Shown here piece by piece: positions 1-64,000 of a DNA stretch of 64,000 nucleotides (position 1 is the first letter of the stretch; each line of letters opens with the position of its first letter). Where the stretch lies: assembly GCA_017458585.1 (NCBI GenBank), contig JAFTAJ010000037.1, positions 62,001 through 126,000 on the forward strand, read 5' to 3'. The position numbers and the translations under genes were made by a program. This DNA is from Bacteroidaceae bacterium. Lineage in GTDB: Bacteria > Bacteroidota > Bacteroidia > Bacteroidales > Bacteroidaceae. A model generated the notes under the pieces. That model did not search any database and was not told the DNA's origin. It saw only the letters and a list, made by a program, of their open reading frames with translations.

Positions 1-38
1 CCGCGGTAGAGTTGATGAAGATACTGCTCGGCGAATAG
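1..38 (+). CDS. Possible 3' end of an upstream gene (partial)
   Basis: Reading from base 3, the frame gives AVELMKILLGE and then a TAG at 36-38. This looks like an ordinary hydrophobic helical C-terminus. It is followed by a two-way hairpin terminator, which is what one expects between convergent genes. Twelve codons are too few to name a family, and chance cannot be excluded. Confidence 0.3.
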   Translation, partial: AVELMKILLGE

Positions 39-56
39 GCCGCAGCGCAATAATAA

Positions 57-88
57 AAGGTGGGACTTCTCAATGGAAGCCCCACCTT
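57..88. terminator. Bidirectional hairpin terminator
   Basis: AAGGTGGG (57-64) pairs with CCCACCTT (81-88), and CTTC (66-69) with GAAG (76-79) inside it. AT-rich tracts lie on both sides (TTTTATTATT on the minus strand, ATTTATTATTAT on the plus strand). It lies 20 bases past the stop of the first GH2 gene, so it probably ends that transcript and any rightward transcript entering the window. Confidence 0.75.
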
Positions 89-107
89 ATTTATTATTAT
101 AGATGCA

Positions 108-3100
108 CTATTTTATCTCTACCTTAGTGCCGTTCACGATGTAGATGCCCTTGGGCAATTGACCTTTGACCTTTGACCGTTGACCATTGACCTTGCGCCC
201 GTGGATATCGTAAACTAGAGAGTTCGAAAGTTCGAGAGTACGAGAGTTACTTTCTATTCTCTGTTCCCTATTCTCTATTCCTGTCACATCGTCGGGGGTG
301 CTGGCAAGTATCTCCGAGGGTAGGCGGGTGAGACTGAAGGCGGTGATGGCGGAGTTGCTGTAGGCAGGCAGATTGTAGAGCACGCTGAGGGTGACCTCTG
401 TCTCGTGAGGCACAGTGAAGGTGACATTGCCGTGGTTGAGTGGTGCGGTGGCAAGTGCTGTACCGATATTCTCAAGTGTGGCTGGCGCGGTTCCCATGGT
501 GGCCACGAGCAGACAGTCTTCGGTGTTGTCAGTAGTGTTGCTCTGAGCACAGAAGCGATAGACGCCTGTGGGCAGAGTGACAGTCTGATAGAGACTCTTG
601 TCAACGCCGTCGGAGGAGAATCCAGCCCACGATGTAGTGAAAGCGAGAGTGCTGCCGTCTGTGGTGTTGACAAATACTCCCGACTCCTCGGTGGGCAGAA
701 TGTCGCCCTGCCAAGTGGAGGTGGCGGTGCCATGCTCAAGGGCAGCTCCAGTGGAGACAGCCGTTGAGGTATGGAGGAAGGGTGCCTGATAATTGGTGAG
801 ATACTGCGAGGTGATGTCGGTCTCGTCACCGATGGTGGAGGGAGTGTTGATGCTGAGACTGAATACACCGTCAGACTTTACATAGTTGGTGCCAATGGCC
901 GACTGGAAACCAGCGAGGGTGCCGTGGGCAGCGTTAGAGGTCTCGTCCTTAGCAGTGGTGCTGATTTCGTCGAACTTATAGTAAACGAGCAGTTTGTCGC
1001 TGGACTCTGCGGTAGCGATATCGGTAATGGGATCGTTGCAGATGGAGGGCAGATTCTCTTCTTTGAAACCATTGCCCCAGATACGCAACTCGTCGATGTT
1101 GGCAGCCATAGAGGTGTTCTCGCCTCCAATCACGAGGTCGTCCCATGCGGGACTGGCGAGGATGGGCGAGAAGGAAGCCATCTGCTTGCCGTCGCGGAAG
1201 AGATAGAGGCGCGAGCCAGAGAGGGAGATGGCATAGTGGTGCCACTCGTTGCGGATAACGAAACCCTCGGGCGATACAACACTCTTATTGTTGACGGTGA
1301 CGGTCATGATGCCCTTGGCATCGGTGGCGACGGCGAACACTCCATTGGAGGTGCGCATAGCTCCTGCGTTGAGTTGCATCGACGGATTCATCCACCACTC
1401 CACGGTGAACTTGGCAGTGCGTGCAGGGAATGGTGAGGGAATGGTGAGCGACTCTGCCTTGTTGCGGAAGTAGAGTCCGGTCTTGGAACGTGTGCTGCAT
1501 ACGCAGAGCGCATCGGTGAGAGCGGAGGACGAGCCTGTCTCGCTGTCGGTAAGAGTGATATCGTAGCGCCCTACTGCCGTGGGAACGAAGGTGGAGGAGC
1601 CTCCGAGGATGAGCGTGCGGCTTTTGTCGTTAGATATGGTCCATACGAGGTTGGCGGAATCGGCTCCGCTGGCTTCTATGAGTTCGATGGTCTCACCGGG
1701 TAGCACCACGTTGGGTTCTACCTGGAAAGCCATGTTGCGCACTCCAGAGCTGACGGTGATGTCTTTGCTCATGGTCACGGTGCCGGTAGCGTTGGTGGCG
1801 GTGAGAGTGACAGTGTAAGTGCCGTCGGCGGGATAGGAGGCGGTGGCATTGTAGGTGGTCTGCGTCTGGTCGCCAGTGGATCCGGGTAGGCTCCACTTGT
1901 AAGTGGTGGCGATGCCGTCGGAGTGATTGATCAGTGAGACGGTAGCTCCGGCGGAACGGTCGGGCTGATAGATATCGAAGTCGATAGTGGGCAGGTCTGC
2001 CGCAACGACAGTGACGGTGTCGGAGATGGAGAGCTTGTCACCATTGATGTTGTAGGCAGTGAGGGTGATGATATAGTTGCCTGCCTTGGGGAATATGAAG
2101 GAGGCTTCCTTCAAGTCAGTCTTAGAAAAGCGCGTTTTTGGCTCTGTCCACTTCCAAGAAGTGACGGAGCTGTTGACCTCTACGGTGGCCTTTGCCTCAA
2201 GACCTGCTGTAAGGATGGAATCGCTAAAGGCAAAGGATACACTCATAGGTGCGGGTTCGTTATTAAGAATGGTGGTGTCTTCCGCAAGGGTGGTGGGGTC
2301 TGTGCGTAGGTAGGTGGCGTGATTGCCATGTGCAGCATCGCGCAGTTTGACGACACCGTCCACCTCTATCTCATCCATTTTGAAGTAGGCCAGCAGGTCA
2401 GCCTCTGACGTAGGGTTTACGAGCTCGGATGCCATATCGGCTTGCACCTCGGCAGCAGTGCGGGTGGTCTTCCAGATGCGCACATCGTCAATCCATCCGT
2501 TGAGGTAGGATTTGTTGGAGCCAAAGACAAAGTCACCTATGCCAGCAATGCCGTTGTATCCTCCGGCAGGCACAGTGCGTTTCCACTCTCCGTTGAGGTA
2601 GAGATTGATGCGGCTGCCATCGAGGGTGATGGCGACATGATTCCATTCATGCTTCTTGATAGCGTTGGTAGAGGACTGCACTCTCTTGGTGGAGGTGTTG
2701 TCGAAGCCCGCGCTCACGCGTCCCGACTGGTCGTAAACGATGAGAAAGGTGCCCCAGCCAGGACCTACCTGGTTGCTGTTGGCGACAAGGGTGTCGGGTT
2801 TGAACCAATACTCTATGGTCACATTGCTCTGGGCTACGTCAAAGATGCCGGGGATGGTGAATCCGTTATCAACAAAGTGGCGCGCCTCATTGTTTTTTTT
2901 CTCATAGATGAGGGGTACAACGGCTTTGTTTGACGGCTCCGACTCGCCTGTGGTGTAAACAGCGGTGACAGTGTAGGTAGAGGTAGGGTTTGCTATGGTG
3001 TAGGAGAGAGTGTTCTTGGAAAGGGCGGTCTCCTCCACATCATTGGCATAGACCTTGTAGCCCTGTAGCTGGGCTGTGGTCGCAGAGGGGATGTCCCATT

Positions 3101-5840
3101 GCAGGAGGCCGTCAACATTGAGTGTGGCATTGCGAGGAGCGTTGTAGCTCTCGGGAGTGGCTGCTGCCGCGAGCAGTATGGTGCCTGTGGCGTGGCTTAC
3201 GGCAACGGGCTCAAGCGTGAGTGGTGTCTGTTCGCCCTCGGAGTTGTGGGTGTAATCAATCACCGAGCAGCTGTGGATAGTGCCCTCGCCGGTGCCGGCA
3301 GTCTGCGGCTTGACATACACGAAGTACTTGATGCGCGACCCTTCGGGCACGTCGCCCACGAAGTCGGAGATGTCAAACTGCACAGTCTTGGGAGTAAGCA
3401 ATGCGCCGTCGTTGATGCCGATATAGTTGGCCTCGCCGTCAGCGAAGGTCAGGCGACTGAACGATTTGAGAGTGTCGGGCTCCGTAGCGTCGGGGTTGAG
3501 GCTGTAGCCAATGGCGAAAGTGACCTCTGAACTCTTGGTGTAGTCCATATTGATCTGCACTACACGGTCAACAGTGTGCTCCTCTGCTTCTTGTGCCAGC
3601 TGCAGAGCGAGGTCGATAAACTGTCCACCACTGGTCTGCTTGACATGGATGGCAATGAGGTTGTCGCCATTGGGGATGACAGCCTTGCGGGTGTTGGAGG
3701 TGAAGCCTACGGTCTTATAGTCGGTGAGGTAGCCGGTGGCGGAATAGACGAGCGAGCCATTGAAGTAAACCTCTACATCTTCGTCGTTGTAGATAATCAT
3801 CTGTAGCTTGGCCAGTTCCTCTTCAGTGAGGTCGAGACTTACTGTCTTGCGGAGCCAGATGTCGGGGGTGTTCCAGCGCGTGCCGTAGGTCATGTTGGCC
3901 AGTCCGTTGGCACCGAAGCCGGAGTTGCCCACCATCCATTCGCCGTCGTCGAAGTCGGTCTTCTGCCATCCGGTGGCAGGCTGCGTGGTGGTGTAGCGCC
4001 AACTCTGCTGACTGATATTGGCGGGCGGCAGGATATAGACTTGCTCTATACCTTCGTGCTCGATGAGATTGCGGTTGGCTTTGTAGATTTTGTTGATATC
4101 GGTCTTGACCATACGGTCGTAGGTCATCATTCCGTTGACCTCAATCTCCACATCGGTGAGCTGCGTATAGACAGCGGCCGACATGCCCTTATAGGTCTTG
4201 TAGTAAGCCAGGTTGTTGAGGTAGTTGCAGACAGTGCTGTCGTACTCTGCCGCGTCTTCCACTGAGGCATAGCCCCAGCCTTCGCCTTTCCAGAGATGAC
4301 CGTCGATGGCATACTTAATGCCGCCATACTCACCGTCAGCCGTGGCTTGTGCCTTGGTGGTGGTGGGAGCCGAGGGGGCGGGATAGGGATGGTTGTCGAA
4401 GATGTCGCCGTAGCCATAGTGGGTCCAGCCGGAGGCCTCGTCAATAAGGCGTGTCTTGTCGAGCGAGCGCACGAGATCAACATATTTCTTTGTGTCGTGC
4501 TGGCCGCCGGCTTCGTTGAAGATTACCCAGTTGATGATAGATGGGGTGTTGTAGTGCAAATTGATCATGGCCGTGAGCTCGGGCGTGAACATATTGGGGT
4601 CGTTGGTGACACCGCTGTCCTTGCTGCCACCGTAGTTCATGGAGGGCATGTCTTGCCATACCAGCAGACCGAGCTTGTCAGTCCAGTAATACCAGCGGCG
4701 CGGCTCCACCTTGAGGTGCTTGCGCACCATGTTGAATCCATATTTCTTCATTTGCACGATGTCGTATTGTATTGCCTCGTCGGAGGGCGGGGTGAGGTTG
4801 CTCTCAGGCCAGTAGCCCTGGTCGAGCGGACCAGTCTGGAAGACAAACTCATTGTTGAGCATCATGCGGTAGTAGCCGTCCTTGTCGCGGGCCAGACTTA
4901 TCTTGCGCATGCCGAAGTAGCTCTGCACCTCGTCCTTCTTGCCGTCGGTGTCGAGCAGTTCCAACTTAAGGTCATAGAGGAACGGGTGGTCGGGGTTCCA
5001 TAGATCGGGATTGGTGATGCTGAGCACAATGTCTTCGCCAGGCTGTCCCTCGCCCTCGGCTACCTTTTGGGTGCCGTGGTAGGCAGTGGCCTTGATCTTT
5101 GAGACCTTGTCGGTGTCGCCACCGGCAGTGGCATTGATGGTGAGTGTCTCGGCATCAATGTCAGGTGTGAGGTGGAAGTCCTGGATATAAGAGGGGTTCA
5201 CGGCTTCCAGCCACACCGTCTGCCAGATGCCAGAGCAAGCTGTGTAGAAAATACCGCCAGGGTTGCGCACCTGCTTGCCGCGAGGCACTGACCAGCGGTC
5301 GGTGGGGTCAAACACCTTGAGAGCCACCTCGTTTTGTTGCCCAAACTGAACATAGTCGGTGATGTCAAACGTGAAGGGGTCGTAGCCTCCGTCGTGGCTG
5401 CCCACCTTAGTGCCGTTCACATAGACGGAGCAACGCCAGTCAACGGCCTCGAAGTTGAGCAGGACACGTTTGCCAGTCCAACTGGCGGGCACTGTGAAGT
5501 CGCGTCTGTAGGCCATACTCTCATAGTGGGTCTTCAGTCCGCTGAGCGCACTCTCCACGCAGTAGGGCACGAGTATTTCATACCATCCTGAAGTGGGAAT
5601 GTTGTCGTTGTAAGAGGCCATAGAACTGAAATCCCAGAGACCATTGAGGTTCATCCACTCGGAACGCACCATCTGTGGACGTGGATACTCAGGCAAGGCG
5701 TTGGTAGGACTCACTGCAGCGGCAAACGGAGTCTGGATACTAACCTTGGCCATCTTCCAATCAGCCTTAAGGCTGCCGGGGCACATCATCATCGTGACCG
5801 TCGCCACCAGCAGTAAACGGAATAACATAGAATGCTTCAT
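108..5840 (-). CDS. Giant secreted GH2 glycosidase with LamG and PKD-like domains and a T9SS-type sorting tail
   Basis: A 1910-residue exported enzyme. An N-terminal signal peptide (MKHSMLFRLLLVATVTMM) is followed by a GH2 jelly-roll domain, an Ig-like domain and the TIM barrel. The acid/base Glu lies in FNEAGGQHD (about residue 443) and the probable nucleophile in GEYGG (about 504). Next come another carbohydrate-binding-like sandwich, a LamG domain (about 990-1190), two or three PKD-like domains (1210-1400), a second LamG (1490-1660) and a C-terminal tail (LVYDIHGRKV ... LPKGIYIVNG) like type IX sorting domains. I set the start at 5840, not at the longer in-frame ATG at 5870, because the TAATTTTG promoter box lies at 5873-5880 and because 5840 places the signal peptide correctly. 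It is a paralogue of the gene at 61928. Substrate is unknown; beta-galactosidase, beta-glucuronidase or beta-mannosidase activity are all possible in GH2. Confidence 0.9.
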   Translation of the reverse strand: MKHSMLFRLLLVATVTMMMCPGSLKADWKMAKVSIQTPFAAAVSPTNALPEYPRPQMVRSEWMNLNGLWDFSSMASYNDNIPTSGWYEILVPYCVESALSGLKTHYESMAYRRDFTVPASWTGKRVLLNFEAVDWRCSVYVNGTKVGSHDGGYDPFTFDITDYVQFGQQNEVALKVFDPTDRWSVPRGKQVRNPGGIFYTACSGIWQTVWLEAVNPSYIQDFHLTPDIDAETLTINATAGGDTDKVSKIKATAYHGTQKVAEGEGQPGEDIVLSITNPDLWNPDHPFLYDLKLELLDTDGKKDEVQSYFGMRKISLARDKDGYYRMMLNNEFVFQTGPLDQGYWPESNLTPPSDEAIQYDIVQMKKYGFNMVRKHLKVEPRRWYYWTDKLGLLVWQDMPSMNYGGSKDSGVTNDPNMFTPELTAMINLHYNTPSIINWVIFNEAGGQHDTKKYVDLVRSLDKTRLIDEASGWTHYGYGDIFDNHPYPAPSAPTTTKAQATADGEYGGIKYAIDGHLWKGEGWGYASVEDAAEYDSTVCNYLNNLAYYKTYKGMSAAVYTQLTDVEIEVNGMMTYDRMVKTDINKIYKANRNLIEHEGIEQVYILPPANISQQSWRYTTTQPATGWQKTDFDDGEWMVGNSGFGANGLANMTYGTRWNTPDIWLRKTVSLDLTEEELAKLQMIIYNDEDVEVYFNGSLVYSATGYLTDYKTVGFTSNTRKAVIPNGDNLIAIHVKQTSGGQFIDLALQLAQEAEEHTVDRVVQINMDYTKSSEVTFAIGYSLNPDATEPDTLKSFSRLTFADGEANYIGINDGALLTPKTVQFDISDFVGDVPEGSRIKYFVYVKPQTAGTGEGTIHSCSVIDYTHNSEGEQTPLTLEPVAVSHATGTILLAAAATPESYNAPRNATLNVDGLLQWDIPSATTAQLQGYKVYANDVEETALSKNTLSYTIANPTSTYTVTAVYTTGESEPSNKAVVPLIYEKKNNEARHFVDNGFTIPGIFDVAQSNVTIEYWFKPDTLVANSNQVGPGWGTFLIVYDQSGRVSAGFDNTSTKRVQSSTNAIKKHEWNHVAITLDGSRINLYLNGEWKRTVPAGGYNGIAGIGDFVFGSNKSYLNGWIDDVRIWKTTRTAAEVQADMASELVNPTSEADLLAYFKMDEIEVDGVVKLRDAAHGNHATYLRTDPTTLAEDTTILNNEPAPMSVSFAFSDSILTAGLEAKATVEVNSSVTSWKWTEPKTRFSKTDLKEASFIFPKAGNYIITLTAYNINGDKLSISDTVTVVAADLPTIDFDIYQPDRSAGATVSLINHSDGIATTYKWSLPGSTGDQTQTTYNATASYPADGTYTVTLTATNATGTVTMSKDITVSSGVRNMAFQVEPNVVLPGETIELIEASGADSANLVWTISNDKSRTLILGGSSTFVPTAVGRYDITLTDSETGSSSALTDALCVCSTRSKTGLYFRNKAESLTIPSPFPARTAKFTVEWWMNPSMQLNAGAMRTSNGVFAVATDAKGIMTVTVNNKSVVSPEGFVIRNEWHHYAISLSGSRLYLFRDGKQMASFSPILASPAWDDLVIGGENTSMAANIDELRIWGNGFKEENLPSICNDPITDIATAESSDKLLVYYKFDEISTTAKDETSNAAHGTLAGFQSAIGTNYVKSDGVFSLSINTPSTIGDETDITSQYLTNYQAPFLHTSTAVSTGAALEHGTATSTWQGDILPTEESGVFVNTTDGSTLAFTTSWAGFSSDGVDKSLYQTVTLPTGVYRFCAQSNTTDNTEDCLLVATMGTAPATLENIGTALATAPLNHGNVTFTVPHETEVTLSVLYNLPAYSNSAITAFSLTRLPSEILASTPDDVTGIENREQRIESNSRTLELSNSLVYDIHGRKVNGQRSKVKGQLPKGIYIVNGTKVEIK
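159..279. repeat. Three short tandem repeat blocks inside the GH2 tail
   Basis: TTGACCN occurs five times at a 7-base step (159-192), GAGAGTTC-type octamers four times (218-249), and CTCTATT-type heptamers four times (252-279). They encode the linker and part of the sorting tail; the conserved LVYDIHGRKV core lies between two of the blocks. Confidence 0.85.
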
Positions 5841-5872
5841 AATCGTTTTTTTTGTTTTCAAGTTTGTCACCG

Positions 5873-5880
5873 CAAAATTA
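5873..5880 (-). promoter_or_regulatory. -7 box (TAATTTTG) for the first GH2 gene
   Basis: On the minus strand this is a full match to the Bacteroidetes -7 consensus TAnnTTTG. No TTTG at -33 spacing is evident. Transcription would begin near 5866, giving a leader of about 26 bases before the ATG at 5840 and ruling out the ATG at 5870. A weaker plus-strand candidate for the divergent gene is TAACTTAG at 5965-5972. Confidence 0.6.
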
Positions 5881-6013
5881 CAAAAAACTCCTTATTCTTA
5901 ATTGCTAATTCCTTACTTTTTACTATTTTTTGCTGCATTTCGGGGCTGAGCAAAAATTTTTTCGTAACTTAGCAACGGCAAAATGTGAACATTAACTAAT
6001 AACCTTTATCAAT

Positions 6014-6859
6014 ATGATTAGAGCTAGAATCCTTTCCGTGTTAGCTGGCCTCTTTGTGGTAGGCCTTCTCAGCGCCGCTACCCCTGACATCAAGTACTAC
6101 CAGCCGCGCGAGCTTATACAGGTTAGCACCGACGATGTGCAAATCTCATTTGACCAGACCGAAGCATCGGTATTCGTTACCGCCAAGTCGCCCTACGAGC
6201 TATACTGCCGCAGCAAATGGCTTACGGCAAAGGAGGAGAATGGTCTTATCCTCATTTCTGCACAGAAGAACGACAGCTTCGTGCCGCGCACCGCACGCAT
6301 CATTCTCACCACCAAGAAGGAGAATGTGTCGCGCGTGGTAACCGTGACTCAGAAACCGGAGCCTGGGCACGACCAGTTTTTCGCGCTGCCAACCTCAGGC
6401 AACTTTGTGAAACTGGCAGACCTAGACCTCAGCCACGCTACTCACGATAAGTATATCAAGGAGATATTGGTCAACAAATCCGTTGACGGACATAAGATTC
6501 GCATTAAGAACAACACATACGAGTCGGCCATTGCCACTCATGCACCGTCCACGTTCAAGATTAAGCTCAACGGTGCAATGCGCTTTGTTTGTGACCTCGG
6601 CATCGACGATGAGATACTCACCCGCACCGTCAACAATCATGGCAACGCCCTCTATAAGGTGCTGCTCGACGGCAAGGAGGTGGCAGCAGGTCGTATCACC
6701 ATTCTCGACAAGCAGGCTGTGCATCTTGACATCAATACTCACGGTGCCAAGATGATGGAGATAGAGTTTGACCCCGATGGTTCCAATTGGGGCGATCATA
6801 TCGATCTAGGCAACCCGTATTTCGAACTCACCGCTGACAAGCCCGAGGTAGTGGAATAG
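6014..6859 (+). CDS. Exported BACON + NPCBM domain protein
   Basis: 281 residues. A signal peptide (about 1-21, ending LLSAA) precedes a BACON-like Ig fold (about 36-114, ending VVTVTQKPEPG) and an NPCBM-type galactose-binding fold (about 130-272), recognisable from KIRIKNNTYESAIATHAPS and LGIDDE. BACON domains usually occur in Bacteroidetes surface glycan proteins, and NPCBM domains in glycosidases of the GH98 and GH27 type. No catalytic domain is present, so binding is the likely role. It is divergent from the GH2 gene across a 173-base spacer, which suggests shared control in glycan use; that is inference. Confidence 0.8.
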   Translation: MIRARILSVLAGLFVVGLLSAATPDIKYYQPRELIQVSTDDVQISFDQTEASVFVTAKSPYELYCRSKWLTAKEENGLILISAQKNDSFVPRTARIILTTKKENVSRVVTVTQKPEPGHDQFFALPTSGNFVKLADLDLSHATHDKYIKEILVNKSVDGHKIRIKNNTYESAIATHAPSTFKIKLNGAMRFVCDLGIDDEILTRTVNNHGNALYKVLLDGKEVAAGRITILDKQAVHLDINTHGAKMMEIEFDPDGSNWGDHIDLGNPYFELTADKPEVVE

Positions 6860-6863
6860 GAAT

Positions 6864-7835
6864 ATGATTTCCCTGAAACACCAAATCACCACCTCGATGG
6901 CCATGCTGCCCGTCAGTATAGTCATCGCGGTGGTGTTATGGTTGTGGCAGGCACCGCAGACTCTGGAGAGTGTGGCGGGACTGGCGTGTGTGTTGATACT
7001 TACGTTAGCGTTACGCTGGCTGAGCAACACGCTGCAGCTTATCAGGGTGCGCAGTTGGGCTGTGTCATCTATATTTGTTGTGTTGATGGCAGTGTGCGCC
7101 CCGCTTCATGATTGGAGCGTGGAGGTGATGGGCATCACGACGCTATATATGATGCATGTGGGCGGACTATTGTTTTCCACCCATGTGCGTCGGCCGCAGT
7201 TGGCGGTGTTTATCAGTTCTGTGGCGCTAGGTTGCCTGACGATGGTGTTGCCTCAGACGGTGTGGCTACTACCCTTCAGCGTGATGGCGATGGCTATGCC
7301 CTTGCGCATTTTTTCGGCACGCGTGCTTGCTGCTCTGCTTCTGGGACTGCTGCTCCCCTACGAGGTGTGGGCAGCGTGGTATCTTGTACAAGGCATACTG
7401 GTGGAGGCCTTCACGACTTTAGTGAACGGCGTAATCCCTTCCTTTACTTCACTCCTCACCCCTCACCCCTCACTCCTCACTCCTTACTCCTTACTCCTCA
7501 CTCCCATTCTCCTATTCTCCCTTTTCAGCCTTGTCCATTTCATGCGTACCAGTCTTGACGACAAGATAGCTACTCGCATGCGCTATATCGTGCTGCTGCT
7601 GCAATGGCCGGTGCTCCTTGTGTTGGTCGTTTTGCAAGTTACCGAATCTTCAACGGCCAATGTTCAATGTTCAATGAGTCTTGCGCCTGCGTGGATACTA
7701 TGCTGTTCGCCGTTGTTGGCGCGCTATTTTGTCTTCTCGCGCGGATGGCAGGCGGGCTTAGCGTTCTGGCTTTTCTTGTTGTCATTAGTAGCAATGAGTT
7801 TATATCCATTATTTCTTAACCTTTTAATCTTTTAA
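6864..7835 (+). CDS. Polytopic inner-membrane protein, function unknown
   Basis: 323 residues with about nine or ten hydrophobic segments and no recognised signature. It begins four bases after the preceding stop, so the two genes are probably cotranscribed. Two heptanucleotide repeats lie inside it: eight copies of ACTCCTC-type words (7451-7506) encode SLLTPHPSLLTPYS and the following residues, and three CAATGTT-type words (7658-7678) encode TANVQCSM. The frame stays open through both, and the first repeat encodes plausible loop and membrane residues. I do not recognise the family. Confidence 0.7.
   Translation: MISLKHQITTSMAMLPVSIVIAVVLWLWQAPQTLESVAGLACVLILTLALRWLSNTLQLIRVRSWAVSSIFVVLMAVCAPLHDWSVEVMGITTLYMMHVGGLLFSTHVRRPQLAVFISSVALGCLTMVLPQTVWLLPFSVMAMAMPLRIFSARVLAALLLGLLLPYEVWAAWYLVQGILVEAFTTLVNGVIPSFTSLLTPHPSLLTPYSLLLTPILLFSLFSLVHFMRTSLDDKIATRMRYIVLLLQWPVLLVLVVLQVTESSTANVQCSMSLAPAWILCCSPLLARYFVFSRGWQAGLAFWLFLLSLVAMSLYPLFLNLLIF
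7451..7506. repeat. Heptanucleotide repeat, 8 copies (ACTCCTC-type), inside a gene
   Basis: Eight consecutive 7-base units (ACTCCTC, ACCCCTC twice, ACTCCTC, ACTCCTT twice, ACTCCTC, ACTCCCA) with two further degenerate units after them. Since 7 is not a multiple of 3, each unit is read in a new frame and the protein repeats every seven residues. A smaller array of CAATGTT (three units) lies at 7658-7678. Confidence 0.9.
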
Positions 7836-7838
7836 CCC

Positions 7839-8297
7839 TTGTTATACCTGAGCATCACCGCTTTCCTCGTGCAATACGGCTACACCGGCATGGGCGTAGC
7901 CGCCTTTCTGGCTGGCAGTTTTCTGCCTTTCAGTTCTGAGGTGGTGCTTACGGCACTCTATGTCAGTGGGTTGGAGCTTTGGCCGCTCATATTGGTGGCT
8001 ACGCTGGGCAATGTGCTCGGAGGACTCTTCAACTACTGCGTGGGACGTCTCTGCAACGAGGGATGGGTTTATCGCCTCTTCCATGTGAAGGAGGAGAAGC
8101 TGGCGCAGAGCAAACACAAGGTACGCACTCACGGTGCGTGGATGGGTTTGTTGGCATGGGTGCCCATTTTGGGCAGCGCCATCACCATTGCCCTCGGTAT
8201 CCTGCGCGTCAACTTCGTGAAGTCGTTCATTGCTATCGCTATCGGCAAATTTCTGCGCTATCTCGCCCTCGGTTACATCCTTTCGCTTACGCAGTAG
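7839..8297 (+). CDS. YqaA/DedA-type (SNARE-associated) membrane protein
   Basis: 152 residues resembling the YqaA branch of the DedA superfamily: a start close to QYGYTGMGVAAFLAGSF, then a PFSSE re-entrant segment, GNVLGG, and a C-terminal W-P-LGSAITIALGILRV segment. DedA-type proteins are implicated in lipid-carrier flipping and membrane-potential upkeep; the exact role of YqaA is uncertain. The likely start is TTG at 7839, four bases after the preceding stop; a GTG at 7869 would cut into the conserved N-terminus. The operon with the previous gene is inferred from spacing. Confidence 0.8.
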   Translation: MLYLSITAFLVQYGYTGMGVAAFLAGSFLPFSSEVVLTALYVSGLELWPLILVATLGNVLGGLFNYCVGRLCNEGWVYRLFHVKEEKLAQSKHKVRTHGAWMGLLAWVPILGSAITIALGILRVNFVKSFIAIAIGKFLRYLALGYILSLTQ

Positions 8298-8468
8298 ATA
8301 TTTTCTCGCGCGTACATTATAATATTTATACGCGTGGAAATGTGCGGTCATTGTCCTTGCGGCGCGATTGCTTGGTGAGGCAAAAGTTAATATATGTATA
8401 ATCGTTGGTCATTTGAAGTTTAAGTGGTAATTTCGCGTCAAAAGTAAAAACCCCAAGCCTCAAATAGA

Positions 8469-11438
8469 ATGAATCGCTTTCTGCTGATAATACTAATAAT
8501 TGTCAATTGTCAATTGTCAATCTTCAATGCTTTTGCCGCTCCCGACCGCAAGGACTCTATCAACGTATGGGGAAAGGTGACCGACCTCTTCTCTGGCGAG
8601 GAGATAGAGAAGGGCAGCCTGACTATCTACGACGAACTGGACTCGATAGTAGTGATTGACACTATCCATCCCGCCAAGGATGCCTATTGGGGCACATGGA
8701 AATACAAAGAGCAGTCGGGCTACAACATCAAGCTGCCCAAGGGCGGCCAGTACAAGGTGCGCTTCGATGTGGAGGGCTATTCCACCGAACCGCTTGACTT
8801 GCATATCCCTGAGAAGCAGTACCATAAGTACACTACAGAGTGGATGCAGAACTTCAAGATAAAGCGTCTGCCCAAGGAGTATACCATTGACGGCGTTACC
8901 ATCAAGGCTACGCGCATTAAGATGGTGGTGAAGGGAGACACGGTGGAGTATAACGCCGATGCCTTCAATCTGGCAGAAGGCTCTATGCTCGACAAACTGA
9001 TAGAGTCTATGCCTGGTATGGAACTGAGTTCTGATGGCGTGATTACCCACAATGGCAAGAAGGTGGAGAGCCTGCTGGTGAACGGCAAGGACTTCTTTGA
9101 CGGCGACCCCAAGCTGGCTCTCGAGAACCTGCCCGCCTATACGGTGAAGAAGGTGCAGGTGTATCGCCGCGACGACGAGGCCGGCTACCTCATCAAGGAC
9201 TCCGTGAAGCGCGACGAGATGAAGAAACTCGTGGTGGATGTGAAGCTGAAGAAGGAGTACAACACCGGCTGGATGGTCAACGCTGACCTGGCGGGCGGCA
9301 CCAAGGGGCGCTACACTACCAAGTTGGTAGGCATGTATTTCACCGATGCTTTCAAGTTTATTGCCGCAGGCGGACTCAACAACCTCAATGACCGCGGTCT
9401 TACCAACGACCAGGGTGAGGTCAACAGCCAGATATCGCCGCAGGGACTCCACAATATCAAGAAGTTCCAGACGGGCATCACCTACGACCACGAGGACAAG
9501 TTGCGCCTCGCTGCAGGCATTGACTTCACTCATGCTGATGATGATAATGAGACAGTCAATTCCTCTACCACCTACCTCACGGGCGGCGACACCTACGGGC
9601 GCAGTCGCTGGCACGGTCTGACGAAAGCTACGCAGTTCAACTTATACAGTCGCCTTCGCAACCGTGCCAAGGGAAGTTTTCTTTGGTCAAGGCCATTGGC
9701 TATCAGCCACAGTCGCAACCGCGGCACCCACACCTCATCCAGCGCTACGTTCAACAACGATCCCATGGACAGCTATCGCGGAGCCGCTCTGGACAGCGTG
9801 TTCATGCCAGTGGGCAGCACGCGACTGGAACAAATGCTGACCAACACCGTGCTTGACCAATCGATGACCGAGACACGCAGCACCACCGTCAGCAGTAATG
9901 GTCAGTTGCACTTCCACGACCCGATATTCGGCAACGATATGCAGGCGCAATACAACTTCAGCATGGGGCGCAGCGACAACGACAGCTACCAGCACTACCT
10001 GCTCGACAATCGTGCCGCCGACAACAAGGACTATCGTAACATAGCCACATTCGCCCCTGCGCGAAACTACAGCTACATGCTCCATGTGGATTACGACATA
10101 AAGCTAATGAAGAATTGGAACTTTAATATCGGCTATAACTACAACCAAAGTTATGACAAGAACAATTCTTCGCGCTATCGTCTCGACTCCCTGAGCGGAT
10201 GGGGCGAAGGCACCAGCCATGGGCTCGGCATGACGCCCTCCTCCACCGACTCCATGCTCATGGCTATGGATATCCGCAACTCTTACCACACCACCAAGCG
10301 CTTACGTGTGAACGAGGTAAGCGTCGGGTCTTGGTTCGATATTGCCGAAAAACTCGCCGGATGGGTGGGATTGCCTCTGCGCATACGCAACTCCACCGCG
10401 TGGGACAACCGTAACAACATCTCGCAGCGCAAGACAGCCAATCTCACCAGTTTCGACCCAAATATCCACCTTTGGTACAACAAACGAGGCGAGAACGGCA
10501 GGGTGAGTTCTTTGAACTTCAATTATGGATTCACCCATAATCTGCGCGACGCCTCCAATCTGCTGGAGATATACGACGACACCAATCCGCTGTTCATCCG
10601 CGAGCCAAATACCAACCTCCGCAACCCGCGTAATCACCATATAGACATTGGTTGGAACTATGGCAACATGATTCACACGCAGAATTATGGTGTTAACGCT
10701 GGGTGGGATGTGAATAGCAACTCTGTTGCCACCGCCACTCTGTATGACCGCGCCACAGGCATCACCACCTACCGCCCCCTCAACATCAGTGGCAACTGGA
10801 ACGCGAACATCAACGGACATTTCTCGCGCAACATCGATAAGAACGACCACTGGGAACTGACGGCACGCCTATTCTTCCGCTATGACCACAGCGCCGACTA
10901 CATCAGCGACACACAGAGCGATATTGCTGCCATCGAGCGTAGCGTGGTGCACAACTTCAACACTAGCACCTACACCCACCTCAAATATATGTACAAGAAG
11001 ACCAATGTAATGCTTGAGGGTAGCGCCAACTGGCAGGTGCAGAACAGTCATCGCCAGAACTTCCAGCGCGTGAGCGCCGTGGATTTCAACTATGGCATCA
11101 AGGCCAACGGCCCGATAGCATGGGGTTTGGAATATAACACAGACCTTAAGATGTTCAGCCGCCGAGGCTACAATGATGCTTCGATGAACGACGACTACCT
11201 CATTTGGAATGCCTCTATCAGCAAGTCGCTGCTTAAGGGCAAACCGCTCACCCTCCGTCTGGAAGTAGTGGACCTCCTCGGTCAGCGCAGCAATGTACAA
11301 AACACTATCAACTCGCAGGGACGCACCGAGAGCTGGCATAACTCCGTGCCGCGCTATGCCCTTCTTCATGTAGTCTATAAGTTTAATAGTATGGCCAAAA
11401 AGAAGAAGGCTAAGGGCGAAGTAGAGGAAAATAATTGA
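8469..11438 (+). CDS. Outer-membrane beta-barrel protein (TonB-receptor-like)
   Basis: 989 residues. A signal peptide ending NAFAA is followed by a carboxypeptidase-regulatory-like beta-sandwich (about 29-125), a plug-like region (about 135-230; VEYNADAFNLAEGSMLDKL, KVESLLVNGKDFF) and a long barrel rich in aromatic/Asn strands to the C-terminus. This matches the Bacteroidetes outer-membrane beta-barrel family related to TonB-dependent receptors. No SusD-like partner follows, so it is not a classical SusCD pair. The signal peptide's IVNCQLSIFN is encoded by a 7-base repeat. A TAATTTCG box at 8428-8435 is a possible -7 element. Ligand unknown. Confidence 0.8.
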   Translation: MNRFLLIILIIVNCQLSIFNAFAAPDRKDSINVWGKVTDLFSGEEIEKGSLTIYDELDSIVVIDTIHPAKDAYWGTWKYKEQSGYNIKLPKGGQYKVRFDVEGYSTEPLDLHIPEKQYHKYTTEWMQNFKIKRLPKEYTIDGVTIKATRIKMVVKGDTVEYNADAFNLAEGSMLDKLIESMPGMELSSDGVITHNGKKVESLLVNGKDFFDGDPKLALENLPAYTVKKVQVYRRDDEAGYLIKDSVKRDEMKKLVVDVKLKKEYNTGWMVNADLAGGTKGRYTTKLVGMYFTDAFKFIAAGGLNNLNDRGLTNDQGEVNSQISPQGLHNIKKFQTGITYDHEDKLRLAAGIDFTHADDDNETVNSSTTYLTGGDTYGRSRWHGLTKATQFNLYSRLRNRAKGSFLWSRPLAISHSRNRGTHTSSSATFNNDPMDSYRGAALDSVFMPVGSTRLEQMLTNTVLDQSMTETRSTTVSSNGQLHFHDPIFGNDMQAQYNFSMGRSDNDSYQHYLLDNRAADNKDYRNIATFAPARNYSYMLHVDYDIKLMKNWNFNIGYNYNQSYDKNNSSRYRLDSLSGWGEGTSHGLGMTPSSTDSMLMAMDIRNSYHTTKRLRVNEVSVGSWFDIAEKLAGWVGLPLRIRNSTAWDNRNNISQRKTANLTSFDPNIHLWYNKRGENGRVSSLNFNYGFTHNLRDASNLLEIYDDTNPLFIREPNTNLRNPRNHHIDIGWNYGNMIHTQNYGVNAGWDVNSNSVATATLYDRATGITTYRPLNISGNWNANINGHFSRNIDKNDHWELTARLFFRYDHSADYISDTQSDIAAIERSVVHNFNTSTYTHLKYMYKKTNVMLEGSANWQVQNSHRQNFQRVSAVDFNYGIKANGPIAWGLEYNTDLKMFSRRGYNDASMNDDYLIWNASISKSLLKGKPLTLRLEVVDLLGQRSNVQNTINSQGRTESWHNSVPRYALLHVVYKFNSMAKKKKAKGEVEENN
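8499..8526. repeat. Heptanucleotide repeat ATTGTCA x3 plus ATCTTCA, in a signal peptide
   Basis: Three perfect copies and one variant at an exact 7-base step encode the hydrophobic core and end of the signal peptide of the outer-membrane protein. The same word recurs at 14613-14643 in the bamA-ompH spacer. Confidence 0.9.
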
Positions 11439-11445
11439 CAAAACG

Positions 11446-11476
11446 TTTGTCTTTTCGCGGATTTTCTTTAATTTTG
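11446..11476 (+). promoter_or_regulatory. asnA promoter (TTTG-N19-TAATTTTG)
   Basis: TTTG at 11446-11449 and TAATTTTG at 11469-11476 are 19 bases apart, a full Bacteroidetes promoter. The predicted start lies about 15 bases before the ATG at 11497, so the leader is very short. Confidence 0.8.
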
Positions 11477-11496
11477 TCGCTCAAAGCAATTAAAGA

Positions 11497-12534
11497 ATGA
11501 GCAATCTTTATAAAATAACTGGCTACAAGCCCCTGCTGAATCCGCAAGAGACAGAACAGGGCATCAAGAAGATAAAAGACTTCTTTCAGCAAAATCTATC
11601 TACCGGCCTGAAACTGCGCCGCGTCACTGGCCCCCTCTTTGTGTTGCAGGGCACGGGTATCAACGATGACCTCAACGGTGTGGAGCGCCCCGTTACCTTC
11701 CCCATCAAGGATCTTGGCGACCAGCGGGCCGAGGTGGTTCACTCGTTGGCTAAGTGGAAGAGGCTGACACTGGCTGAATACAAGATCCAGCCTGGCTACG
11801 GCATATACACTGACATGAACGCTATCCGCGCTGATGAGGAACTCGACAATCTGCACTCGCTATACGTTGACCAGTGGGACTGGGAGCGCGTCATCACTGC
11901 CGACCAGCGCAACATAGGATTCCTTGAGACCATCGTGCGCGACATCTATGCTGCCATGCTCCGCACTGAGTTTATGGTGTGCGAGGCGTACCCGCAGATA
12001 CAGCCGTTTCTGCCCAACGAGATATTCTTCATCCATGCCGAGGAACTGCGCAAGATGTATCCTGACCTTACGCCCCGTCAACGCGAGGATGCTATCACCG
12101 AGGCCAAGGGTGCCGTCTTTATCATCGGTATCGGTTGCCCGCTGGGTGACGGCAAACCTCACGACGGGCGTGCTCCCGACTACGACGACTATTCTACCAT
12201 CAGTTCGCTCGGACTGCCCGGCCTTAATGGCGATATCATGATTTGGGACTCGGTGCTCAACCGTGCAGTGGAAGTGTCGTCGATGGGTATCCGTGTTGAT
12301 AAGGAGGCTCTGCTCCGTCAGCTGGAGAGCAGCGGCAAGCAGGAGCGCAAGAAACTCTATTTCCACAAGCGACTACTTGACGGCACTCTGCCCCTTAGCA
12401 TTGGCGGCGGTATCGGACAGTCGCGCCTCTGCATGCTTTATCTGCGTAAGGCCCATATTGGCGAGATACAGGCATCTATCTGGCCGCAAGAGATGCGCGA
12501 CAAATGTCGCAAGCAAGGCATCCACCTGTTGTAA
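11497..12534 (+). CDS. asnA: Aspartate-ammonia ligase (AsnA)
   Basis: 345 residues, the normal length for AsnA. It makes asparagine from aspartate, ammonia and ATP, with a catalytic core related to class II aminoacyl-tRNA synthetases. Family signatures are visible: YVDQWDWE, the charged RKMYPDLTPRQRE, RAPDYDDY and the C-terminal GGGIGQSRLCML. It has its own full promoter. It uses ammonia rather than glutamine, unlike AsnB. The sugar nucleotidyltransferase follows after 45 bases and may be cotranscribed. Confidence 0.95.
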   Translation: MSNLYKITGYKPLLNPQETEQGIKKIKDFFQQNLSTGLKLRRVTGPLFVLQGTGINDDLNGVERPVTFPIKDLGDQRAEVVHSLAKWKRLTLAEYKIQPGYGIYTDMNAIRADEELDNLHSLYVDQWDWERVITADQRNIGFLETIVRDIYAAMLRTEFMVCEAYPQIQPFLPNEIFFIHAEELRKMYPDLTPRQREDAITEAKGAVFIIGIGCPLGDGKPHDGRAPDYDDYSTISSLGLPGLNGDIMIWDSVLNRAVEVSSMGIRVDKEALLRQLESSGKQERKKLYFHKRLLDGTLPLSIGGGIGQSRLCMLYLRKAHIGEIQASIWPQEMRDKCRKQGIHLL

Positions 12535-12579
12535 ATTGAAATTTGAAAAAGATACATTAATCTCTTAAAATTTAATGAC

Positions 12580-13494
12580 ATGAAACCAACACTATTCCTT
12601 CTTGCAGCTGGTATGGGCAGCCGCTATGGCGGTCTCAAGCAGCTCGACACGCTCGGCCCCCACGGCGAGACAATTATGGACTACTCCATCTACGACGCCA
12701 TCCAAGCAGGCTTCGGCAAGATTGTATGGGTTATCCGCAAAGATTTTGAGGAGCAGTTCCGTACGCAGATTCTCTCCAAGTATGAGGGCCACATCCCCTG
12801 CGAGCTATGCTTCCAGTCTCTTGATGCACTGCCCGAAGGCTTCACGGTGCCCGAAGGACGCCAGAAACCCTGGGGTACCAATCACGCAGTGATGATGGGC
12901 AAGGATGTTATCAAGGAACCGTTCGCTGTGCTGAACTGCGACGACTTCTACGACAGAGATTCCTTCATGGTGATGGCCAAGTTCCTCAGCAATCTCCCCG
13001 AGGGTAGCACCGGTAAGTATGCTATGGTGGGCTTCCGCGTAAACAATACCCTAAGCGACAGTGGTACCGTGAGCCGCGGAGTATGCGAGAACGACGAGCA
13101 GACACACCTTCTCACTTCTGTGGTTGAGCGTACTAAGATAGAGCGCCACGACGGCAAGGTGCAGTATCTTGACGATGACGACCAGTGGGTGACTATTCCC
13201 GACACCACTCCCGTGAGCATGAATTTCTGGGGCTTTACTCCCGATTACTTCGCACACAGCGAGGAATATTTCAAGACCTTCCTCAGCGACCCGAAGAACC
13301 AAACCAATCTCAAGAGCGAGTTCTTCATTCCGCTGATGGTTGACCACCTCATCAAGACGGGTAAGGCAACATGCGAGGTGCTCGACACCACATCCAGATG
13401 GTTCGGCGTTACCTATCCTGAGGATCGTCCGGGCGTAGTGGAGAAGTTTGCCAAACTCGGCGAAGAAGGACAGTACCCGGAGAAGATGTTCTAA
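12580..13494 (+). CDS. Sugar-phosphate nucleotidyltransferase
   Basis: 304 residues with an N-terminal nucleotidyltransferase signature (LLAAGMGSRYGGLKQLD) and a metal-binding Asp in NCDDFYD. The fold is that of GlmU/RmlA-type enzymes, which join a nucleoside triphosphate to a sugar phosphate. Close relatives in Bacteroidetes are annotated only as nucleotidyltransferases, and the substrate cannot be read from the sequence. No phosphotransferase or glycan-synthesis partner is adjacent. Transcription ends at the symmetrical hairpin at 13501-13532. Confidence 0.85.
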   Translation: MKPTLFLLAAGMGSRYGGLKQLDTLGPHGETIMDYSIYDAIQAGFGKIVWVIRKDFEEQFRTQILSKYEGHIPCELCFQSLDALPEGFTVPEGRQKPWGTNHAVMMGKDVIKEPFAVLNCDDFYDRDSFMVMAKFLSNLPEGSTGKYAMVGFRVNNTLSDSGTVSRGVCENDEQTHLLTSVVERTKIERHDGKVQYLDDDDQWVTIPDTTPVSMNFWGFTPDYFAHSEEYFKTFLSDPKNQTNLKSEFFIPLMVDHLIKTGKATCEVLDTTSRWFGVTYPEDRPGVVEKFAKLGEEGQYPEKMF

Positions 13495-13500
13495 CTCTTT

Positions 13501-13532
13501 AAAAAAAAGCCTGCAAGCGCAGGCTTTTTTTT
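13501..13532. terminator. Symmetrical two-way terminator
   Basis: GCCTGC (13509-13514) and GCAGGC (13519-13524) enclose an AAGC loop and are flanked by eight A's and eight T's, so the hairpin serves both the nucleotidyltransferase gene and the convergent envelope operon. Its right edge touches the stop codon of the OmpH gene. Confidence 0.95.
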
Positions 13533-14028
13533 ATTTTATTCCGAGTTTGGTTTTTAGCTCAGCTGTGATGTCAGTTGAGAGAGTGGCAGAGATATAGGGG
13601 ATTCCCGTCGAGCTGTCCATGATATAGACATAGCCTCCGGCATCGCCTATCTGCTTAACAGCACCGAGCACCTTCTGACGGATTTCGGTCATCTTTTCCT
13701 CCTCCATATTGGAGAGTTCCTGCTGATATTTCTCTGCGGTAGCCTGATAGCGCTTGCCGAGTTCCTGTATCTCCTGCTGGCGACGCTCCAGCACTACTGG
13801 AGGCAGTGAATCACGCTGAGCGGTGAAGTTCTCTACCTTACGATTCCATTCGTCCTGCATGGCCTGCAGTTCCTTCTGGTATTGGTCGCCAAGGGTCTGG
13901 AGTTCGTTTTGTGCGGTGACGAACTCAGGCATTGCCTGAATGATTTCCATTGAATTAAAGTGGCCGAACTTCTGTGCGAAGAGTGCGGCGGGCGCTAACA
14001 GAAGCGCTGCAATGATTAGTTTCTTCAT
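13531..14028 (-). CDS. OmpH/Skp-family periplasmic chaperone (second copy)
   Basis: 165 residues. A signal peptide (MKKLIIAALLLAPAALFA) precedes a long charged coiled coil (about 35-125) of the Skp/OmpH type. These proteins hold unfolded outer-membrane proteins in the periplasm and pass them to BamA. It is the last gene of the DUF6242-DUF6089-uppS-bamA-ompH-ompH operon, 52 bases after the first OmpH gene. In many Bacteroidetes a glutamate racemase gene follows these chaperones; here the operon stops instead at a terminator. Confidence 0.9.
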   Translation of the reverse strand: MKKLIIAALLLAPAALFAQKFGHFNSMEIIQAMPEFVTAQNELQTLGDQYQKELQAMQDEWNRKVENFTAQRDSLPPVVLERRQQEIQELGKRYQATAEKYQQELSNMEEEKMTEIRQKVLGAVKQIGDAGGYVYIMDSSTGIPYISATLSTDITAELKTKLGIK

Positions 14029-14080
14029 CTTATTAAATTAAATGGTGTTTGTTTTGTTTCAGGGTGCAAAGGTAATGCTT

Positions 14081-14596
14081 TTAGTTGGAATAGCCTAACT
14101 TTGCGAGCACATCATTAGAAATGTCGGCAGTAGGAGATGCAAAAACTATGCCATTATCACTGGCGCGGTCGAGCACGAGCTGGTAGCCTTTCTGCTCGGC
14201 GATGGCCTTGACGGCATTGTATATCTCGTCCTGAATGGGACCGATAAGGCTCTCGCGTTTCTTGTAGAGCTCACCCTCGGGGGCGAAATACTTCTTCTTG
14301 AGATCGGAGGCCTCTTTTTCTTTCTTCAGGATGTCTTCTTCGCGTGCTTTCTTCTGCTCTGCGGAGAGGAACACCACTTCGTTCTGATAGTTCTTGTAGA
14401 GTGTCTGTGCCTGCTGGTTGAGAGCTTCCACCTCGGCCTGCCATTTCTTGGAGGTCTGATTGAGCTGTTCGTTAGCACGCTCGTAGGCGGGAATATTCTT
14501 AAGGATATACTCCATATCTACGAGTGCGAATTTCTGTGCTGCTGCGGGGAGCATGGCTCCAAGTGCGAGGAGCGCGATAAGGATTGTCTTTTTCAT
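14081..14596 (-). CDS. OmpH/Skp-family periplasmic chaperone (first copy)
   Basis: 171 residues from the ATG at 14596. An in-frame ATG at 14620 would add MTIINPEN before the signal peptide, so the shorter start (MKKTILIALLALGAMLPAAA) is preferred. A coiled coil rich in Lys, Glu and Gln covers about 40-115, as in Skp. It lies directly after bamA, the client-receiving machine, with a 54-base spacer that contains ATTGTCA repeat words. The two neighbouring chaperones are similar but clearly diverged, so the duplication is old. Confidence 0.9.
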   Translation of the reverse strand: MKKTILIALLALGAMLPAAAQKFALVDMEYILKNIPAYERANEQLNQTSKKWQAEVEALNQQAQTLYKNYQNEVVFLSAEQKKAREEDILKKEKEASDLKKKYFAPEGELYKKRESLIGPIQDEIYNAVKAIAEQKGYQLVLDRASDNGIVFASPTADISNDVLAKLGYSN

Positions 14597-14650
14597 GTTT
14601 TCAGGATTTATGATTGTCAAATATTTAAATTGTCAAATGGTCAAATAAGG

Positions 14651-17281
14651 CTAGAACTCCTGTCCGATAATGAAGTGGAACTGGCTGCCACTATAGTTGC
14701 GCGAGCCAAATATCTTGTCGAAGCCGTAGGCCCAGTCGATACCGAGCATGCCAATCATCGGCAGGAAGAGTCGTACGCCGGCGCCTGCCGAGCGCTTGAG
14801 GTCGAAGGGGTTGAACTTGGCGCACGTCGTCCAGGCGTTACCGCCCTCCAGAAATCCGAGGGCATAGATGCTGGTGCTGCCCAGCAGCAGGGGATAGCGC
14901 AGCTCCATTGAGAGTCGGCTGTAGGCGTAGGCCTCCATTCCCTGCGGAGTGAGGGCGCCATTGTCGTAGCCTCGCAGTCCGATAGTCTCCGTGGCGTAGT
15001 TGTAGGAGTAGCCCGACATTCCGTCGCCGCCCATGTAGAAGGTCTCGAAGGGCGATGGCTTATGCTTGCGGTAGTAGCCGAGCAGTCCGAACTCTGTGCG
15101 AGTCATCAGCACGGGACATTTGTCGGCCTTGGTGAGGGCGGTGTATGTCTTGAGGCGGAACTTCCACTTGTGGTATTCTATCCAGCGATACTTCTTCTGC
15201 ATATCCTGCAGATAGGTGGCCGAAGAGGGGTTGTTGGCCAGATTGGCATAGTCCTTGCCGTCCCACAGCGAGTAGGGGGGTGTGGCCGACACGCTGAAAG
15301 CGAGGTCGGAGCCTCTTCGCGGGAAGAACGGCTGGTCTGAAGAGTTACGGGTGAGGCTGAGCGTGAGGTTGAGGTTGTTGCAGTTACCATCGGTCATGAT
15401 GAAATACTGCCACTGCTTGAGGTTGTAGCGCTGGAAGGTCAGTATTGCCGACAGGTTGAAGTAGTCGTCGGGCCATCTCAGTCGCTTGCCCCAGCCTATG
15501 CTACCACCGAGAATCTGCACATATTTATCGGGGTCGTAGTAGTCGGCGTAGTTGTAGTAGTTGGACGACGAGCCGTAGCCGTAGAGGCGGCTGTAGTAGT
15601 TGTTATAGTACGCCGAGTTGTAGTAGTTGCTGTTTACGTCTGTCTGCTTACTGTAGAACAGGCTGACTGAGAGCTGGTTGGGACGTTTCTTGCCAAACCA
15701 GGGGTCCATAAACGACAGGCTGTACTGCTGATAGTAGCGTCCGTTGGTCTGGGCGGCTATCTCTACGCTCTGTCCTTCGCCCTGCGGCAGGAAGAAGTTG
15801 CGGGCGTTGCCTTTCTTAAACAGATTTTGTATTGCGAAGTTGTTGAACTGCACAGCGATGCGCCCCGTTACGCCCATAGCTCCGTAGCCCATCGAGAACT
15901 CCAGTTTGTCGGTTGATTTTGATGACAGTTTGTAGGTGATGTCCACTGTGCCGTCGGCCTCGTCTTGCTTGAGGTCGGGAGTGAGCTGCTCGGGGTCGAA
16001 GTGTCCCATCGACGACAAGTCGCGTAGCGAGCGCATCAGTGCTTCTTTGTTGAAGAGGTCGCCAGGCTTGGTGCGCAACTCGCGGCGTACTACGTCTTCA
16101 AAAACATGCTCGTTGCCAATGATATTGATTTTGTTGAGTGTAGCCTGCTTACCTTCGCGGATACGTATCTCGAGATCCACGGAGTCGCCTACCACATTTG
16201 TTTCCACAGGGATGATGCGGTTGAACACATATCCGTGATTATAGTATTGATTGGCGATGGCGTCGTCGTCGGCCTTGCTCATGTCGGTACCGAGGCGCTT
16301 GGTGAGCAGTTCCTGGTTGTAGATATCACCATTCTTGAGTTGCAGCGTCTTGGCTAACGCATCGGTGGAATAGACGGTGTTGCCTACCCAGTTGATATTG
16401 CGCACATAGTACTTGCCGCCTTGGTCAATGGTGATATACACATCTACATGCTTTTCATCAAACGGCACCACGCTGTCGGCCACGATAAATGCGTCGCGGT
16501 AGCCCCATGAGTTGTATTTGTTAACCACGGCTGCCTTGTCGGCGGTGTATTTCTCTTCAATAAATTTTTTCGAAGAGAAGAAATTGCGCAGCTTGCCTAC
16601 CTCGCGGGTCTTCTTCATCGCTCTCTTCAGCGAGTTTTGCAACGCTTCGTCAGCGCCAGTGAAGTAGATGCGGTGTACCTTGACTTTCTCGTTCTTGTCG
16701 ATGTTAATGTCGAGTAGTACATGGTTGGCCTTTTTCGGGTCATCGCGCTGCAGCACTTCTATGTCCACATTCTTGAAGCCTTTTTCCTCAAAGAAAGTCT
16801 GGATGATATATTTCACCCTGTCAATCACGTCCACGGAAATCTGGTTGCCCGGCTTGAGTTTCAGTTTCTCCTCCAGGTCTTCGCGCTCGGCTTTCTTGAT
16901 TCCGTTGTAATTGACCTCAGTCAGTTGCGGATGGGCAGCCAGTTGGATATGCAGGTAAATAGTGTTGCCAACTATGCTGTCGGCGGTTATGGTCACATCT
17001 GAGAACATCCTCTGGTTCCAGAGGTTGCGCACAGCCTTTGTTATCTCGTTGTCGGCTTTTGGGAAAGTAATCTCCTGCCCCACTATCAGTCCGGCCATGC
17101 CTATCAGCCTGTTGACCTCTAGCTCGTCGTTGATGCCGTCGATGCTTACGCCTCCGAGGGTGTACACCGTGGGGTCGTTGGAGTATGCGAGCGTGGGTTT
17201 GGCCTTCGTGTTGCTGCTTTGTGCCAGAGAGCTTACTGTCACCGCAAATAATAGAAATATATGTAAAAGACTACTCTTCAT
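14651..17281 (-). CDS. bamA: Outer-membrane assembly factor BamA
   Basis: 876 residues: a signal peptide (about 1-20), five POTRA domains (about 40-440) and an Omp85 barrel ending in FHFIIGQEF. BamA inserts beta-barrel proteins into the outer membrane. The barrel holds a Tyr/Asn/Ser-rich loop ([20 protein letters not shown], then more of the same), which is unusually long and probably faces outward. The start codon lies inside the end of uppS (11-base overlap), so translation of the two may be coupled. Followed by two OmpH chaperones. Confidence 0.95.
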
Positions 17282-18020
17282 GTATGCTTGTTATTTGTTC
17301 GCTCGTTTTGCCATATCGGCGCTCGCGCTGCTGATAGTCGCTGATGGCCTTTAGCATCTCGTCTTCCGTGAAGTCGGGCCAGTAGGTGTCACAGAAGTAT
17401 AGTTCCGAGTATGCGCACTGCCACATCAGATAATTGCTTAGCCTCAGTTCGCCGCCGGTGCGTATTAGCAAGTCAGGGTCGGGCATGAAGGCTGTGGTGA
17501 GATGGTCACTTATGGTCTGCTCCGTGATGTCGGTGGGCGCCAGTTTACCATCCTTGGCCATTGTAGCCAACTCGCGAGCAGCGTTGGTTATCTCCCAGCG
17601 CGAGGAATAGCTCATGGCTATCACCATTGTCATCTTTGTGTTGCCGCTGGTGCGCTCTTCGCATTGCCTGATGCGATCGCGCACTGCCTGAGGCAGTCGG
17701 TCGGCATCACCAATCATGCGGAAGCGCACGTTGTTGGCCATGAATATCTCCTCCTCCAGCGAGTCGAGCACCAGTCCCATCAGCGCCGCCACCTCGTCGC
17801 TGGGGCGGCTCCAGTTCTCCGTAGAGAAGGTGTAGAGCGTGAGATATTTGATGCCTAGACGTGTTGAGAGCTCCGTGATGCGTTTCACAGTCTCCACGCC
17901 TTGCTGGTGCCCTATGTTGCGGTGCAGGCCGCGCTGCTTGGCCCAGCGCCCGTTGCCGTCCATAATGATGGCCACGTGCTGCGGTATTCTCTCTGGGTCT
18001 ATATGTATGGTGGAGTTCAT
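17271..18020 (-). CDS. uppS: Isoprenyl transferase (undecaprenyl diphosphate synthase)
   Basis: 249 residues with the cis-prenyltransferase signatures: [17 protein letters not shown] with the catalytic Asp near residue 20, the [10 protein letters not shown] segment, and the C-terminal [12 protein letters not shown]. It builds undecaprenyl diphosphate, the lipid carrier for peptidoglycan and surface glycans. Its start directly abuts the stop of the DUF6089 gene and its end overlaps bamA, so the operon is tightly packed. Confidence 0.95.
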
Positions 18021-18719
18021 CTATTTTGCCTTATTGCAGTTGGGGCAGCGCGGTGAGAAGCTGTAGGTCAGCGACAGCAGCGCCACTCCGTAGTGGTCTT
18101 TGTTTTTGAATCCTGACGACTTGATGCCTAGCGGGTCTTCCAGTCCGTCAATCTTGTCGGTAGTGGAGAAGTGCATCGCCCAATCGAAGGAAACATTGAG
18201 GCGCTTTGAAGCGCGATATTTCACTCCCACGCCCACCGGCACGTTCAATCCTGCCTGCTTGCCTACGCAGGCGTAGGTGAGGCCTAGGCCAATCTGCAGG
18301 AAGGGGGTCAAGCGCTTGTGGCCGAAGAAGTCCTGATAGTAGCCGTAAGGGAAGAAGTTGATCTCATACATGCAACTCATGTCTATCACGCCACCCGTGA
18401 CTTTTGCCTTCATAGGCATATCGGCTGCCGAACCGCTCTTGGGGTTGTAGGGGTAGAAGTTTTCCTGGTCCTCTGTGCTACCCTTGACGCCTGCGTAAGT
18501 CAGATTGACCTTCAGCGAGTTGTAGTGGTCGAAGAGGTAGCGCCAGTACGCACCGATGGCAGGCTGCATACACGAGAACATCTTATTGTTCAGGTCACCC
18601 ATGTAGAAGTTGCTACCGATGCCGCCACCAATCTCCATACGGAAATCAGCGTCTTCCTGCGCCTTCATCATCGAGGGCAGTAGCATCGCTATAGCAAGCA
18701 AATACAAGACCTTTCTCAT
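18021..18719 (-). CDS. DUF6089-family outer-membrane protein
   Basis: 232 residues with a signal peptide (about 1-20) and an eight-strand-like small barrel (GIGSNFYMGDLNNKMFSCMQ, GAYWRYLFDHYNSLKVNLTY). The family commonly precedes uppS and bamA in Bacteroidetes; the role is unknown. The C-terminal CPNCNK is a short CxxC tail. Repeated AAGGAGT words run up to the ATG, and one copy has ideal Shine-Dalgarno spacing. Confidence 0.8.
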   Translation of the reverse strand: MRKVLYLLAIAMLLPSMMKAQEDADFRMEIGGGIGSNFYMGDLNNKMFSCMQPAIGAYWRYLFDHYNSLKVNLTYAGVKGSTEDQENFYPYNPKSGSAADMPMKAKVTGGVIDMSCMYEINFFPYGYYQDFFGHKRLTPFLQIGLGLTYACVGKQAGLNVPVGVGVKYRASKRLNVSFDWAMHFSTTDKIDGLEDPLGIKSSGFKNKDHYGVALLSLTYSFSPRCPNCNKAK

Positions 18720-18763
18720 CTCCTTACTCCTTTTATCCTTACTCCTTATTCCTTACTCCTTTT
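18719..18763. repeat. TCCTTAC heptad repeat spanning a stop codon and a ribosome binding site
   Basis: About six units with a step of seven or eight. On the coding strand they read AAGGAGTAAGGA, encode the last residues (LKGVRNKE) of the DUF6242 protein, contain its stop codon, and end at the next ATG. One AAGGAG is seven bases upstream of that ATG. Confidence 0.85.
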
Positions 18764-20157
18764 AAATAAATTTTCTGGTTATCAGCATAGCCCAGTCGGT
18801 TGAGGCGACCCCTAAGCACTTTGCCGCTCGGGGCGGTGATGAGCCATACGAAGTTGTCATCGTCGGCCGTCATGCTAAACGACTGCGCCTCTATGTTGGC
18901 GGGGTGGTTGCCCGTCGTGGTTTGCTCCAGCCAGTTGCGACCGCCGTCGCTGCTGAGGTAGAAGTTGCTGAGTGTATCGCCCTCCAGTCCGACATACAGT
19001 ATCTTTGAGTCGTAGGCTACCATAGCCGACTGCGGCAATGCGGGGTATATGTTCAGACCATTCTCGCCTTGCGGGAAGAGTGACCACGGCTCTGTGTCGT
19101 TGCCGTTGACATCCACCACTTTGCGCCAGATACACGGCGTGTCGTTGCTCGTGCCGCCAATGAGGATATAGCTGAAGTTGTCGTTAAAGGACATGGGGCT
19201 CCACACGGAGGGCCTGTTCTGTTCAGGTAGTGCGGGCATGTCACTCTCGCTGGTGTCCAGAGTCCAGTCGGTGCCGTCGGTGGAGCAGTAGATGTCGTTG
19301 CCTGAGAGAGCATAGATGGTCTCTCTGCCGGTGGCGAGCATTCTGTCTATTGACAAATGATCATTAACCATCGACCATTGGATGCCGTCCTCTGATATCA
19401 TAAGATTGCCACTATCGGCACAGTAGAAAGAACCGTTGAATAGCACGACATCTTCGGGAGTCATAGCAACGAGACCTGTGATGGGTGTGGCTGTCCAATC
19501 GGAGGGTGAGTCGGTGGCTGCTGTCAGCAGCGTGGGGCTGCCATCCTTTAGGGCGAACACCATTAGACTATTGTTGAGGACGAACGCCTTCTGCGAGGTC
19601 ACTCCGGCGAATGTTGCGGGGTCGTCGGCCTCGGTGATCCAGGTGAAGTCCTCCGAATATGTCTTATGCACATTGACTGACACTTTGTAAATCTTGGTCT
19701 GCGTACCGTCGCTGCTGAGGCAGGTGAATATCCTCGGCTGCGTGAAGTCGATAGAGTCGGTGGTGGTGAGCAACGTGTCGGTGCCGCTTGCGGTGCGGTA
19801 GAATACAGTACCGTCGCTGGTTACGCTGGAGAGGACTACCTTGGAGACGTTGGTGTTTTGCGGCAGCGAGTCGGGGTTGTATATCTCTAATCTCAGTTGG
19901 TCAATAAACATGGGGAATGCCGAGCCGGCCACCGACACGGAGTAAGTGGTGTCGCGACCGTCGGTAGTGGTGGAGTGTACGGTGCGTTTGAGTGTTCCTA
20001 TCGTCATGGCCGTGATGGCGCAGTCGCTGCTGGCGTAATAATCATCCGAGGAACTGCTGACGCAGCTCGTCAAGGTCAGTGCCGCCCATGCTACGACGAG
20101 GAGCGCGCGCGCGATATGAGAGTGTAGAATGTGAGAGTAAAAAGAGAGTGTGTACAT
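18739..20157 (-). CDS. DUF6242-type lipoprotein
   Basis: 472 residues from the ATG at 20157. A lipoprotein signal peptide ends at ALTLTSC, followed by an Ser/Asp-rich stretch, an N-terminal beta domain and a C-terminal beta-propeller-like part with SEDGIQWSM and SSDGGRNWLE motifs of the BNR/sialidase-repeat kind. A longer frame reaches 20259, but the TACTTTTG promoter box at 20237-20244 lies inside that extension. It heads the bamA operon. The signal-peptide region (SFYSHILHSHIA) is encoded by repeat-like CTCTCA/CATTCT words. Function unknown. Confidence 0.8.
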   Translation of the reverse strand: MYTLSFYSHILHSHIARALLVVAWAALTLTSCVSSSSDDYYASSDCAITAMTIGTLKRTVHSTTTDGRDTTYSVSVAGSAFPMFIDQLRLEIYNPDSLPQNTNVSKVVLSSVTSDGTVFYRTASGTDTLLTTTDSIDFTQPRIFTCLSSDGTQTKIYKVSVNVHKTYSEDFTWITEADDPATFAGVTSQKAFVLNNSLMVFALKDGSPTLLTAATDSPSDWTATPITGLVAMTPEDVVLFNGSFYCADSGNLMISEDGIQWSMVNDHLSIDRMLATGRETIYALSGNDIYCSTDGTDWTLDTSESDMPALPEQNRPSVWSPMSFNDNFSYILIGGTSNDTPCIWRKVVDVNGNDTEPWSLFPQGENGLNIYPALPQSAMVAYDSKILYVGLEGDTLSNFYLSSDGGRNWLEQTTTGNHPANIEAQSFSMTADDDNFVWLITAPSGKVLRGRLNRLGYADNQKIYLKGVRNKE

Positions 20158-20236
20158 TACATTAATTGTATGCTGTAATTGGTGCTCTAATTGGTGCTGT
20201 GCGACATTAATTTTGTCGCTGTGCGCATTTAATGTG

Positions 20237-20244
20237 CAAAAGTA
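20237..20244 (-). promoter_or_regulatory. -7 box (TACTTTTG) for the envelope operon
   Basis: A match to TAnnTTTG on the minus strand, placing the transcript start near 20230 and giving a leader of about 70 bases before the ATG at 20157. No clear -33 TTTG is visible. Confidence 0.5.
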
Positions 20245-20337
20245 GTGACAATCTTCCATATCGCCGCCCTTTTAAGTGTTGTTTTATGTAAAAACATACT
20301 AAAAAGACTCAAAATGCCACCCTTTTCACCCTTTTCA

Positions 20338-20438
20338 CCCCCTTAAGGGGGATTATTTCTCGCGAGAAAAAACCAAAGAAGAAGTAAGATTGAAGAATTG
20401 AAAAAGAAAAGACCCACCCCAACCCCTCGCATGAGGGG
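20338..20438. repeat. Cluster of three palindromes (REP-like)
   Basis: CCCCCTTAAGGGGG (20338-20351) and TTTCTCGCGAGAAA (20356-20369) are perfect 14-base palindromes. CCCCTC-GCAT-GAGGGG (20423-20438) is a six-pair hairpin inside a CCCACCCCAACCCCTC context that recurs partly at 20473-20497. The whole spacer 20245-20596 has no credible gene; the open frames across it are low-complexity. Confidence 0.8.
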
Positions 20439-20519
20439 AGGGGAGTATATGCCGCGACTTGGTGACCACTTTCCCCCTTAAGCGGAGCGAGGAGGGGTCT
20501 TCTTCCACAATCTTCATGT

Positions 20520-20588
20520 GGCCAACTGGCGGAGTAAAAAGCGGCCAACTGACGGAGTAAAAAATGGCCAACTGGCGGAATAAAACGA
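20520..20588. repeat. 23-bp direct repeat, three tandem copies
   Basis: Units begin at 20520, 20543 and 20566 with consensus GGCCAACTGGCGGAGTAAAA plus three bases; copies two and three each differ from copy one at a few positions. They end nine bases before the -33 box of the lipoprotein promoter, so they could hold regulator sites. Confidence 0.9.
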
Positions 20589-20596
20589 CAAAATCC

Positions 20597-20627
20597 TTTG
20601 ATAATAGAAGTTTGTTTGCTACCTTTG
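20597..20627 (+). promoter_or_regulatory. Promoter (TTTG-N19-TACCTTTG) for the lipoprotein gene
   Basis: TTTG at 20597-20600 and TACCTTTG at 20620-20627 form a full Bacteroidetes promoter. The leader to the ATG at 20719 is about 85 bases and holds a 15-codon open frame (20635-20682) and a small GTTAG-TTA-CTAAC hairpin (20678-20690). Confidence 0.8.
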
Positions 20628-20718
20628 CAGCGGAATGAACAATATTCGTGTGTTTACAAAGGAGTTTTGCCCCGGGAGTTAGTTACTAACCGCTAAAAAA
20701 TATAAAAATACCAAAGCC

Positions 20719-21885
20719 ATGAAAAAGATTCTTATCCTCTCCGTTGGCGTTGTCGCCCTGTTGTGCTCTTGCAGCAATTACAGCGCACAGGAAAGGGCGC
20801 AGATAAACACGATTGCACGGCAGTATGACTTCAATCCGCCACCCATGCGGCTGCACGACTACGGCTATTCGGACAGCCATCCGGGTGTGGTGAGCAGCTA
20901 TCGCCATTACAATTTCGTGTTGAGCAGTGACATCGAACAGTTCTATAAGGCAAGTATCGCATTGCGAATGGCTATTCTCAATGAGTTTTATACCCAGTTG
21001 AACATGCCGAGACTTAATCAGCAGGATTTCGACAAGGAATATCACTCCTTCCTTTCTCCGCATATAAAGTCGGCAGCTAAGGGCGGCTGGCAGATATTCA
21101 AGCCACAGACGGCAAATGCGAAGTGCCAGATTACCTACGAAGGTGACGATTGGTTCTCCGTAAAAGCTATGGAGAGCGATGCTGAAGTAAGGCTGCGCGT
21201 AGTCCTTACCGGTAAAAATCTGCAGCCAGTGGTGGCAGAGGTGGACAATCCCCGTCTTGGAATCAAGACAGGCATGGGCGAGAGCCGTGACCTTGGCTCA
21301 GGCTACGCTTATAAGAAAGAGTGGGAGTACGGCATCTTCAATAACAAGAAGCGTAACAGCGGATTCAAGACCTATGTGGCTGACATCATCTACCGCCACT
21401 GCAATGGTGGCGACAAGAGCCGCTCTTTCATAACGGAAACAGAACTTCTGGCATTCGCAGACCGTATCGTGCAAAAGCGTGAGCGACTGCTGAAGGAGTT
21501 CTATGCAGACCTTACGTCTTCAGACTTCACCAAGCAGTCTTTCTCGGAGAAATATGACAAGGTAGTTACTGGTGCCGTTGCCTTAGCCATGGAGTCATCG
21601 AATGGCAAGGCGGTGAAAACCCATCCGTATGGAAGATGGGCACCGTTTGAGCCAAAAGACAAGGCCAGCTATACGCTTGCCTACGACGAGCAGGACTGGT
21701 TCACAGTCTCAGACAAGAAGTCGGACAAGCCCGATGTCTATCTGCAAGCCGTGTTTTACGGCAAGGAGATGCAGCCCCTCATCGTCGGCCTTTATAATGA
21801 AGCGCTCAATATAAACGTGCAGCAAGATTTTTATACAAACCGCAACTCTCACACCTTCGGGTGGGAACTGCGTAAACATTGGTAA
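20719..21885 (+). CDS. Lipoprotein with an internal duplication, function unknown
   Basis: 388 residues. The signal sequence ends in LLCSCSN, giving a probable lipidated Cys at 18. Two related segments follow: about 75-190 (LNEFYTQLN ... DDWFSVKAMESDAEVRLRVV ... LQPVVAEVDNPRLGI) and about 250-375 (LKEFYADLT ... QDWFTVSDKKSDKPDVYLQAV ... MQPLIVGLYNEALNI). The shared core is DWF-[ST]-V, then a strand, then QP[LV][IV]. I do not recognise the family. It is probably cotranscribed with the exported SUMF-like protein 88 bases downstream, and both would act in the periplasm or at the cell surface. Confidence 0.75.
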   Translation: MKKILILSVGVVALLCSCSNYSAQERAQINTIARQYDFNPPPMRLHDYGYSDSHPGVVSSYRHYNFVLSSDIEQFYKASIALRMAILNEFYTQLNMPRLNQQDFDKEYHSFLSPHIKSAAKGGWQIFKPQTANAKCQITYEGDDWFSVKAMESDAEVRLRVVLTGKNLQPVVAEVDNPRLGIKTGMGESRDLGSGYAYKKEWEYGIFNNKKRNSGFKTYVADIIYRHCNGGDKSRSFITETELLAFADRIVQKRERLLKEFYADLTSSDFTKQSFSEKYDKVVTGAVALAMESSNGKAVKTHPYGRWAPFEPKDKASYTLAYDEQDWFTVSDKKSDKPDVYLQAVFYGKEMQPLIVGLYNEALNINVQQDFYTNRNSHTFGWELRKHW

Positions 21886-21973
21886 CAAAGCAATAGGCGC
21901 ATGTCTTGATTCAATAAAAAACCAAGTAGAAGTAGAGATAGTAAAAATAAACCTTTCTTAAAATTTTAACGCC

Positions 21974-22744
21974 ATGAAAAAGATTTTAATTTGCATCATC
22001 CTGATTCTTTCCCCACTCATGGTGACCAACGCGCAGAAGGTGACCGAGATTACAATCAAGAATGACGTTGTCATTAAAATGGTTTCCGTGCAAGGCGGCA
22101 CATACACAATGGGGGACAGCGACTGCACTGATTATGCGGATTATGCACGCGAAGTGACTGTCGATAATTTTGCTATTGGCCAGACAGAAGTTACTCAAGG
22201 GTTATGGGAGACTGTTATGTATGGCAAGCCTGCCTATGCCAAGAAGAAACACAGCTATCTTTATGCTATGGGCTATACTCCCATGGATTGCGTAAGCTGG
22301 GACGACTGCCAGAAATTTATAAAAAAGCTCAATAAGCTCACAGGTAAGAAATTCCGCTTGCCTACTGAGGCTGAATGGGAGTTTGCCGCACGTGGTGGCA
22401 AACTTGGCAAGGGCTACACCTACAGCGGCAGCGACATCCTCGACAGTGTGGCATGGCACAGCGGCAATAGCGGCAGAATACCTCACCGTGTTTGCACAAA
22501 GCAACCAAACGAGCTCGGCATCTATGACATGACCGGCAATGTTAGGGAGTGGTGTCAGGACGGAATGGATTATTATGGGAGAAACAGAAGTCTGAACAGT
22601 GGTGACTTTAAGGTCTATCGTGGAGGATGTTATGACTACGATGACAACAACTACATCGTCCGTCTCAAGAATCATCATGGTCAAGCCAATTTCCATGACC
22701 AAGGCCTGCCGGGACTCGGTTTCCGACTTGCTCTTTCGGAATAG
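21974..22744 (+). CDS. Exported SUMF1/FGE-like domain protein
   Basis: 256 residues: a signal peptide ending VTNAQ, then a nearly complete formylglycine-generating-enzyme-like domain (VQGGTYTMGD, GQTEVTQGLWE, KKFRLPTEAEWEFAARGG, LGIYDMTGNVREWCQD, YRGGCYDYDD, GLGFRLALSE). True FGE uses a Cys pair near the last strand; here one Cys follows RGG but the second is replaced (NNYIVRLKNHH), so formylglycine chemistry is doubtful and a binding role, as in GldK, is more likely. No sulfatase of the classical Cys type is nearby. Confidence 0.8.
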   Translation: MKKILICIILILSPLMVTNAQKVTEITIKNDVVIKMVSVQGGTYTMGDSDCTDYADYAREVTVDNFAIGQTEVTQGLWETVMYGKPAYAKKKHSYLYAMGYTPMDCVSWDDCQKFIKKLNKLTGKKFRLPTEAEWEFAARGGKLGKGYTYSGSDILDSVAWHSGNSGRIPHRVCTKQPNELGIYDMTGNVREWCQDGMDYYGRNRSLNSGDFKVYRGGCYDYDDNNYIVRLKNHHGQANFHDQGLPGLGFRLALSE

Positions 22745-22811
22745 AAGGATAGAAGGGCTAAAGGTAGAGAAAGGGAGTTAAAAGTAGGTAGAAGTAGATA
22801 AAGAGAAAGAA

Positions 22812-22847
22812 CCTCTCCCCCTGACTGAGCCGCAGTTGGGGGAGAGG
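22812..22847. repeat. Perfect 10-bp inverted repeat (hairpin) after the SUMF-like gene
   Basis: CCTCTCCCCC (22812-22821) pairs with GGGGGAGAGG (22838-22847), and ACTG with CAGT inside the loop. No T-run follows, so it is more like a REP hairpin or processing signal than a textbook terminator. The preceding 65 bases contain loosely repeated GTAGAAGTAGA words. Confidence 0.75.
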
Positions 22848-23155
22848 AAGTCAGACGTCATGAAATAAAAGTCTGACCTCACGAAAAAGAAAGCTGTTCT
22901 CGCCAAATTTTAAGCTGACTTCATCAGAAAAAAGCGCGCTCTCGCCGAACTCTTTCGGCCGAAATGATACATTATTTCCGCCGAAGTGATATATAATTTC
23001 CGCGGAAGTGATTTGTAATTTCGGCCGAAAGAATTAAACGAAATTGCAAAAAAATCGCGCGAAGTCGCAGTTATTTTCTGCGAAGTCGCGCTTTTTTCCT
23101 ACGAGGTCGCAGTTATTTTCTACGAGGTCGCGCTTTTTTTCAGTGAAGTCCGCTT
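22848..23155. repeat. 21-22 bp periodic array of about 15 degenerate units
   Basis: Units begin near 22848, 22869, 22891, 22912, 22932, 22949, 22971, 22993, 23015, 23038, 23059, 23080, 23101, 23122 and 23143. Block 1 uses AAGTCWGACSTCAYGAAA; block 2 AAGCTG-type words; block 3 ATTTCSGCCGAAGTGAT with perfect TTTCGGCCGAAA palindromes at 22953-22964 and 23019-23030; block 4 CGARGTCGC followed by TTATTTTC or TTTTTTTC at an exact 21-base step. GC-rich cores alternate with AT-rich tracts. No gene is visible in 22745-23176. Confidence 0.85.
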
Positions 23156-23176
23156 TAGATATTACGACACTTCTAT

Positions 23177-23518
23177 CTATTTTGGCAATGTCTTGAGCCA
23201 CTCGGTGCACTCATCGGCAAGCAATGAGATGAGTTTCATATAGTATGTAGTCAGCTCAAATGTTGACTTCTTGTTCAGCCCCGCCATATTATGCTGCAAC
23301 GTGAGCAAGATGCGAATCATTCGACGGGTAAATTGCTCATCGTCAAAATAACTGATGAGGGCAATGATATGCTTGTAAGGGCAAATGCGGTGCCCGCACT
23401 CCCACGCATTATATGTGGCCTGTGAGACTTCTAATGCAGTAGCAACTTGTTCTTGTGTTACACCCTTACGCTGCCGGGCTTGCAGGAGTGCTGATGAAAA
23501 ATCATAGAGGAGATTCAT
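23177..23518 (-). CDS. XRE-family helix-turn-helix regulator
   Basis: 113 residues. An N-terminal XRE-type HTH (about 8-60) shows GVTQEQVATALEVSQATYNAWECG, followed by a helical part of unknown function. It probably binds DNA and could control its own operon. Its ATG overlaps the stop of the PH-domain gene by four bases (23515-23518), so the two are translationally linked. The gene's 3' end abuts the 21-22 bp array; whether the protein binds that array is untested. Confidence 0.85.
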   Translation of the reverse strand: MNLLYDFSSALLQARQRKGVTQEQVATALEVSQATYNAWECGHRICPYKHIIALISYFDDEQFTRRMIRILLTLQHNMAGLNKKSTFELTTYYMKLISLLADECTEWLKTLPK

Positions 23519-24057
23519 TTTGAACCTCCTTTCAGATTGTAGCCAGTATCTCCTTTCAGATAATAAGGCAGAAACTCGTCGGGCTCGCTTACACTTATAG
23601 CAATGGGCAGTCCCTTTACGCGATAAACAAGGAAAGCTTTTTTTGCGTCAGTTACATACGAGAGGAAAGTGCCGATGCCTTTCGTGCGAAACCACCCGAT
23701 ATATCCGAAAACTCCGCCCACTCCACACAAACGAATGGTGTTGGTTATGCCAAACAATGGCTTCTGTTCATCCATCCGCTCAATGTGGTCAATGTTTTCA
23801 AATGGAATACGGATTGTCCGTGCAAGAGTGCGGATGCCTATCCCCTCGTCGTCTGCAATGACATACATGGGGAAAATGAGAACACACGTAATGGGCACGA
23901 CCAGCAGGATGGCTGTCGCAATAATGGCCCCAATAAGGTCTGCGCCCTTAGAAACAAAATAAATCTCTAACAGGATTGTCAGAACAATAACGAGGAAGAA
24001 AATAGCGGTAAACCACTTTACTCCTTTGCTTTGCGAACACTCATAAATAGTTTTCAT
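23515..24057 (-). CDS. PH-domain-like membrane protein
   Basis: 180 residues with two hydrophobic segments near the N-terminus (about 15-35 and 41-66) followed by a bacterial PH-like domain (YVIADDEGIGIRT ... IPFENIDHIERMD ... AFLVYRVKGLPIAISVSEPDEFL). Such proteins sit in the inner membrane with the PH fold in the cytoplasm. It is first in a two-gene operon with the XRE regulator. The pair could be a sensor-regulator couple; that is inference. No toxin signature is visible. Confidence 0.75.
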   Translation of the reverse strand: MKTIYECSQSKGVKWFTAIFFLVIVLTILLEIYFVSKGADLIGAIIATAILLVVPITCVLIFPMYVIADDEGIGIRTLARTIRIPFENIDHIERMDEQKPLFGITNTIRLCGVGGVFGYIGWFRTKGIGTFLSYVTDAKKAFLVYRVKGLPIAISVSEPDEFLPYYLKGDTGYNLKGGSK

Positions 24058-24094
24058 AATGAACGAAATTTGGTTTGTTTTTTGAATTTCGTTG

Positions 24095-24102
24095 CAAAGT
24101 TA
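24095..24102 (-). promoter_or_regulatory. -7 box (TAACTTTG) for the PH/XRE operon
   Basis: A full TAnnTTTG match on the minus strand, with a leader of about 30 bases to the ATG at 24057. No -33 TTTG was found. The box falls between the end of hisS and this operon, so the pair has its own promoter. Confidence 0.6.
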
Positions 24103-24122
24103 AGGTTCTTTCCTCGTTCTCT

Positions 24123-24141
24123 TTATCAGTTTTGCTGATAA
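24123..24141 (-). terminator. Weak hairpin after hisS
   Basis: TTATCAG and CTGATAA form a seven-pair stem with a five-base loop 15 bases past the hisS stop. There is no T-tract after it on the minus strand, so termination may be partial. Confidence 0.4.
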
Positions 24142-24155
24142 TGTTGCTCTGAGTG

Positions 24156-25535
24156 TTATTTCGTTAGCTGTTGGATTGTCTGCTCGGTGGTGAGTTGGGT
24201 CTGTTCTCCGGTCTGCATGTCCTTGAGGGTGATGACGCCGGTCTGCATCTCGGTCTCTCCGATGAGAGCGACGTAGGGTACGCCGAGAGTGTTGGCGTAG
24301 CTCATCTGTTTCTTCATCTTGGCTGCGTCGGGATAGACCTCGGCGGCGATGCCTGCCTGGCGGAGCTGGGTGGCCACCTGCATGGCGCGGGCTGCCTCTG
24401 CCTCGCCGAAATTGATGAAGAGGACTTGTGCGCCTTGCACGGCATTGGTGGGATAGAGGTCGAGCTGGTTGAGGACATCGTAGATGCGGTCGGCTCCGAA
24501 GGAGATGCCCACGCCGCTGAGGCCGGGCATGCCGAAGATGCCGGTGAGGTTGTCGTAGCGTCCGCCACCGGTGATGGAGCCTATCTGCACATCGAGGGCC
24601 TTGACTTCAAAGATGCAGCCAGTGTAGTAGTTGAGGCCGCGGGCGAGGGTGAGGTCGAGGGTTATCTCATTGGCCATTGAACATTGACCATTGACCATTA
24701 AAGATTTGAGGGTGTTGAGGACGAAACGCACTTCTTCGACACCCTTGGTGCCTACCTCATCGTCGGCGAGCATGGCGGCGATGGCGGCAAGCTGGCTGTC
24801 GTTGTCGCCACTAATCTGGAAGAGGGGCTGCAGGCGGTTGATGGCCTCGGGAGTGACACCATTGTCGGCCAGCTCAGCCTTGACATTGTCGATGCCTATC
24901 TTGTCGAGCTTGTCAATGGCCGTGGTGATTTCGACTATCTTGTCAGGCTGGCCGATATGATTGGCCATGCCGGTAAGTATCTTGCGGTTGTTGATGTGGA
25001 TGCTGACGCGTATGCCGAGACGGGTGAAGACGGTGTCAATGATTTGTATCAGCTCGACTTCATTAAGCAAGGAGTCGCTACCCACGACGTCGGCGTCGCA
25101 TTGGTAGAACTCGCGATAGCGCCCTTTCTGCGGTCGGTCGGCACGCCATACGGGCTGCAGCTGGTAGCGCTTGAAGGGCATCTGCAGCTCGTCGCGATGC
25201 TGCACGACATAGCGTGCGAAGGGCACGGTGAGGTCGTAGCGGAGGCCTTTCTCGCAGAGTTGTGCGGCAAGATGGCCGCTGGCTCCCTCGCTGAGGTCGG
25301 AGGGGCTGATGCCGCGCATGAAGTCGCCGGAGTTGAGTATCTTGAATAGCAGTTTGTCGCCTTCTTCGCCATACTTGCCCATAAGGGTGGAGAGATTCTC
25401 CATGGCGGGGGTCTCTATCTGGCGGTATCCGTAGAGGGCATATACATCGCGGATGGTATTGAAGATGTAGTTGCGCTTGGCCATCTCAACGGGAGAGAAG
25501 TCGCGCGTTCCTTTGGGGATGGAGGGCTTAGTCAT
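24156..25535 (-). CDS. hisS: Histidyl-tRNA synthetase
   Basis: 459 residues with class II motifs: PKGTRDFSP, motif 2 [40 protein letters not shown] and motif 3 [11 protein letters not shown], followed by an anticodon-binding domain. It charges tRNA-His. Just before LTLARG lies [10 protein letters not shown], encoded by a 7-base repeat (24668-24702) that looks like a tolerated insertion at the end of the inserted helical domain. Ten bases separate it from the upstream YfhO gene. Confidence 0.95.
24668..24702. repeat. Heptanucleotide repeat CATTGAC-type x5 inside hisS
   Basis: CATTGGC, CATTGAA, CATTGAC twice and CATTAAA at an exact 7-base step. The word is a sister of TTGACCA in the GH2 tail (159-192). 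It encodes [10 protein letters not shown] in an essential enzyme without breaking the frame. Confidence 0.9.
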
Positions 25536-25545
25536 AACAATTATT

Positions 25546-28038
25546 CTATTTGACGGTTTCGTTGTCGTTCTGCACTTTCGCCTTCTTGATGGTGATGATA
25601 ATGGCGCCGATGAAGACGAGGAGGAGTATGATGATGGCTATGTAGGCTATCGTCTCTGTGAGGGTGACGGAGGCGGGCTTGTACTCCATGTGGAGGACAT
25701 GCTTGCCGGAGGGAACATAGGCTGCGCGAAGGACATAGTTGACGCGTCCCAGCTGGAGGGGCTGTCCGTCGAGGGTGGCTGTCCAGCCGGGATAGTAGAT
25801 TTCGGAGAAGACAACTACACCTCCGGTGGTGGACTCCACTTCATACTCTAGTTCGTTGGGCTGATAGTTGAAGAGGGTGGCTTTGGCAAGCGAGTCGACT
25901 ACGGCGGGGCCGGAATGGTCGAGCACATTGCGGAAGCTCTGGTCGGCGACGGCTTGCGTGCGAAGGTCGGTGGTGGCGAGAGCATCTATCTCTTCATTAG
26001 GCGTGGCGACATAGCTGATGCTATTGACAAACCACGCGTTGCCCATGGCGAAGGGGTTCTGTACGGCAAACTTGCGTCCCTCGCCTGCGCTGACGATAAA
26101 GTATTTGTCGTTGAGCATGTTGAGCACAGGGAAGAGGCTGTCGCCCTTGACGGTGGTGAGATCGCCTTGGCTGTCGTTGAAAGCCTTGATGACAGCATTC
26201 ATCTCAGAGCCGATGTGGCGGTCGATGAGGTCCTGATAGCGTCCGAGCTTGACAGCGCTATAGCCGCCGATGCTCTTATGGAAGTAAGAGGTCTCGTTTT
26301 CGTTGAAGGTATTGGTGGTGAAGTTGAGGACACGGTAAGAGAGGCTGGTGTCCTGCAGTATCTGCTCGTCGGCCTCGGTCTTGACGAAGGCATTCTGAAT
26401 GTCTTCGGGGAGAACGAACATGGAGTCGTTGAGGTAGCGCTTGTTGATGCCGTACATATCTATAAGGCATAGCACGGCAAGAGCTGCGACGGCAATGACG
26501 GCCTTAATCTTTTGCTTGGCGTAGAGCCATACGAGGACGGCACCGAGTAGCACATAGAGAAGAGTGCGCCATGCGTCGGAGGCGAAGATGGCCTGACGGA
26601 CATTGGTGATATCGGCGAGGATGTCGGGGTATTGGCCGAGCTGTGTGAGTTCATTGCGCGAGGCGAAAGGCTCGTTGAGACTGGGGAAGAGAGCGTAGAG
26701 GAGAGCAGCTCCTCCTACAAGGGCTAGACTAGTCCAAAACTTCCATAGGTTCTTGCCCAGGGCGTCGGTACGCTCCTTGAGCACCTTGGCCAAGGCCATG
26801 ATGGCGAGTAGCGGTATGGTGAACTCGGCAATGACGAGAATGGAGGATACGGTGCGGAATTTATTGTAGAGCGGTACATGGTCGATGAACCACTGGGTGA
26901 AGCCCATGAAGTTGTGGCCCCACGAGAGGAGGATAGAGAGTATGGTGGCAGCCAAAAGTGCCCATTTCATCGGGCCTTTTACGACAAAGAGCCCGAGGAT
27001 GAAGAGGAACATAATAATAGCGCCGACATAGACTGGGCCAGAGGTGCCGGGCTGGTCACCCCAATACATGCTGATGCCGTTGTAGTACTGAGAGTACTGG
27101 CCTTTCTCCATAGCGATATCGCTCTCTGACAATGGCACGGAGGCACCGCCCTTGGCATTGGGGATGAGTAGGGTGAGTGTCTCGTCGATGCCATAGGACC
27201 ACTGGGTGATGTATTCGGCGGTGAGTCCGCTCTTCTCGGAGGAGCCTTCAGCGGCAAGTTCGCTGCGTCCGCGCATGGTCTCCTTGCTATATTCGTAGGT
27301 GTGGTAGAGGTTGGAGAGGTTGGCACAGATGGCTATGGTTGCTGCGATGAGCATAGTGACTGTTCCTTTCCAGAATGTGCCCATCGTCTTGTTGCGTAGG
27401 GCGATGATAAGGTAGGCTATCCACATAAAGCCCATGACGGGGAGGAAGTAATAGGTCATCTGGAGGTGGTTGCTCAGTATCTGGAATGCCAGGAACAGAG
27501 CCAGGACGGCGCCACCCCAGAGGTATTTGCCCTTGAAGCATAGCACCATACCGGCGATGGTGGGCGGAATGAAGGCAAGGGTGAGCAACTTCCATATGTG
27601 GCCAGCGCCTATGATGATAAAGAAGTATGAAGAGAATCCCCACGCTATGGCGCCGAGAATGGAGAGTAGCGGCTTGTAGCCCATGGCGCGCATGAGAATG
27701 TAGAAACCTACGAGCAGGATGAAGACGTACATGACTACGGTGGGTAGGCCGAGTTCATAGACATTGCGCATGGTGTCGAGAGTGGTGCGCGAGCCGTAGG
27801 ACGGCGACATCTGGTAGGTGGGCATGCCGCTGAACAGGGAGTTGGTCCAGCGTGTTTCTTCGCCGGTGCGCTCATGGTATTGTGTCAGTTCCTGTCCGCT
27901 ACCGATGGCTCCCGTGTGATCGGAACCTGATAAAACCAGTCCTTCGCTTACTGGCGAAAGGAAATAAATAAATCCAATGACGATGAAGAGCACTACGGCT
28001 GTTGCGTCGGGCCAAATCTTCTGAAAAAGTTTCTGCAT
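25546..28038 (-). CDS. YfhO-family large membrane protein (glycosyltransferase-like)
   Basis: 830 residues with about 12-13 hydrophobic segments over the first two thirds, an extracytoplasmic domain (about 560-780) and a last membrane helix before a short charged tail. Signatures of YfhO-type proteins are visible: a long first loop, YYLPVMGF, and the C-terminal [16 protein letters not shown] motif. YfhO relatives in Firmicutes glycosylate lipoteichoic acid; in Bacteroidetes the acceptor is unknown. It lies between ahcY and hisS, probably in one transcript, though no functional link is evident. Confidence 0.85.
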
Positions 28039-28071
28039 ATCTTTTAATTCTTAAATTCTTAAGGCTAATTG

Positions 28072-29484
28072 CTAATACCTATAATTCTCTGCCTTAAACG
28101 GTCCGTCGACCTCTACCCCGATATAGGTAGCCTGCTCGGGAGTGAGGGTGCTGAGGTGGGCACCGATGCGTTCAAGGTGTAGGCGTGCCACTTCTTCGTC
28201 GAGTTTCTTGGGCAGGGTATAGACACCTATGTCGTAGTGACGGTTGAAGAGCTCTATCTGCGCGAGGACTTGGTTGGTAAAAGAATTGCTCATCACGAAA
28301 CTGGGATGGCCTGTGGCACACCCGAGGTTGACGAGGCGCCCGTCGGCGAGCAGAGTGATATGGTGTCCGTCAGGGAAACGGTAGCTGTCGACCTGTGGTT
28401 TTATGTTGGTGCGGACGATGCCCTCCACCTGCTTGAGTTTTTCTACTTGTATCTCGGAGTCGAAATGGCCGATGTTGCATACGATGGCCTCGTCGGGCAT
28501 ACGCCTCATGTGTTCAACGGTGATCACATCGATATTGCCAGTGCAAGTGACGAAGATATTGCCACGGGGAGCAGCCTCGTCCATGGTTACAACCTCGTAA
28601 CCCTCCATCGCTGCCTGCAGGGCACAGATGGGGTCTATCTCCGTGATGAGTACGTGGGCTCCGTAATTCTTTAGGCTCTGGGCGCATCCCTTGCCGACAT
28701 CACCGTAGCCTGCCACAACAGCAACTTTGCCTGCAATCATGACATCGGTGGCACGCTTGATGCCGTCAACGAGGCTCTCGCGACAGCCGTATAGATTGTC
28801 GAACTTGATCTTGGTGACGGAGTCGTTGACATTGAAGGCGGGAAACAGAAGCTCGCCCTTTGCCTGCATATTGTAAAGGCGATGAACGCCGGTAGTGGTT
28901 TCTTCGGACACACCGCGGATAGCCTTGGCTGTATCGTGCCAGTGGTGCGGTTGCTCCTTGAGGACACGCTTGAGCAGCAGCTTGAGTTCGCGCTCGTCAT
29001 CGCTGCCCGACGGAGTATCAAGGATGGAGGGGTCGTCTTCTGCCTGCACGCCGAGGTGAATCATCAGGGTGGCATCGCCGCCATCATCGACAATCATATT
29101 GGGAAAAGAAGAACCAAAATTCAGGGCTTGGAGGGTGCACCACCAATAGTCGTGGAGGCTCTCGCCCTTCCATGCGAAGACGGAAGTGCCGCTCTCGGCA
29201 ATGGCTGCCGCGGCGTGGTCCTGAGTGGAGTAGATATTGCACGAGCACCATCTTACTTCTGCGCCGAGGGCTTTGAGGGTCTCAATGAGCATGGCGGTCT
29301 GTATAGTCATGTGAAGTGAGCCCATGATGCGTGCTCCCTTGAGCGGCTTGCTGTCGGAATATTTCTTGCGAAGCTCCATCAGTCCGGGCATCTCATGCTC
29401 GGCTATTCTCATCTCTTCTCTTCCGAAAGCGGCGAGGCTGAGGTCTGCCACTTTATAGGGTAGGTTGGAAAACAGTTGATCCAT
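28072..29484 (-). CDS. ahcY: Adenosylhomocysteinase
   Basis: 470 residues, typical for the family. It splits S-adenosylhomocysteine into adenosine and homocysteine, keeping methylation reactions running. Visible signatures are [16 protein letters not shown], the substrate-site [12 protein letters not shown], the NAD site [16 protein letters not shown], and the C-terminal YRY. It is first in a probable operon with the YfhO protein and hisS (gaps of 33 and 10 bases). Confidence 0.97.
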
Positions 29485-29505
29485 GTGTGTGTAGTGTTAT
29501 AGAGT

Positions 29506-29558
29506 CTGCCAATGGCAGGCGTGTGCTACATATTTATATATAACGCGCTGCGAAGTTA
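29506..29558 (-). promoter_or_regulatory. ahcY -7 box and leader palindrome
   Basis: TAACTTCG on the minus strand (29551-29558) is a one-base variant of TAnnTTTG. The leader of about 60 bases holds CTGCCA-T-TGGCAG on the transcript strand (29506-29518), a perfect 13-base palindrome, 21 bases before the ATG. No known SAH riboswitch form can be drawn in so short a leader. Confidence 0.45.
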
Positions 29559-29631
29559 CAACTTTTTGCGCAATATAAAGAGCACCAGTGCTTGAAAACT
29601 ACATAGGGGTAGCAAATATCAGAGGATTTAT

Positions 29632-29692
29632 AATTGAAATTGAAAATTGAGAATTGAAAATTAGGGAATGAAGAAAAAAAAGTGTAATTTTG
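29632..29692 (+). promoter_or_regulatory. nhaD -7 box preceded by an AATTGA repeat
   Basis: TAATTTTG at 29685-29692 matches the -7 consensus, 32 bases before the ATG. Upstream, AATTGA words recur four times at a step of six or seven (29632-29657). They cover the -33 to -60 region, where no TTTG is present. Confidence 0.55.
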
Positions 29693-29724
29693 TAGTCTCC
29701 CAAAATAAAGACATATAGAAATTC

Positions 29725-31059
29725 ATGACACTAACAATCGTTATCGTCTTTCTGATAGGCTACCTGTTTATCTCGTTAGAGGGAAATCTCAAGGTAAACA
29801 AAACGGCTATAGCACTGCTGCTGAGCGTGGTACTGTGGACGCTTTACACATGTGGATTGTCGGGATATACCCCAGAGGGGGTGGCGTTTGAAGATTTCAA
29901 GAATGCTGTGATAAACTCACGCTTTGTGGAGCATGTGGGCGATACGAGTGAGATACTCTTCTTCCTGCTGGGAGCGATGACCATCGTGGAGGTGGTGGAC
30001 AGCAACGGAGGTTTCAATTTCGTAAGGCAGAAATTGGCCACGCGCAGCAAGCATGCTCTGCTGTGGAGAGTGATTATAGTTACCTTCTTCTTGTCTGCCA
30101 CGCTTGATAACCTAACAACATCCATAGTGATGGTCATGGTGCTAAGGAAACTGGTGGTGTCGAGACATACCCGCATGCTTTACTGCGGTGTTGTAATCTT
30201 GGCAGCTAATGCAGGCGGTGCGTTCTCTCCGATAGGTGACGTGACGACCATCATGCTGTGGATTAAGGGCAATGTGTCGAGCATGGGCGTGATTAGTGAG
30301 CTGTTCCTGCCATCGCTGGCAACGGTAATTGTTCCTGCGGTGGTGCTGCAATGGCAGATGAAGGGAAGGCTGAGGCCTATGGTAAAAGAACCGGAGGGAA
30401 CGGAGGAGAAATATGATTTTTCGCTGACGCAGAGGAATGTGGTGTTTTATGTGGGCATCGTGGGACTGTTGTCGGTGCCTGTGTTTAGGAGTGTGACAGG
30501 TCTGCCTCCGTTTATGGGTGTTATCTTGGTGCTGAGCATACTGTGGGTTATCACGGAGTTTTTCTACAGCAGCCGCAAGATAGAGAGCAATCGTGCCAAC
30601 CGTGTGAGTCGTGTGCTGCACAGCATAGACATGTCAACGATACTCTTTTTCCTTGGAATCTTGATGTCGGTAGCTGCTTTGGAAGAGACGGGTGTCTTGA
30701 CAACTTTTGGTAAGACGCTTGACCAATTGACCGAAGGCAACCATTATCTAGTGACAGGTGTGATAGGCGTGGCTTCTTCAATTGTGGATAATGTCCCGCT
30801 GGTGGCAAGCTGTATGGGAATGTATGACATACAGATGGTGGGTGATTTTGCCCAAGACGGTATTTTCTGGCAGCTGCTTGCCTACTGTGCCGGCACAGGT
30901 GGTAGTATCCTTATAATAGGGTCAGCCGCAGGTGTGGTGGTGATGGGTTTTGAGAAAATAAGCTTCGGCTGGTATATGAGACATTTTAGTCTGCTTGCAC
31001 TGCTGGGTATGCTTAGCGGAATGGGCACATATTACTTGCAGCGTGTGCTGTTTTTCTAA
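29725..31059 (+). CDS. nhaD: Na+/H+ antiporter NhaD
   Basis: 444 residues with 11-13 membrane segments. The two half-repeats carry FLSATLDNLTTSIVM and ASSIVDNVPLVAS, the Asp-Asn signatures of the ion-transporter superfamily, and ANAGGAFSPIGDVTTIMLW is characteristic of NhaD. It exchanges sodium for protons across the inner membrane. It has its own promoter and is divergent from ahcY. Confidence 0.92.
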   Translation: MTLTIVIVFLIGYLFISLEGNLKVNKTAIALLLSVVLWTLYTCGLSGYTPEGVAFEDFKNAVINSRFVEHVGDTSEILFFLLGAMTIVEVVDSNGGFNFVRQKLATRSKHALLWRVIIVTFFLSATLDNLTTSIVMVMVLRKLVVSRHTRMLYCGVVILAANAGGAFSPIGDVTTIMLWIKGNVSSMGVISELFLPSLATVIVPAVVLQWQMKGRLRPMVKEPEGTEEKYDFSLTQRNVVFYVGIVGLLSVPVFRSVTGLPPFMGVILVLSILWVITEFFYSSRKIESNRANRVSRVLHSIDMSTILFFLGILMSVAALEETGVLTTFGKTLDQLTEGNHYLVTGVIGVASSIVDNVPLVASCMGMYDIQMVGDFAQDGIFWQLLAYCAGTGGSILIIGSAAGVVVMGFEKISFGWYMRHFSLLALLGMLSGMGTYYLQRVLFF

Positions 31060-31138
31060 TAATTGATAGAAAAAGTTGCCATTTTCTGTAACTTTTCGTT
31101 TTCTTAATCGTTTAACTAATAGAAGAGTTTCTTCCCCG

Positions 31139-31648
31139 ATGATTGACTTCAACAAAGACGTGATGCCGCTGAAGAACAAGTTTTACAGACTTGCGCTCCG
31201 ATTGCTACACAACGATGCTGAAGCACAGGACATCACTCAGGAGACACTCATACGCCTATGGACACGGTGCGGAAGTCTGGCTTCGGTTGCCGATGCAGAG
31301 AATTTGGGGCTTACAATTAGCTACAATCTCTCAAGAGATGCACTGTCCAGGGTGGGGCGGAACTACGAGCCGCTGGAGAGCATAGATGAAAATCTGGTAC
31401 AAAACAACTCGCAAGACATCATGGAGATGCTTGTTGCCGCCGACCGTCGTACCTTTATAAAAAAGATAATAAATAACCTTCCAACAAAACAAAAGACATT
31501 AGTGCAACTGCGAGATATAGAAGGCAAGAGCTATCGCGAGATTGCCGATATCATGCAGATAAGCGAAGAAGATGTGAAGATAACGCTCTATCGTGCACGC
31601 CAAAGTTTGAAGGAAGTGTGCAAGAAATCTGATGCCTATGGATTGTAA
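31139..31648 (+). CDS. ECF-type RNA polymerase sigma factor
   Basis: 169 residues from the ATG at 31139. Region 2 (PLKNKFYRLALRLLHNDAEA, DITQETLIRLW) and region 4 (LPTKQKTLVQLRDIEGKSYR, then IADIMQISEEDVKITLYRAR) are clear. A longer frame begins at 31076, but the shorter start begins just before region 2 and follows a TAACTTTT box (31089-31096), a one-base variant of the -7 consensus. It is first in a three-gene module with a membrane protein and a DUF4252 protein. Confidence 0.9.
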   Translation: MIDFNKDVMPLKNKFYRLALRLLHNDAEAQDITQETLIRLWTRCGSLASVADAENLGLTISYNLSRDALSRVGRNYEPLESIDENLVQNNSQDIMEMLVAADRRTFIKKIINNLPTKQKTLVQLRDIEGKSYREIADIMQISEEDVKITLYRARQSLKEVCKKSDAYGL

Positions 31649-32153
31649 GAATATATCAAATCTGGTTGAGCGCTACTTTAAGTGCAACACCAGCGCACAA
31701 GAAGAGCAGATGCTCCGTGATTACTTCCGTAACGAGGAAGTGGCAGAGGAGTTGCTCGCCTACAAAGACTTATTCTGTGGGATGCAGGATGAAGCAAACA
31801 TAAGCTTACCCGCTGACTTTGACGCGAAGGTGCAAGAGCGCATCAAGAGCCAGAAGAGCAAGACTCCATTCAAGGCGCGCATCATCAGTATGAATAGGAC
31901 TCTGAGTCCTCTGTATAAGGCAGTGGCTTCAGTGGCGCTGGTTATCACGGTAGGCGTGATGTCGGGCAAATTCTGGTCTGCACGAGATCCTGAGCCAGTG
32001 GAGTACAACTATGCAAACTATCACGATACCTACTCCGATCCGGAGATAGCGTGCGAGAAAGTAGCCGATGTGCTTCGCGATCTCAGCATTACGCTGAAAG
32101 GTTCAGAAGTAGCTGACACAGCAACTGTAATGACAGAGAGCAAGATGAAGTAA
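31638..32153 (+). CDS. Single-pass membrane protein, probable anti-sigma factor
   Basis: 171 residues from ATG 31638 (an ATG at 31632 would add two). It overlaps the sigma gene by 11 bases. The N-terminal half resembles the short cytoplasmic part of Bacteroidetes anti-sigma proteins (LVERYFKCNTSAQEEQMLRD). One membrane segment lies at about 93-110 (AVASVALVITVGVMSG), followed by an acidic periplasmic tail. Position and layout support control of the neighbouring sigma factor; the classical zinc-binding motif is absent. Confidence 0.7.
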   Translation: MDCKNISNLVERYFKCNTSAQEEQMLRDYFRNEEVAEELLAYKDLFCGMQDEANISLPADFDAKVQERIKSQKSKTPFKARIISMNRTLSPLYKAVASVALVITVGVMSGKFWSARDPEPVEYNYANYHDTYSDPEIACEKVADVLRDLSITLKGSEVADTATVMTESKMK

Positions 32154-32160
32154 GAATAGA

Positions 32161-32697
32161 ATGAGAAGCCTGCTGTTTTCCATACTGATTGCGCTCATTC
32201 CGTCGGCCGTTGTCTACGGTGGCTCGGAACAGGACTTTATAGGAAAGATGTTAAGTCATGTAAATGGTAAGACTGACACGTATTTAGCGTCAGAGTATGA
32301 GCACATCACGGTGAGTCCTACGATGATAAAGAGTGTGCTGAAGATGATAGGCAGCAACACCAAACTGATGTCGGAGGTTGATGCCGACAAGCAAGAGCAA
32401 CTCAAGGGGTTGTTGGAAAATGTGAAAAGCCTTCGTATCCTGACAGTCTCCAAGGAGGCTGACAAGTATATGACGCTGACACAAAAACTATTAAAAAAAC
32501 ACAAGCGTGTGTATAAGGAGTATGCCGTCGAGCAACTGGGCGACGACAAACAGATATGGACACGCCAGTCAGGCAAAAACGTGATAGAGATAGTGATGAT
32601 AGAAGAAGCTCCAAAAGGAAAAGACACACTTCAGATTGTTGATCTTACAGGAAGTTTTGGGGATAATTTCTTCAACATGCTAATGAAAATGCGCTGA
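32161..32697 (+). CDS. DUF4252-family exported protein
   Basis: 178 residues: a signal peptide (about 1-20), then the DUF4252-like body (VKSLRILTVSKEADKYMTLT, KQIWTRQSGKNVIEIVMIEE, IVDLTGSFGDNFFNML). Proteins of this type commonly follow sigma/anti-sigma pairs in Bacteroides and Prevotella. It starts seven bases after the preceding stop. It may be an envelope stress sensor or target; function is unknown. Confidence 0.8.
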   Translation: MRSLLFSILIALIPSAVVYGGSEQDFIGKMLSHVNGKTDTYLASEYEHITVSPTMIKSVLKMIGSNTKLMSEVDADKQEQLKGLLENVKSLRILTVSKEADKYMTLTQKLLKKHKRVYKEYAVEQLGDDKQIWTRQSGKNVIEIVMIEEAPKGKDTLQIVDLTGSFGDNFFNMLMKMR

Positions 32698-32795
32698 AAA
32701 ACCAAACATAGAAGTTTATTAAGACCAACAAAATATAGGTTTCATTCTCTCAAAACCTTTTTTGGGCTCCCTGTGAAGGAAGCTGCAAAGACTTT

Positions 32796-32820
32796 AGTCC
32801 CGATAATGTCGGGACTTTTG
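32796..32820 (+). terminator. Rho-independent terminator after the sigma module
   Basis: AGTCCCGA (32796-32803) and TCGGGACT (32809-32816) enclose TAATG, followed by TTTGTTTT. It lies about 100 bases past the DUF4252 stop. Confidence 0.85.
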
Positions 32821-32867
32821 TTTTATGATGATCAAAAGAGCATATTATATGTAAAAAAGGAGAGTAA

Positions 32868-32899
32868 TTTGCTCATTCCAAACAAATTGTCTATCTTTG
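32868..32899 (+). promoter_or_regulatory. ribF promoter (TTTG-N20-TATCTTTG)
   Basis: TTTG at 32868-32871 and TATCTTTG at 32892-32899. The leader is about 50 bases and carries ATTGT-AA-ACAAT (32914-32925). It is too short for an FMN riboswitch. Confidence 0.8.
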
Positions 32900-32953
32900 C
32901 CGCTAGTTAGTCTATTGTAAACAATCAAAACAGGGATAGAGAGACGCCTTCCT

Positions 32954-33901
32954 ATGCAAGTGTTTCAAGATATATTCTCCGTTGAAATCGCGGATATGTG
33001 CGTTCAGACCATAGGAGGATTTGATGGTCTGCACAGAGGGCACCAATACCTGCTGCAACAGGTAAGGGAAGCTGCCATGCAGAGGAGGGCAAAGTCAATG
33101 GTTATAACATTCAAGAACCACCCATCGGATATTCTGCATCCTGACAAACCTGTAAAATTACTTACCACCCTTAAGGAGAAACTGTCAGTCTTGGAAAGTA
33201 TTGGCATTGACTATGTCGTGGCGGTAGAATTCACTCCCGAACTTTCAAGGGTGAGTGCTAAAGACTTTATGAAGGAAATCCTTATCGACAAGCTGAGGGG
33301 AAAGGTTCTCTTTGTGGGCTATGATCATCGTTTTGGCCATCAATCTTCAGAAACATTCTTCGATTATCAAAGATATGGTAAGGAACTCGGCATGGAGGTA
33401 ATCCTGGCGGGCGAGTTGCCGCAAGAGGAAAGTGCGATACACATATCTTCATCTGCTATACGAAGGGCGATAGCAGAGGGGGATATGGTGCTGACAAAAG
33501 AGTTGCTTGGACGTTATTATAGTATAGAAGGAACAGTAATTCATGGAGAAGGCATCGGTCGCACTATCGGTTTTCCAACTGCCAATATTGCGATGGAGAG
33601 TCCATGTAAATTGTTGCCCAAAGATGGAGCGTATATGGTAAGGGCTTATGTCAAGGGAGACTACCATGACGGCATGCTATACATAGGGAATAGACCGACG
33701 ATTGACAATCTCGCACAGGAACAGCGTATAGAGGTGTATATACTCGATTATAACGAAGATATCTATGACCAGAATGTGCGCATAGAGTTTGTAAATTACC
33801 TTCGTGGTGAACAACATTTTGGTTCTATTGAAGATTTGCAAGCGCAACTCCAAGTCGATCTCATTCAAATAAGAGAGAGCAGCAAAAGAATAAAACAATG
33901 A
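32954..33901 (+). CDS. ribF: Bifunctional riboflavin kinase/FAD synthetase
   Basis: 315 residues. The N-terminal adenylyltransferase has GGFDGLHRGHQYLL and the HISSSAIRRAIAEGD motif; the C-terminal kinase has GEGIGRTIGFPTANI and DGAYMVRAYV. It converts riboflavin to FMN and then FAD. The stop overlaps the start of the CPBP gene by four bases (ATGA), so the two are translated from one message. Confidence 0.95.
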   Translation: MQVFQDIFSVEIADMCVQTIGGFDGLHRGHQYLLQQVREAAMQRRAKSMVITFKNHPSDILHPDKPVKLLTTLKEKLSVLESIGIDYVVAVEFTPELSRVSAKDFMKEILIDKLRGKVLFVGYDHRFGHQSSETFFDYQRYGKELGMEVILAGELPQEESAIHISSSAIRRAIAEGDMVLTKELLGRYYSIEGTVIHGEGIGRTIGFPTANIAMESPCKLLPKDGAYMVRAYVKGDYHDGMLYIGNRPTIDNLAQEQRIEVYILDYNEDIYDQNVRIEFVNYLRGEQHFGSIEDLQAQLQVDLIQIRESSKRIKQ

Positions 33902-34695
33902 AAAAGACACTTTTAATAATCGGCGTATTCATCCTTTCTCAGGTGCTGGCAGGACTAGTTGTTTCCGTTGCTGCAATGATACGCTTGTATATGCAGGGCA
34001 AAGGTTTTAGCGGAGACGTTGAATTTTCGCCATCAGAAATGCTAATAGCGTTGATGGCCAGCGAGATAATCATCATTATTGCCACAATCCTTATCTGCCG
34101 CAAGGGATTCAAGGAACCTTTTCGATGGAGGATTTCTTTTGGAAGGGGACTGGCAGTGGTCTTAGTCTCAATAGTAGGTTTCTTTGCTCTCGTTGTTCTT
34201 ACCGAGGCATTAGCTGAGTGGCTCAGTCTGCCAGACTATTTGGAGGAGACGTTTAAGGTTGCGAGTCTAAGTTCGCTTAGTCTTTGGGCAATGGCAATGG
34301 TAGGTCCGGTATCAGAAGAAATTGCCTTTAGATATGGAATTGCAGGCTCGTTGCTTGAGTCAACAAAGATGTCCAAATGGCTGGTAGTTCTCGTCTCGGC
34401 CATACTCTTTAGCCTACTCCACATGAATCCCGCACAGATGCTTGTCGCTTTTATCTTGGGCTTGTTCCTTGGATGGTTATATGTTATTACTCTCAGCATT
34501 TGGCCCTGCATCATCTGTCATGTGGCTAATAATGCTGCGAGCGTTATACTTATGCGTCAGAATTCAGAAAAGATGGAAGACTATACATTGTCGGCTTTGA
34601 TTCCAGACAACACATGGTTTGCTGTAACGCTTTGTGGATGTGCTGTAGTCTTGCTCCTTTCTGTTCTTGCCCTGCGACATTGTACAAAAAAGTAA
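33898..34695 (+). CDS. CPBP-family intramembrane metalloprotease
   Basis: 265 residues with about eight membrane segments. The three CPBP motifs are complete: EEIAFRYG (Glu140, Glu141, Arg145), FSLLHMNP (His175) and CHVANNAA (His208, Asn212), which form the metal site. In other bacteria family members process prenylated proteins or give bacteriocin self-immunity; the substrate here is unknown. Coupled to ribF by a four-base overlap. Confidence 0.88.
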   Translation: MKKTLLIIGVFILSQVLAGLVVSVAAMIRLYMQGKGFSGDVEFSPSEMLIALMASEIIIIIATILICRKGFKEPFRWRISFGRGLAVVLVSIVGFFALVVLTEALAEWLSLPDYLEETFKVASLSSLSLWAMAMVGPVSEEIAFRYGIAGSLLESTKMSKWLVVLVSAILFSLLHMNPAQMLVAFILGLFLGWLYVITLSIWPCIICHVANNAASVILMRQNSEKMEDYTLSALIPDNTWFAVTLCGCAVVLLLSVLALRHCTKK

Positions 34696-34713
34696 CAACC
34701 AAATTTTATAACT

Positions 34714-35214
34714 ATGAAAACTATTTTGCTACTTGCTGTTTTTTCCATTTTCACACTATTGCCGTCAGGCTTCGCCTTGAAGCAAAGCGGCGATAGTGAT
34801 AAGAAAGAACAAATTGGAATAGCTTCTTTCTATGCTAAGGTAGTAAAGACCCGCATGGCCAATGGTATGCGCTATCACAAAGACAGTATGATATGTGCTC
34901 ACCGCACACATCCCTTTGGAACATTGCTGAAAGTCACCAATCTTAAGAACAACAAGACAGTGGTAGTGAAGGTAACCGATCGTGGCCCCTTTGCTCGAGG
35001 ACGAATAATAGACCTTTCGTGGGGTGCGGCAGAGAAGCTCGGTTTTATAGCTGCAGGCTTGACGAGGGTTAAAGTCGAGGTTTACGATGGGAAGATAAAT
35101 TCTGAGATAGACACTCATCCCAACGACTCAACCGATTTGATAATAGACTACGAGAACCGTGAGGGGTATGAGTTCCCTTACACTCCTACACAGAAAACAG
35201 AAGAGGAGGAATAG
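34714..35214 (+). CDS. RlpA-like septal-ring protein (double-psi beta-barrel)
   Basis: 166 residues: a signal peptide (about 1-21, ending PSGFA), then a double-psi barrel (GIASFYAKVVKTRMANGMRY ... AHRTHPFGTLLKVTN ... VKVTDRGPFARGRIIDLS), including the Asp of the family's active-site motif. RlpA-type proteins cut or bind denuded glycan strands of peptidoglycan. No SPOR domain is present; the short acidic C-terminal tail replaces it. It lies 18 bases after the CPBP gene and converges with the antiporter gene, leaving 11 bases between them. Confidence 0.85.
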   Translation: MKTILLLAVFSIFTLLPSGFALKQSGDSDKKEQIGIASFYAKVVKTRMANGMRYHKDSMICAHRTHPFGTLLKVTNLKNNKTVVVKVTDRGPFARGRIIDLSWGAAEKLGFIAAGLTRVKVEVYDGKINSEIDTHPNDSTDLIIDYENREGYEFPYTPTQKTEEEE

Positions 35215-35225
35215 ACCGAACTCTT

Positions 35226-36191
35226 TTATGCGACAATAAGGTAGCCGATATATGATATATATATTAGCAGTAGTACTAATCCCTCCCATCGCTCCAGAGT
35301 GCGCTTGGTAAACATAAAGAACCAGAGCAACACTGCCAGACCGCCCATTATTAGATAGTCGCGCAAAAAGCCGATGTCCGTTCCGTGAATGGGGCAGATA
35401 AGTGCTGGCAGTCCAATACCGAAAAGGACATTAAAGGTAACTGACCCGACGATATTGCCGATAGCCATGTCTTGCTGTCCCTTGCGGGCAGCAATGACTG
35501 AAGCGAATAGCTCGGGGAAGCTGGTGCCGACGGCTACGATGGTCAGGCCAATAATGCGCTCCATGTCTCGTGGGTCTGCTCCCACCATTGCGCCTATCTC
35601 GCGGGCGATGCCCGAAGCGCCATTGACAAGGATATGAGAGCCTCCCACTAGTAGACCTAGGGCAAACACGGAAAGGAGGATAGCTTTCCACAATACCATT
35701 GACGACTCTTCGTTCTCCTCGTTGGAATCGACCATTTTTGTAATGCGCCGAGAACGACGCACTTCCCATGTCACGAACATAATGAGCACGCATACCCCCA
35801 CGGCTCCGGCCAGTCTGCCAATAGTTCCGCTCATACCTACAGCCACAAGCAGCCAGCAGGCAAGTAGCATCATCGGAAGGTCTACTTTAAGGGTGAAGTT
35901 CTTTATAATGCATGGAGTAATCAGTGCAGTTACGCCCAGGATAAGGCCAATGTTTGCAATGTTAGATCCTACTACATTGCCCAAACAGATACCGGGACTA
36001 CCAGCCAGCGCGGCCTGAAGGCTGACAAACAGTTCGGGAGCACTGGTGCCAAAGCCTATCACAGTGAGACCTATAACCATTGGACTAAGTTTTGCCCACT
36101 TGGCGATGCTGACGGCGCCTTCCACAAGCCAATCGCCACCTTTGATAAGTAGGACAAAGCCAAGTAAAACGAAGATTATATCCAGTAACAT
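35226..36191 (-). CDS. CaCA-family calcium/sodium antiporter (YrbG type)
   Basis: 321 residues with ten membrane segments and both alpha repeats: GFGTSAPELFVSLQAALAGS with GNVVGSNIANIGLI, and AVGTSFPELFASVIAARKGQ with GNIVGSVTFNVLFG. These hold the acidic and Asn residues that bind the cation. It exchanges calcium or a related cation for sodium or protons. It begins 12 bases after the nucleoside-recognition gene, with which it shares an operon. Confidence 0.92.
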   Translation of the reverse strand: MLLDIIFVLLGFVLLIKGGDWLVEGAVSIAKWAKLSPMVIGLTVIGFGTSAPELFVSLQAALAGSPGICLGNVVGSNIANIGLILGVTALITPCIIKNFTLKVDLPMMLLACWLLVAVGMSGTIGRLAGAVGVCVLIMFVTWEVRRSRRITKMVDSNEENEESSMVLWKAILLSVFALGLLVGGSHILVNGASGIAREIGAMVGADPRDMERIIGLTIVAVGTSFPELFASVIAARKGQQDMAIGNIVGSVTFNVLFGIGLPALICPIHGTDIGFLRDYLIMGGLAVLLWFFMFTKRTLERWEGLVLLLIYISYIGYLIVA

Positions 36192-36203
36192 AAACTTAAT
36201 CGT

Positions 36204-37442
36204 CTAATCCGTGGCAAAGAAAAGATAACATACCAGTATCGCCGCTATAATTCCAATCAGGTCGGCCAGCAGTCCGCAGACCACAGCATGACGTGTCTTG
36301 CTTATTCCTACTGCACCGAAATACACTGCCAAAATATAGAATGTGGTGTCTGTGCTTCCTTGGAAGATGCAGCTGAGACGACCGATAAACGAATCTGCAC
36401 CGAAGTTGGTCATGGCGTCCACCATCATGCCTCTAGCGCCGCTACCAGAGAGAGGTTTCATCAGTGCTGTAGGCAATGCGCCAACCCAGTCGGCAGCTAT
36501 ACCCAGGCCCTCAATAACATGCTGCAATCCTATTACGAGCCAGTCCATTGCTCCCGAAGCGCGAAAAACTCCTATCGCCACGAGCATAGCTACAAGATAA
36601 GGGATTATCCTTACAGCTGTCTGAAACCCTTCCTTGGCTCCTTCCACGAAAGCGTCGTAGACATTGATGCGCTTTCTCACTCCGGAAAAGAGGAAAAGCA
36701 TGATGATAATCATCAGCAATAGATTGGCTCCCATGGTAGTTATCGTGTTCAGCGATTGCTTATCCATTTGGGTGAAGCCCCAGATTATGCCTGCCACAGC
36801 AAGGCAGGCTCCACCAAGCGTAAGGATGAGAGTGCGATTAAAGAGGTTTATCTTTTGATAAATAGAGGTAATAATTACTCCACCGAGAGTGGCGGCGAAA
36901 GTGGCTATCAGTATAGGCAGGAATACATCGGTGGGCTGTGCGGCTCCGAGTTGTGCCCTATACACCAGAATAGAGATTGGCACAATGGTCAGTCCGCTCG
37001 TGTTGAGCACCAAAAACATTATCATTGGGTTGGTAGCCGTGTCCTTCTTTTTGTTTAGTTCCTGCAGCCCCTCCATAGTCTTGAGTCCCAAAGGGGTTGC
37101 CGCGTTGTCTAGTCCGAGCATGTTGGCCGAGATATTCATAAACATATTGCCAAACACGGGATGATTCTTGGGAATGTCGGGAAAAAGTTTTACCATAACG
37201 GGACTCAGACAGCGAGCCAGCGCATTTACCAGCCCACCCTTTTCTCCAATCTTCATGATGCCCAGCCATAGTGAGAGTACACCAGTGAGGCCGAGGCTCA
37301 ACTCAAAAGCAGTCTTGGCAGTATCAAAAGTAGAGTCCATGATAGCGGGAAACACATCCATGTCTCCCATGAACACCAATTTAATTAGGGCTATCACAAA
37401 AGCGATAGCGAAAAAGGCTATCCAGATATAATTAAGTACCAT
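36204..37442 (-). CDS. Fused SpmA/SpmB-type nucleoside-recognition membrane protein
   Basis: 412 residues with two Gate (nucleoside-recognition) domains: the N-terminal SpmA-like half (ELSLGLTGVLSLWLGIMKIG, NISANMLGLDNAATPLGLK) and the SpmB-like half (FVEGAKEGFQTAVRIIPYLV, LSGSGARGMMVDA). In spore formers SpmA and SpmB are separate proteins; Bacteroidetes often carry the fusion. The transport substrate is unknown. The TACCTTTG box at 37450-37457 lies so close to the ATG that the message may have almost no leader. Confidence 0.88.
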   Translation of the reverse strand: MVLNYIWIAFFAIAFVIALIKLVFMGDMDVFPAIMDSTFDTAKTAFELSLGLTGVLSLWLGIMKIGEKGGLVNALARCLSPVMVKLFPDIPKNHPVFGNMFMNISANMLGLDNAATPLGLKTMEGLQELNKKKDTATNPMIMFLVLNTSGLTIVPISILVYRAQLGAAQPTDVFLPILIATFAATLGGVIITSIYQKINLFNRTLILTLGGACLAVAGIIWGFTQMDKQSLNTITTMGANLLLMIIIMLFLFSGVRKRINVYDAFVEGAKEGFQTAVRIIPYLVAMLVAIGVFRASGAMDWLVIGLQHVIEGLGIAADWVGALPTALMKPLSGSGARGMMVDAMTNFGADSFIGRLSCIFQGSTDTTFYILAVYFGAVGISKTRHAVVCGLLADLIGIIAAILVCYLFFATD

Positions 37443-37449
37443 ACGGCTG

Positions 37450-37493
37450 CAAAGGTAGTAATAAATTAGGAGTTAGGAGTTAGGAATTAAGAG
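37450..37493 (-). promoter_or_regulatory. -7 box next to the ATG, preceded by a TTAGGAG repeat
   Basis: TACCTTTG on the minus strand (37450-37457) predicts a start at about 37443-37446, next to the ATG at 37442. Just upstream, on the plus strand, TTAGGAG twice, TTAGGAA and TTAAGAG run at a 7-base step (37466-37493) and reach across the stop codon of the methyltransferase gene. Confidence 0.55.
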
Positions 37494-38683
37494 TTTTCGT
37501 GCGCTTTTGTGCATTTTATCAGAACATGGCGTCCGTTAGCCATTGTTGTAGCAAAGAGATAGATGTCACCGCCGTCCTTTAGCTTCAGTTTTTTGTGCAA
37601 GTCGTCGGCAGTTGAAGGAAAATTGCGCACTGTGATATTGGCTTGCTTTGTATCACTGAGTATGCTGCGCAAGTCATGTTTGCCAAAGCTGCACGAATCC
37701 ACTACTTTGAAGCTGCGCCCAGGGTAATTGTCTCTCCGTTCATTGCAAGTGTAGAGATGGCTGTCGCTATGTAATTTAAGGAGATTATAATTATGAGCCA
37801 CTTTATCTTGCACTCCCGCCTTGAGCACTGAGGCGTTTGGTTCGTATAGGTAATCTCCGATTTCATCGCACAAATTGGTTTGTTGGTTGTAAATGTCTCT
37901 TATCGGGCAGACAACATCAGGGTCTGTCGTTTTCAGATTTACGCAATAGATGTTGGGAGTGGATTTGTTCTTGCTCAGGACAAAGAGAAGTTCCTTGCAT
38001 TCTCCGCGCAAGCTTACCACATGAACTTCTATGACGGAGTCCAGCTTGCGCAATGCCATGCTGATGTCTAACATAGGAGAGAGTTTCACCATAACAAGCG
38101 AAGCCTTGTCCAATAGTCTGTCCTGCATTTCCACTACATTGGGCGAACAATCCTCCAGGGCTACCATCTTACGCTTGGCTTCGTCACGGCGGGCGGGATC
38201 CAGATATGCCAGAGAGATATTATGCAGCCCAGATAGTGTATTGCCAATGCAATCTGCACAGTTCCCTTCGGCATTGTCCAGTCCCAACAAAGGGAAGTTG
38301 TGTGTTGCTACTCTGTAGAGGTCTGACTGTTTCTCAACATAGACAGCTCTTTCAAAGAGTGAGGCAAGAAAAAAGAAGTCTACTCCGAAACCTCCTGTCA
38401 GATCGACGAGCATAGTTCGTTGGTCTTTGTTGGACAAGAGGCGCTCTGCAATCGCTCGCTTATATTGCGCAGTGGGTTCACTAGAGCATTGCTCCATTGC
38501 AAGTTTTGGCGGAAACCATAGTCCTTTCGTCTGTGCCCATAGCGGCAGCTTCTTCTTGGCGATTTGCCGACCTTCTATCTGCTGCATACACCACAACGCA
38601 TCCACTTCGTCAGGGATATGGCTCAGAGCTAGCTTGCGCACATCGTCGCTGCTATGCTTCTCAATATATTCCTCGTTAGTCAT
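37487..38683 (-). CDS. THUMP-like domain SAM-dependent methyltransferase (PG_1098 type)
   Basis: 398 residues. An N-terminal helical part (LPLWAQTKGLWFPPKLAMEQ) is followed by a Rossmann methyltransferase core with motif I VDLTGGFGVDFFFLA and the AYLDPARRDEAKRK loop, then a C-terminal ferredoxin/THUMP-like domain. The family is typical of Bacteroidetes and probably methylates RNA; the target is unknown. It follows the family-4 uracil-DNA glycosylase by six bases. Its last two codons and stop fall in a heptad repeat. Confidence 0.85.
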   Translation of the reverse strand: MTNEEYIEKHSSDDVRKLALSHIPDEVDALWCMQQIEGRQIAKKKLPLWAQTKGLWFPPKLAMEQCSSEPTAQYKRAIAERLLSNKDQRTMLVDLTGGFGVDFFFLASLFERAVYVEKQSDLYRVATHNFPLLGLDNAEGNCADCIGNTLSGLHNISLAYLDPARRDEAKRKMVALEDCSPNVVEMQDRLLDKASLVMVKLSPMLDISMALRKLDSVIEVHVVSLRGECKELLFVLSKNKSTPNIYCVNLKTTDPDVVCPIRDIYNQQTNLCDEIGDYLYEPNASVLKAGVQDKVAHNYNLLKLHSDSHLYTCNERRDNYPGRSFKVVDSCSFGKHDLRSILSDTKQANITVRNFPSTADDLHKKLKLKDGGDIYLFATTMANGRHVLIKCTKAHENS

Positions 38684-38689
38684 AGGAGG

Positions 38690-39280
38690 TCAATGATAAT
38701 CGCTGTGATGATTTGGATCTACTAGTTCGCGGTATTTGTCAATCACCAGTTTGAAGTCTTCCCACACAGGCCGCTTAAGCTCGGGATTGCGTAGCAGGGC
38801 AGAGGGATGATAAGTGGGCATCACCATTCGTCCTTGCCATTCCATCCATTTGCCGCGTAGCCGTGTAATGCGTGCCTCAGGGTCGATAAGACCTTTCAGC
38901 GCGGTAGCTCCGAGCAGTACGATAATAGTAGGATTTACAATCTCTATCTGTTTGAGAAGTAAGGGTAGGCATGCCTGACGCTCTTCAGGCAACGGGTCGC
39001 GATTGCTAGGTGGACGACACTTTACGATATTGGCTATAAAGGTATTGGTCTGACGGGAAAAACCTGAGACTGCCAAGATTTTATCAAGCAGATGCCCGGA
39101 CTCCCCTACAAAAGGTCGCCCTTGCTGATCCTCATGAAAGCCTGGACCCTCGCCGATACACATTAGCTTTGCGGTGGGAAAACCTTCACCTGGCACAGCA
39201 TGAGTACGTGTGGCACTCAGCCCGCAGCGCTTGCAGATTTTTACATATTCTGCTATTTTGTCGAGTGTAATGTCTGCCAT
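38690..39280 (-). CDS. Family-4-type uracil-DNA glycosylase
   Basis: 196 residues with the iron-sulfur Cys set Cys16, Cys19, Cys88 and Cys104, the active-site GEGPGFHEDQQGRPFVG segment and the C-terminal PTYHPSALLR motif. It removes uracil from DNA. The window also encodes a family-1 Ung (50703-51431), so two unrelated uracil glycosylases are present. The start lies four bases after the C10 protease stop. Confidence 0.92.
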   Translation of the reverse strand: MADITLDKIAEYVKICKRCGLSATRTHAVPGEGFPTAKLMCIGEGPGFHEDQQGRPFVGESGHLLDKILAVSGFSRQTNTFIANIVKCRPPSNRDPLPEERQACLPLLLKQIEIVNPTIIVLLGATALKGLIDPEARITRLRGKWMEWQGRMVMPTYHPSALLRNPELKRPVWEDFKLVIDKYRELVDPNHHSDYH

Positions 39281-39284
39281 CCCT

Positions 39285-41363
39285 TTACTTGTCTCCTTCT
39301 ACTATATAGTTGTAGATGGCAACTATGTCTGCGGTGTTGACAGCCCCGTCGCCATTGACATTGGCGGTGTCACGGCTAAAACCGGAGGCCTCGCCTTTCT
39401 CGATAAAGGCATACACACCTACCACATCGGCGGTGTTGACGACAGTGTCATTGTTGATATCGGCTGCAGGCAACTCCACGATGTTACCAAACTCTTTCCA
39501 TCCTTCAAGATATTTTACTTTTTTCTTGCAGCCATGAGGCACACGCAGGGTAGCCTGATCATAGATGGCGTGGGGGTCGGTGCCGAAATAATCGTAAAAA
39601 GCGGTGGAGGGGATAGCTCTAGGATTCTTGGCGAGATAGGTCACTGTGGTTATGCCTCGGCATCCGTCGAAGCAATAGTCTTCCATTTTTTCCAGTGAGG
39701 CAGGAATTGTGACGGAGGTGATATTGATGCAGTGTTCAAAGGAAGCGAAACCGAGGTTTTTCAGTCCCTCGGGTAAAGTGAGGCTGGTCAGTCCCCTGCA
39801 AGAAACGAAGGCATTGTTGCCGATGGAGGTAACGGAGGAGGGAATGCTCAAGTTGCTCAGAGTGGTGCAACTCTTAAACGCATCTTCTCCAATGGAAGTG
39901 ACAGAAAGTGGTATCTTTATACTGCCCAGAGAAGCGTTGTTGGTGAAAGCGCCTTTGTCGATACTGCGGATGTTGCGTGGAAGTGATAAATTGAAGAAAA
40001 CTATATCGCTAAGCAAATCACTGGTAAAGTTGTCACTGCTGCTGGTGGCATCTCCCAAATCAATGGTTTCAATCAGAGTCTGTTTTCCCTTGTTCCTTAA
40101 GGCGAAGAAGTCGGAGGCTCCGAGATTGCCGGTCACCTTGACGGCAAAGAGATTGTCGTTGTCGATAACGCTGAGAGCCGAGCCCAAAGTGCCTGCGGTG
40201 AGTTGTGTGGGCGTGGGCGTCTTGTTGGTGGGTCTGGCGAGAAGAAAGTCTTCTATTTCATATTTATCCATTTTGGGGAATAGATAGTATCCGTCGCCGA
40301 CACCTTCCCAACCGAAGTTGGCGTGCAGGAAGCCGCTCTCGTCATACCCGTCAATGATAAAGGCGTGGCCAGGACCAGAAACGATAAGGGGAGTGTTGGA
40401 AGCGAGGTATTTGTACATGATGTTCTGAAACAGTGTTGCATCACCAACATAGTGGGCGTCGTAGTTGAAATACTGCGTAAGGGCACTAGCGGCAATAGTC
40501 ATGGCAGCGGCGCTTCCCTTTGGTGTGTAGTTCATGTCGCTGGCTATGCCGCATGCCAACATCAGTGTTGCTACGGCATCTGCTTGTTTTTGCGTGAAGT
40601 CGGGCTCCAATGTAAAGGTGTTGTTATCGGGATTGAAACTGTAGGAGTAGTCATATTCGTCCAGCATGTTAGACCAGTCGAAGTAGATTTTTCCGAAGTC
40701 CATCGTCAGCACTTCTTCAGTGCCGTTGCCTTGTTGTACGCTCAGTGAGTGGCTGCCCTGCCCATGGGCAGGATAGCGATAGTAGTTCATCAGTTGGCTC
40801 ATTGAAGTGGCGATGCAGCCGGTCGGAATCTCGGCATAGGTGCCTTTGTCCGAGGGATAGTTGTAGCTGTCGTCAGAACTCTTGATGTAGTGTGGCACCA
40901 TGGCGTTGTAAGGTTCCCATTGGCTCCACAGGGTCATGATTAGCGGCTCTATTTGGCGAGGTACACTCTCGGGCATCTTTATGCTTGTCTGTTCAAAGAT
41001 GTACGAGGGCGCTTCTTCCGCCAGCAAGGTGTTGGTGGTCTCTATCCAAGCAGTCAGGGCTGGCGGCATGCAGGGCTCGCTATAAGCCGATTCTGAATAA
41101 CCTAGCACAGGCCTCACTTCTTTATTCCTTGCCAGCACCACAAAGCCGTCGCCATCAGTGGCTACCGCGAGATTTTCTTTTTGCAGTGCAAATATTATAT
41201 CTTCGGCGCGGTAGGCTTTGGAGGCAGACATTCCGTTTTGCTGACCTGCACGGTCGGCAAAAAAAGTTGCTGCCGCCTCTCTCAGCTCATCATCAGTGCG
41301 CATTTGGGCTCTTGCTGCGGCGAGAGTAAGCAGGGAAATCAAGATGCAGAGTATTCTGTACAT
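39285..41363 (-). CDS. Secreted C10 (streptopain-like) protease with leucine-rich repeats and a dockerin-like tail
   Basis: 692 residues. A signal peptide (ending AAARA) and an inhibitor-like propeptide (about 20-130) come before the peptidase domain with the active-site Cys183 in PTGCIATSMSQLMNYY, His333 in GPGHAFIIDGYD and NFGWEGVGDGYY. Then follow BspA-type leucine-rich repeats (about 450-600; IPLSVTSIGEDAFKSC) and two EF-hand-like dockerin repeats (about 634-690; DINNDTVVNTADVV, NVNGDGAVNTADIV). The repeats suggest surface attachment or binding. It starts 31 bases after purL with no promoter box between them. Confidence 0.9.
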   Translation of the reverse strand: MYRILCILISLLTLAAARAQMRTDDELREAAATFFADRAGQQNGMSASKAYRAEDIIFALQKENLAVATDGDGFVVLARNKEVRPVLGYSESAYSEPCMPPALTAWIETTNTLLAEEAPSYIFEQTSIKMPESVPRQIEPLIMTLWSQWEPYNAMVPHYIKSSDDSYNYPSDKGTYAEIPTGCIATSMSQLMNYYRYPAHGQGSHSLSVQQGNGTEEVLTMDFGKIYFDWSNMLDEYDYSYSFNPDNNTFTLEPDFTQKQADAVATLMLACGIASDMNYTPKGSAAAMTIAASALTQYFNYDAHYVGDATLFQNIMYKYLASNTPLIVSGPGHAFIIDGYDESGFLHANFGWEGVGDGYYLFPKMDKYEIEDFLLARPTNKTPTPTQLTAGTLGSALSVIDNDNLFAVKVTGNLGASDFFALRNKGKQTLIETIDLGDATSSSDNFTSDLLSDIVFFNLSLPRNIRSIDKGAFTNNASLGSIKIPLSVTSIGEDAFKSCTTLSNLSIPSSVTSIGNNAFVSCRGLTSLTLPEGLKNLGFASFEHCINITSVTIPASLEKMEDYCFDGCRGITTVTYLAKNPRAIPSTAFYDYFGTDPHAIYDQATLRVPHGCKKKVKYLEGWKEFGNIVELPAADINNDTVVNTADVVGVYAFIEKGEASGFSRDTANVNGDGAVNTADIVAIYNYIVEGDK

Positions 41364-41394
41364 TGTTATTTTCCTTTATATTCTTTGTCGATGT

Positions 41395-44300
41395 CTATCT
41401 CCCTTTTTCCTCGCACCACTTGCGAGCATTGACAAAGGCCTCTACCCACGGAGTGATATCATCGGCCAGACGGTCGGAAGGATAGGTGCCGCACTGCCAG
41501 GGGAAGAAGGCGCGTTCTGGATGAGGCATCATCGCCAAGTGGCGGCCGTCCGTCGAGCAGATGCCCGCGGTGCAGTAGTCGGAGCCGTTGGGGTTGGCGG
41601 GGTAGCCTTCGTAGCTGTACTTAAGTACAATATTATATTTATCTTCAGGATAGGGAAGCTGGAAGCGTCCCTCACCGTGAGCTACCCACACACCGAGTTT
41701 GTTGCCGCTCAGCGAACCGAGCATCACACTGCGGTTTGTCTGCACAGTCACTCCAACGAAGCCGCTCTCAAACTTGTGGCTTATGTTGTGGAGCATCTTG
41801 CTGCTATTGGGCAGTTCTGGATTGACGAGTCCCAGTTCTACCATCAGCTGACAGCCGTTACATACGCCGAGGCTGAGGGTGTCTTTGCGAGCATAGAAGC
41901 GGTCGAGGGTTGCTTTGGCACGTGGATTATAAAGGAAGGCTCCTGCCCATCCCTTGGCGGAACCGAGTACGTCGGAGTTGGAGAATCCGCCGCAGAAAAC
42001 AATCATCTGTATGTCATCGAGCGTCTCACGACCACTGATGAGGTCGGTCATCATCACGTCCTTTACATCAAAGCCTGCCAGATGGAGCACATATGCCATC
42101 TCCCTTTCGCCATTAGTGCCTTTTTCGCGGATTATGGCAGCCTTTACGCCCGATCTGTCTTTCCTGTCGGGACTGATGCCCAACTGGGCAAACTGGCCGG
42201 TGAAACCGCGGTTAAAGGCAAACTCCACGGGCTGCTCCTTGTAGTTGCTATAGCGCTCATCAGCCGTGCCGTTGAAACTCTGGTGCATGTCGAGCATATA
42301 GGAAGTATGATACCACACGTCGCGTAGGTAGTCAATGCCAAACTGATGGGTTATGCCGTCTTGGCTTACCAAGATATGGCGTTCATCGCTGGGCTTGCCA
42401 ATCTCCACGAAGGCTACGCCAGCATCGTCGAGCACTTTCTTTACTGCGGTCTTGTTGCTGTTGGCTATCTGGATTACCACTCCAGGATTCTCTGCGAAGA
42501 GAATCTTCACGAGGTCGGGCTCTTTTAAGCCGTCCACGTTAATCTTCATGCCACCCTCTACGTTAGCGAAGCACATCTCCAACAATGTGGTGATTAGTCC
42601 ACCGGCGGAGATGTCGTGACCTGCAATCACGAGGCGCTTGTCTATAAGTTGCTGCACTGCGTTGAAGGCTGCGCGGAAGTAGTCGGCACTCTTGCAGGTT
42701 GGAACATCGCTGCCCACATAGCCGAGGCTTTGGGCAAAGGCTGAGCCGCCGAGGCGTAGCTTGTCAAAGCTGAAGTCAATATGCAACAAGGTGGTCTTGG
42801 CATCGTTTTTAATTACGGGGCTTACTACCTTGCGCACATCGCTCACTTGACCGCCCGCACTAACTATCACGGTACCTGGCGATATTATTTTGTCGCCGTT
42901 GGGATACTGCTGACTCATGGAGAGCGAGTCCTTTCCTGTTGGTACATTTATTTTAAGAGCGCAGCAAAAGTCGCTCAAGGCTTGCACTGCCTTGTAAAGG
43001 CGGGCATCCTCGCCCTTCTGCGAGCGACAGGGCCACATCCAGTTTGCACTCAGCGATATACTATCCATGCCTTCCTCCAGTGGTGCCCACACAATGTTGG
43101 TCAGCGCTTCGCTTACGGTCAGCACGGAGCCTGCCTCGGGGCTAGCAAGTCCTGCCTGAGGCGCATGGCCTAATGCAGTGGCGATGCCCTTGCAGCCTCT
43201 GTAATCGAGGGCTACCACGCCAACGTCGCTCAGCGGCAGCTGCAACTCGCCCTGACACTGCTGGCGTGCAATCTTGCCAGTCACGGAGCGATCCACCTTG
43301 TTAGTGAGCCAATCCTTGCAGGCCACGCTTTCCAATTGTAGCATTGACTCTAGGTATTCGGCAATTTTACCTTGCTCATACACAACGTCTTGGTATGTGC
43401 GCTCCACAGTCTCATCAACCATTACCGTTTTGGGTGAGTGGCCGAACATCTGAGCTACGTCGAGGTCGAAAGGTTTTACGCCGTCAGCTTGCTGGAAGGA
43501 GAAATGAGCATCGCCTGTTGTCTCGCCCACTACATACATCGGGGCTCTCTCCCTCTCGGCAATCTTCTGCACATGGTCGAGGTGCTTCTCGTCGATGAGC
43601 AGGCCCATGCGCTCCTGGCTTTCGTTGGCTATTATCTCTTTGGCCGACAGGGTGCTGTCGCCAATAGGTAGTCTGGTCATGTCTATCTTGCCGCCGCACT
43701 CCTCTACCAGTTCCGACAGACAGTTGACGTGCCCAGCTGAGCCATGGTCGTGAATCGAGACGATGGGGTTGACGTCCTCCTCGCAGAGGGTGCGCACCAG
43801 ATTGTAGGCTCTCTTCTGCATTTCGGGATTGGCGCGCTGCACAGCGTTGAGCTCAATGCCGTTGGAATAGCGGCCCGTATCTACGGAGCTCACTGAGCCG
43901 CCGCCGAGGCCGATGCGATAGTTGTCGCCGCCGACCACCACAATTTTATTGCCCTTGTGTGGTTCCTTCTTAAGGCAGTCGCGCTTGGAGCCGTAGCCCA
44001 CACCACCGGCAAGCATCACCACCTTGTCATAGCCATATTCCTCGCCGTTCTCTTTATGCTCGAAGGTAAGCACAGAGCCCGTGATGAGTGGTTGACCAAA
44101 TTTGTTACCGAAGTCGCTGGCACCGTTGGAAGCCTTTATAAGAATCTGTTCGGGAGTCTGGTAGAGCCAGGGACGTGCGTCCATTGCTTCGCCGTTGGGC
44201 GAAGCGGGGAGCGGACTCCTGTAGGCAGTCATATACACCGCAGTACCCGCTATGGGCCATGAGCCAGTGCCGCCACCCATACGGTCGCGTATCTCACCGC

Positions 44301-45096
44301 CGGTGCCGGTAGAGGCTCCATTGAAGGGCTCCACGGTGGTCGGGAAGTTATGTGTCTCGGCTTTGAGAGAGATAACACTTTCTATATTTTTGATGACGAA
44401 GTAGTCGCTGGTGCTGCCGTCCTGCGGAGCGAACTGCTCTACCATCGGGCCTTGAGCGAAGGCAACATTGTCCTTGTAGGCGGAGAGAATCTTGTGTGGG
44501 TTCTCTTTAGTCGTTTTTTTGATCATGGCGAAGAGTGAAGAGGGCATCTCTTTGCCGTCGATGATGAAAGAACCACCGAAAATCTTGTGGCGGCAGTGCT
44601 CAGAGTTAATTTGTGCGAATCCAAACACCTCTGAGTCGGTTAGTTTGCGACCCAACTGTCGCTCTACCTTGTGCAGGTATTCTATCTCTTCAGACGAGAG
44701 GGCAAGACCCTCCTCCTCGTTATATTCCTCGATGTTTTCGATAACTCTTATCGGCGCAGGCTTGAGATTTACGTCAAAGATCTTACCGTCGAGCCCACGG
44801 TAGAGGCGCTGTAGCATAGGGTCGTGGTCAGCGTCTTCAGCCGTAACGGGAAAGAACTCTTCTATGCGCACGATACCACCGATGTTCATGTTCTGCGTTA
44901 TCTCCACAGCGTTAGTGCTCCACGGCGTTACCATTTCGCGGCGTGGGCCGACAAAACAACCATCTATACTGTCGCTATTGACAGCCTCAGCTCCGCCAAA
45001 AAGCCAGCAGAGCGCATCAATCTCCTGCTGCGAGAGTGCCTTATTCATCTGTACGGCAATTACACTGGCCTCAGATGTTCTGAAAAACTTAATCAT
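41395..45096 (-). CDS. purL: Phosphoribosylformylglycinamidine synthase
   Basis: 1233 residues, the long single-chain form. It turns FGAR, glutamine and ATP into FGAM in purine synthesis. Visible parts are the N-terminal domain, the substrate-binding halves (NSEHCRHKIFGG, KAETHNFPTTVEPFNGASTG, ISVHDHGSAGHV-like IVSIHDHGSAGHVNC) and the C-terminal glutaminase with Cys in GVCNGCQLMVELG and His-Glu in MMPHPERAFFPWQ. A -7 box (TAATTTCG) lies 28 bases upstream. Confidence 0.97.
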   Translation of the reverse strand: MIKFFRTSEASVIAVQMNKALSQQEIDALCWLFGGAEAVNSDSIDGCFVGPRREMVTPWSTNAVEITQNMNIGGIVRIEEFFPVTAEDADHDPMLQRLYRGLDGKIFDVNLKPAPIRVIENIEEYNEEEGLALSSEEIEYLHKVERQLGRKLTDSEVFGFAQINSEHCRHKIFGGSFIIDGKEMPSSLFAMIKKTTKENPHKILSAYKDNVAFAQGPMVEQFAPQDGSTSDYFVIKNIESVISLKAETHNFPTTVEPFNGASTGTGGEIRDRMGGGTGSWPIAGTAVYMTAYRSPLPASPNGEAMDARPWLYQTPEQILIKASNGASDFGNKFGQPLITGSVLTFEHKENGEEYGYDKVVMLAGGVGYGSKRDCLKKEPHKGNKIVVVGGDNYRIGLGGGSVSSVDTGRYSNGIELNAVQRANPEMQKRAYNLVRTLCEEDVNPIVSIHDHGSAGHVNCLSELVEECGGKIDMTRLPIGDSTLSAKEIIANESQERMGLLIDEKHLDHVQKIAERERAPMYVVGETTGDAHFSFQQADGVKPFDLDVAQMFGHSPKTVMVDETVERTYQDVVYEQGKIAEYLESMLQLESVACKDWLTNKVDRSVTGKIARQQCQGELQLPLSDVGVVALDYRGCKGIATALGHAPQAGLASPEAGSVLTVSEALTNIVWAPLEEGMDSISLSANWMWPCRSQKGEDARLYKAVQALSDFCCALKINVPTGKDSLSMSQQYPNGDKIISPGTVIVSAGGQVSDVRKVVSPVIKNDAKTTLLHIDFSFDKLRLGGSAFAQSLGYVGSDVPTCKSADYFRAAFNAVQQLIDKRLVIAGHDISAGGLITTLLEMCFANVEGGMKINVDGLKEPDLVKILFAENPGVVIQIANSNKTAVKKVLDDAGVAFVEIGKPSDERHILVSQDGITHQFGIDYLRDVWYHTSYMLDMHQSFNGTADERYSNYKEQPVEFAFNRGFTGQFAQLGISPDRKDRSGVKAAIIREKGTNGEREMAYVLHLAGFDVKDVMMTDLISGRETLDDIQMIVFCGGFSNSDVLGSAKGWAGAFLYNPRAKATLDRFYARKDTLSLGVCNGCQLMVELGLVNPELPNSSKMLHNISHKFESGFVGVTVQTNRSVMLGSLSGNKLGVWVAHGEGRFQLPYPEDKYNIVLKYSYEGYPANPNGSDYCTAGICSTDGRHLAMMPHPERAFFPWQCGTYPSDRLADDITPWVEAFVNARKWCEEKGR

Positions 45097-45123
45097 GATT
45101 AAAATGTTCTATTTTTAACAGCG

Positions 45124-45131
45124 CGAAATTA
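45124..45131 (-). promoter_or_regulatory. purL -7 box (TAATTTCG)
   Basis: A TTCG variant of the TAnnTTTG box on the minus strand, 28 bases before the ATG. No -33 TTTG is apparent and no purine riboswitch fold was seen in the 250-base spacer. Confidence 0.45.
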
Positions 45132-45250
45132 CGAAAAAAAAATGACACACCCAAAAGAACGAAAAAAAAGCGAGCGGAAAAAGACAATCTCCGATGGGCG
45201 ATGTTTTCATCCTCTCGGAACTAGAATGCACAAGACAACTACAAAAATAA

Positions 45251-45276
45251 CCTCGAGCGCTATAAAACGCTCGGGG
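45251..45276 (-). terminator. Terminator of the dockerin/FISUMP gene
   Basis: CCTCGAGCG (45251-45259) pairs with CGCTCGGGG (45268-45276) through one G-U pair, and on the minus strand it is followed by TTATTTTTG. It lies 70 bases past the stop at 45347. The remaining spacer 45132-45250 holds no visible gene. Confidence 0.8.
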
Positions 45277-45346
45277 CTATTTGTTAATGGCTGTAGTTGC
45301 CACTACTTACTGTAATGGTTCGTTTTTCTTTTCTTATAGAGTGACT

Positions 45347-46624
45347 CTATTGTTCTACTTTCACGGGGCGGATGGAGCAACCGAAGTAGCGCTCCTTGAA
45401 AGCAGGCTTATACATATTGGTGTAGCCGTCCCAGTGGAAGGCGTAGGCTGCAGCGTTGTCGGTGGGATATAGATTGGCAGTCCAGTAGTAGCCGTGGGCA
45501 TGGTTGGGTGTTACGGTGCGAATATTCTCGATGTAGCGGTCACCGGCGCAAGGCATAAACATTTTTTCGCTGTTGTTCTTTGATTTAAACCAGATACCTT
45601 CACAGCCATCAACGATTGCACGTTCGTAGGTGCAGTTGTCGATGAGTTCCTCAGCTTCTTCCTTGCTGGGAATGCGCCAGTTTGGGCCCCACTGTACGGT
45701 GGCGATGTCCATACGCGTGTGACTTATATAAGCGGTGTCGGGGCGTGACATATAATAGTAGCGGTTGTTCGACTCGGTGTGGTAGCCGGTGGCGTCGCCC
45801 CATCCATAGAGACCACCAAGCTCGTAAGGGGTGCTGGCGCCTACATTACGTGTGGCCCACTTTAGGCCCGAAGGCAGTGCGAGATCTACCCATTCGTAGT
45901 CGTCATACTGGCGAGCAATGATAGTGCCTGGGTCTATCTGTTGGTCACCACCCATATCGGGGTCGGCGGTGTAGTGGTCGTCGTTGTCTTCCCAGTACTC
46001 GCCCATTTCTATCTCGTCGTTCTCGGGGTCGTAATCGCGGCAGGCAGTGGCTGTCTGACACATCGCGTTGAGGGCATTATCTACATACTCGCCTTCGATG
46101 GCTGGGGTGACGGGATTGATGTTGAATGCCGGCAGCACAGCTGTGGTGCCGTCTTCGTAGGTGATGACATAGTCCATGGTAGCTACGATGCCTATATCGT
46201 AAGTGGCGTCGCGGTCATAGTCGTTGCGCGAGGTGTAGTTAAGGCTGAGGCCCATGTCGGTGTTCTCGCTCAAGGCGTTGCCGTCGGCAGCAGGAAACTG
46301 TGCCCCATTAAATTGTGGGCTTGAGGCTGAAACGACTCCTATCTCCCAGATGTTGGAGGTGAGATGTTGCTTCTTGACGTTGTTGTCAGCGTCGACATAG
46401 GAGACAGTGAGGTCGGCAACGGTAAGCATATCATCGCTCACGCTGAGGCGGTACCTCTTCTCCAGAGCTACGGCTTTTTTCTGGTCGCCGTTGATGATGA
46501 TGTCATAGATGGCCACTACGTCGGCTGTGTTGATTTTGCCGTCGTTGTTGACATCGCCGCGCTTTATCTGAGCTCCGGCCGTGATACTTGCCATAATGAT
46601 GGCAGCGAAGAGAAATCTTTTCAT
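45347..46624 (-). CDS. Exported protein with N-terminal dockerin-like repeat and FISUMP-type C-terminal domain
   Basis: 425 residues. A signal peptide (about 1-19) is followed at once by a dockerin-type calcium loop (GDVNNDGKINTADVVAIYD), then a beta-rich middle part (about 60-190), an acidic linker and a C-terminal FISUMP-like domain (WVDLALPSGLKWATRNVGA ... WGPNWRIPSKEEAEELI ... CSIRPV). Dockerin at the N-terminus is the reverse of the order in the C10 protease. Surface display is likely; function is unknown. Confidence 0.82.
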   Translation of the reverse strand: MKRFLFAAIIMASITAGAQIKRGDVNNDGKINTADVVAIYDIIINGDQKKAVALEKRYRLSVSDDMLTVADLTVSYVDADNNVKKQHLTSNIWEIGVVSASSPQFNGAQFPAADGNALSENTDMGLSLNYTSRNDYDRDATYDIGIVATMDYVITYEDGTTAVLPAFNINPVTPAIEGEYVDNALNAMCQTATACRDYDPENDEIEMGEYWEDNDDHYTADPDMGGDQQIDPGTIIARQYDDYEWVDLALPSGLKWATRNVGASTPYELGGLYGWGDATGYHTESNNRYYYMSRPDTAYISHTRMDIATVQWGPNWRIPSKEEAEELIDNCTYERAIVDGCEGIWFKSKNNSEKMFMPCAGDRYIENIRTVTPNHAHGYYWTANLYPTDNAAAYAFHWDGYTNMYKPAFKERYFGCSIRPVKVEQ

Positions 46625-46755
46625 ATTGGCTTTCTTAATTATTCAATTTGATTGCGAATTTACAAATAAATCACGAAAGGACATAAAAAATGTTACTAAA
46701 ATCTTCTGTAATTAATTTTTTAGATTTTTTTCTACGCAGTGTTATAATATTATTG

Positions 46756-46763
46756 TAACTTCG
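46756..46763 (+). promoter_or_regulatory. -7 box (TAACTTCG) for the GDP-mannose genes
   Basis: A TTCG variant of the -7 consensus, 26 bases before the ATG at 46789, in a very AT-rich spacer. A minus-strand TAAATTCG at 46655-46662 could serve the divergent dockerin gene. Confidence 0.45.
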
Positions 46764-46788
46764 CACGTTAGGAAAGAAAAACGATTTT

Positions 46789-47868
46789 ATGAACAAGAAT
46801 AACTATTGCATTATTTTGGCTGGTGGTATTGGCTCAAAGCTATGGCCAATGAGCCACAACGCTATGCCGAAGCAGTTCTTAGACCTCTTTGCCACGGGGC
46901 GTACGATGCTGCAGATGACTTACGACCGCTACAGCAGGTTGTTACCAAAAGAGAATATTTTTATCAGTACTTATAAAGACTATGCCGACATCGTGTTGGA
47001 GCAGTTGCCCGAAGTGGCAAGGGAGCAGGTGGTGCTCGAACCGCTGCAGATAAGCACGGCACCAGCTACGGCTCTTACGCTTACGCATCTGATGGCTCGC
47101 AATCCTGATGCTAATGTTATCTCTGCGCCTGCTGACCAGTTGGTGTATGACGGCGCCGCCTTTGATAGGCAGATAAAGGAGGGACTAAGGTTTGTAGATA
47201 AAGAAGAAGCGTTTCTGGCTATCGGTATCAAGCCTACGCGTCCTGCCACAAGCTACGGTTACCTGCAAGCGAGTGAAGAAACGAAGGATGGTTTTTTCAA
47301 GTTGAAGAGCTTTACTGAGAAACCAAATGTTGAATTTGCACGTCTGTTTTGTGAGAGCGGCGAATTTTACTGGTCAACGGGTATCTTCCTCTGGAATGTG
47401 AAGACCATGATAAAGGCAATGCATCAGGACTATCCCGAGATTGAGAAGATGGCAGCGTTGGTGGCTGGCGGTGCGGATGTGGAAAGGTATGGGGCAATTG
47501 TGACGGAGCAGTATCCGCGTATTCGTTTCCAATCGGTGGACTTGCTGATATTGGAGCACCATGATCACGTGTATATAGCGCCATGCACTTTCGGTTGGGC
47601 TGACGTGGGCTCGTGGAAGAACTACTACGATTTGCAGGGTAAGGATGCCGATGGTAATGTGGTGGGCGACTCGCGCAACCTGATGTATGACTGTCAAAAT
47701 AATCTAATAAAAGTTTCTGCGGGCAAAGTGGTTATCTTGCAAGATTTGGAGGGCTACATGGTGGTGGAGAACGACAAGATGCTCGTGGTATGTAAGAAAG
47801 ATGACCCTGCTTTTGTGCGACGCATCATGAATGACGCCCAGATGAAGTTTGGCGACGAAGTGATGTGA
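46789..47868 (+). CDS. manC: Mannose-1-phosphate guanylyltransferase
   Basis: 359 residues. The N-terminal signature is AGGIGSKLWPMSHNAMPKQF, close to GGxGxRLWPxSRxxxPKQF but with Lys in place of the conserved Arg and His in place of the second Arg. The core motifs SFTEKP, FYWSTGIFLWN and GWADVGSWKNYYD are present. It makes GDP-mannose from mannose-1-phosphate and GTP. The C-terminal isomerase domain of bifunctional forms is absent; a separate isomerase gene follows after 29 bases, so the two steps are split over two genes. Confidence 0.9.
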   Translation: MNKNNYCIILAGGIGSKLWPMSHNAMPKQFLDLFATGRTMLQMTYDRYSRLLPKENIFISTYKDYADIVLEQLPEVAREQVVLEPLQISTAPATALTLTHLMARNPDANVISAPADQLVYDGAAFDRQIKEGLRFVDKEEAFLAIGIKPTRPATSYGYLQASEETKDGFFKLKSFTEKPNVEFARLFCESGEFYWSTGIFLWNVKTMIKAMHQDYPEIEKMAALVAGGADVERYGAIVTEQYPRIRFQSVDLLILEHHDHVYIAPCTFGWADVGSWKNYYDLQGKDADGNVVGDSRNLMYDCQNNLIKVSAGKVVILQDLEGYMVVENDKMLVVCKKDDPAFVRRIMNDAQMKFGDEVM

Positions 47869-47897
47869 ACTTTATACTATCAACTATAAACTAAATA

Positions 47898-48929
47898 ATG
47901 TATCCTTTTCTTTTTGAGCCTAATCTGCATGAAGTGGTGTGGGGCGGCACGCGACTGAAACCTTATAAAGGCCTCCCCTCAGATAATACTCCCATAGGTG
48001 AGAGTTGGGAGGTCAGTTCTATCCCAGGCAGCGAGAGCGTGGTAAGTAACGGTCCCTATGCTGGACGTGACCTCAACAGTCTGACAGATGAGATGGGAGA
48101 CGAGATTCTCGGCAAGACTGTGATGAAAAGGTATGGCAATCGTTTGCCATTGCTCGTCAAGTTTATTGATGCGCAGCAGGATCTAAGCATACAGGTACAC
48201 CCTGACGACAAAATGGCTCTCGAATATCACAACAAGAAGGGCAAGACTGAGATGTGGTATGTCATTGAAGCCAAGCCCGGTGCTACTTTGCTGGCAGGTT
48301 TCAAACAGCAGATAACCCCTGACGAGTATCGCCGTCGTGTAGAAGACGGCACGATTTGCGATGTGCTCGCGCGTCACGAGGTAAAAGCTGGCGATGTGTT
48401 TTATATTCCAGCAGGACGTGTGCATGCCATCTGCGGTGGAATCCTGCTGGCCGAGGTGCAGCAGAGCAGTGATGTGACTTACCGCATATTTGACTACAAT
48501 CGCCCGGGCATCGACGGCAAGCCTCGTGAACTGCATACTCAGTTGGCAGCTAAAGCAATAAATTACGAAGTGCTGCCTGATTATCGCACTCATTATGTAA
48601 ACGAAAAAGACAAGGCCGTGTCCGTTATTGACAGTCCTTTCTTCGATATCCGCGTCATGGATATCTCACGACCATTTCACCGTGACATGAGAAAATATGA
48701 CTCTTTTGTTATCAGCATCTGCATGAATGGCAGCTGCAACATAGTGCCGCGCGAGGAAGGACCTGGGGAAAAGGTGAGACTAAGTAGTGGACACAGCGCT
48801 TTGGTGCCTGCCGCCATTGCCGACTACGACATTGTACCCCTGACTTTTGATACGAGAATTCTTGAAGCCTTTATCGACAACAAGGACAATAGTATCAGTG
48901 CGCGAACTGCGCGACTATTGGGTCGATAA
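47898..48929 (+). CDS. manA: Class I mannose-6-phosphate isomerase
   Basis: 343 residues. It interconverts fructose-6-phosphate and mannose-6-phosphate. Zinc-site motifs are visible: SIQVHPDD, KTEMWYVIEAKPGA and the AGRVHAICGGILLAEVQQ segment with ITYRIFD-like VTYRIFDYNRPG. Together with the preceding guanylyltransferase and a phosphomannomutase encoded elsewhere it feeds GDP-mannose synthesis, needed for surface glycans. The transcript probably ends at the 13-pair hairpin at 48936-48969. Confidence 0.92.
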   Translation: MYPFLFEPNLHEVVWGGTRLKPYKGLPSDNTPIGESWEVSSIPGSESVVSNGPYAGRDLNSLTDEMGDEILGKTVMKRYGNRLPLLVKFIDAQQDLSIQVHPDDKMALEYHNKKGKTEMWYVIEAKPGATLLAGFKQQITPDEYRRRVEDGTICDVLARHEVKAGDVFYIPAGRVHAICGGILLAEVQQSSDVTYRIFDYNRPGIDGKPRELHTQLAAKAINYEVLPDYRTHYVNEKDKAVSVIDSPFFDIRVMDISRPFHRDMRKYDSFVISICMNGSCNIVPREEGPGEKVRLSSGHSALVPAAIADYDIVPLTFDTRILEAFIDNKDNSISARTARLLGR

Positions 48930-48935
48930 AAAAGA

Positions 48936-48969
48936 AAGGAGTAAGGAGCAAACAAACTCCTTACTCCTT
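48936..48969. terminator. Two-way terminator built from heptad repeats
   Basis: AAGGAGTAAGGAG (48936-48948) and CTCCTTACTCCTT (48957-48969) form a perfect 13-pair stem around CAAACAAA, between convergent manA and the regulator gene. Each arm is made of the AAGGAGT word also found at 18719-18763. A's precede it; a weak T-rich stretch follows. Confidence 0.8.
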
Positions 48970-48977
48970 AGTTTCTC

Positions 48978-49262
48978 CTAAATTTGCAAATAGCTTTTTA
49001 GTGCTTCGACGTATGCCTCGAAGGCTTGCTGTCCAGCAGGAGTGATGCGACAAATAGTGCATGGACGCTTGCCCTTGAAGGTTTTCTCCACTTCAATATA
49101 GCCAGCAGCGGAGAGTTTGTCGATCTGCACACTCAAATTGCCTGCTGTGGCTCCAGTCTGCTCCTTGATGAAAGGAAACTCGGCCTCGTCAGTGCTGATG
49201 AGCAAAGACATTATTGCCAGGCGAAGCTCGGAATGCAGCAGAGGGTCTAATGGCTTGAACAT
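48978..49262 (-). CDS. Winged-helix transcriptional regulator
   Basis: 94 residues with a MarR/ArsR-like winged helix: LHSELRLAIMSLLISTDEAE, the recognition part TGATAGNLSVQIDKLSAAGY and a wing ending CRITPAGQQAFEAYV. It belongs to the small regulators often encoded beside a membrane protein. It is second in the operon after the 208-residue membrane protein (12-base gap). The perfect palindrome in that operon's promoter is a good candidate for its own binding site. Confidence 0.85.
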   Translation of the reverse strand: MFKPLDPLLHSELRLAIMSLLISTDEAEFPFIKEQTGATAGNLSVQIDKLSAAGYIEVEKTFKGKRPCTICRITPAGQQAFEAYVEALKSYLQI

Positions 49263-49274
49263 ATATGCACCTCC

Positions 49275-49901
49275 TTATTTCTTATTTTGTAGATAGATGA
49301 CGAGGCCGGGAACAATAAGTCCTATTATGGCAACACCCGCCATGACGAAGAGTTGTTCAGCACCGAGGAAGTGCAGGGCGCAGAAGAAACCTCCGATACC
49401 AGCAATGATGCCACAGACTTTGATTATGTTGTTCCGAAGAACGAAGCCCATAATGGTGGAACCCATACCAAAGCAGAGAGAGATAATGCTTGTGATAATG
49501 CCAAAGACATAAACTTGTGGCATCACAATTTCTACAGGTAATAGGCCGCTGCCAATAAATCCAAAGATTATCCCGATGAAACCACAGAAAATACCGAAAG
49601 ATCCCCATATATGGCCGATGGTACGACCTACAAAGGTGGAAGGTACGGGTTTCCTCTTGTTGAGGATGATTCTTTCACCTACATAACCGACGAACCACAT
49701 TACAAACCATAGGACATTCCATATGGGGCCGCCGTGGTTTTTCCATAAGTAGGCAATCAGTAAAGAGAATATGGTTACGCAAGCACCCCACCAAATCAGG
49801 GGGATGGCCGAGTTTCTCGTGATGGTGCGTTGGCTCTGCTCTATAGAATCGCGAATAATTTCAAGACTGCGCTCGGCAGTCATGTTCTTGTCTTTCTCCA
49901 T
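49275..49901 (-). CDS. Multi-pass membrane protein paired with the regulator
   Basis: 208 residues. A charged N-terminal helix (AERSLEIIRDSIEQSQRTI) is followed by about six membrane segments rich in Gly and Ile (FGIFCGFIGIIFGFIGSGLL and later ones) and a short basic tail. I do not recognise a transport or enzymatic motif. It is first in the operon, under the promoter at 50010-50041. Its likely job is to act with, or be controlled by, the adjacent winged-helix protein; the link is by position only. Confidence 0.75.
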   Translation of the reverse strand: MEKDKNMTAERSLEIIRDSIEQSQRTITRNSAIPLIWWGACVTIFSLLIAYLWKNHGGPIWNVLWFVMWFVGYVGERIILNKRKPVPSTFVGRTIGHIWGSFGIFCGFIGIIFGFIGSGLLPVEIVMPQVYVFGIITSIISLCFGMGSTIMGFVLRNNIIKVCGIIAGIGGFFCALHFLGAEQLFVMAGVAIIGLIVPGLVIYLQNKK

Positions 49902-50009
49902 TGTTGTTCTTTTTTTGAAGGTTTAGAATTTGTAGTTTTTGCTCTCTAGCGTCTATTCCTGCCCCCTGCAGAAAGGTCGGAATTGACACTTTTCATCCGG
50001 ATTGCGATG

Positions 50010-50041
50010 CAAAAGTAAATAAGTTTATAATATAAACCAAA
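50010..50041 (-). promoter_or_regulatory. Promoter with a perfect operator palindrome between its boxes
   Basis: On the minus strand TTTG (50038-50041), 20 bases, then TACTTTTG (50010-50017). The spacer holds GTTTATAATATAAAC (50023-50037), a 7-1-7 perfect palindrome that directly touches the -33 box. A second inverted pair, TAAGTTT (50020-50026) and AAACTTA (50039-50045), overlaps it. A dimer bound here would block polymerase. Confidence 0.8.
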
Positions 50042-50103
50042 CTTATTAGAAGAAAACTTTCGAAAAATAACATTTTTTAACATTACGAAGAAAAACAGCG
50101 AGT

Positions 50104-50697
50104 TTAGTGCAAGTGTCCTATCTCCTGAGCGGCGATTTCGAGTTCGGCGTACCATTGTGAGCCAAACATCTGTATTAACGGCCCCCTTAAGAATTTATAT
50201 ACGGGCATGGAGAGGCGATAGCCTTTCTCCACGGCTTCCTTGCAAATAGCCCAACGATGATAATTTAGGCCGTAAAGCACATCCTGACCAATATTGAATT
50301 TCTTTACGCGTATGGGATAGAGTGAGCAGGAGATAGGTTTATTTACATGGTGGAGCCCTTGGCGCATGGTGCGCTCGATGGCGCAAAGACAGTTACCCTT
50401 TTCGTCATAGGTGGTAAAGATGCAGTCTTTACCGTTGACGATACTGGTGACAAGTTCGCCTTGTTTGTCAATGTATGCAATGCCTTGGTCCTCTATTACT
50501 TTGCGGGCAGAAGGCGAGAGGTCGCTTTCTATCAATGGTAGGATATTCTCTATATCAGCTACCTCGTCAAGAGTAATAGGTGCGCCAGCGTCGCCCTCAA
50601 CACAGCAAATGCCTCGGCATGCCTTGTAATTGCAGCAGAACATCTCCTTGAAAATATCAAGGGAGCAAAGCACATTACCTACTTGAATGATATTCAT
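50104..50697 (-). CDS. DUF3109-family Cys-rich protein
   Basis: 197 residues from the ATG at 50697. A frame open to 50877 overlaps ung and would add 60 Arg/Pro/Ser/His-rich residues, which I reject. The Cys pattern FCCNYKACRGICC, then CIFTTYDEKGNCLC and CSLYP suggests a bound metal or iron-sulfur cluster of the YkgJ kind. It follows ung by five bases. Function is unknown. Confidence 0.85.
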   Translation of the reverse strand: MNIIQVGNVLCSLDIFKEMFCCNYKACRGICCVEGDAGAPITLDEVADIENILPLIESDLSPSARKVIEDQGIAYIDKQGELVTSIVNGKDCIFTTYDEKGNCLCAIERTMRQGLHHVNKPISCSLYPIRVKKFNIGQDVLYGLNYHRWAICKEAVEKGYRLSMPVYKFLRGPLIQMFGSQWYAELEIAAQEIGHLH

Positions 50698-50702
50698 AGT
50701 TG

Positions 50703-51431
50703 TTACCAGATGATTTCTTCCAGTCCGTTGGAGCGGAGGAAGGTGTTGGCTTCTGAGAATTGGTGGGTGCCGAAGAATCCGCGGTGAGCGCTGAGGGGTG
50801 AGGGGTGAGGTGACTGCAGGATGAGATGTTTGCTTTTGTCTATGAGAAAGACTTTCTTCTGCGCGTAGCTGCCCCATAGGAAGAATACGGCGTGGGTACA
50901 GTGCTTACTTACCAGACTGATGATGGCATCGGTGAAAACCTCCCAGCCATGCCCGGAGTGGGAATTGGCTTGGCCTTGACGCACAGTGAGAGTGGCATTG
51001 AGTAGTAGCACACCCTGTTTGGCCCAACGCAGCAGACTGCCGTTAGCAGGAAGTGGGGCACCAGTATCGTCGCTTACTTCGCGCAGAATGTTTTTAAGGG
51101 AGGGAGGCCAGCGTTTTGGGTTATAGGAAGGAGCTGTATTGAGGGTTCCAAACAAATCGGTCTGCACCATTTCAGATTGAAGTCCTTCACCAAAAGAGAA
51201 ACAGAGTCCTTCGGCCTGACCTTCTTCGTGATAGGGGTCTTGGCCGAGAATGACGGCCTTCACTTTATTGGGCGGACACTCGTTAAGGGCTGCAAAGATC
51301 TTATGTGCAGGTGGGTAGCAGATGTTAACAGTATATTCGTACTCCACAAACTTCCATAGAGAAAGGAAGTAGTCCTTTTGCATCTCCTTTATCAGTAAGT
51401 CAGCCCAGGGCTTTACAATAAGTCTGTCCAT
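50703..51431 (-). CDS. ung: Uracil-DNA glycosylase (family 1)
   Basis: 242 residues. The catalytic motif ILGQDPYH (Asp65) and the C-terminal HPSPLSAHRGFFG are both present, with LLNATLTVRQGQANSHSGHG between. It removes uracil from DNA as the first step of base-excision repair. It lies 12 bases after the FecCD-type permease gene and is followed at once by DUF3109, so all three may share one transcript. Confidence 0.97.
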   Translation of the reverse strand: MDRLIVKPWADLLIKEMQKDYFLSLWKFVEYEYTVNICYPPAHKIFAALNECPPNKVKAVILGQDPYHEEGQAEGLCFSFGEGLQSEMVQTDLFGTLNTAPSYNPKRWPPSLKNILREVSDDTGAPLPANGSLLRWAKQGVLLLNATLTVRQGQANSHSGHGWEVFTDAIISLVSKHCTHAVFFLWGSYAQKKVFLIDKSKHLILQSPHPSPLSAHRGFFGTHQFSEANTFLRSNGLEEIIW

Positions 51432-51443
51432 TGTCGTCGCTAT

Positions 51444-52460
51444 TTAGGAAGTCTTGCGCTTGGGTAACAACACATAAAGGATTATTGGAACGCCGAAGAA
51501 CGGAGTAATAACATTGATGGGCACTGTGGTGCCGTCGGAGGGCAGTGCGCAGAGCCAGTTGCAGACAAGGCCGAGTATTGCGCCTGCCAGTAGAGTCATA
51601 GGAACCAGAGTTCGGTGATTAGCAGTTCGGCTCATCATGCGCACCATGTGAGGAACTGCCAGACCGATGAATGAGATGGGGCCGCAAAAAGCTGTGCTAA
51701 TAGCGGCAATCAAGCCTGTTACAATCAATATAAGCATGCGTGTCCGCTTGATGCTAACACCAAGATTGCGGGCGTAAGATGAACCGAGGTGCAAAGCATT
51801 GAGGGGCTTAATAAGAGTGACTGCAAGGGCTATGCACAGTAGCATTGCTCCTGCAAACATAGGCATGTTTTTCAGCCCTATGCCACCAAAGTTGCCTAGT
51901 CCCCATACAATGTAGCTATGCACGCCTTGCTCGGTTGCTGAATAGTTGAGCAGAGATATGATGGAGGAAGTTAGATAGCTAATCATAATACCCACAATGA
52001 GGAGGGTGATATTGCCTCTCACATAGTGGGAGAAGAGCAACAACAGTGCTATAATGCAAATGGCACCCACGAAGGCCGCAGCCACAATGAGCAAAAAACC
52101 GCTCAATGTGCTGTTGGCAGCAGCAAAGGTGCCACCCAGCACTAGCATTACAAAAGCTACACCGAGGCTTGCCCCGCTGTTTACGCCAAGAATGGATGGG
52201 TCTGCCAAGGGGTTATGAAATATGGTCTGTAGCATGAGACCGCTCACGGCAAGGCCCGCACCACACAGCATAGCTGTGAGAGCTTGTGGCAGGCGCGATT
52301 CTACAACGACAAAGCGTGTAATGCTATCGCCGCCTTTGCCCAGGAGCGCATCCATTACCTCGCTTGCATCCAAATGGATGGAACCGAAAAACAGATTGAT
52401 GACGAACATGACGGCCATGGTCATCAACAGTATGGCAAAGACGATGGTGCTTTTCTTCAT
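51444..52460 (-). CDS. FecCD/BtuC-type ABC transporter permease
   Basis: 338 residues from the ATG at 52460. The longer frame from 52511 would begin before the predicted transcript start. About ten membrane segments and the family marks ESRLPQALTAMLCGAGLAVS, NPLADPSILGVNSGASLG and FCGPISFIGLAVPHMVR are present. Such permeases import iron-siderophore, haem or cobalamin. No ATPase or binding protein gene is adjacent, so the partners lie elsewhere. Confidence 0.9.
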   Translation of the reverse strand: MKKSTIVFAILLMTMAVMFVINLFFGSIHLDASEVMDALLGKGGDSITRFVVVESRLPQALTAMLCGAGLAVSGLMLQTIFHNPLADPSILGVNSGASLGVAFVMLVLGGTFAAANSTLSGFLLIVAAAFVGAICIIALLLLFSHYVRGNITLLIVGIMISYLTSSIISLLNYSATEQGVHSYIVWGLGNFGGIGLKNMPMFAGAMLLCIALAVTLIKPLNALHLGSSYARNLGVSIKRTRMLILIVTGLIAAISTAFCGPISFIGLAVPHMVRMMSRTANHRTLVPMTLLAGAILGLVCNWLCALPSDGTTVPINVITPFFGVPIILYVLLPKRKTS

Positions 52461-52492
52461 GTTAGTTAGGCGCTGTGCAAACAATAATGATG

Positions 52493-52523
52493 CAAAATTA
52501 GTGAAAAGCAAGAGTATGACAAA
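52493..52523 (-). promoter_or_regulatory. Permease promoter (TTTG-N19-TAATTTTG, minus strand)
   Basis: The boxes are at 52520-52523 and 52493-52500. Transcription would begin near 52486, 26 bases before the ATG at 52460. No Fur-type palindrome was recognised. Confidence 0.75.
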
Positions 52524-52538
52524 ACAATGCGTTCGTTT

Positions 52539-52567
52539 TTTGTTATAGTTTTTTTTGTGTAATTTTG
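52539..52567 (+). promoter_or_regulatory. Promoter of the sulfatase-like/T9SS cluster (TTTG-N17-TAATTTTG)
   Basis: TTTG at 52539-52542 and TAATTTTG at 52560-52567. It diverges from the permease promoter with only 15 bases between their -33 boxes. It is the only promoter match I found upstream of the seven-gene run to gldN. Confidence 0.65.
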
Positions 52568-52591
52568 CCTTCGATTTCTTGAGTATAAATT

Positions 52592-54358
52592 TTGAAAGAT
52601 AGTTTTATAAAACGTTTAGGTCGATGGCTGCTTATGCCGCCACGCGAATGTACGCTACTCTTTATAATGAGTGTGGCGGTATGGCTATTGCTGCGCGCTA
52701 CTACCAAATGGACGGTCGACAGCAACTGGATATATTTGCCCCACTTGCTGGTAGATGTGTATGTGCTGGCACTTTTAGTCTGCCTGCTGCCAAAGCGAGT
52801 CAGGCCGTGGGCGCTTACTATTATATATATAATAATGTACGCGTGCGCATTTGGGGAGAGTTTCCTCTACCAGCGATATTATATGCATTTTACTCCGCAG
52901 ACTCTGACAATGCTACGTGAGACGACGCCGACAGAATCGGCAGGTTTTGTCAGGCTTTGTTTTGAGTCGCCGATATTCTGGAAGACTTTACTATGGTGGG
53001 GATTGCTCCTGACAGGGCATATATTATTGCTTATAGGGCGATGGTTTGCAGTACGTATGTGGCCGCGACTGAAGAATAGGGTTATGCCGTGGGTAGTGCG
53101 CAGTGTTGTTGCACTAACGGTAGCAAGCCTTTTCTGGTGGGTGCCTGCCAGGGTAGAGATGACAAGCTTTATTATGATGGAGCGTACGGAACAGCTGGAG
53201 CGTGTGGATAATGGTATATTCTACTCCACGCCGTGGAGGGTGATATATGCTTTGAAATACGAGCGACTGACCCAGCGCGAGGTGGAGAAACTGGCAGACA
53301 ATATGCAGCATTTGGATTGCGTAGCAACTGATAGTGGGGTACCCAATATTGTGCTGATTATTGGAGAAAGTCATAACAAACATCATTCTGCCATTTATGG
53401 TTACAGCCTGCCTACTACTCCGTGGCAGAACGAGATGGCAGAACAGGGGCTAATGGTGGCTATGCGGGATGCAGTGACACCATGGAATGTAACGAGCAGT
53501 GTGTTTAAGGAGATGATGTCTACTCACTCATGCGACCAACATGGGCAGTGGACTGACGGAGTGCTGTTTCCTGCCCTTATGCGCAAGGCTGGCTATAGGG
53601 TGGGCTTTATCACCAATCAGTTCTACAAGACCAATCGCCAGACTTCGGCCAATTATAATGGTTCCTTCTTTCTCAACAATCAGCCGTTTGACAGCCTGTG
53701 CTTTGATTACCGCAATGTGAAGCACTATCTATACGATATAGGAATGTTAAAAGAGATGGAGAGCCAGTCACAAAACAAGAGTTTTGTTATGCTTCATCTG
53801 ATGGGACAACATCAACCTTACGATGAGCGTCTTACCAAACAAGGGCATATATTTAGCACAAAAGATATCAAGCGCAAGGATTTGTCAGAAGATGAACGCC
53901 GCGTGGTGGCTGATTATGACAATGCAACATGGGAGAATGACCGAGTCCTTAAGGCTGTGTATGATCGCTATAAGAGTCGTGAGGCAGTAATAATATATGT
54001 GGCAGATCATGGAGAAGAGGTTTACGACGGCAAGATAGGAATGTTCGGACGTAATCACATGGCGGAGCCTACACTTGAGATTATGTGGGCAGAGTTTGAG
54101 GTGCCGATGGAAGTTTTTGTTACGCCTGCCCTAAAAAAGAACAGGCCATGGATCTTGGCCGCGCTGAAAGAGGCTGAGAACACGCCTTTCGCTATTGATG
54201 ATATGCCTCATCTGATAATGAGACTTGGCGGGGTGCAGACGAAGTATTACGACAAGGAGCGCGATTTGCTATCGCCTAATTTCCAAGTGAGACAACGGCC
54301 TGTAAAGGGTGGTGTAGCTACGTATGAGGAGATAATGAAGAAAAAAGAAAGGAAATGA
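52592..54358 (+). CDS. Phosphoethanolamine-transferase-like membrane sulfatase-fold enzyme
   Basis: 588 residues from a TTG at 52592; the alternative ATG at 52634 would lose 14 residues. Four or five membrane segments (about 20-190) precede an alkaline-phosphatase-superfamily domain with VLIIGESHNKHHSAIYGYSL, the likely nucleophile region TPWNVTSSVFKEMMSTHSC, HLMGQHQPYDER and YVADHGEEVYD. Relatives (EptA, CptA, OpgE) move phosphoethanolamine onto lipid A or glycans. It is first in the run leading to PorP and GldKLMN and overlaps the acyltransferase start by four bases. Confidence 0.85.
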   Translation: MKDSFIKRLGRWLLMPPRECTLLFIMSVAVWLLLRATTKWTVDSNWIYLPHLLVDVYVLALLVCLLPKRVRPWALTIIYIIMYACAFGESFLYQRYYMHFTPQTLTMLRETTPTESAGFVRLCFESPIFWKTLLWWGLLLTGHILLLIGRWFAVRMWPRLKNRVMPWVVRSVVALTVASLFWWVPARVEMTSFIMMERTEQLERVDNGIFYSTPWRVIYALKYERLTQREVEKLADNMQHLDCVATDSGVPNIVLIIGESHNKHHSAIYGYSLPTTPWQNEMAEQGLMVAMRDAVTPWNVTSSVFKEMMSTHSCDQHGQWTDGVLFPALMRKAGYRVGFITNQFYKTNRQTSANYNGSFFLNNQPFDSLCFDYRNVKHYLYDIGMLKEMESQSQNKSFVMLHLMGQHQPYDERLTKQGHIFSTKDIKRKDLSEDERRVVADYDNATWENDRVLKAVYDRYKSREAVIIYVADHGEEVYDGKIGMFGRNHMAEPTLEIMWAEFEVPMEVFVTPALKKNRPWILAALKEAENTPFAIDDMPHLIMRLGGVQTKYYDKERDLLSPNFQVRQRPVKGGVATYEEIMKKKERK

Positions 54359-55440
54359 AAAACACCACTCTGCTAAAGGGATTGGGCATTCTGCTCATCA
54401 TTACGCACAATTTTATGCACTGGCTGCCAGACTGTGTGGCGGAGAATGAGTACACGTTCTCCACGGAGCGCATCGACTTGTTGTGTAGTTATCTGGCGCA
54501 GGGTGGGCCACATGTGTTGTTGAATATCTTAAGTCATTTCGGACATTATGGTGTGGCAATATTCCTTTTCGTAAGCGGATATGGACTGTCGAAGAAGTAT
54601 GAGAGCAGTGCGATAGTTAAAAGAGGACTTCGTGAAGATGTCTCTTTCCTTTGCTGCCATGCAGTGAAGCTGTGGAAACTAATGGTGCCTGCGCTGCTGC
54701 TTTTTGTAGTGATAGAGATGATGCAAGGCACGTGGAACAGACCTATGTCGCGTTTGTTTCCGCTTCTTGGTTTTTATAGTAACATGCAGCCCCATCGTGA
54801 TTTGATTCTGGGACCGTGGTGGTGGTTCGGCCTGATGATGCAGTTCTATATACTATGGCGTTTGTTGATTTATAGGCGTGGGCGTGCTGTTCTTTATACT
54901 ACTATGGGAGTGTGTATGGCGGCGGTGATAATAGTAGCATGGTTAGAGCGCGGTTCGTTAGAATCCACAAAAACATTGACATGTTATTTGCATTATAATT
55001 TTCCGCCGTCGATGCTGGCCTTTGGCCTTGGCGTAGCTGATGCACGCTATGGGCTGGGATGGCTGCATAGATGGTGGTCGCCGCTGGTGGGATTAGCTGT
55101 TGTGTTACTGGGGAGTTTCAATGCTGGAATGTGGACTATTTCATCGACGGGTGCACTGATGGTGGCTTTGGCTTTTGTTGCCAAAGAAGATGAAGAGATT
55201 CGCTTTGGACGTGTGCTTTATGTCAACATGCGTATGGTACTGGTCTTTCTTGGAAGTATCAGCGCATGGCTTTTTGCTTTACACCCAGTGGTGAGGGAGT
55301 ACACCATCGGCCTTGCAAAGAGGGGCAACGATGGACTACTTTATCTTTCTATCCTTATTTATTTAGCGGCTAGTATTCTGTTGGCGTGGGTCGCCGCTAA
55401 CGTTGTTAAGGATAAAAAAAACAAAGTCTCTACACAATAA
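54355..55440 (+). CDS. Acyltransferase-3 family membrane protein
   Basis: 361 residues with about ten membrane segments. The N-terminal LKGLGILLIITHNFMHWLPD carries the family's His, and GHYGVAIFLFVSGYGLSKKY is the usual GxxxFFxxSGF-like motif. Such enzymes O-acetylate or otherwise acylate surface sugars. The start overlaps the upstream stop (ATGA), so the two are coupled and may decorate the same molecule. Confidence 0.82.
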   Translation: MKNTTLLKGLGILLIITHNFMHWLPDCVAENEYTFSTERIDLLCSYLAQGGPHVLLNILSHFGHYGVAIFLFVSGYGLSKKYESSAIVKRGLREDVSFLCCHAVKLWKLMVPALLLFVVIEMMQGTWNRPMSRLFPLLGFYSNMQPHRDLILGPWWWFGLMMQFYILWRLLIYRRGRAVLYTTMGVCMAAVIIVAWLERGSLESTKTLTCYLHYNFPPSMLAFGLGVADARYGLGWLHRWWSPLVGLAVVLLGSFNAGMWTISSTGALMVALAFVAKEDEEIRFGRVLYVNMRMVLVFLGSISAWLFALHPVVREYTIGLAKRGNDGLLYLSILIYLAASILLAWVAANVVKDKKNKVSTQ

Positions 55441-55477
55441 AAGGTACTGTGTAAGAGTTAAGAGTTATAGCTTTTTC

Positions 55478-56437
55478 ATGAAAAAAGAGATAAGATATAT
55501 CTATCTTGTCGTGGCTATTGCTGCGATTTCCCTGGTTTCGGTGCTTCCTTTGAAGGCGCAGTATGACCCGGGGTTTACCCATTTTTGGATGGTGGAAACC
55601 CAATATAATCCTGCTGCCGTGGGAAATGCTGAGATGTTGAGGGGAATAGGTGTATATGACGCTCAGCTTACGGGTTACGAGCATGCACCGTCCACGATGG
55701 TTGCTGCCGTTGATTTGCCACTTTTCTTTGTGGGTCCGCAGCACGGAATTGGTGCCTATTTTATGAATGATGAGGCTGGTTTCTTCTCCATGAAGAATTT
55801 TGCGCTACAATATGCTCACCATCTTAAACTGTTCGGAGGAACATTGAGCGTGGGTGTACAGGCGGACTTGCTTAACGAGACGTTTGACGGTTCCAAGGTT
55901 GATCTTGAGGACAAGACGGGCGACCAGGCATTTCCGTCGGGTAGTATTGACGGCTCTAAGATTGACTGTTCCGCAGGCCTTGCCTTTAAGTGGCGCGATT
56001 TGAGGGCTGCTGCTTCTGTTAAGCATATCACAGCCCCTAAGATTCTGATGGGTGAGACGAACGAAATGAGCATCAAGCGTTCCTATTATTTTACAGCCGG
56101 ATACAATATTAAATTGAAAAATCCGTTATTTACCATACACCCCGATGTTTTCTGGATGTACGATGGAGTGAATTCCAAAAGCTATATTCACACACGGTTC
56201 CAGTATGACAATGGGGAGAAAATGATGTTCGGAGGACTTAGCTACAGCCCTTCCACTTCTGCAGCTATTATCCTCGGAGGTCGTTTCCACGGCATAGTGA
56301 TTAGCTATTCCTACGAGGCTTTCACCTCGGGCGTGGGTTTCGGCAATGGCAACCATGAGGTGGTGCTTAGCTACCTGACCCCGCTAAACCTGTACAAGAA
56401 GGGTCGCAATCGCCATAAGAGCGTGCGTCTGCTTTAA
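55478..56437 (+). CDS. porP: Type IX secretion outer-membrane protein PorP/SprF family
   Basis: 319 residues from ATG 55478 (an upstream frame from 55403 overlaps the acyltransferase and lacks a signal peptide at its start). A signal peptide ending PLKAQ is followed by the family opening YDPGFTHFWMVETQYNPAAV and a 14-strand-like barrel ending LSYLTPLNLYKKGRN. PorP/SprF proteins help anchor the T9SS or its cargo at the outer membrane. A short AAGAGTT x2 repeat lies in the spacer. It is followed directly by gldK. Confidence 0.92.
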   Translation: MKKEIRYIYLVVAIAAISLVSVLPLKAQYDPGFTHFWMVETQYNPAAVGNAEMLRGIGVYDAQLTGYEHAPSTMVAAVDLPLFFVGPQHGIGAYFMNDEAGFFSMKNFALQYAHHLKLFGGTLSVGVQADLLNETFDGSKVDLEDKTGDQAFPSGSIDGSKIDCSAGLAFKWRDLRAAASVKHITAPKILMGETNEMSIKRSYYFTAGYNIKLKNPLFTIHPDVFWMYDGVNSKSYIHTRFQYDNGEKMMFGGLSYSPSTSAAIILGGRFHGIVISYSYEAFTSGVGFGNGNHEVVLSYLTPLNLYKKGRNRHKSVRLL

Positions 56438-56485
56438 TATGAGAGAAAATAGATAGTCATAGAAATTTTACATATTATACAAGAT

Positions 56486-57946
56486 ATGAAAAGAATTACA
56501 GACATAGTGGTCGGCCTTGTTGGCCTTTTGTTACTTAGCTCGTGCTTTGGTAAGGGTGGTATGCAACAAGGAGGCGAAGTGGTCGGCGTTTCAGGCAAAT
56601 CGTTTGTGGAGCCAACACCTTATGGAATGGTGAAGGTGGAGAAGGGTTTCCTTAGGGTCGGCCTTGCAGAGAATGATACTCTTTGGGGCGCTGATGTGCC
56701 TGCCAAGGAGATTTCGGTTGATGGATTCTGGATGGATCAAAAGGAGATTACCAACTCGCAGTATCGTCAGTTTGTGATGTGGGTGCGTGACTCTATCGTA
56801 CGTGAGCGTCTGGCTGACCCCAATTATGGAGGAATTGATGCTTACAAGATACAAGAGGACAAGGAGGGCAATCCGCTGGAGAAACCTTACCTTGACTGGA
56901 GTCGTCGTATTCCTTATAAGAATCCAAGCGAGGGCGAAGATTTGGCTATTAACTCTGTGTATACCGTCAATCCTGTGACAGGAGAGAAGATGCTCGATGC
57001 TTCGCAGATGAACTATCGCTACGAAATCTACGACTACCAGAAGGCAGCAATGCGTAAGTATCGCTTGAATCCTGCAGAGCGTAATCTCAATACTGATGTT
57101 ACCGTGGATCCCAATGAGGTCGTAATGATATCTAAGGATACCGCTTACATCGATGATGACGGTAATATTGTAAGGCAGACAATCACACGCCCACTGTCAT
57201 CATATTATGATTTCTTGAACACTTATATTGTAAACATCTATCCTGACACTACCTGCTGGATAAATGATTTTAACAACGCAAACAACGAGAAGTACGCAAA
57301 ACTATATTTTGCTTCCAACGACTATAACGATTATCCTGTAGTAGGTGTCACATGGGAGCAGGCTACGGCTTTTTGCGCATGGCGCACTGAGTATCTGCTG
57401 CAAGGCCTTGGCAAGGAGGCGCGTCAGATGCAGCGCTACCGTCTGCCGACGGAGATAGAGTGGGAGTATGCTGCTCGTGGTAAGGAAGGCAACCCCTTCC
57501 CTTGGGCGGACTCTACAATGAAGAATAACCAGGGCTGTTTCTATGCCAATTTCAAGCCTGACCGCGGTAACTACACCGAAGACGGCAATCTGATCACTTC
57601 ACGTTGTGGCATCTATGGCACCAACTCTAACGGACTGTACGATATGGCCGGCAATGTGGCGGAGTGGACTTCTACCGTCTACACTCAGGCTGGTGTGCAG
57701 ATGATGAGTGATATCAATCCCGAGTTGACCTATAAGGCCGCTATTGAAGACCCCTATCTCTTGAAGCGCAAGGTCGTAAGAGGTGGATCATGGAAAGATC
57801 CTGAGTCTATGATACGCTCCGCTTGGCGTCAGAAAGAGTATCAAAACCAGCCACGTTCCTTTATAGGATTCCGTTGTGTTCGCTCTCTTGCTTCAGTGGA
57901 TAATCCGCGTAACACACGCAATAGTGTAAGTGCTAGAAAGAGATAA
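56486..57946 (+). CDS. gldK: Type IX secretion lipoprotein GldK/PorK
   Basis: 486 residues. A lipoprotein signal ends in LLLLSSC (Cys20), followed by a formylglycine-enzyme-like fold (MVKVEKGFLRVG, VDGFWMDQKEITNSQYRQFV, YRLPTEIEWEYAARG, GLYDMAGNVAEWTS, VVRGGSWKDPESMIRSAWRQ). The catalytic Cys pair of true FGE is missing, as in all GldK. GldK forms periplasmic rings with GldN under the outer membrane. Order porP-gldK-gldL-gldM-gldN is conserved. Confidence 0.95.
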   Translation: MKRITDIVVGLVGLLLLSSCFGKGGMQQGGEVVGVSGKSFVEPTPYGMVKVEKGFLRVGLAENDTLWGADVPAKEISVDGFWMDQKEITNSQYRQFVMWVRDSIVRERLADPNYGGIDAYKIQEDKEGNPLEKPYLDWSRRIPYKNPSEGEDLAINSVYTVNPVTGEKMLDASQMNYRYEIYDYQKAAMRKYRLNPAERNLNTDVTVDPNEVVMISKDTAYIDDDGNIVRQTITRPLSSYYDFLNTYIVNIYPDTTCWINDFNNANNEKYAKLYFASNDYNDYPVVGVTWEQATAFCAWRTEYLLQGLGKEARQMQRYRLPTEIEWEYAARGKEGNPFPWADSTMKNNQGCFYANFKPDRGNYTEDGNLITSRCGIYGTNSNGLYDMAGNVAEWTSTVYTQAGVQMMSDINPELTYKAAIEDPYLLKRKVVRGGSWKDPESMIRSAWRQKEYQNQPRSFIGFRCVRSLASVDNPRNTRNSVSARKR

Positions 57947-57971
57947 ATAATTAGTAAAACCAAACGAAGAT

Positions 57972-58940
57972 ATGAATATAGTAGAAGCTTTACAGCGCTG
58001 GATGGACAGTAAGTCCGGACAGACTTTTCTAAACTACGCTTATAGCTGGGGTGCATCTATTGTGATCTTGGGTACCCTGTTTAAACTTACTCACTTACCC
58101 GGTGCCAACCTCATGCTTTTCATAGGTATGGGTACTGAGGTTGTGGTATTCTTCCTTTCTGCTTTCGATCGTCCTTTCGAAGAGAAGCAGGAGACAGCAG
58201 AGATTACTGCAGTTCAGCAGGGTACGGCTATCTCTGGTCCAGCTTATGTTGGAGGAGGAGCTTCTGGTGCTGACTTCGACAGCGAGGAAACTGTTGAGGG
58301 CGCAACTGCAACTGGCGGCGGCACAACCATTATCGGTAGCGGCGGCGGTGGTGGAACTACCATCATCGGCGGCGGTGGCGGTGGTGGTGGCACCATCGTC
58401 ATTGGAGGCGGCGGTGTAGCCGGCGAAGGTGGCGAGATGCCCGAGACTGTTGTCGGTGGCGAAGGTGCACCGGTGATTACCCCGTTTACTCCTTCCGAGG
58501 GCCTGCAGGCTGCGGCCGCACAGCAGGGTATTGGAGGAGGAAGTCTGCTTGACATCATCCGTCTTGCCAACGAGGAGATGTTGCAGCGTGCACAGGCTTC
58601 ACTTACTCCTGAGATGGAGGAGGCCTCGCGTCAGTATGTGGAGAAACTGCAGTTGCTCACCGAAACTCTTGATCGCGTAGAGAAGCAGTCTGCACGTCTT
58701 ACCACCGACAGCGAGGAGATGACCAACCTCAATCGCACGCTTACCGGTATCAATACGGTTTATGAGCTACAGCTCAAGAGTATCAGTCAGCAGATAGGCA
58801 CTATTGATTCCATCAACGAGCAGACTAGCCGAATGGCAGCTCAGATAGAGGAACTCAACGGAGTATATGCCCGAATGATAAAGGCTCTTACCGTGAATAT
58901 GAAGAATGCCGCTAATCCTGCAGCCCCCGAGCAATTCTAA
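57972..58940 (+). CDS. gldL: Type IX secretion motor protein GldL/PorL with a glycine-rich insertion
   Basis: 322 residues. Two membrane helices at the N-terminus (SWGASIVILGTLFKLTHLPG and LMLFIGMGTEVVVFFLSAF, with the conserved Glu56) form the proton-driven stator with GldM. Between about 94 and 190 lies an unusual low-complexity stretch with repeated GGGTTIIG-type units and runs of up to eight Gly; then a long coiled coil (about 195-305). GldL proteins I know of are shorter and lack so long a Gly-rich part. Confidence 0.92.
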   Translation: MNIVEALQRWMDSKSGQTFLNYAYSWGASIVILGTLFKLTHLPGANLMLFIGMGTEVVVFFLSAFDRPFEEKQETAEITAVQQGTAISGPAYVGGGASGADFDSEETVEGATATGGGTTIIGSGGGGGTTIIGGGGGGGGTIVIGGGGVAGEGGEMPETVVGGEGAPVITPFTPSEGLQAAAAQQGIGGGSLLDIIRLANEEMLQRAQASLTPEMEEASRQYVEKLQLLTETLDRVEKQSARLTTDSEEMTNLNRTLTGINTVYELQLKSISQQIGTIDSINEQTSRMAAQIEELNGVYARMIKALTVNMKNAANPAAPEQF

Positions 58941-58980
58941 CTTTCGAACATCCCTAACTTTCGAACTTTCCCAACTTTCA

Positions 58981-60555
58981 ATGGCAATAAAGAAAAGACC
59001 GATATCACCGCGCCAGAAGATGATCAACCTCATGTATGTGGTGTTGATGGCAATGCTTGCGCTCAACGTGTCCAGCGATGTGCTCAAGGGATTGCAGCTG
59101 GTTGGCGACAGCCTCAAGCGTTCTTCTGATAATGCCGAGGATGAGATAAAATCTATCTACGAGAGCTTTGCCGAGCAGATGAAGAAGAATCCTGCCAAGG
59201 TAAAGACCTGGTATGATAAGGCACAGATTGTGCGCAAAAAGAGCGACGAACTTTATAAGTTTGCCTCGGAACTGAAACTTGCAATCGCACGTGAAGCAGA
59301 TGGTAGCGATGGTCGTCCGGATAGCCTCGTCAACAAGGAGGATCTGGAGGCGGCTGGCCAGATAATGCTTGCTCCTGGTCGCGGCAAGGGCAAGGCGCTC
59401 TATGACATGATCAACAATTACCGCAACTTTATAGTAAACCTTATTCCTGACAAGCGTAAGGCTGCCATCGTTTCTGCCAATCTCGCAACGGATGTGCCCA
59501 AATCAGAGAGCACTCTCGGCAAGAACTGGCAAGAGTATATGTTTGAAGCTATGCCGGCTATTGCTGCTACCACCATGCTTACTAAGCTGCAGACAGATGT
59601 GAAGCAGGCCGAGAGCGAGGTTCTCCATGAGTTGCTTTCTAATATCGATATCAAGGATATCCGTGTGAATGAACTTAATGCATATTGTCTCCCCGAGGCA
59701 ACTACACTATTCCCAGGCGACGAGTTCCGCAGCCGTATATTTATGGCAGCAATTGACACAACTCAGCGTCCAGAGATATATGTGAACGGCAATAAGATAC
59801 GTCCCGACGGTACTTACAATTTCCGCGTGGGCGGCCCAGGCGAATATACCTTCAAAGGCTACATAACGATGCCAAACGCTGCTGGTGAGGTTATTCACCG
59901 TGAGTTTACACAGAAATACAATGTGATTGCACCTCCGTCGGGAGCTACTGTAGCCGCCGAAATGATGAATGTGCTTTATGCTGGCTACAGCAATCCTATC
60001 AGCGTGAGTGCCAGTGGTATCTCGCCCGACAAGATAAGCCTTACAATGAGCGGAGGAACCCTCACACCCAACGGAGGTAACGGCCACTATATCGCACGAC
60101 CCTCTGCTGTGGGGCAGGATGTCACCTTCAACGTTACTGGCGTGGTCAATGGCTCTACCCAAAATATGGGTGCATTTACTTTCAAGGTGCGCAAGTTGCC
60201 TGACCCAACGGCTTATATACCCTATAAGGATAAGGACGGCAATACGAGCCACTTCCTCGGTGGACGTACGTTTGCCAAGGCTACTCTCATGCAGACAGAA
60301 GGTATCGGCGCAGCCATCGATGACGGCTTGCTCAATATTTCCTTCAATGTACTTGGCTTCGAAACCGTGTTTTATGATAACATGGGTAATGCTATACCAG
60401 AGAAATCAAGTGGTTCTAAATTCTCCGAGCGACAGAAGGAAATGTTCCGTAAACTCTCTGCTGGTAAGCGCTTCTACATCACTCGCGTCAAGGCTGTAGG
60501 TCCCGACGGAATACAGCGTGATCTGCCGCAGGCTCTTGAGGTTATAGTTAGATAA
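58981..60555 (+). CDS. gldM: Type IX secretion motor protein GldM/PorM
   Basis: 524 residues from ATG 58981 (a longer frame from 58906 overlaps gldL). The N-terminus SPRQKMINLMYVVLMAMLAL is the cytoplasmic end and single membrane helix that sits in the GldL ring; then a helical D1 (about 45-215) and beta domains D2-D4 (about 220-520). GldM carries motion through the periplasm to the GldK-GldN ring. The spacer to gldL holds repeated AACTTTCG words; the stop and the gldN start lie in an AATATTC repeat. Confidence 0.95.
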   Translation: MAIKKRPISPRQKMINLMYVVLMAMLALNVSSDVLKGLQLVGDSLKRSSDNAEDEIKSIYESFAEQMKKNPAKVKTWYDKAQIVRKKSDELYKFASELKLAIAREADGSDGRPDSLVNKEDLEAAGQIMLAPGRGKGKALYDMINNYRNFIVNLIPDKRKAAIVSANLATDVPKSESTLGKNWQEYMFEAMPAIAATTMLTKLQTDVKQAESEVLHELLSNIDIKDIRVNELNAYCLPEATTLFPGDEFRSRIFMAAIDTTQRPEIYVNGNKIRPDGTYNFRVGGPGEYTFKGYITMPNAAGEVIHREFTQKYNVIAPPSGATVAAEMMNVLYAGYSNPISVSASGISPDKISLTMSGGTLTPNGGNGHYIARPSAVGQDVTFNVTGVVNGSTQNMGAFTFKVRKLPDPTAYIPYKDKDGNTSHFLGGRTFAKATLMQTEGIGAAIDDGLLNISFNVLGFETVFYDNMGNAIPEKSSGSKFSERQKEMFRKLSAGKRFYITRVKAVGPDGIQRDLPQALEVIVR

Positions 60556-60568
60556 TATTCAATATTCA

Positions 60569-61705
60569 ATGATAATGAAAAAGACAATTCTTTTGCTTTC
60601 GATAATGCTTGTGGCCATAGCTACTGTGGCACAGCCACCGGCTCGCGTGCGTCAGCAGGCTAATAAGGACGCTGACAAGAACGTCAATACTCAAGCGCCT
60701 GTGGTCAATCGTCCATCGTCGGCTACACCCGCTGCCAAGAAGAGTGCTACCAATCCTGTGACAAGCGCTTCTCGCGCGGCTCTTGAGTTTCCTACCCAGG
60801 GTGCTATGCCCGAAGATGTAGCTTGGCGTCGCGATGTGTATAAGGTGCTGGATCTTGCTTCTGATCGCAATGCTGTGCTCTATTTTCCTGAGGAGCCGCA
60901 AGGCGATAAGATGAATCTCTTTACCTATCTCTTTAAGTTGGTGATGCGCAAAGACATTAAGGCATACGAATATACTATTGATGGTAACGAGAATCTTACT
61001 GCCAAGAACGTGATGCAGCCAAAGGAGATGCTCACTCGCTTTGAGATAAACTTTGAAACCAATGCTGAGGGTAAGATACGTGTTGATAACAGCGATATCC
61101 CCTCTGCTCAGGTGAAGAGCTATTACATCAAGGAATCTACCTATTATGACCAAAACACGGCGCAGTTCCACACTCAGGTTACTGCATTGTGCCCCGTACG
61201 CAAGGGTATTGATGAGTTTGGCGAGGAAGAGGCTCCCACGCCGCTCTTCTGGCTCGACTATGCGGAGATTAGTCCCTATCTCGCAAATATAGTGCTTATG
61301 AACTCCAACTATAATAATGCTGCGCAGATTTCTGCCGATGACTACTTCACCACCAATCAATATGAGGGCAAGATTTACAAGACAGTGAATCTTCAGGGTC
61401 GTGTATTGCAGAATTATTGCGAGACGGACTCTGCTCTCAAGGTTGAGCAGACTCGCATAGAGAAGGAGATAACAACTCTTCAAGATCATGTGTGGGGCAA
61501 AGACTCCAGTGCTATTAAGAAAGACTCTGTTGATGTGGAGGAAGTTGAAGAGGGTAAGACAAAGAAGGCTTCAAAAAAGGACAAAGACGAGAAAGAGTCA
61601 GAACTCAACTCCAGCCGTGCGCAGCTTAAGCGCGAGCGCACCACTGGCAATGCTAAGTCATCCTCATCACAACCAAAGTTCTCTGCCCGTCGTCAGAGAC
61701 ATTAG
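60569..61705 (+). CDS. gldN: Type IX secretion protein GldN/PorN
   Basis: 378 residues, or 376 from the second ATG at 60575. A signal peptide (about 1-22) is followed by the GldN body: DVAWRRDVYKVLDLASDRNA, YFPEEPQGDKMNLFTYLFKL, YYIKESTYYD and LDYAEISPYLA. The last 70 residues are highly charged and Lys/Ser/Arg-rich. GldN pairs with GldK in the periplasmic ring. It is the last gene of the cluster before a strong terminator. Confidence 0.95.
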   Translation: MIMKKTILLLSIMLVAIATVAQPPARVRQQANKDADKNVNTQAPVVNRPSSATPAAKKSATNPVTSASRAALEFPTQGAMPEDVAWRRDVYKVLDLASDRNAVLYFPEEPQGDKMNLFTYLFKLVMRKDIKAYEYTIDGNENLTAKNVMQPKEMLTRFEINFETNAEGKIRVDNSDIPSAQVKSYYIKESTYYDQNTAQFHTQVTALCPVRKGIDEFGEEEAPTPLFWLDYAEISPYLANIVLMNSNYNNAAQISADDYFTTNQYEGKIYKTVNLQGRVLQNYCETDSALKVEQTRIEKEITTLQDHVWGKDSSAIKKDSVDVEEVEEGKTKKASKKDKDEKESELNSSRAQLKRERTTGNAKSSSSQPKFSARRQRH

Positions 61706-61741
61706 AGAAATTACTTATAGGGCGAAGAACCCTAATCCTAT

Positions 61742-61782
61742 AAGTGCAGAAAGGCGGCTTGCCTCTCTGCACTTGTTTTTTT
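61742..61782 (+). terminator. Strong terminator after gldN
   Basis: AAGTGCAGA (61742-61750) pairs with TCTGCACTT (61766-61774), with AGGC/GCCT inside, followed by GTTTTTTTC. A second inverted pair, CTTATAGG (61714-61721) and CCTATAAG (61737-61744), shares three bases with the first arm. Confidence 0.92.
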
Positions 61783-61842
61783 CGTCATGTTGTGCCAAAA
61801 GTTTGTATAAAGGATAAGGAAAAAGCGAATTTTGGGAGTGTT

Positions 61843-61876
61843 TTTGCGTGGTTGTTTTTAAAATAGAGTATCTTTG
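61843..61876 (+). promoter_or_regulatory. Promoter of the second GH2 gene (TTTG-N22-TATCTTTG)
   Basis: TTTG at 61843-61846 and TATCTTTG at 61869-61876; the spacer is at the long end of the range. The leader is about 47 bases. Confidence 0.7.
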
Positions 61877-61927
61877 CCGAAATAAGAAAAAGTGTAGAGG
61901 AATATAAAAACATTAATATCAAATAAA

Positions 61928-64000
61928 ATGAAAAGATTTTACTTACATCTATTTGTTATGACAGCCATAGTGCTGTCGCTGCCTGAGAATGTGGTGGCAT
62001 GGCAGATACAAAATGTCCCCATCAAGACTCGCTTCGCTGATGCGGTAGGTCCCGACAATGTCCTGCCAGAGTATCCGCGTCCTCAGATGGTCAGGCTCGC
62101 CCAGGCTGATGCTGCGCTTAGTCCTCTCAAGACATACGCTGTGCGCGAGGAGGCGGCAGGCGAAGACTGGATTAACCTCAACGGACTATGGGATTTCCAC
62201 ACCACTACCAGTCTATACTCTGACATGCCTACTAGTGGATGGCAAGAGATATTGGTGCCGTTCTGTACGGAGAGTGCGCTGAGTGGCATCAAGCAGAAGA
62301 TTGAGAACATGGTTTATCGCCGTAAGATTACTGTGCCCACTCGTTGGGATGGCAAGCGTGTCATGCTTAATTTTGGCGCGGTTGATTGGAAATGTAGCGT
62401 ATGGATCGATGGTGATTCTGTAGGAAACCATCAGGGTGGCTACGACCCTTTCTCTATCGACATTACGGATAAGGTCAAGTTTGGCACAGAGCAGGAGTTG
62501 GTTGTGAAGGTATATGACCCAACCGACAAAGACTCCAATCCGCGCGGCAAGCAGGTGAGTCGTCCTGGCGGTATCTTCTATACGAGTTGCTCGGGTATCT
62601 GGCAAACGGTGTGGATGGAGGCCGCTGGCAAGACTTATATCTCCGACCTTCGTATAACGCCCGACATTGATAACGAGCAGGTGAAGGTGCTGGTCACGGC
62701 TAAAGGCGACGACGCAGCTAATGCCACGGTGCAACTCAGAGCTATGCATGGCACCGTAGAGGTCGCTACCGCAGAAGGCAAGGCTGGCACTACGCTTGTT
62801 TTGAAAATAAAGGATCCGGACCTCTGGAGTCCCGACCATCCGTTTCTTTATGACTTACAGGTAAAACTATCCGATGGAATGGGCAATTTTGATGCGATGT
62901 TGGCTTATTTTGGAATGCGCAAGGTAGGCATGGAGCAGGTGGGCAATCGTTGGCGTATGACTATCAACAACAAGTTCCTTTTCAATCTGGGATGTCTCGA
63001 CCAAGGCTATTGGCCCGAAAGCAATCTCACTCCTCCCAGCGAGGAAGCCATCAAGAGTGATATCACTTTTATGAAACGCATAGGTCTTAATATGGTAAGA
63101 AAGCATATTAAAGTTGAGCCTGCGCGTTGGTACTATTGGTGTGATAAGCTGGGTCTTATGGTTTGGCAGGATATGCCTGGCATGAATTATGGTGGCAGCT
63201 ATAAGGATATTCCTAATAACTCTGGTTGGTTCTCGCAAGAGTTGTTTGCAATGCTCAATAATCTGAAAAACACACCGAGCATAGTGACGTGGGTAAACTT
63301 CAATGAGGCGGGTGGACAGCACGACACGGAGTCTTATGTTAATTTGGTCAAGAATTTCGATGACACACGTCTTGTTGACGAGGCCTCCGGTTGGACTCTC
63401 ACTGGTGCTGGCGATATAAAGGATGTCCACACTTATCCTGCCCCCAACTATAGCGCCAGTGAGACTCAGGTTACCGCTATCGGCGAGTATGGTGGCGTGC
63501 AGATGCTGGTGGAAGGACATACATGGGGAGCTGCTGGTAGCGTGTATGCTTATGTAAAGGATGCTGCTGCCTACGACAGCACTTATACTGCCTATGCCAA
63601 CATGCTGTTCCAACACAAGATAAAAAGTAATCTCTCCGCCGCTGTGTACACTCAGCTCACAGATGTGGAAACGGAGCTTAACGGCTATATGACTTACGAC
63701 CGCATCATAAAGAGTGATGTCGATAAATTGTATGCAGCCAATCGTCATGTAATTGATGATTATGCTGACGACTATATGTATGTCCTTACATCTGCTGATG
63801 TGCAACCGGTAACTTGGAAATACACAACCACTGACCCAGGCGAGGGATGGGAAGCAGAGGACTTTGATGACTCTACATGGAAGACTGGTAAGGCTGGCTT
63901 TGGTATGCCGGGCTTCGAAAATATGGTGGTTAATACGCGTTGGAACTCCAGTGATATCTGGCTGCGTTGCGAACTGCCCCTTAATATCACTGAGGAACAG
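61928..64000 (+). CDS. Second GH2 glycosidase, paralogue of the first (cut by window end)
   Basis: At least 691 residues; the frame is still open at 64000. A signal peptide (MKRFYLHLFVMTAIVLSLPE) precedes VLPEYPRPQMVR, NLNGLWDF, the jelly-roll domain and the TIM barrel with the acid/base Glu460 in FNEAGGQHD and the nucleophile Glu520 in GEYGG. It aligns end to end with the gene at 108-5840 (ESALSG, GGYDPF, PRGKQV, QDMP, AVYTQLTDVE shared), except for an extra 20 or so residues between PQMVR and WINLNGLW. It sits 220 bases after gldN with its own promoter. A T9SS tail cannot be checked here. Confidence 0.92.
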   Translation, partial: MKRFYLHLFVMTAIVLSLPENVVAWQIQNVPIKTRFADAVGPDNVLPEYPRPQMVRLAQADAALSPLKTYAVREEAAGEDWINLNGLWDFHTTTSLYSDMPTSGWQEILVPFCTESALSGIKQKIENMVYRRKITVPTRWDGKRVMLNFGAVDWKCSVWIDGDSVGNHQGGYDPFSIDITDKVKFGTEQELVVKVYDPTDKDSNPRGKQVSRPGGIFYTSCSGIWQTVWMEAAGKTYISDLRITPDIDNEQVKVLVTAKGDDAANATVQLRAMHGTVEVATAEGKAGTTLVLKIKDPDLWSPDHPFLYDLQVKLSDGMGNFDAMLAYFGMRKVGMEQVGNRWRMTINNKFLFNLGCLDQGYWPESNLTPPSEEAIKSDITFMKRIGLNMVRKHIKVEPARWYYWCDKLGLMVWQDMPGMNYGGSYKDIPNNSGWFSQELFAMLNNLKNTPSIVTWVNFNEAGGQHDTESYVNLVKNFDDTRLVDEASGWTLTGAGDIKDVHTYPAPNYSASETQVTAIGEYGGVQMLVEGHTWGAAGSVYAYVKDAAAYDSTYTAYANMLFQHKIKSNLSAAVYTQLTDVETELNGYMTYDRIIKSDVDKLYAANRHVIDDYADDYMYVLTSADVQPVTWKYTTTDPGEGWEAEDFDDSTWKTGKAGFGMPGFENMVVNTRWNSSDIWLRCELPLNITEEQ

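Follow-up and report, generated by a model that had tools for sequence, protein, structure and literature searches.

The perfect palindrome that fills most of a promoter spacer in this Bacteroidaceae genome is very probably the operator of the 94-amino-acid PF13601 protein encoded in the same operon, which would restrain its own expression by steric occlusion of the promoter. Negative autoregulation of this kind had been the original prediction, and it is supported by the conservation of the site, by the linkage of the site to the regulator gene, and by one instance in which a changed recognition helix is accompanied by a changed half-site. These features, together with the position of the site within the promoter, are seen in the sequence; binding by a regulator dimer, and repression as the sign of the control, are what we infer.

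The geometry of the promoter can be described to the base. Within the window, that is, the whole stretch of 64,000 nucleotides that was analysed, GTTTATAATATAAAC at positions 50023-50037 is a perfect 7-1-7 palindrome, read directly from the sequence and just as had been claimed for it. On the minus strand the order is a TTTG -33 box (50041-50038), the predicted operator GTTTATATTATAAAC (50037-50023), the bases TTATT (50022-50018), and the -7 box TACTTTTG (50017-50010), the boxes being those of the Bacteroides primary sigma factor consensus, with TTTG at -33 and TAnnTTTG at -7 (PMC7366714). The palindrome therefore adjoins the -33 box, as previously stated, and occupies 15 of the 20 bases of the spacer, but the description of it as lying exactly between the boxes fails on the other side, where it stops 5 bp short of the -7 box. 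A DUF3109 gene lies on one side of the promoter and on the other is the two-gene operon, whose earlier description as encoding a membrane protein (49275-49901) and a small winged-helix protein (48978-49262), both on the minus strand, holds.

A spacer of 20 bp is normal for this genome, since the distance from TTTG to TAnnTTTG(C/T) shows a local peak at 19 and 20 bp across 463 kb of it, and repression is favoured because the site sits in a spacer of normal length. A regulator that binds here and activates, or that acts both ways by bending the DNA between the boxes like MerR-type proteins, would account for the location of the site in the spacer and for its linkage to the regulator gene. MerR-type activation, however, requires an over-long promoter spacer, whereas the spacer here, examined for exactly this property, has the genome's usual length; both promoter boxes are near consensus, and the winged helix of the protein is of the MarR/PadR type, not MerR. 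Activation is consequently an unlikely reading.

Taken by itself, a bare 7-1-7 palindrome is not unusual, and it is conservation that is decisive. Chance statistics computed on the 463 kb of this genome gave 51 bare 7-1-7 palindromes, with nine in the window, and first-order Markov shuffles gave 22-34. AT-rich spacers, moreover, yield palindromes more readily than average DNA, a point that was counted against the operator reading. The exact palindrome is single-copy both in the window and in the 2.4 Mb genome.

For the assessment of conservation, orthologues of the regulator were gathered in the genus and the family, and the sequence preceding the membrane gene was examined. Across 63 distinct aligned orthologous promoters, the palindrome arms GTTTAT and ATAAAC carry 1.5-2.0 bits per column, while the two central columns carry 0.8-0.9 bits and the DNA farther upstream mostly less. 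Given that the arms are conserved and the centre is free, the functional unit is best read from the alignment as GTTTAT-NNN-ATAAAC, with near-invariant arms. Whether the site presents itself as 7-1-7 or 6-3-6 varies between species with the centre, the window holding the 7-1-7 variant and GTTTATAAAATAAAC being the 6-3-6 variant. Likewise, among 80 named loci of rumen and gut Prevotellaceae, which were fetched by their regulator and partly overlap the 63-promoter set, 76 show the site, with no more than two mismatches, together with a correctly spaced -7 box. A lack of the palindrome before close orthologues had been named beforehand as grounds for refutation, and the comparison went the other way: almost all orthologous promoters have it at the equivalent position, and it is found again in other families of Bacteroidales and before paralogues.

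In 22 distinct loci a second copy of the palindrome lies downstream of the first, at a distance of 79-82 bp in 18 of them. These double-site loci, among them L009, L010, L072, L106, L123-L126 and L136, are mostly of the Bacteroides type, although L009 and L010 belong to the genus of this genome. Around the second copies in the double-site loci examined there was no recognisable promoter spacer, and the palindrome would therefore seem to be kept as a predicted protein site rather than as a part of the promoter. The fixed distance of 79-82 bp suggests that two bound dimers might cooperate. These observations bear on the alternative that the palindrome is an AT-rich spacer element, symmetrical only by accident, that helps the promoter through flexibility or an extended -33 contact. 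The abundance of bare 7-1-7 palindromes and the AT-richness of TTTGG and of the spacer speak for such an element, but it is highly improbable in light of an exact motif that is restricted to this operon, has near-invariant arms around a free centre, is not found in unrelated promoters, and has second copies that lie outside promoters. Further, only one of the 22 promoter-like spacers in the 463 kb, this one, contains a palindrome with arms of at least 6.

The distribution of the site across genomes ties it to the regulator gene. A scan of 399 family genomes for the pattern TTGGTTTAYANWRTAAAS was combined with a search for the regulator, and motif and regulator were found together in 117 genomes, the motif only in 1, the regulator only in 54, and neither in 227. 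Put differently, 117 of the 118 motif-bearing genomes also encode a PF13601 regulator (Fisher p 4e-57, a value that overstates independence given that the genomes are related). Within this family scan, 120 of 127 motif sites are followed by the regulator gene at a distance of no more than 4.5 kb, and the arrangement of site upstream of regulator recurs in 25 genomes from other families of the order Bacteroidales. Despite how common bare 7-1-7 palindromes are, a chance palindrome is rejected by this co-occurrence and by conservation. When 31 upstream regions of regulators without the exact pattern were examined, 22 had the core with 0-2 mismatches, one more (L191) had a two-mismatch form with slightly different spacing, and the remainder were accounted for by contig ends, one damaged gene, or distant homologues. 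A recognisable site was not found in the upstream DNA examined for the homologues L205, L206 and L208, which counts against the operator reading.

The site stays at the operon start even in longer operons with intervening DUF2141 and OMP_b-brl_3 genes. In four such loci (L121, L122, L123 and L125), DUF2141 and the OMP_b-brl_3 outer-membrane barrel stand under the same operator, ahead of the membrane gene. Linkage between a site and a gene does not in itself prove which protein binds, and the palindrome might in principle belong to another, unlinked regulator that controls the operon, perhaps merely travelling with it. The probability of this is small, given that genomes lacking a PF13601 gene almost never have the site (1 of 228), that the site follows the PF13601 gene into operons of differing content and to paralogues, and that in one case a different recognition helix goes with a different half-site.

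The paralogues are informative in this respect. There are exactly two PF13601 genes in this genome, and the second protein, which is 45% identical to the first, is likewise paired with a membrane protein. The promoter of its operon contains GTTTAGAAAATAAAC, that is, GTTTA-N5-TAAAC directly before the -7 box, and the promoter of a paralogue in genome G007 contains GTTTAAAAAATAAAC, again with GTTTA-N5-TAAAC before the -7 box. A search of the genome for further sites found the exact site only here and the looser version before one paralogous operon. GTTTA-N5-TAAAC has five exact sites in this genome, of which only two resemble spacer operators, both before PF13601 operons; of the remaining three, one is in a leader that precedes a gene start, one follows a -7 box, and one falls between ribosomal protein genes, and a larger regulon was rejected on these grounds. 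Second sites in two genomes of genus g2 (L133 and L134; G019:C17 and G048:C7) were similarly discounted as regulon members, as they repeat the promoter together with the beginning of the membrane gene. These copies, identical in operator-promoter and membrane-gene start, lie among acetyltransferase genes and represent a partial duplication. A palindrome near the paralogue L207 is downstream of the regulator gene and was left out of the count.

In regulators having the site, the recognition helix is near-invariant, TAGNLSVQ[ILV]DKL. A divergent homologue, L199, has the helix TGGNLGAQIIKL instead of TAGNLSVQIDKL, and the usual site is not present; in the promoter of its operon, a 20-bp spacer holds the palindrome TTCTATATCATAGAA at the equivalent position (-7 box at 2289, reverse complement). 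Altered helix and altered palindrome together make L199 a possible natural specificity switch, in a single case. Because sites precede the paralogues, and because helix and half-site change together in this one case, the regulator itself is the predicted binder.

The regulator (48978-49262, minus strand; 94 amino acids; recognition helix TAGNLSVQIDKL) is a predicted autorepressor of the PF13601 (HTH_34) family, matching the profile at 115.9 bits against a gathering cut-off of 27 and over positions 1-80 of 80. Its AlphaFold model (pLDDT 95) combines a winged helix with a long helix at the C-terminus, and the earlier identification of a small winged-helix protein in the operon is borne out by profile and model alike. 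The nearest solved structure is PH1061 of Pyrococcus horikoshii (1ub9), both by fold (TM 0.85) and by sequence (E 5e-5), although it is archaeal and only 29% identical in the structural alignment. The next-nearest folds are MarR/PadR-type proteins, several of them solved on their operators. With autorepressors of that type (the PadR-operator complex 5x11 and the MftR-operator complex 8ylg) the system here shares the winged-helix fold and a palindromic, in this instance predicted, operator at the promoter, but by Pfam the 94-amino-acid protein falls in PF13601 and not in the PadR or MarR families. Nothing relevant on PF13601, HTH_34 or PH1061 was found in the library of literature searched. We know of no operator for PH1061.

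Taken together, the mechanism that we favour is one in which the two GTTTAT half-sites are most likely occupied by a regulator dimer, which would then lie across the promoter spacer and deny RNA polymerase access to the promoter. The operon would repress itself until a signal releases the regulator. Speculatively, and from gene order only, that signal would most likely come from, or be relayed by, the membrane protein, which might for instance tether the regulator at the membrane. This protein (49275-49901, minus strand) has 208 amino acids, a conserved N-terminal SLEIIxxxI, and a predicted helical bundle; it matched no Pfam family above its cut-off, and a fold search against the PDB gave no meaningful match. 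Among orthologues it falls to 20-30% identity where the regulator keeps 85-90%, and conservation is highest around the N-terminal SLEIIxxxI and in the last helix, with the rest drifting. A conserved N-terminal segment in a fast-changing membrane protein would suit contact with the regulator.

A precedent for such a pairing is SdpR/SdpI of Bacillus subtilis, in which the autorepressor of a two-gene operon is sequestered by its membrane partner (PMC1626106). The likeness lies in a small, here predicted, autorepressor that is co-encoded with a multi-pass membrane protein in a two-gene operon; sequestration, reported for SdpI in B. subtilis, is only a guess for the membrane protein described here. 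When SdpI-family membership was examined, none of 21 members gave a Pfam SdpI match and the fold search of the PDB was likewise negative; unlike in the B. subtilis system, no toxin gene was seen here. SdpR is an ArsR-type protein, whereas the present regulator belongs to PF13601.

The transcript of the operon may carry a further layer of control. Positions 49941-50009 (minus strand) encode a conserved, structured 5' UTR leader RNA with an outer stem, an inner stem, and the hairpin CUUUCUGCAGG(A/G)G. An alignment of 37 leaders yields a single stem-loop, in which the CUGCAG loop is invariant and the hairpin reads CUUUCUGCAGGAG, and 10 of 12 base pairs show changes on both sides, with a covariation score of 0.47 as compared with 0.20 for shuffles and about 0.1 for slid controls. 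An RNA model of the leader has 78 matches in the 80 named loci, and the 74 distinct leader rows from these loci covary again, in an alignment that was fitted to the model and in sets that overlap. The leader is single-copy in this genome, and all of the strong matches examined in relatives sit at this operon. A search of Rfam with the leader gave no match to a curated family or riboswitch. One genome with a leader but no regulator match (G001) was set aside, as its contig ends inside the membrane gene and the regulator gene is simply unassembled. Leaders of the Bacteroides type differ: a hairpin and then a T run lie between the two operators, in the manner of an intrinsic terminator, and these terminator-like hairpins have only a moderate folding advantage over shuffles. 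In the Prevotella relatives, regulation through the RNA, on top of the operator, is therefore likely.

More broadly, operator and leader might form a previously undescribed two-layer module, in which a PF13601 autorepressor shared across the order, with its membrane partner as signal receptor, would be supplemented by a lineage-specific leader RNA that adds attenuation or translational control of the fast-evolving membrane protein. In that module the leader would be the CUGCAG loop in rumen and gut Prevotella relatives and the terminator-like hairpin, with operators about 80 bp apart, in Bacteroides-type loci. This extension is tentative and, on the whole, doubtful.

The type of circuit is already known; what is new, within the library searched, is this member of it, with its operator consensus, its spread across the order, and its leader RNA. 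PF13601 regulators are widespread, and few operators have been identified in Bacteroidota. In the present case the predicted operator, the promoter, the regulator, and the target can be defined to the base and are conserved across Bacteroidales, and the predicted circuit would be present in many gut bacteria. Finally, the covarying leader RNA offers another way, independent of the operator, into the study of this uncharacterised membrane protein.
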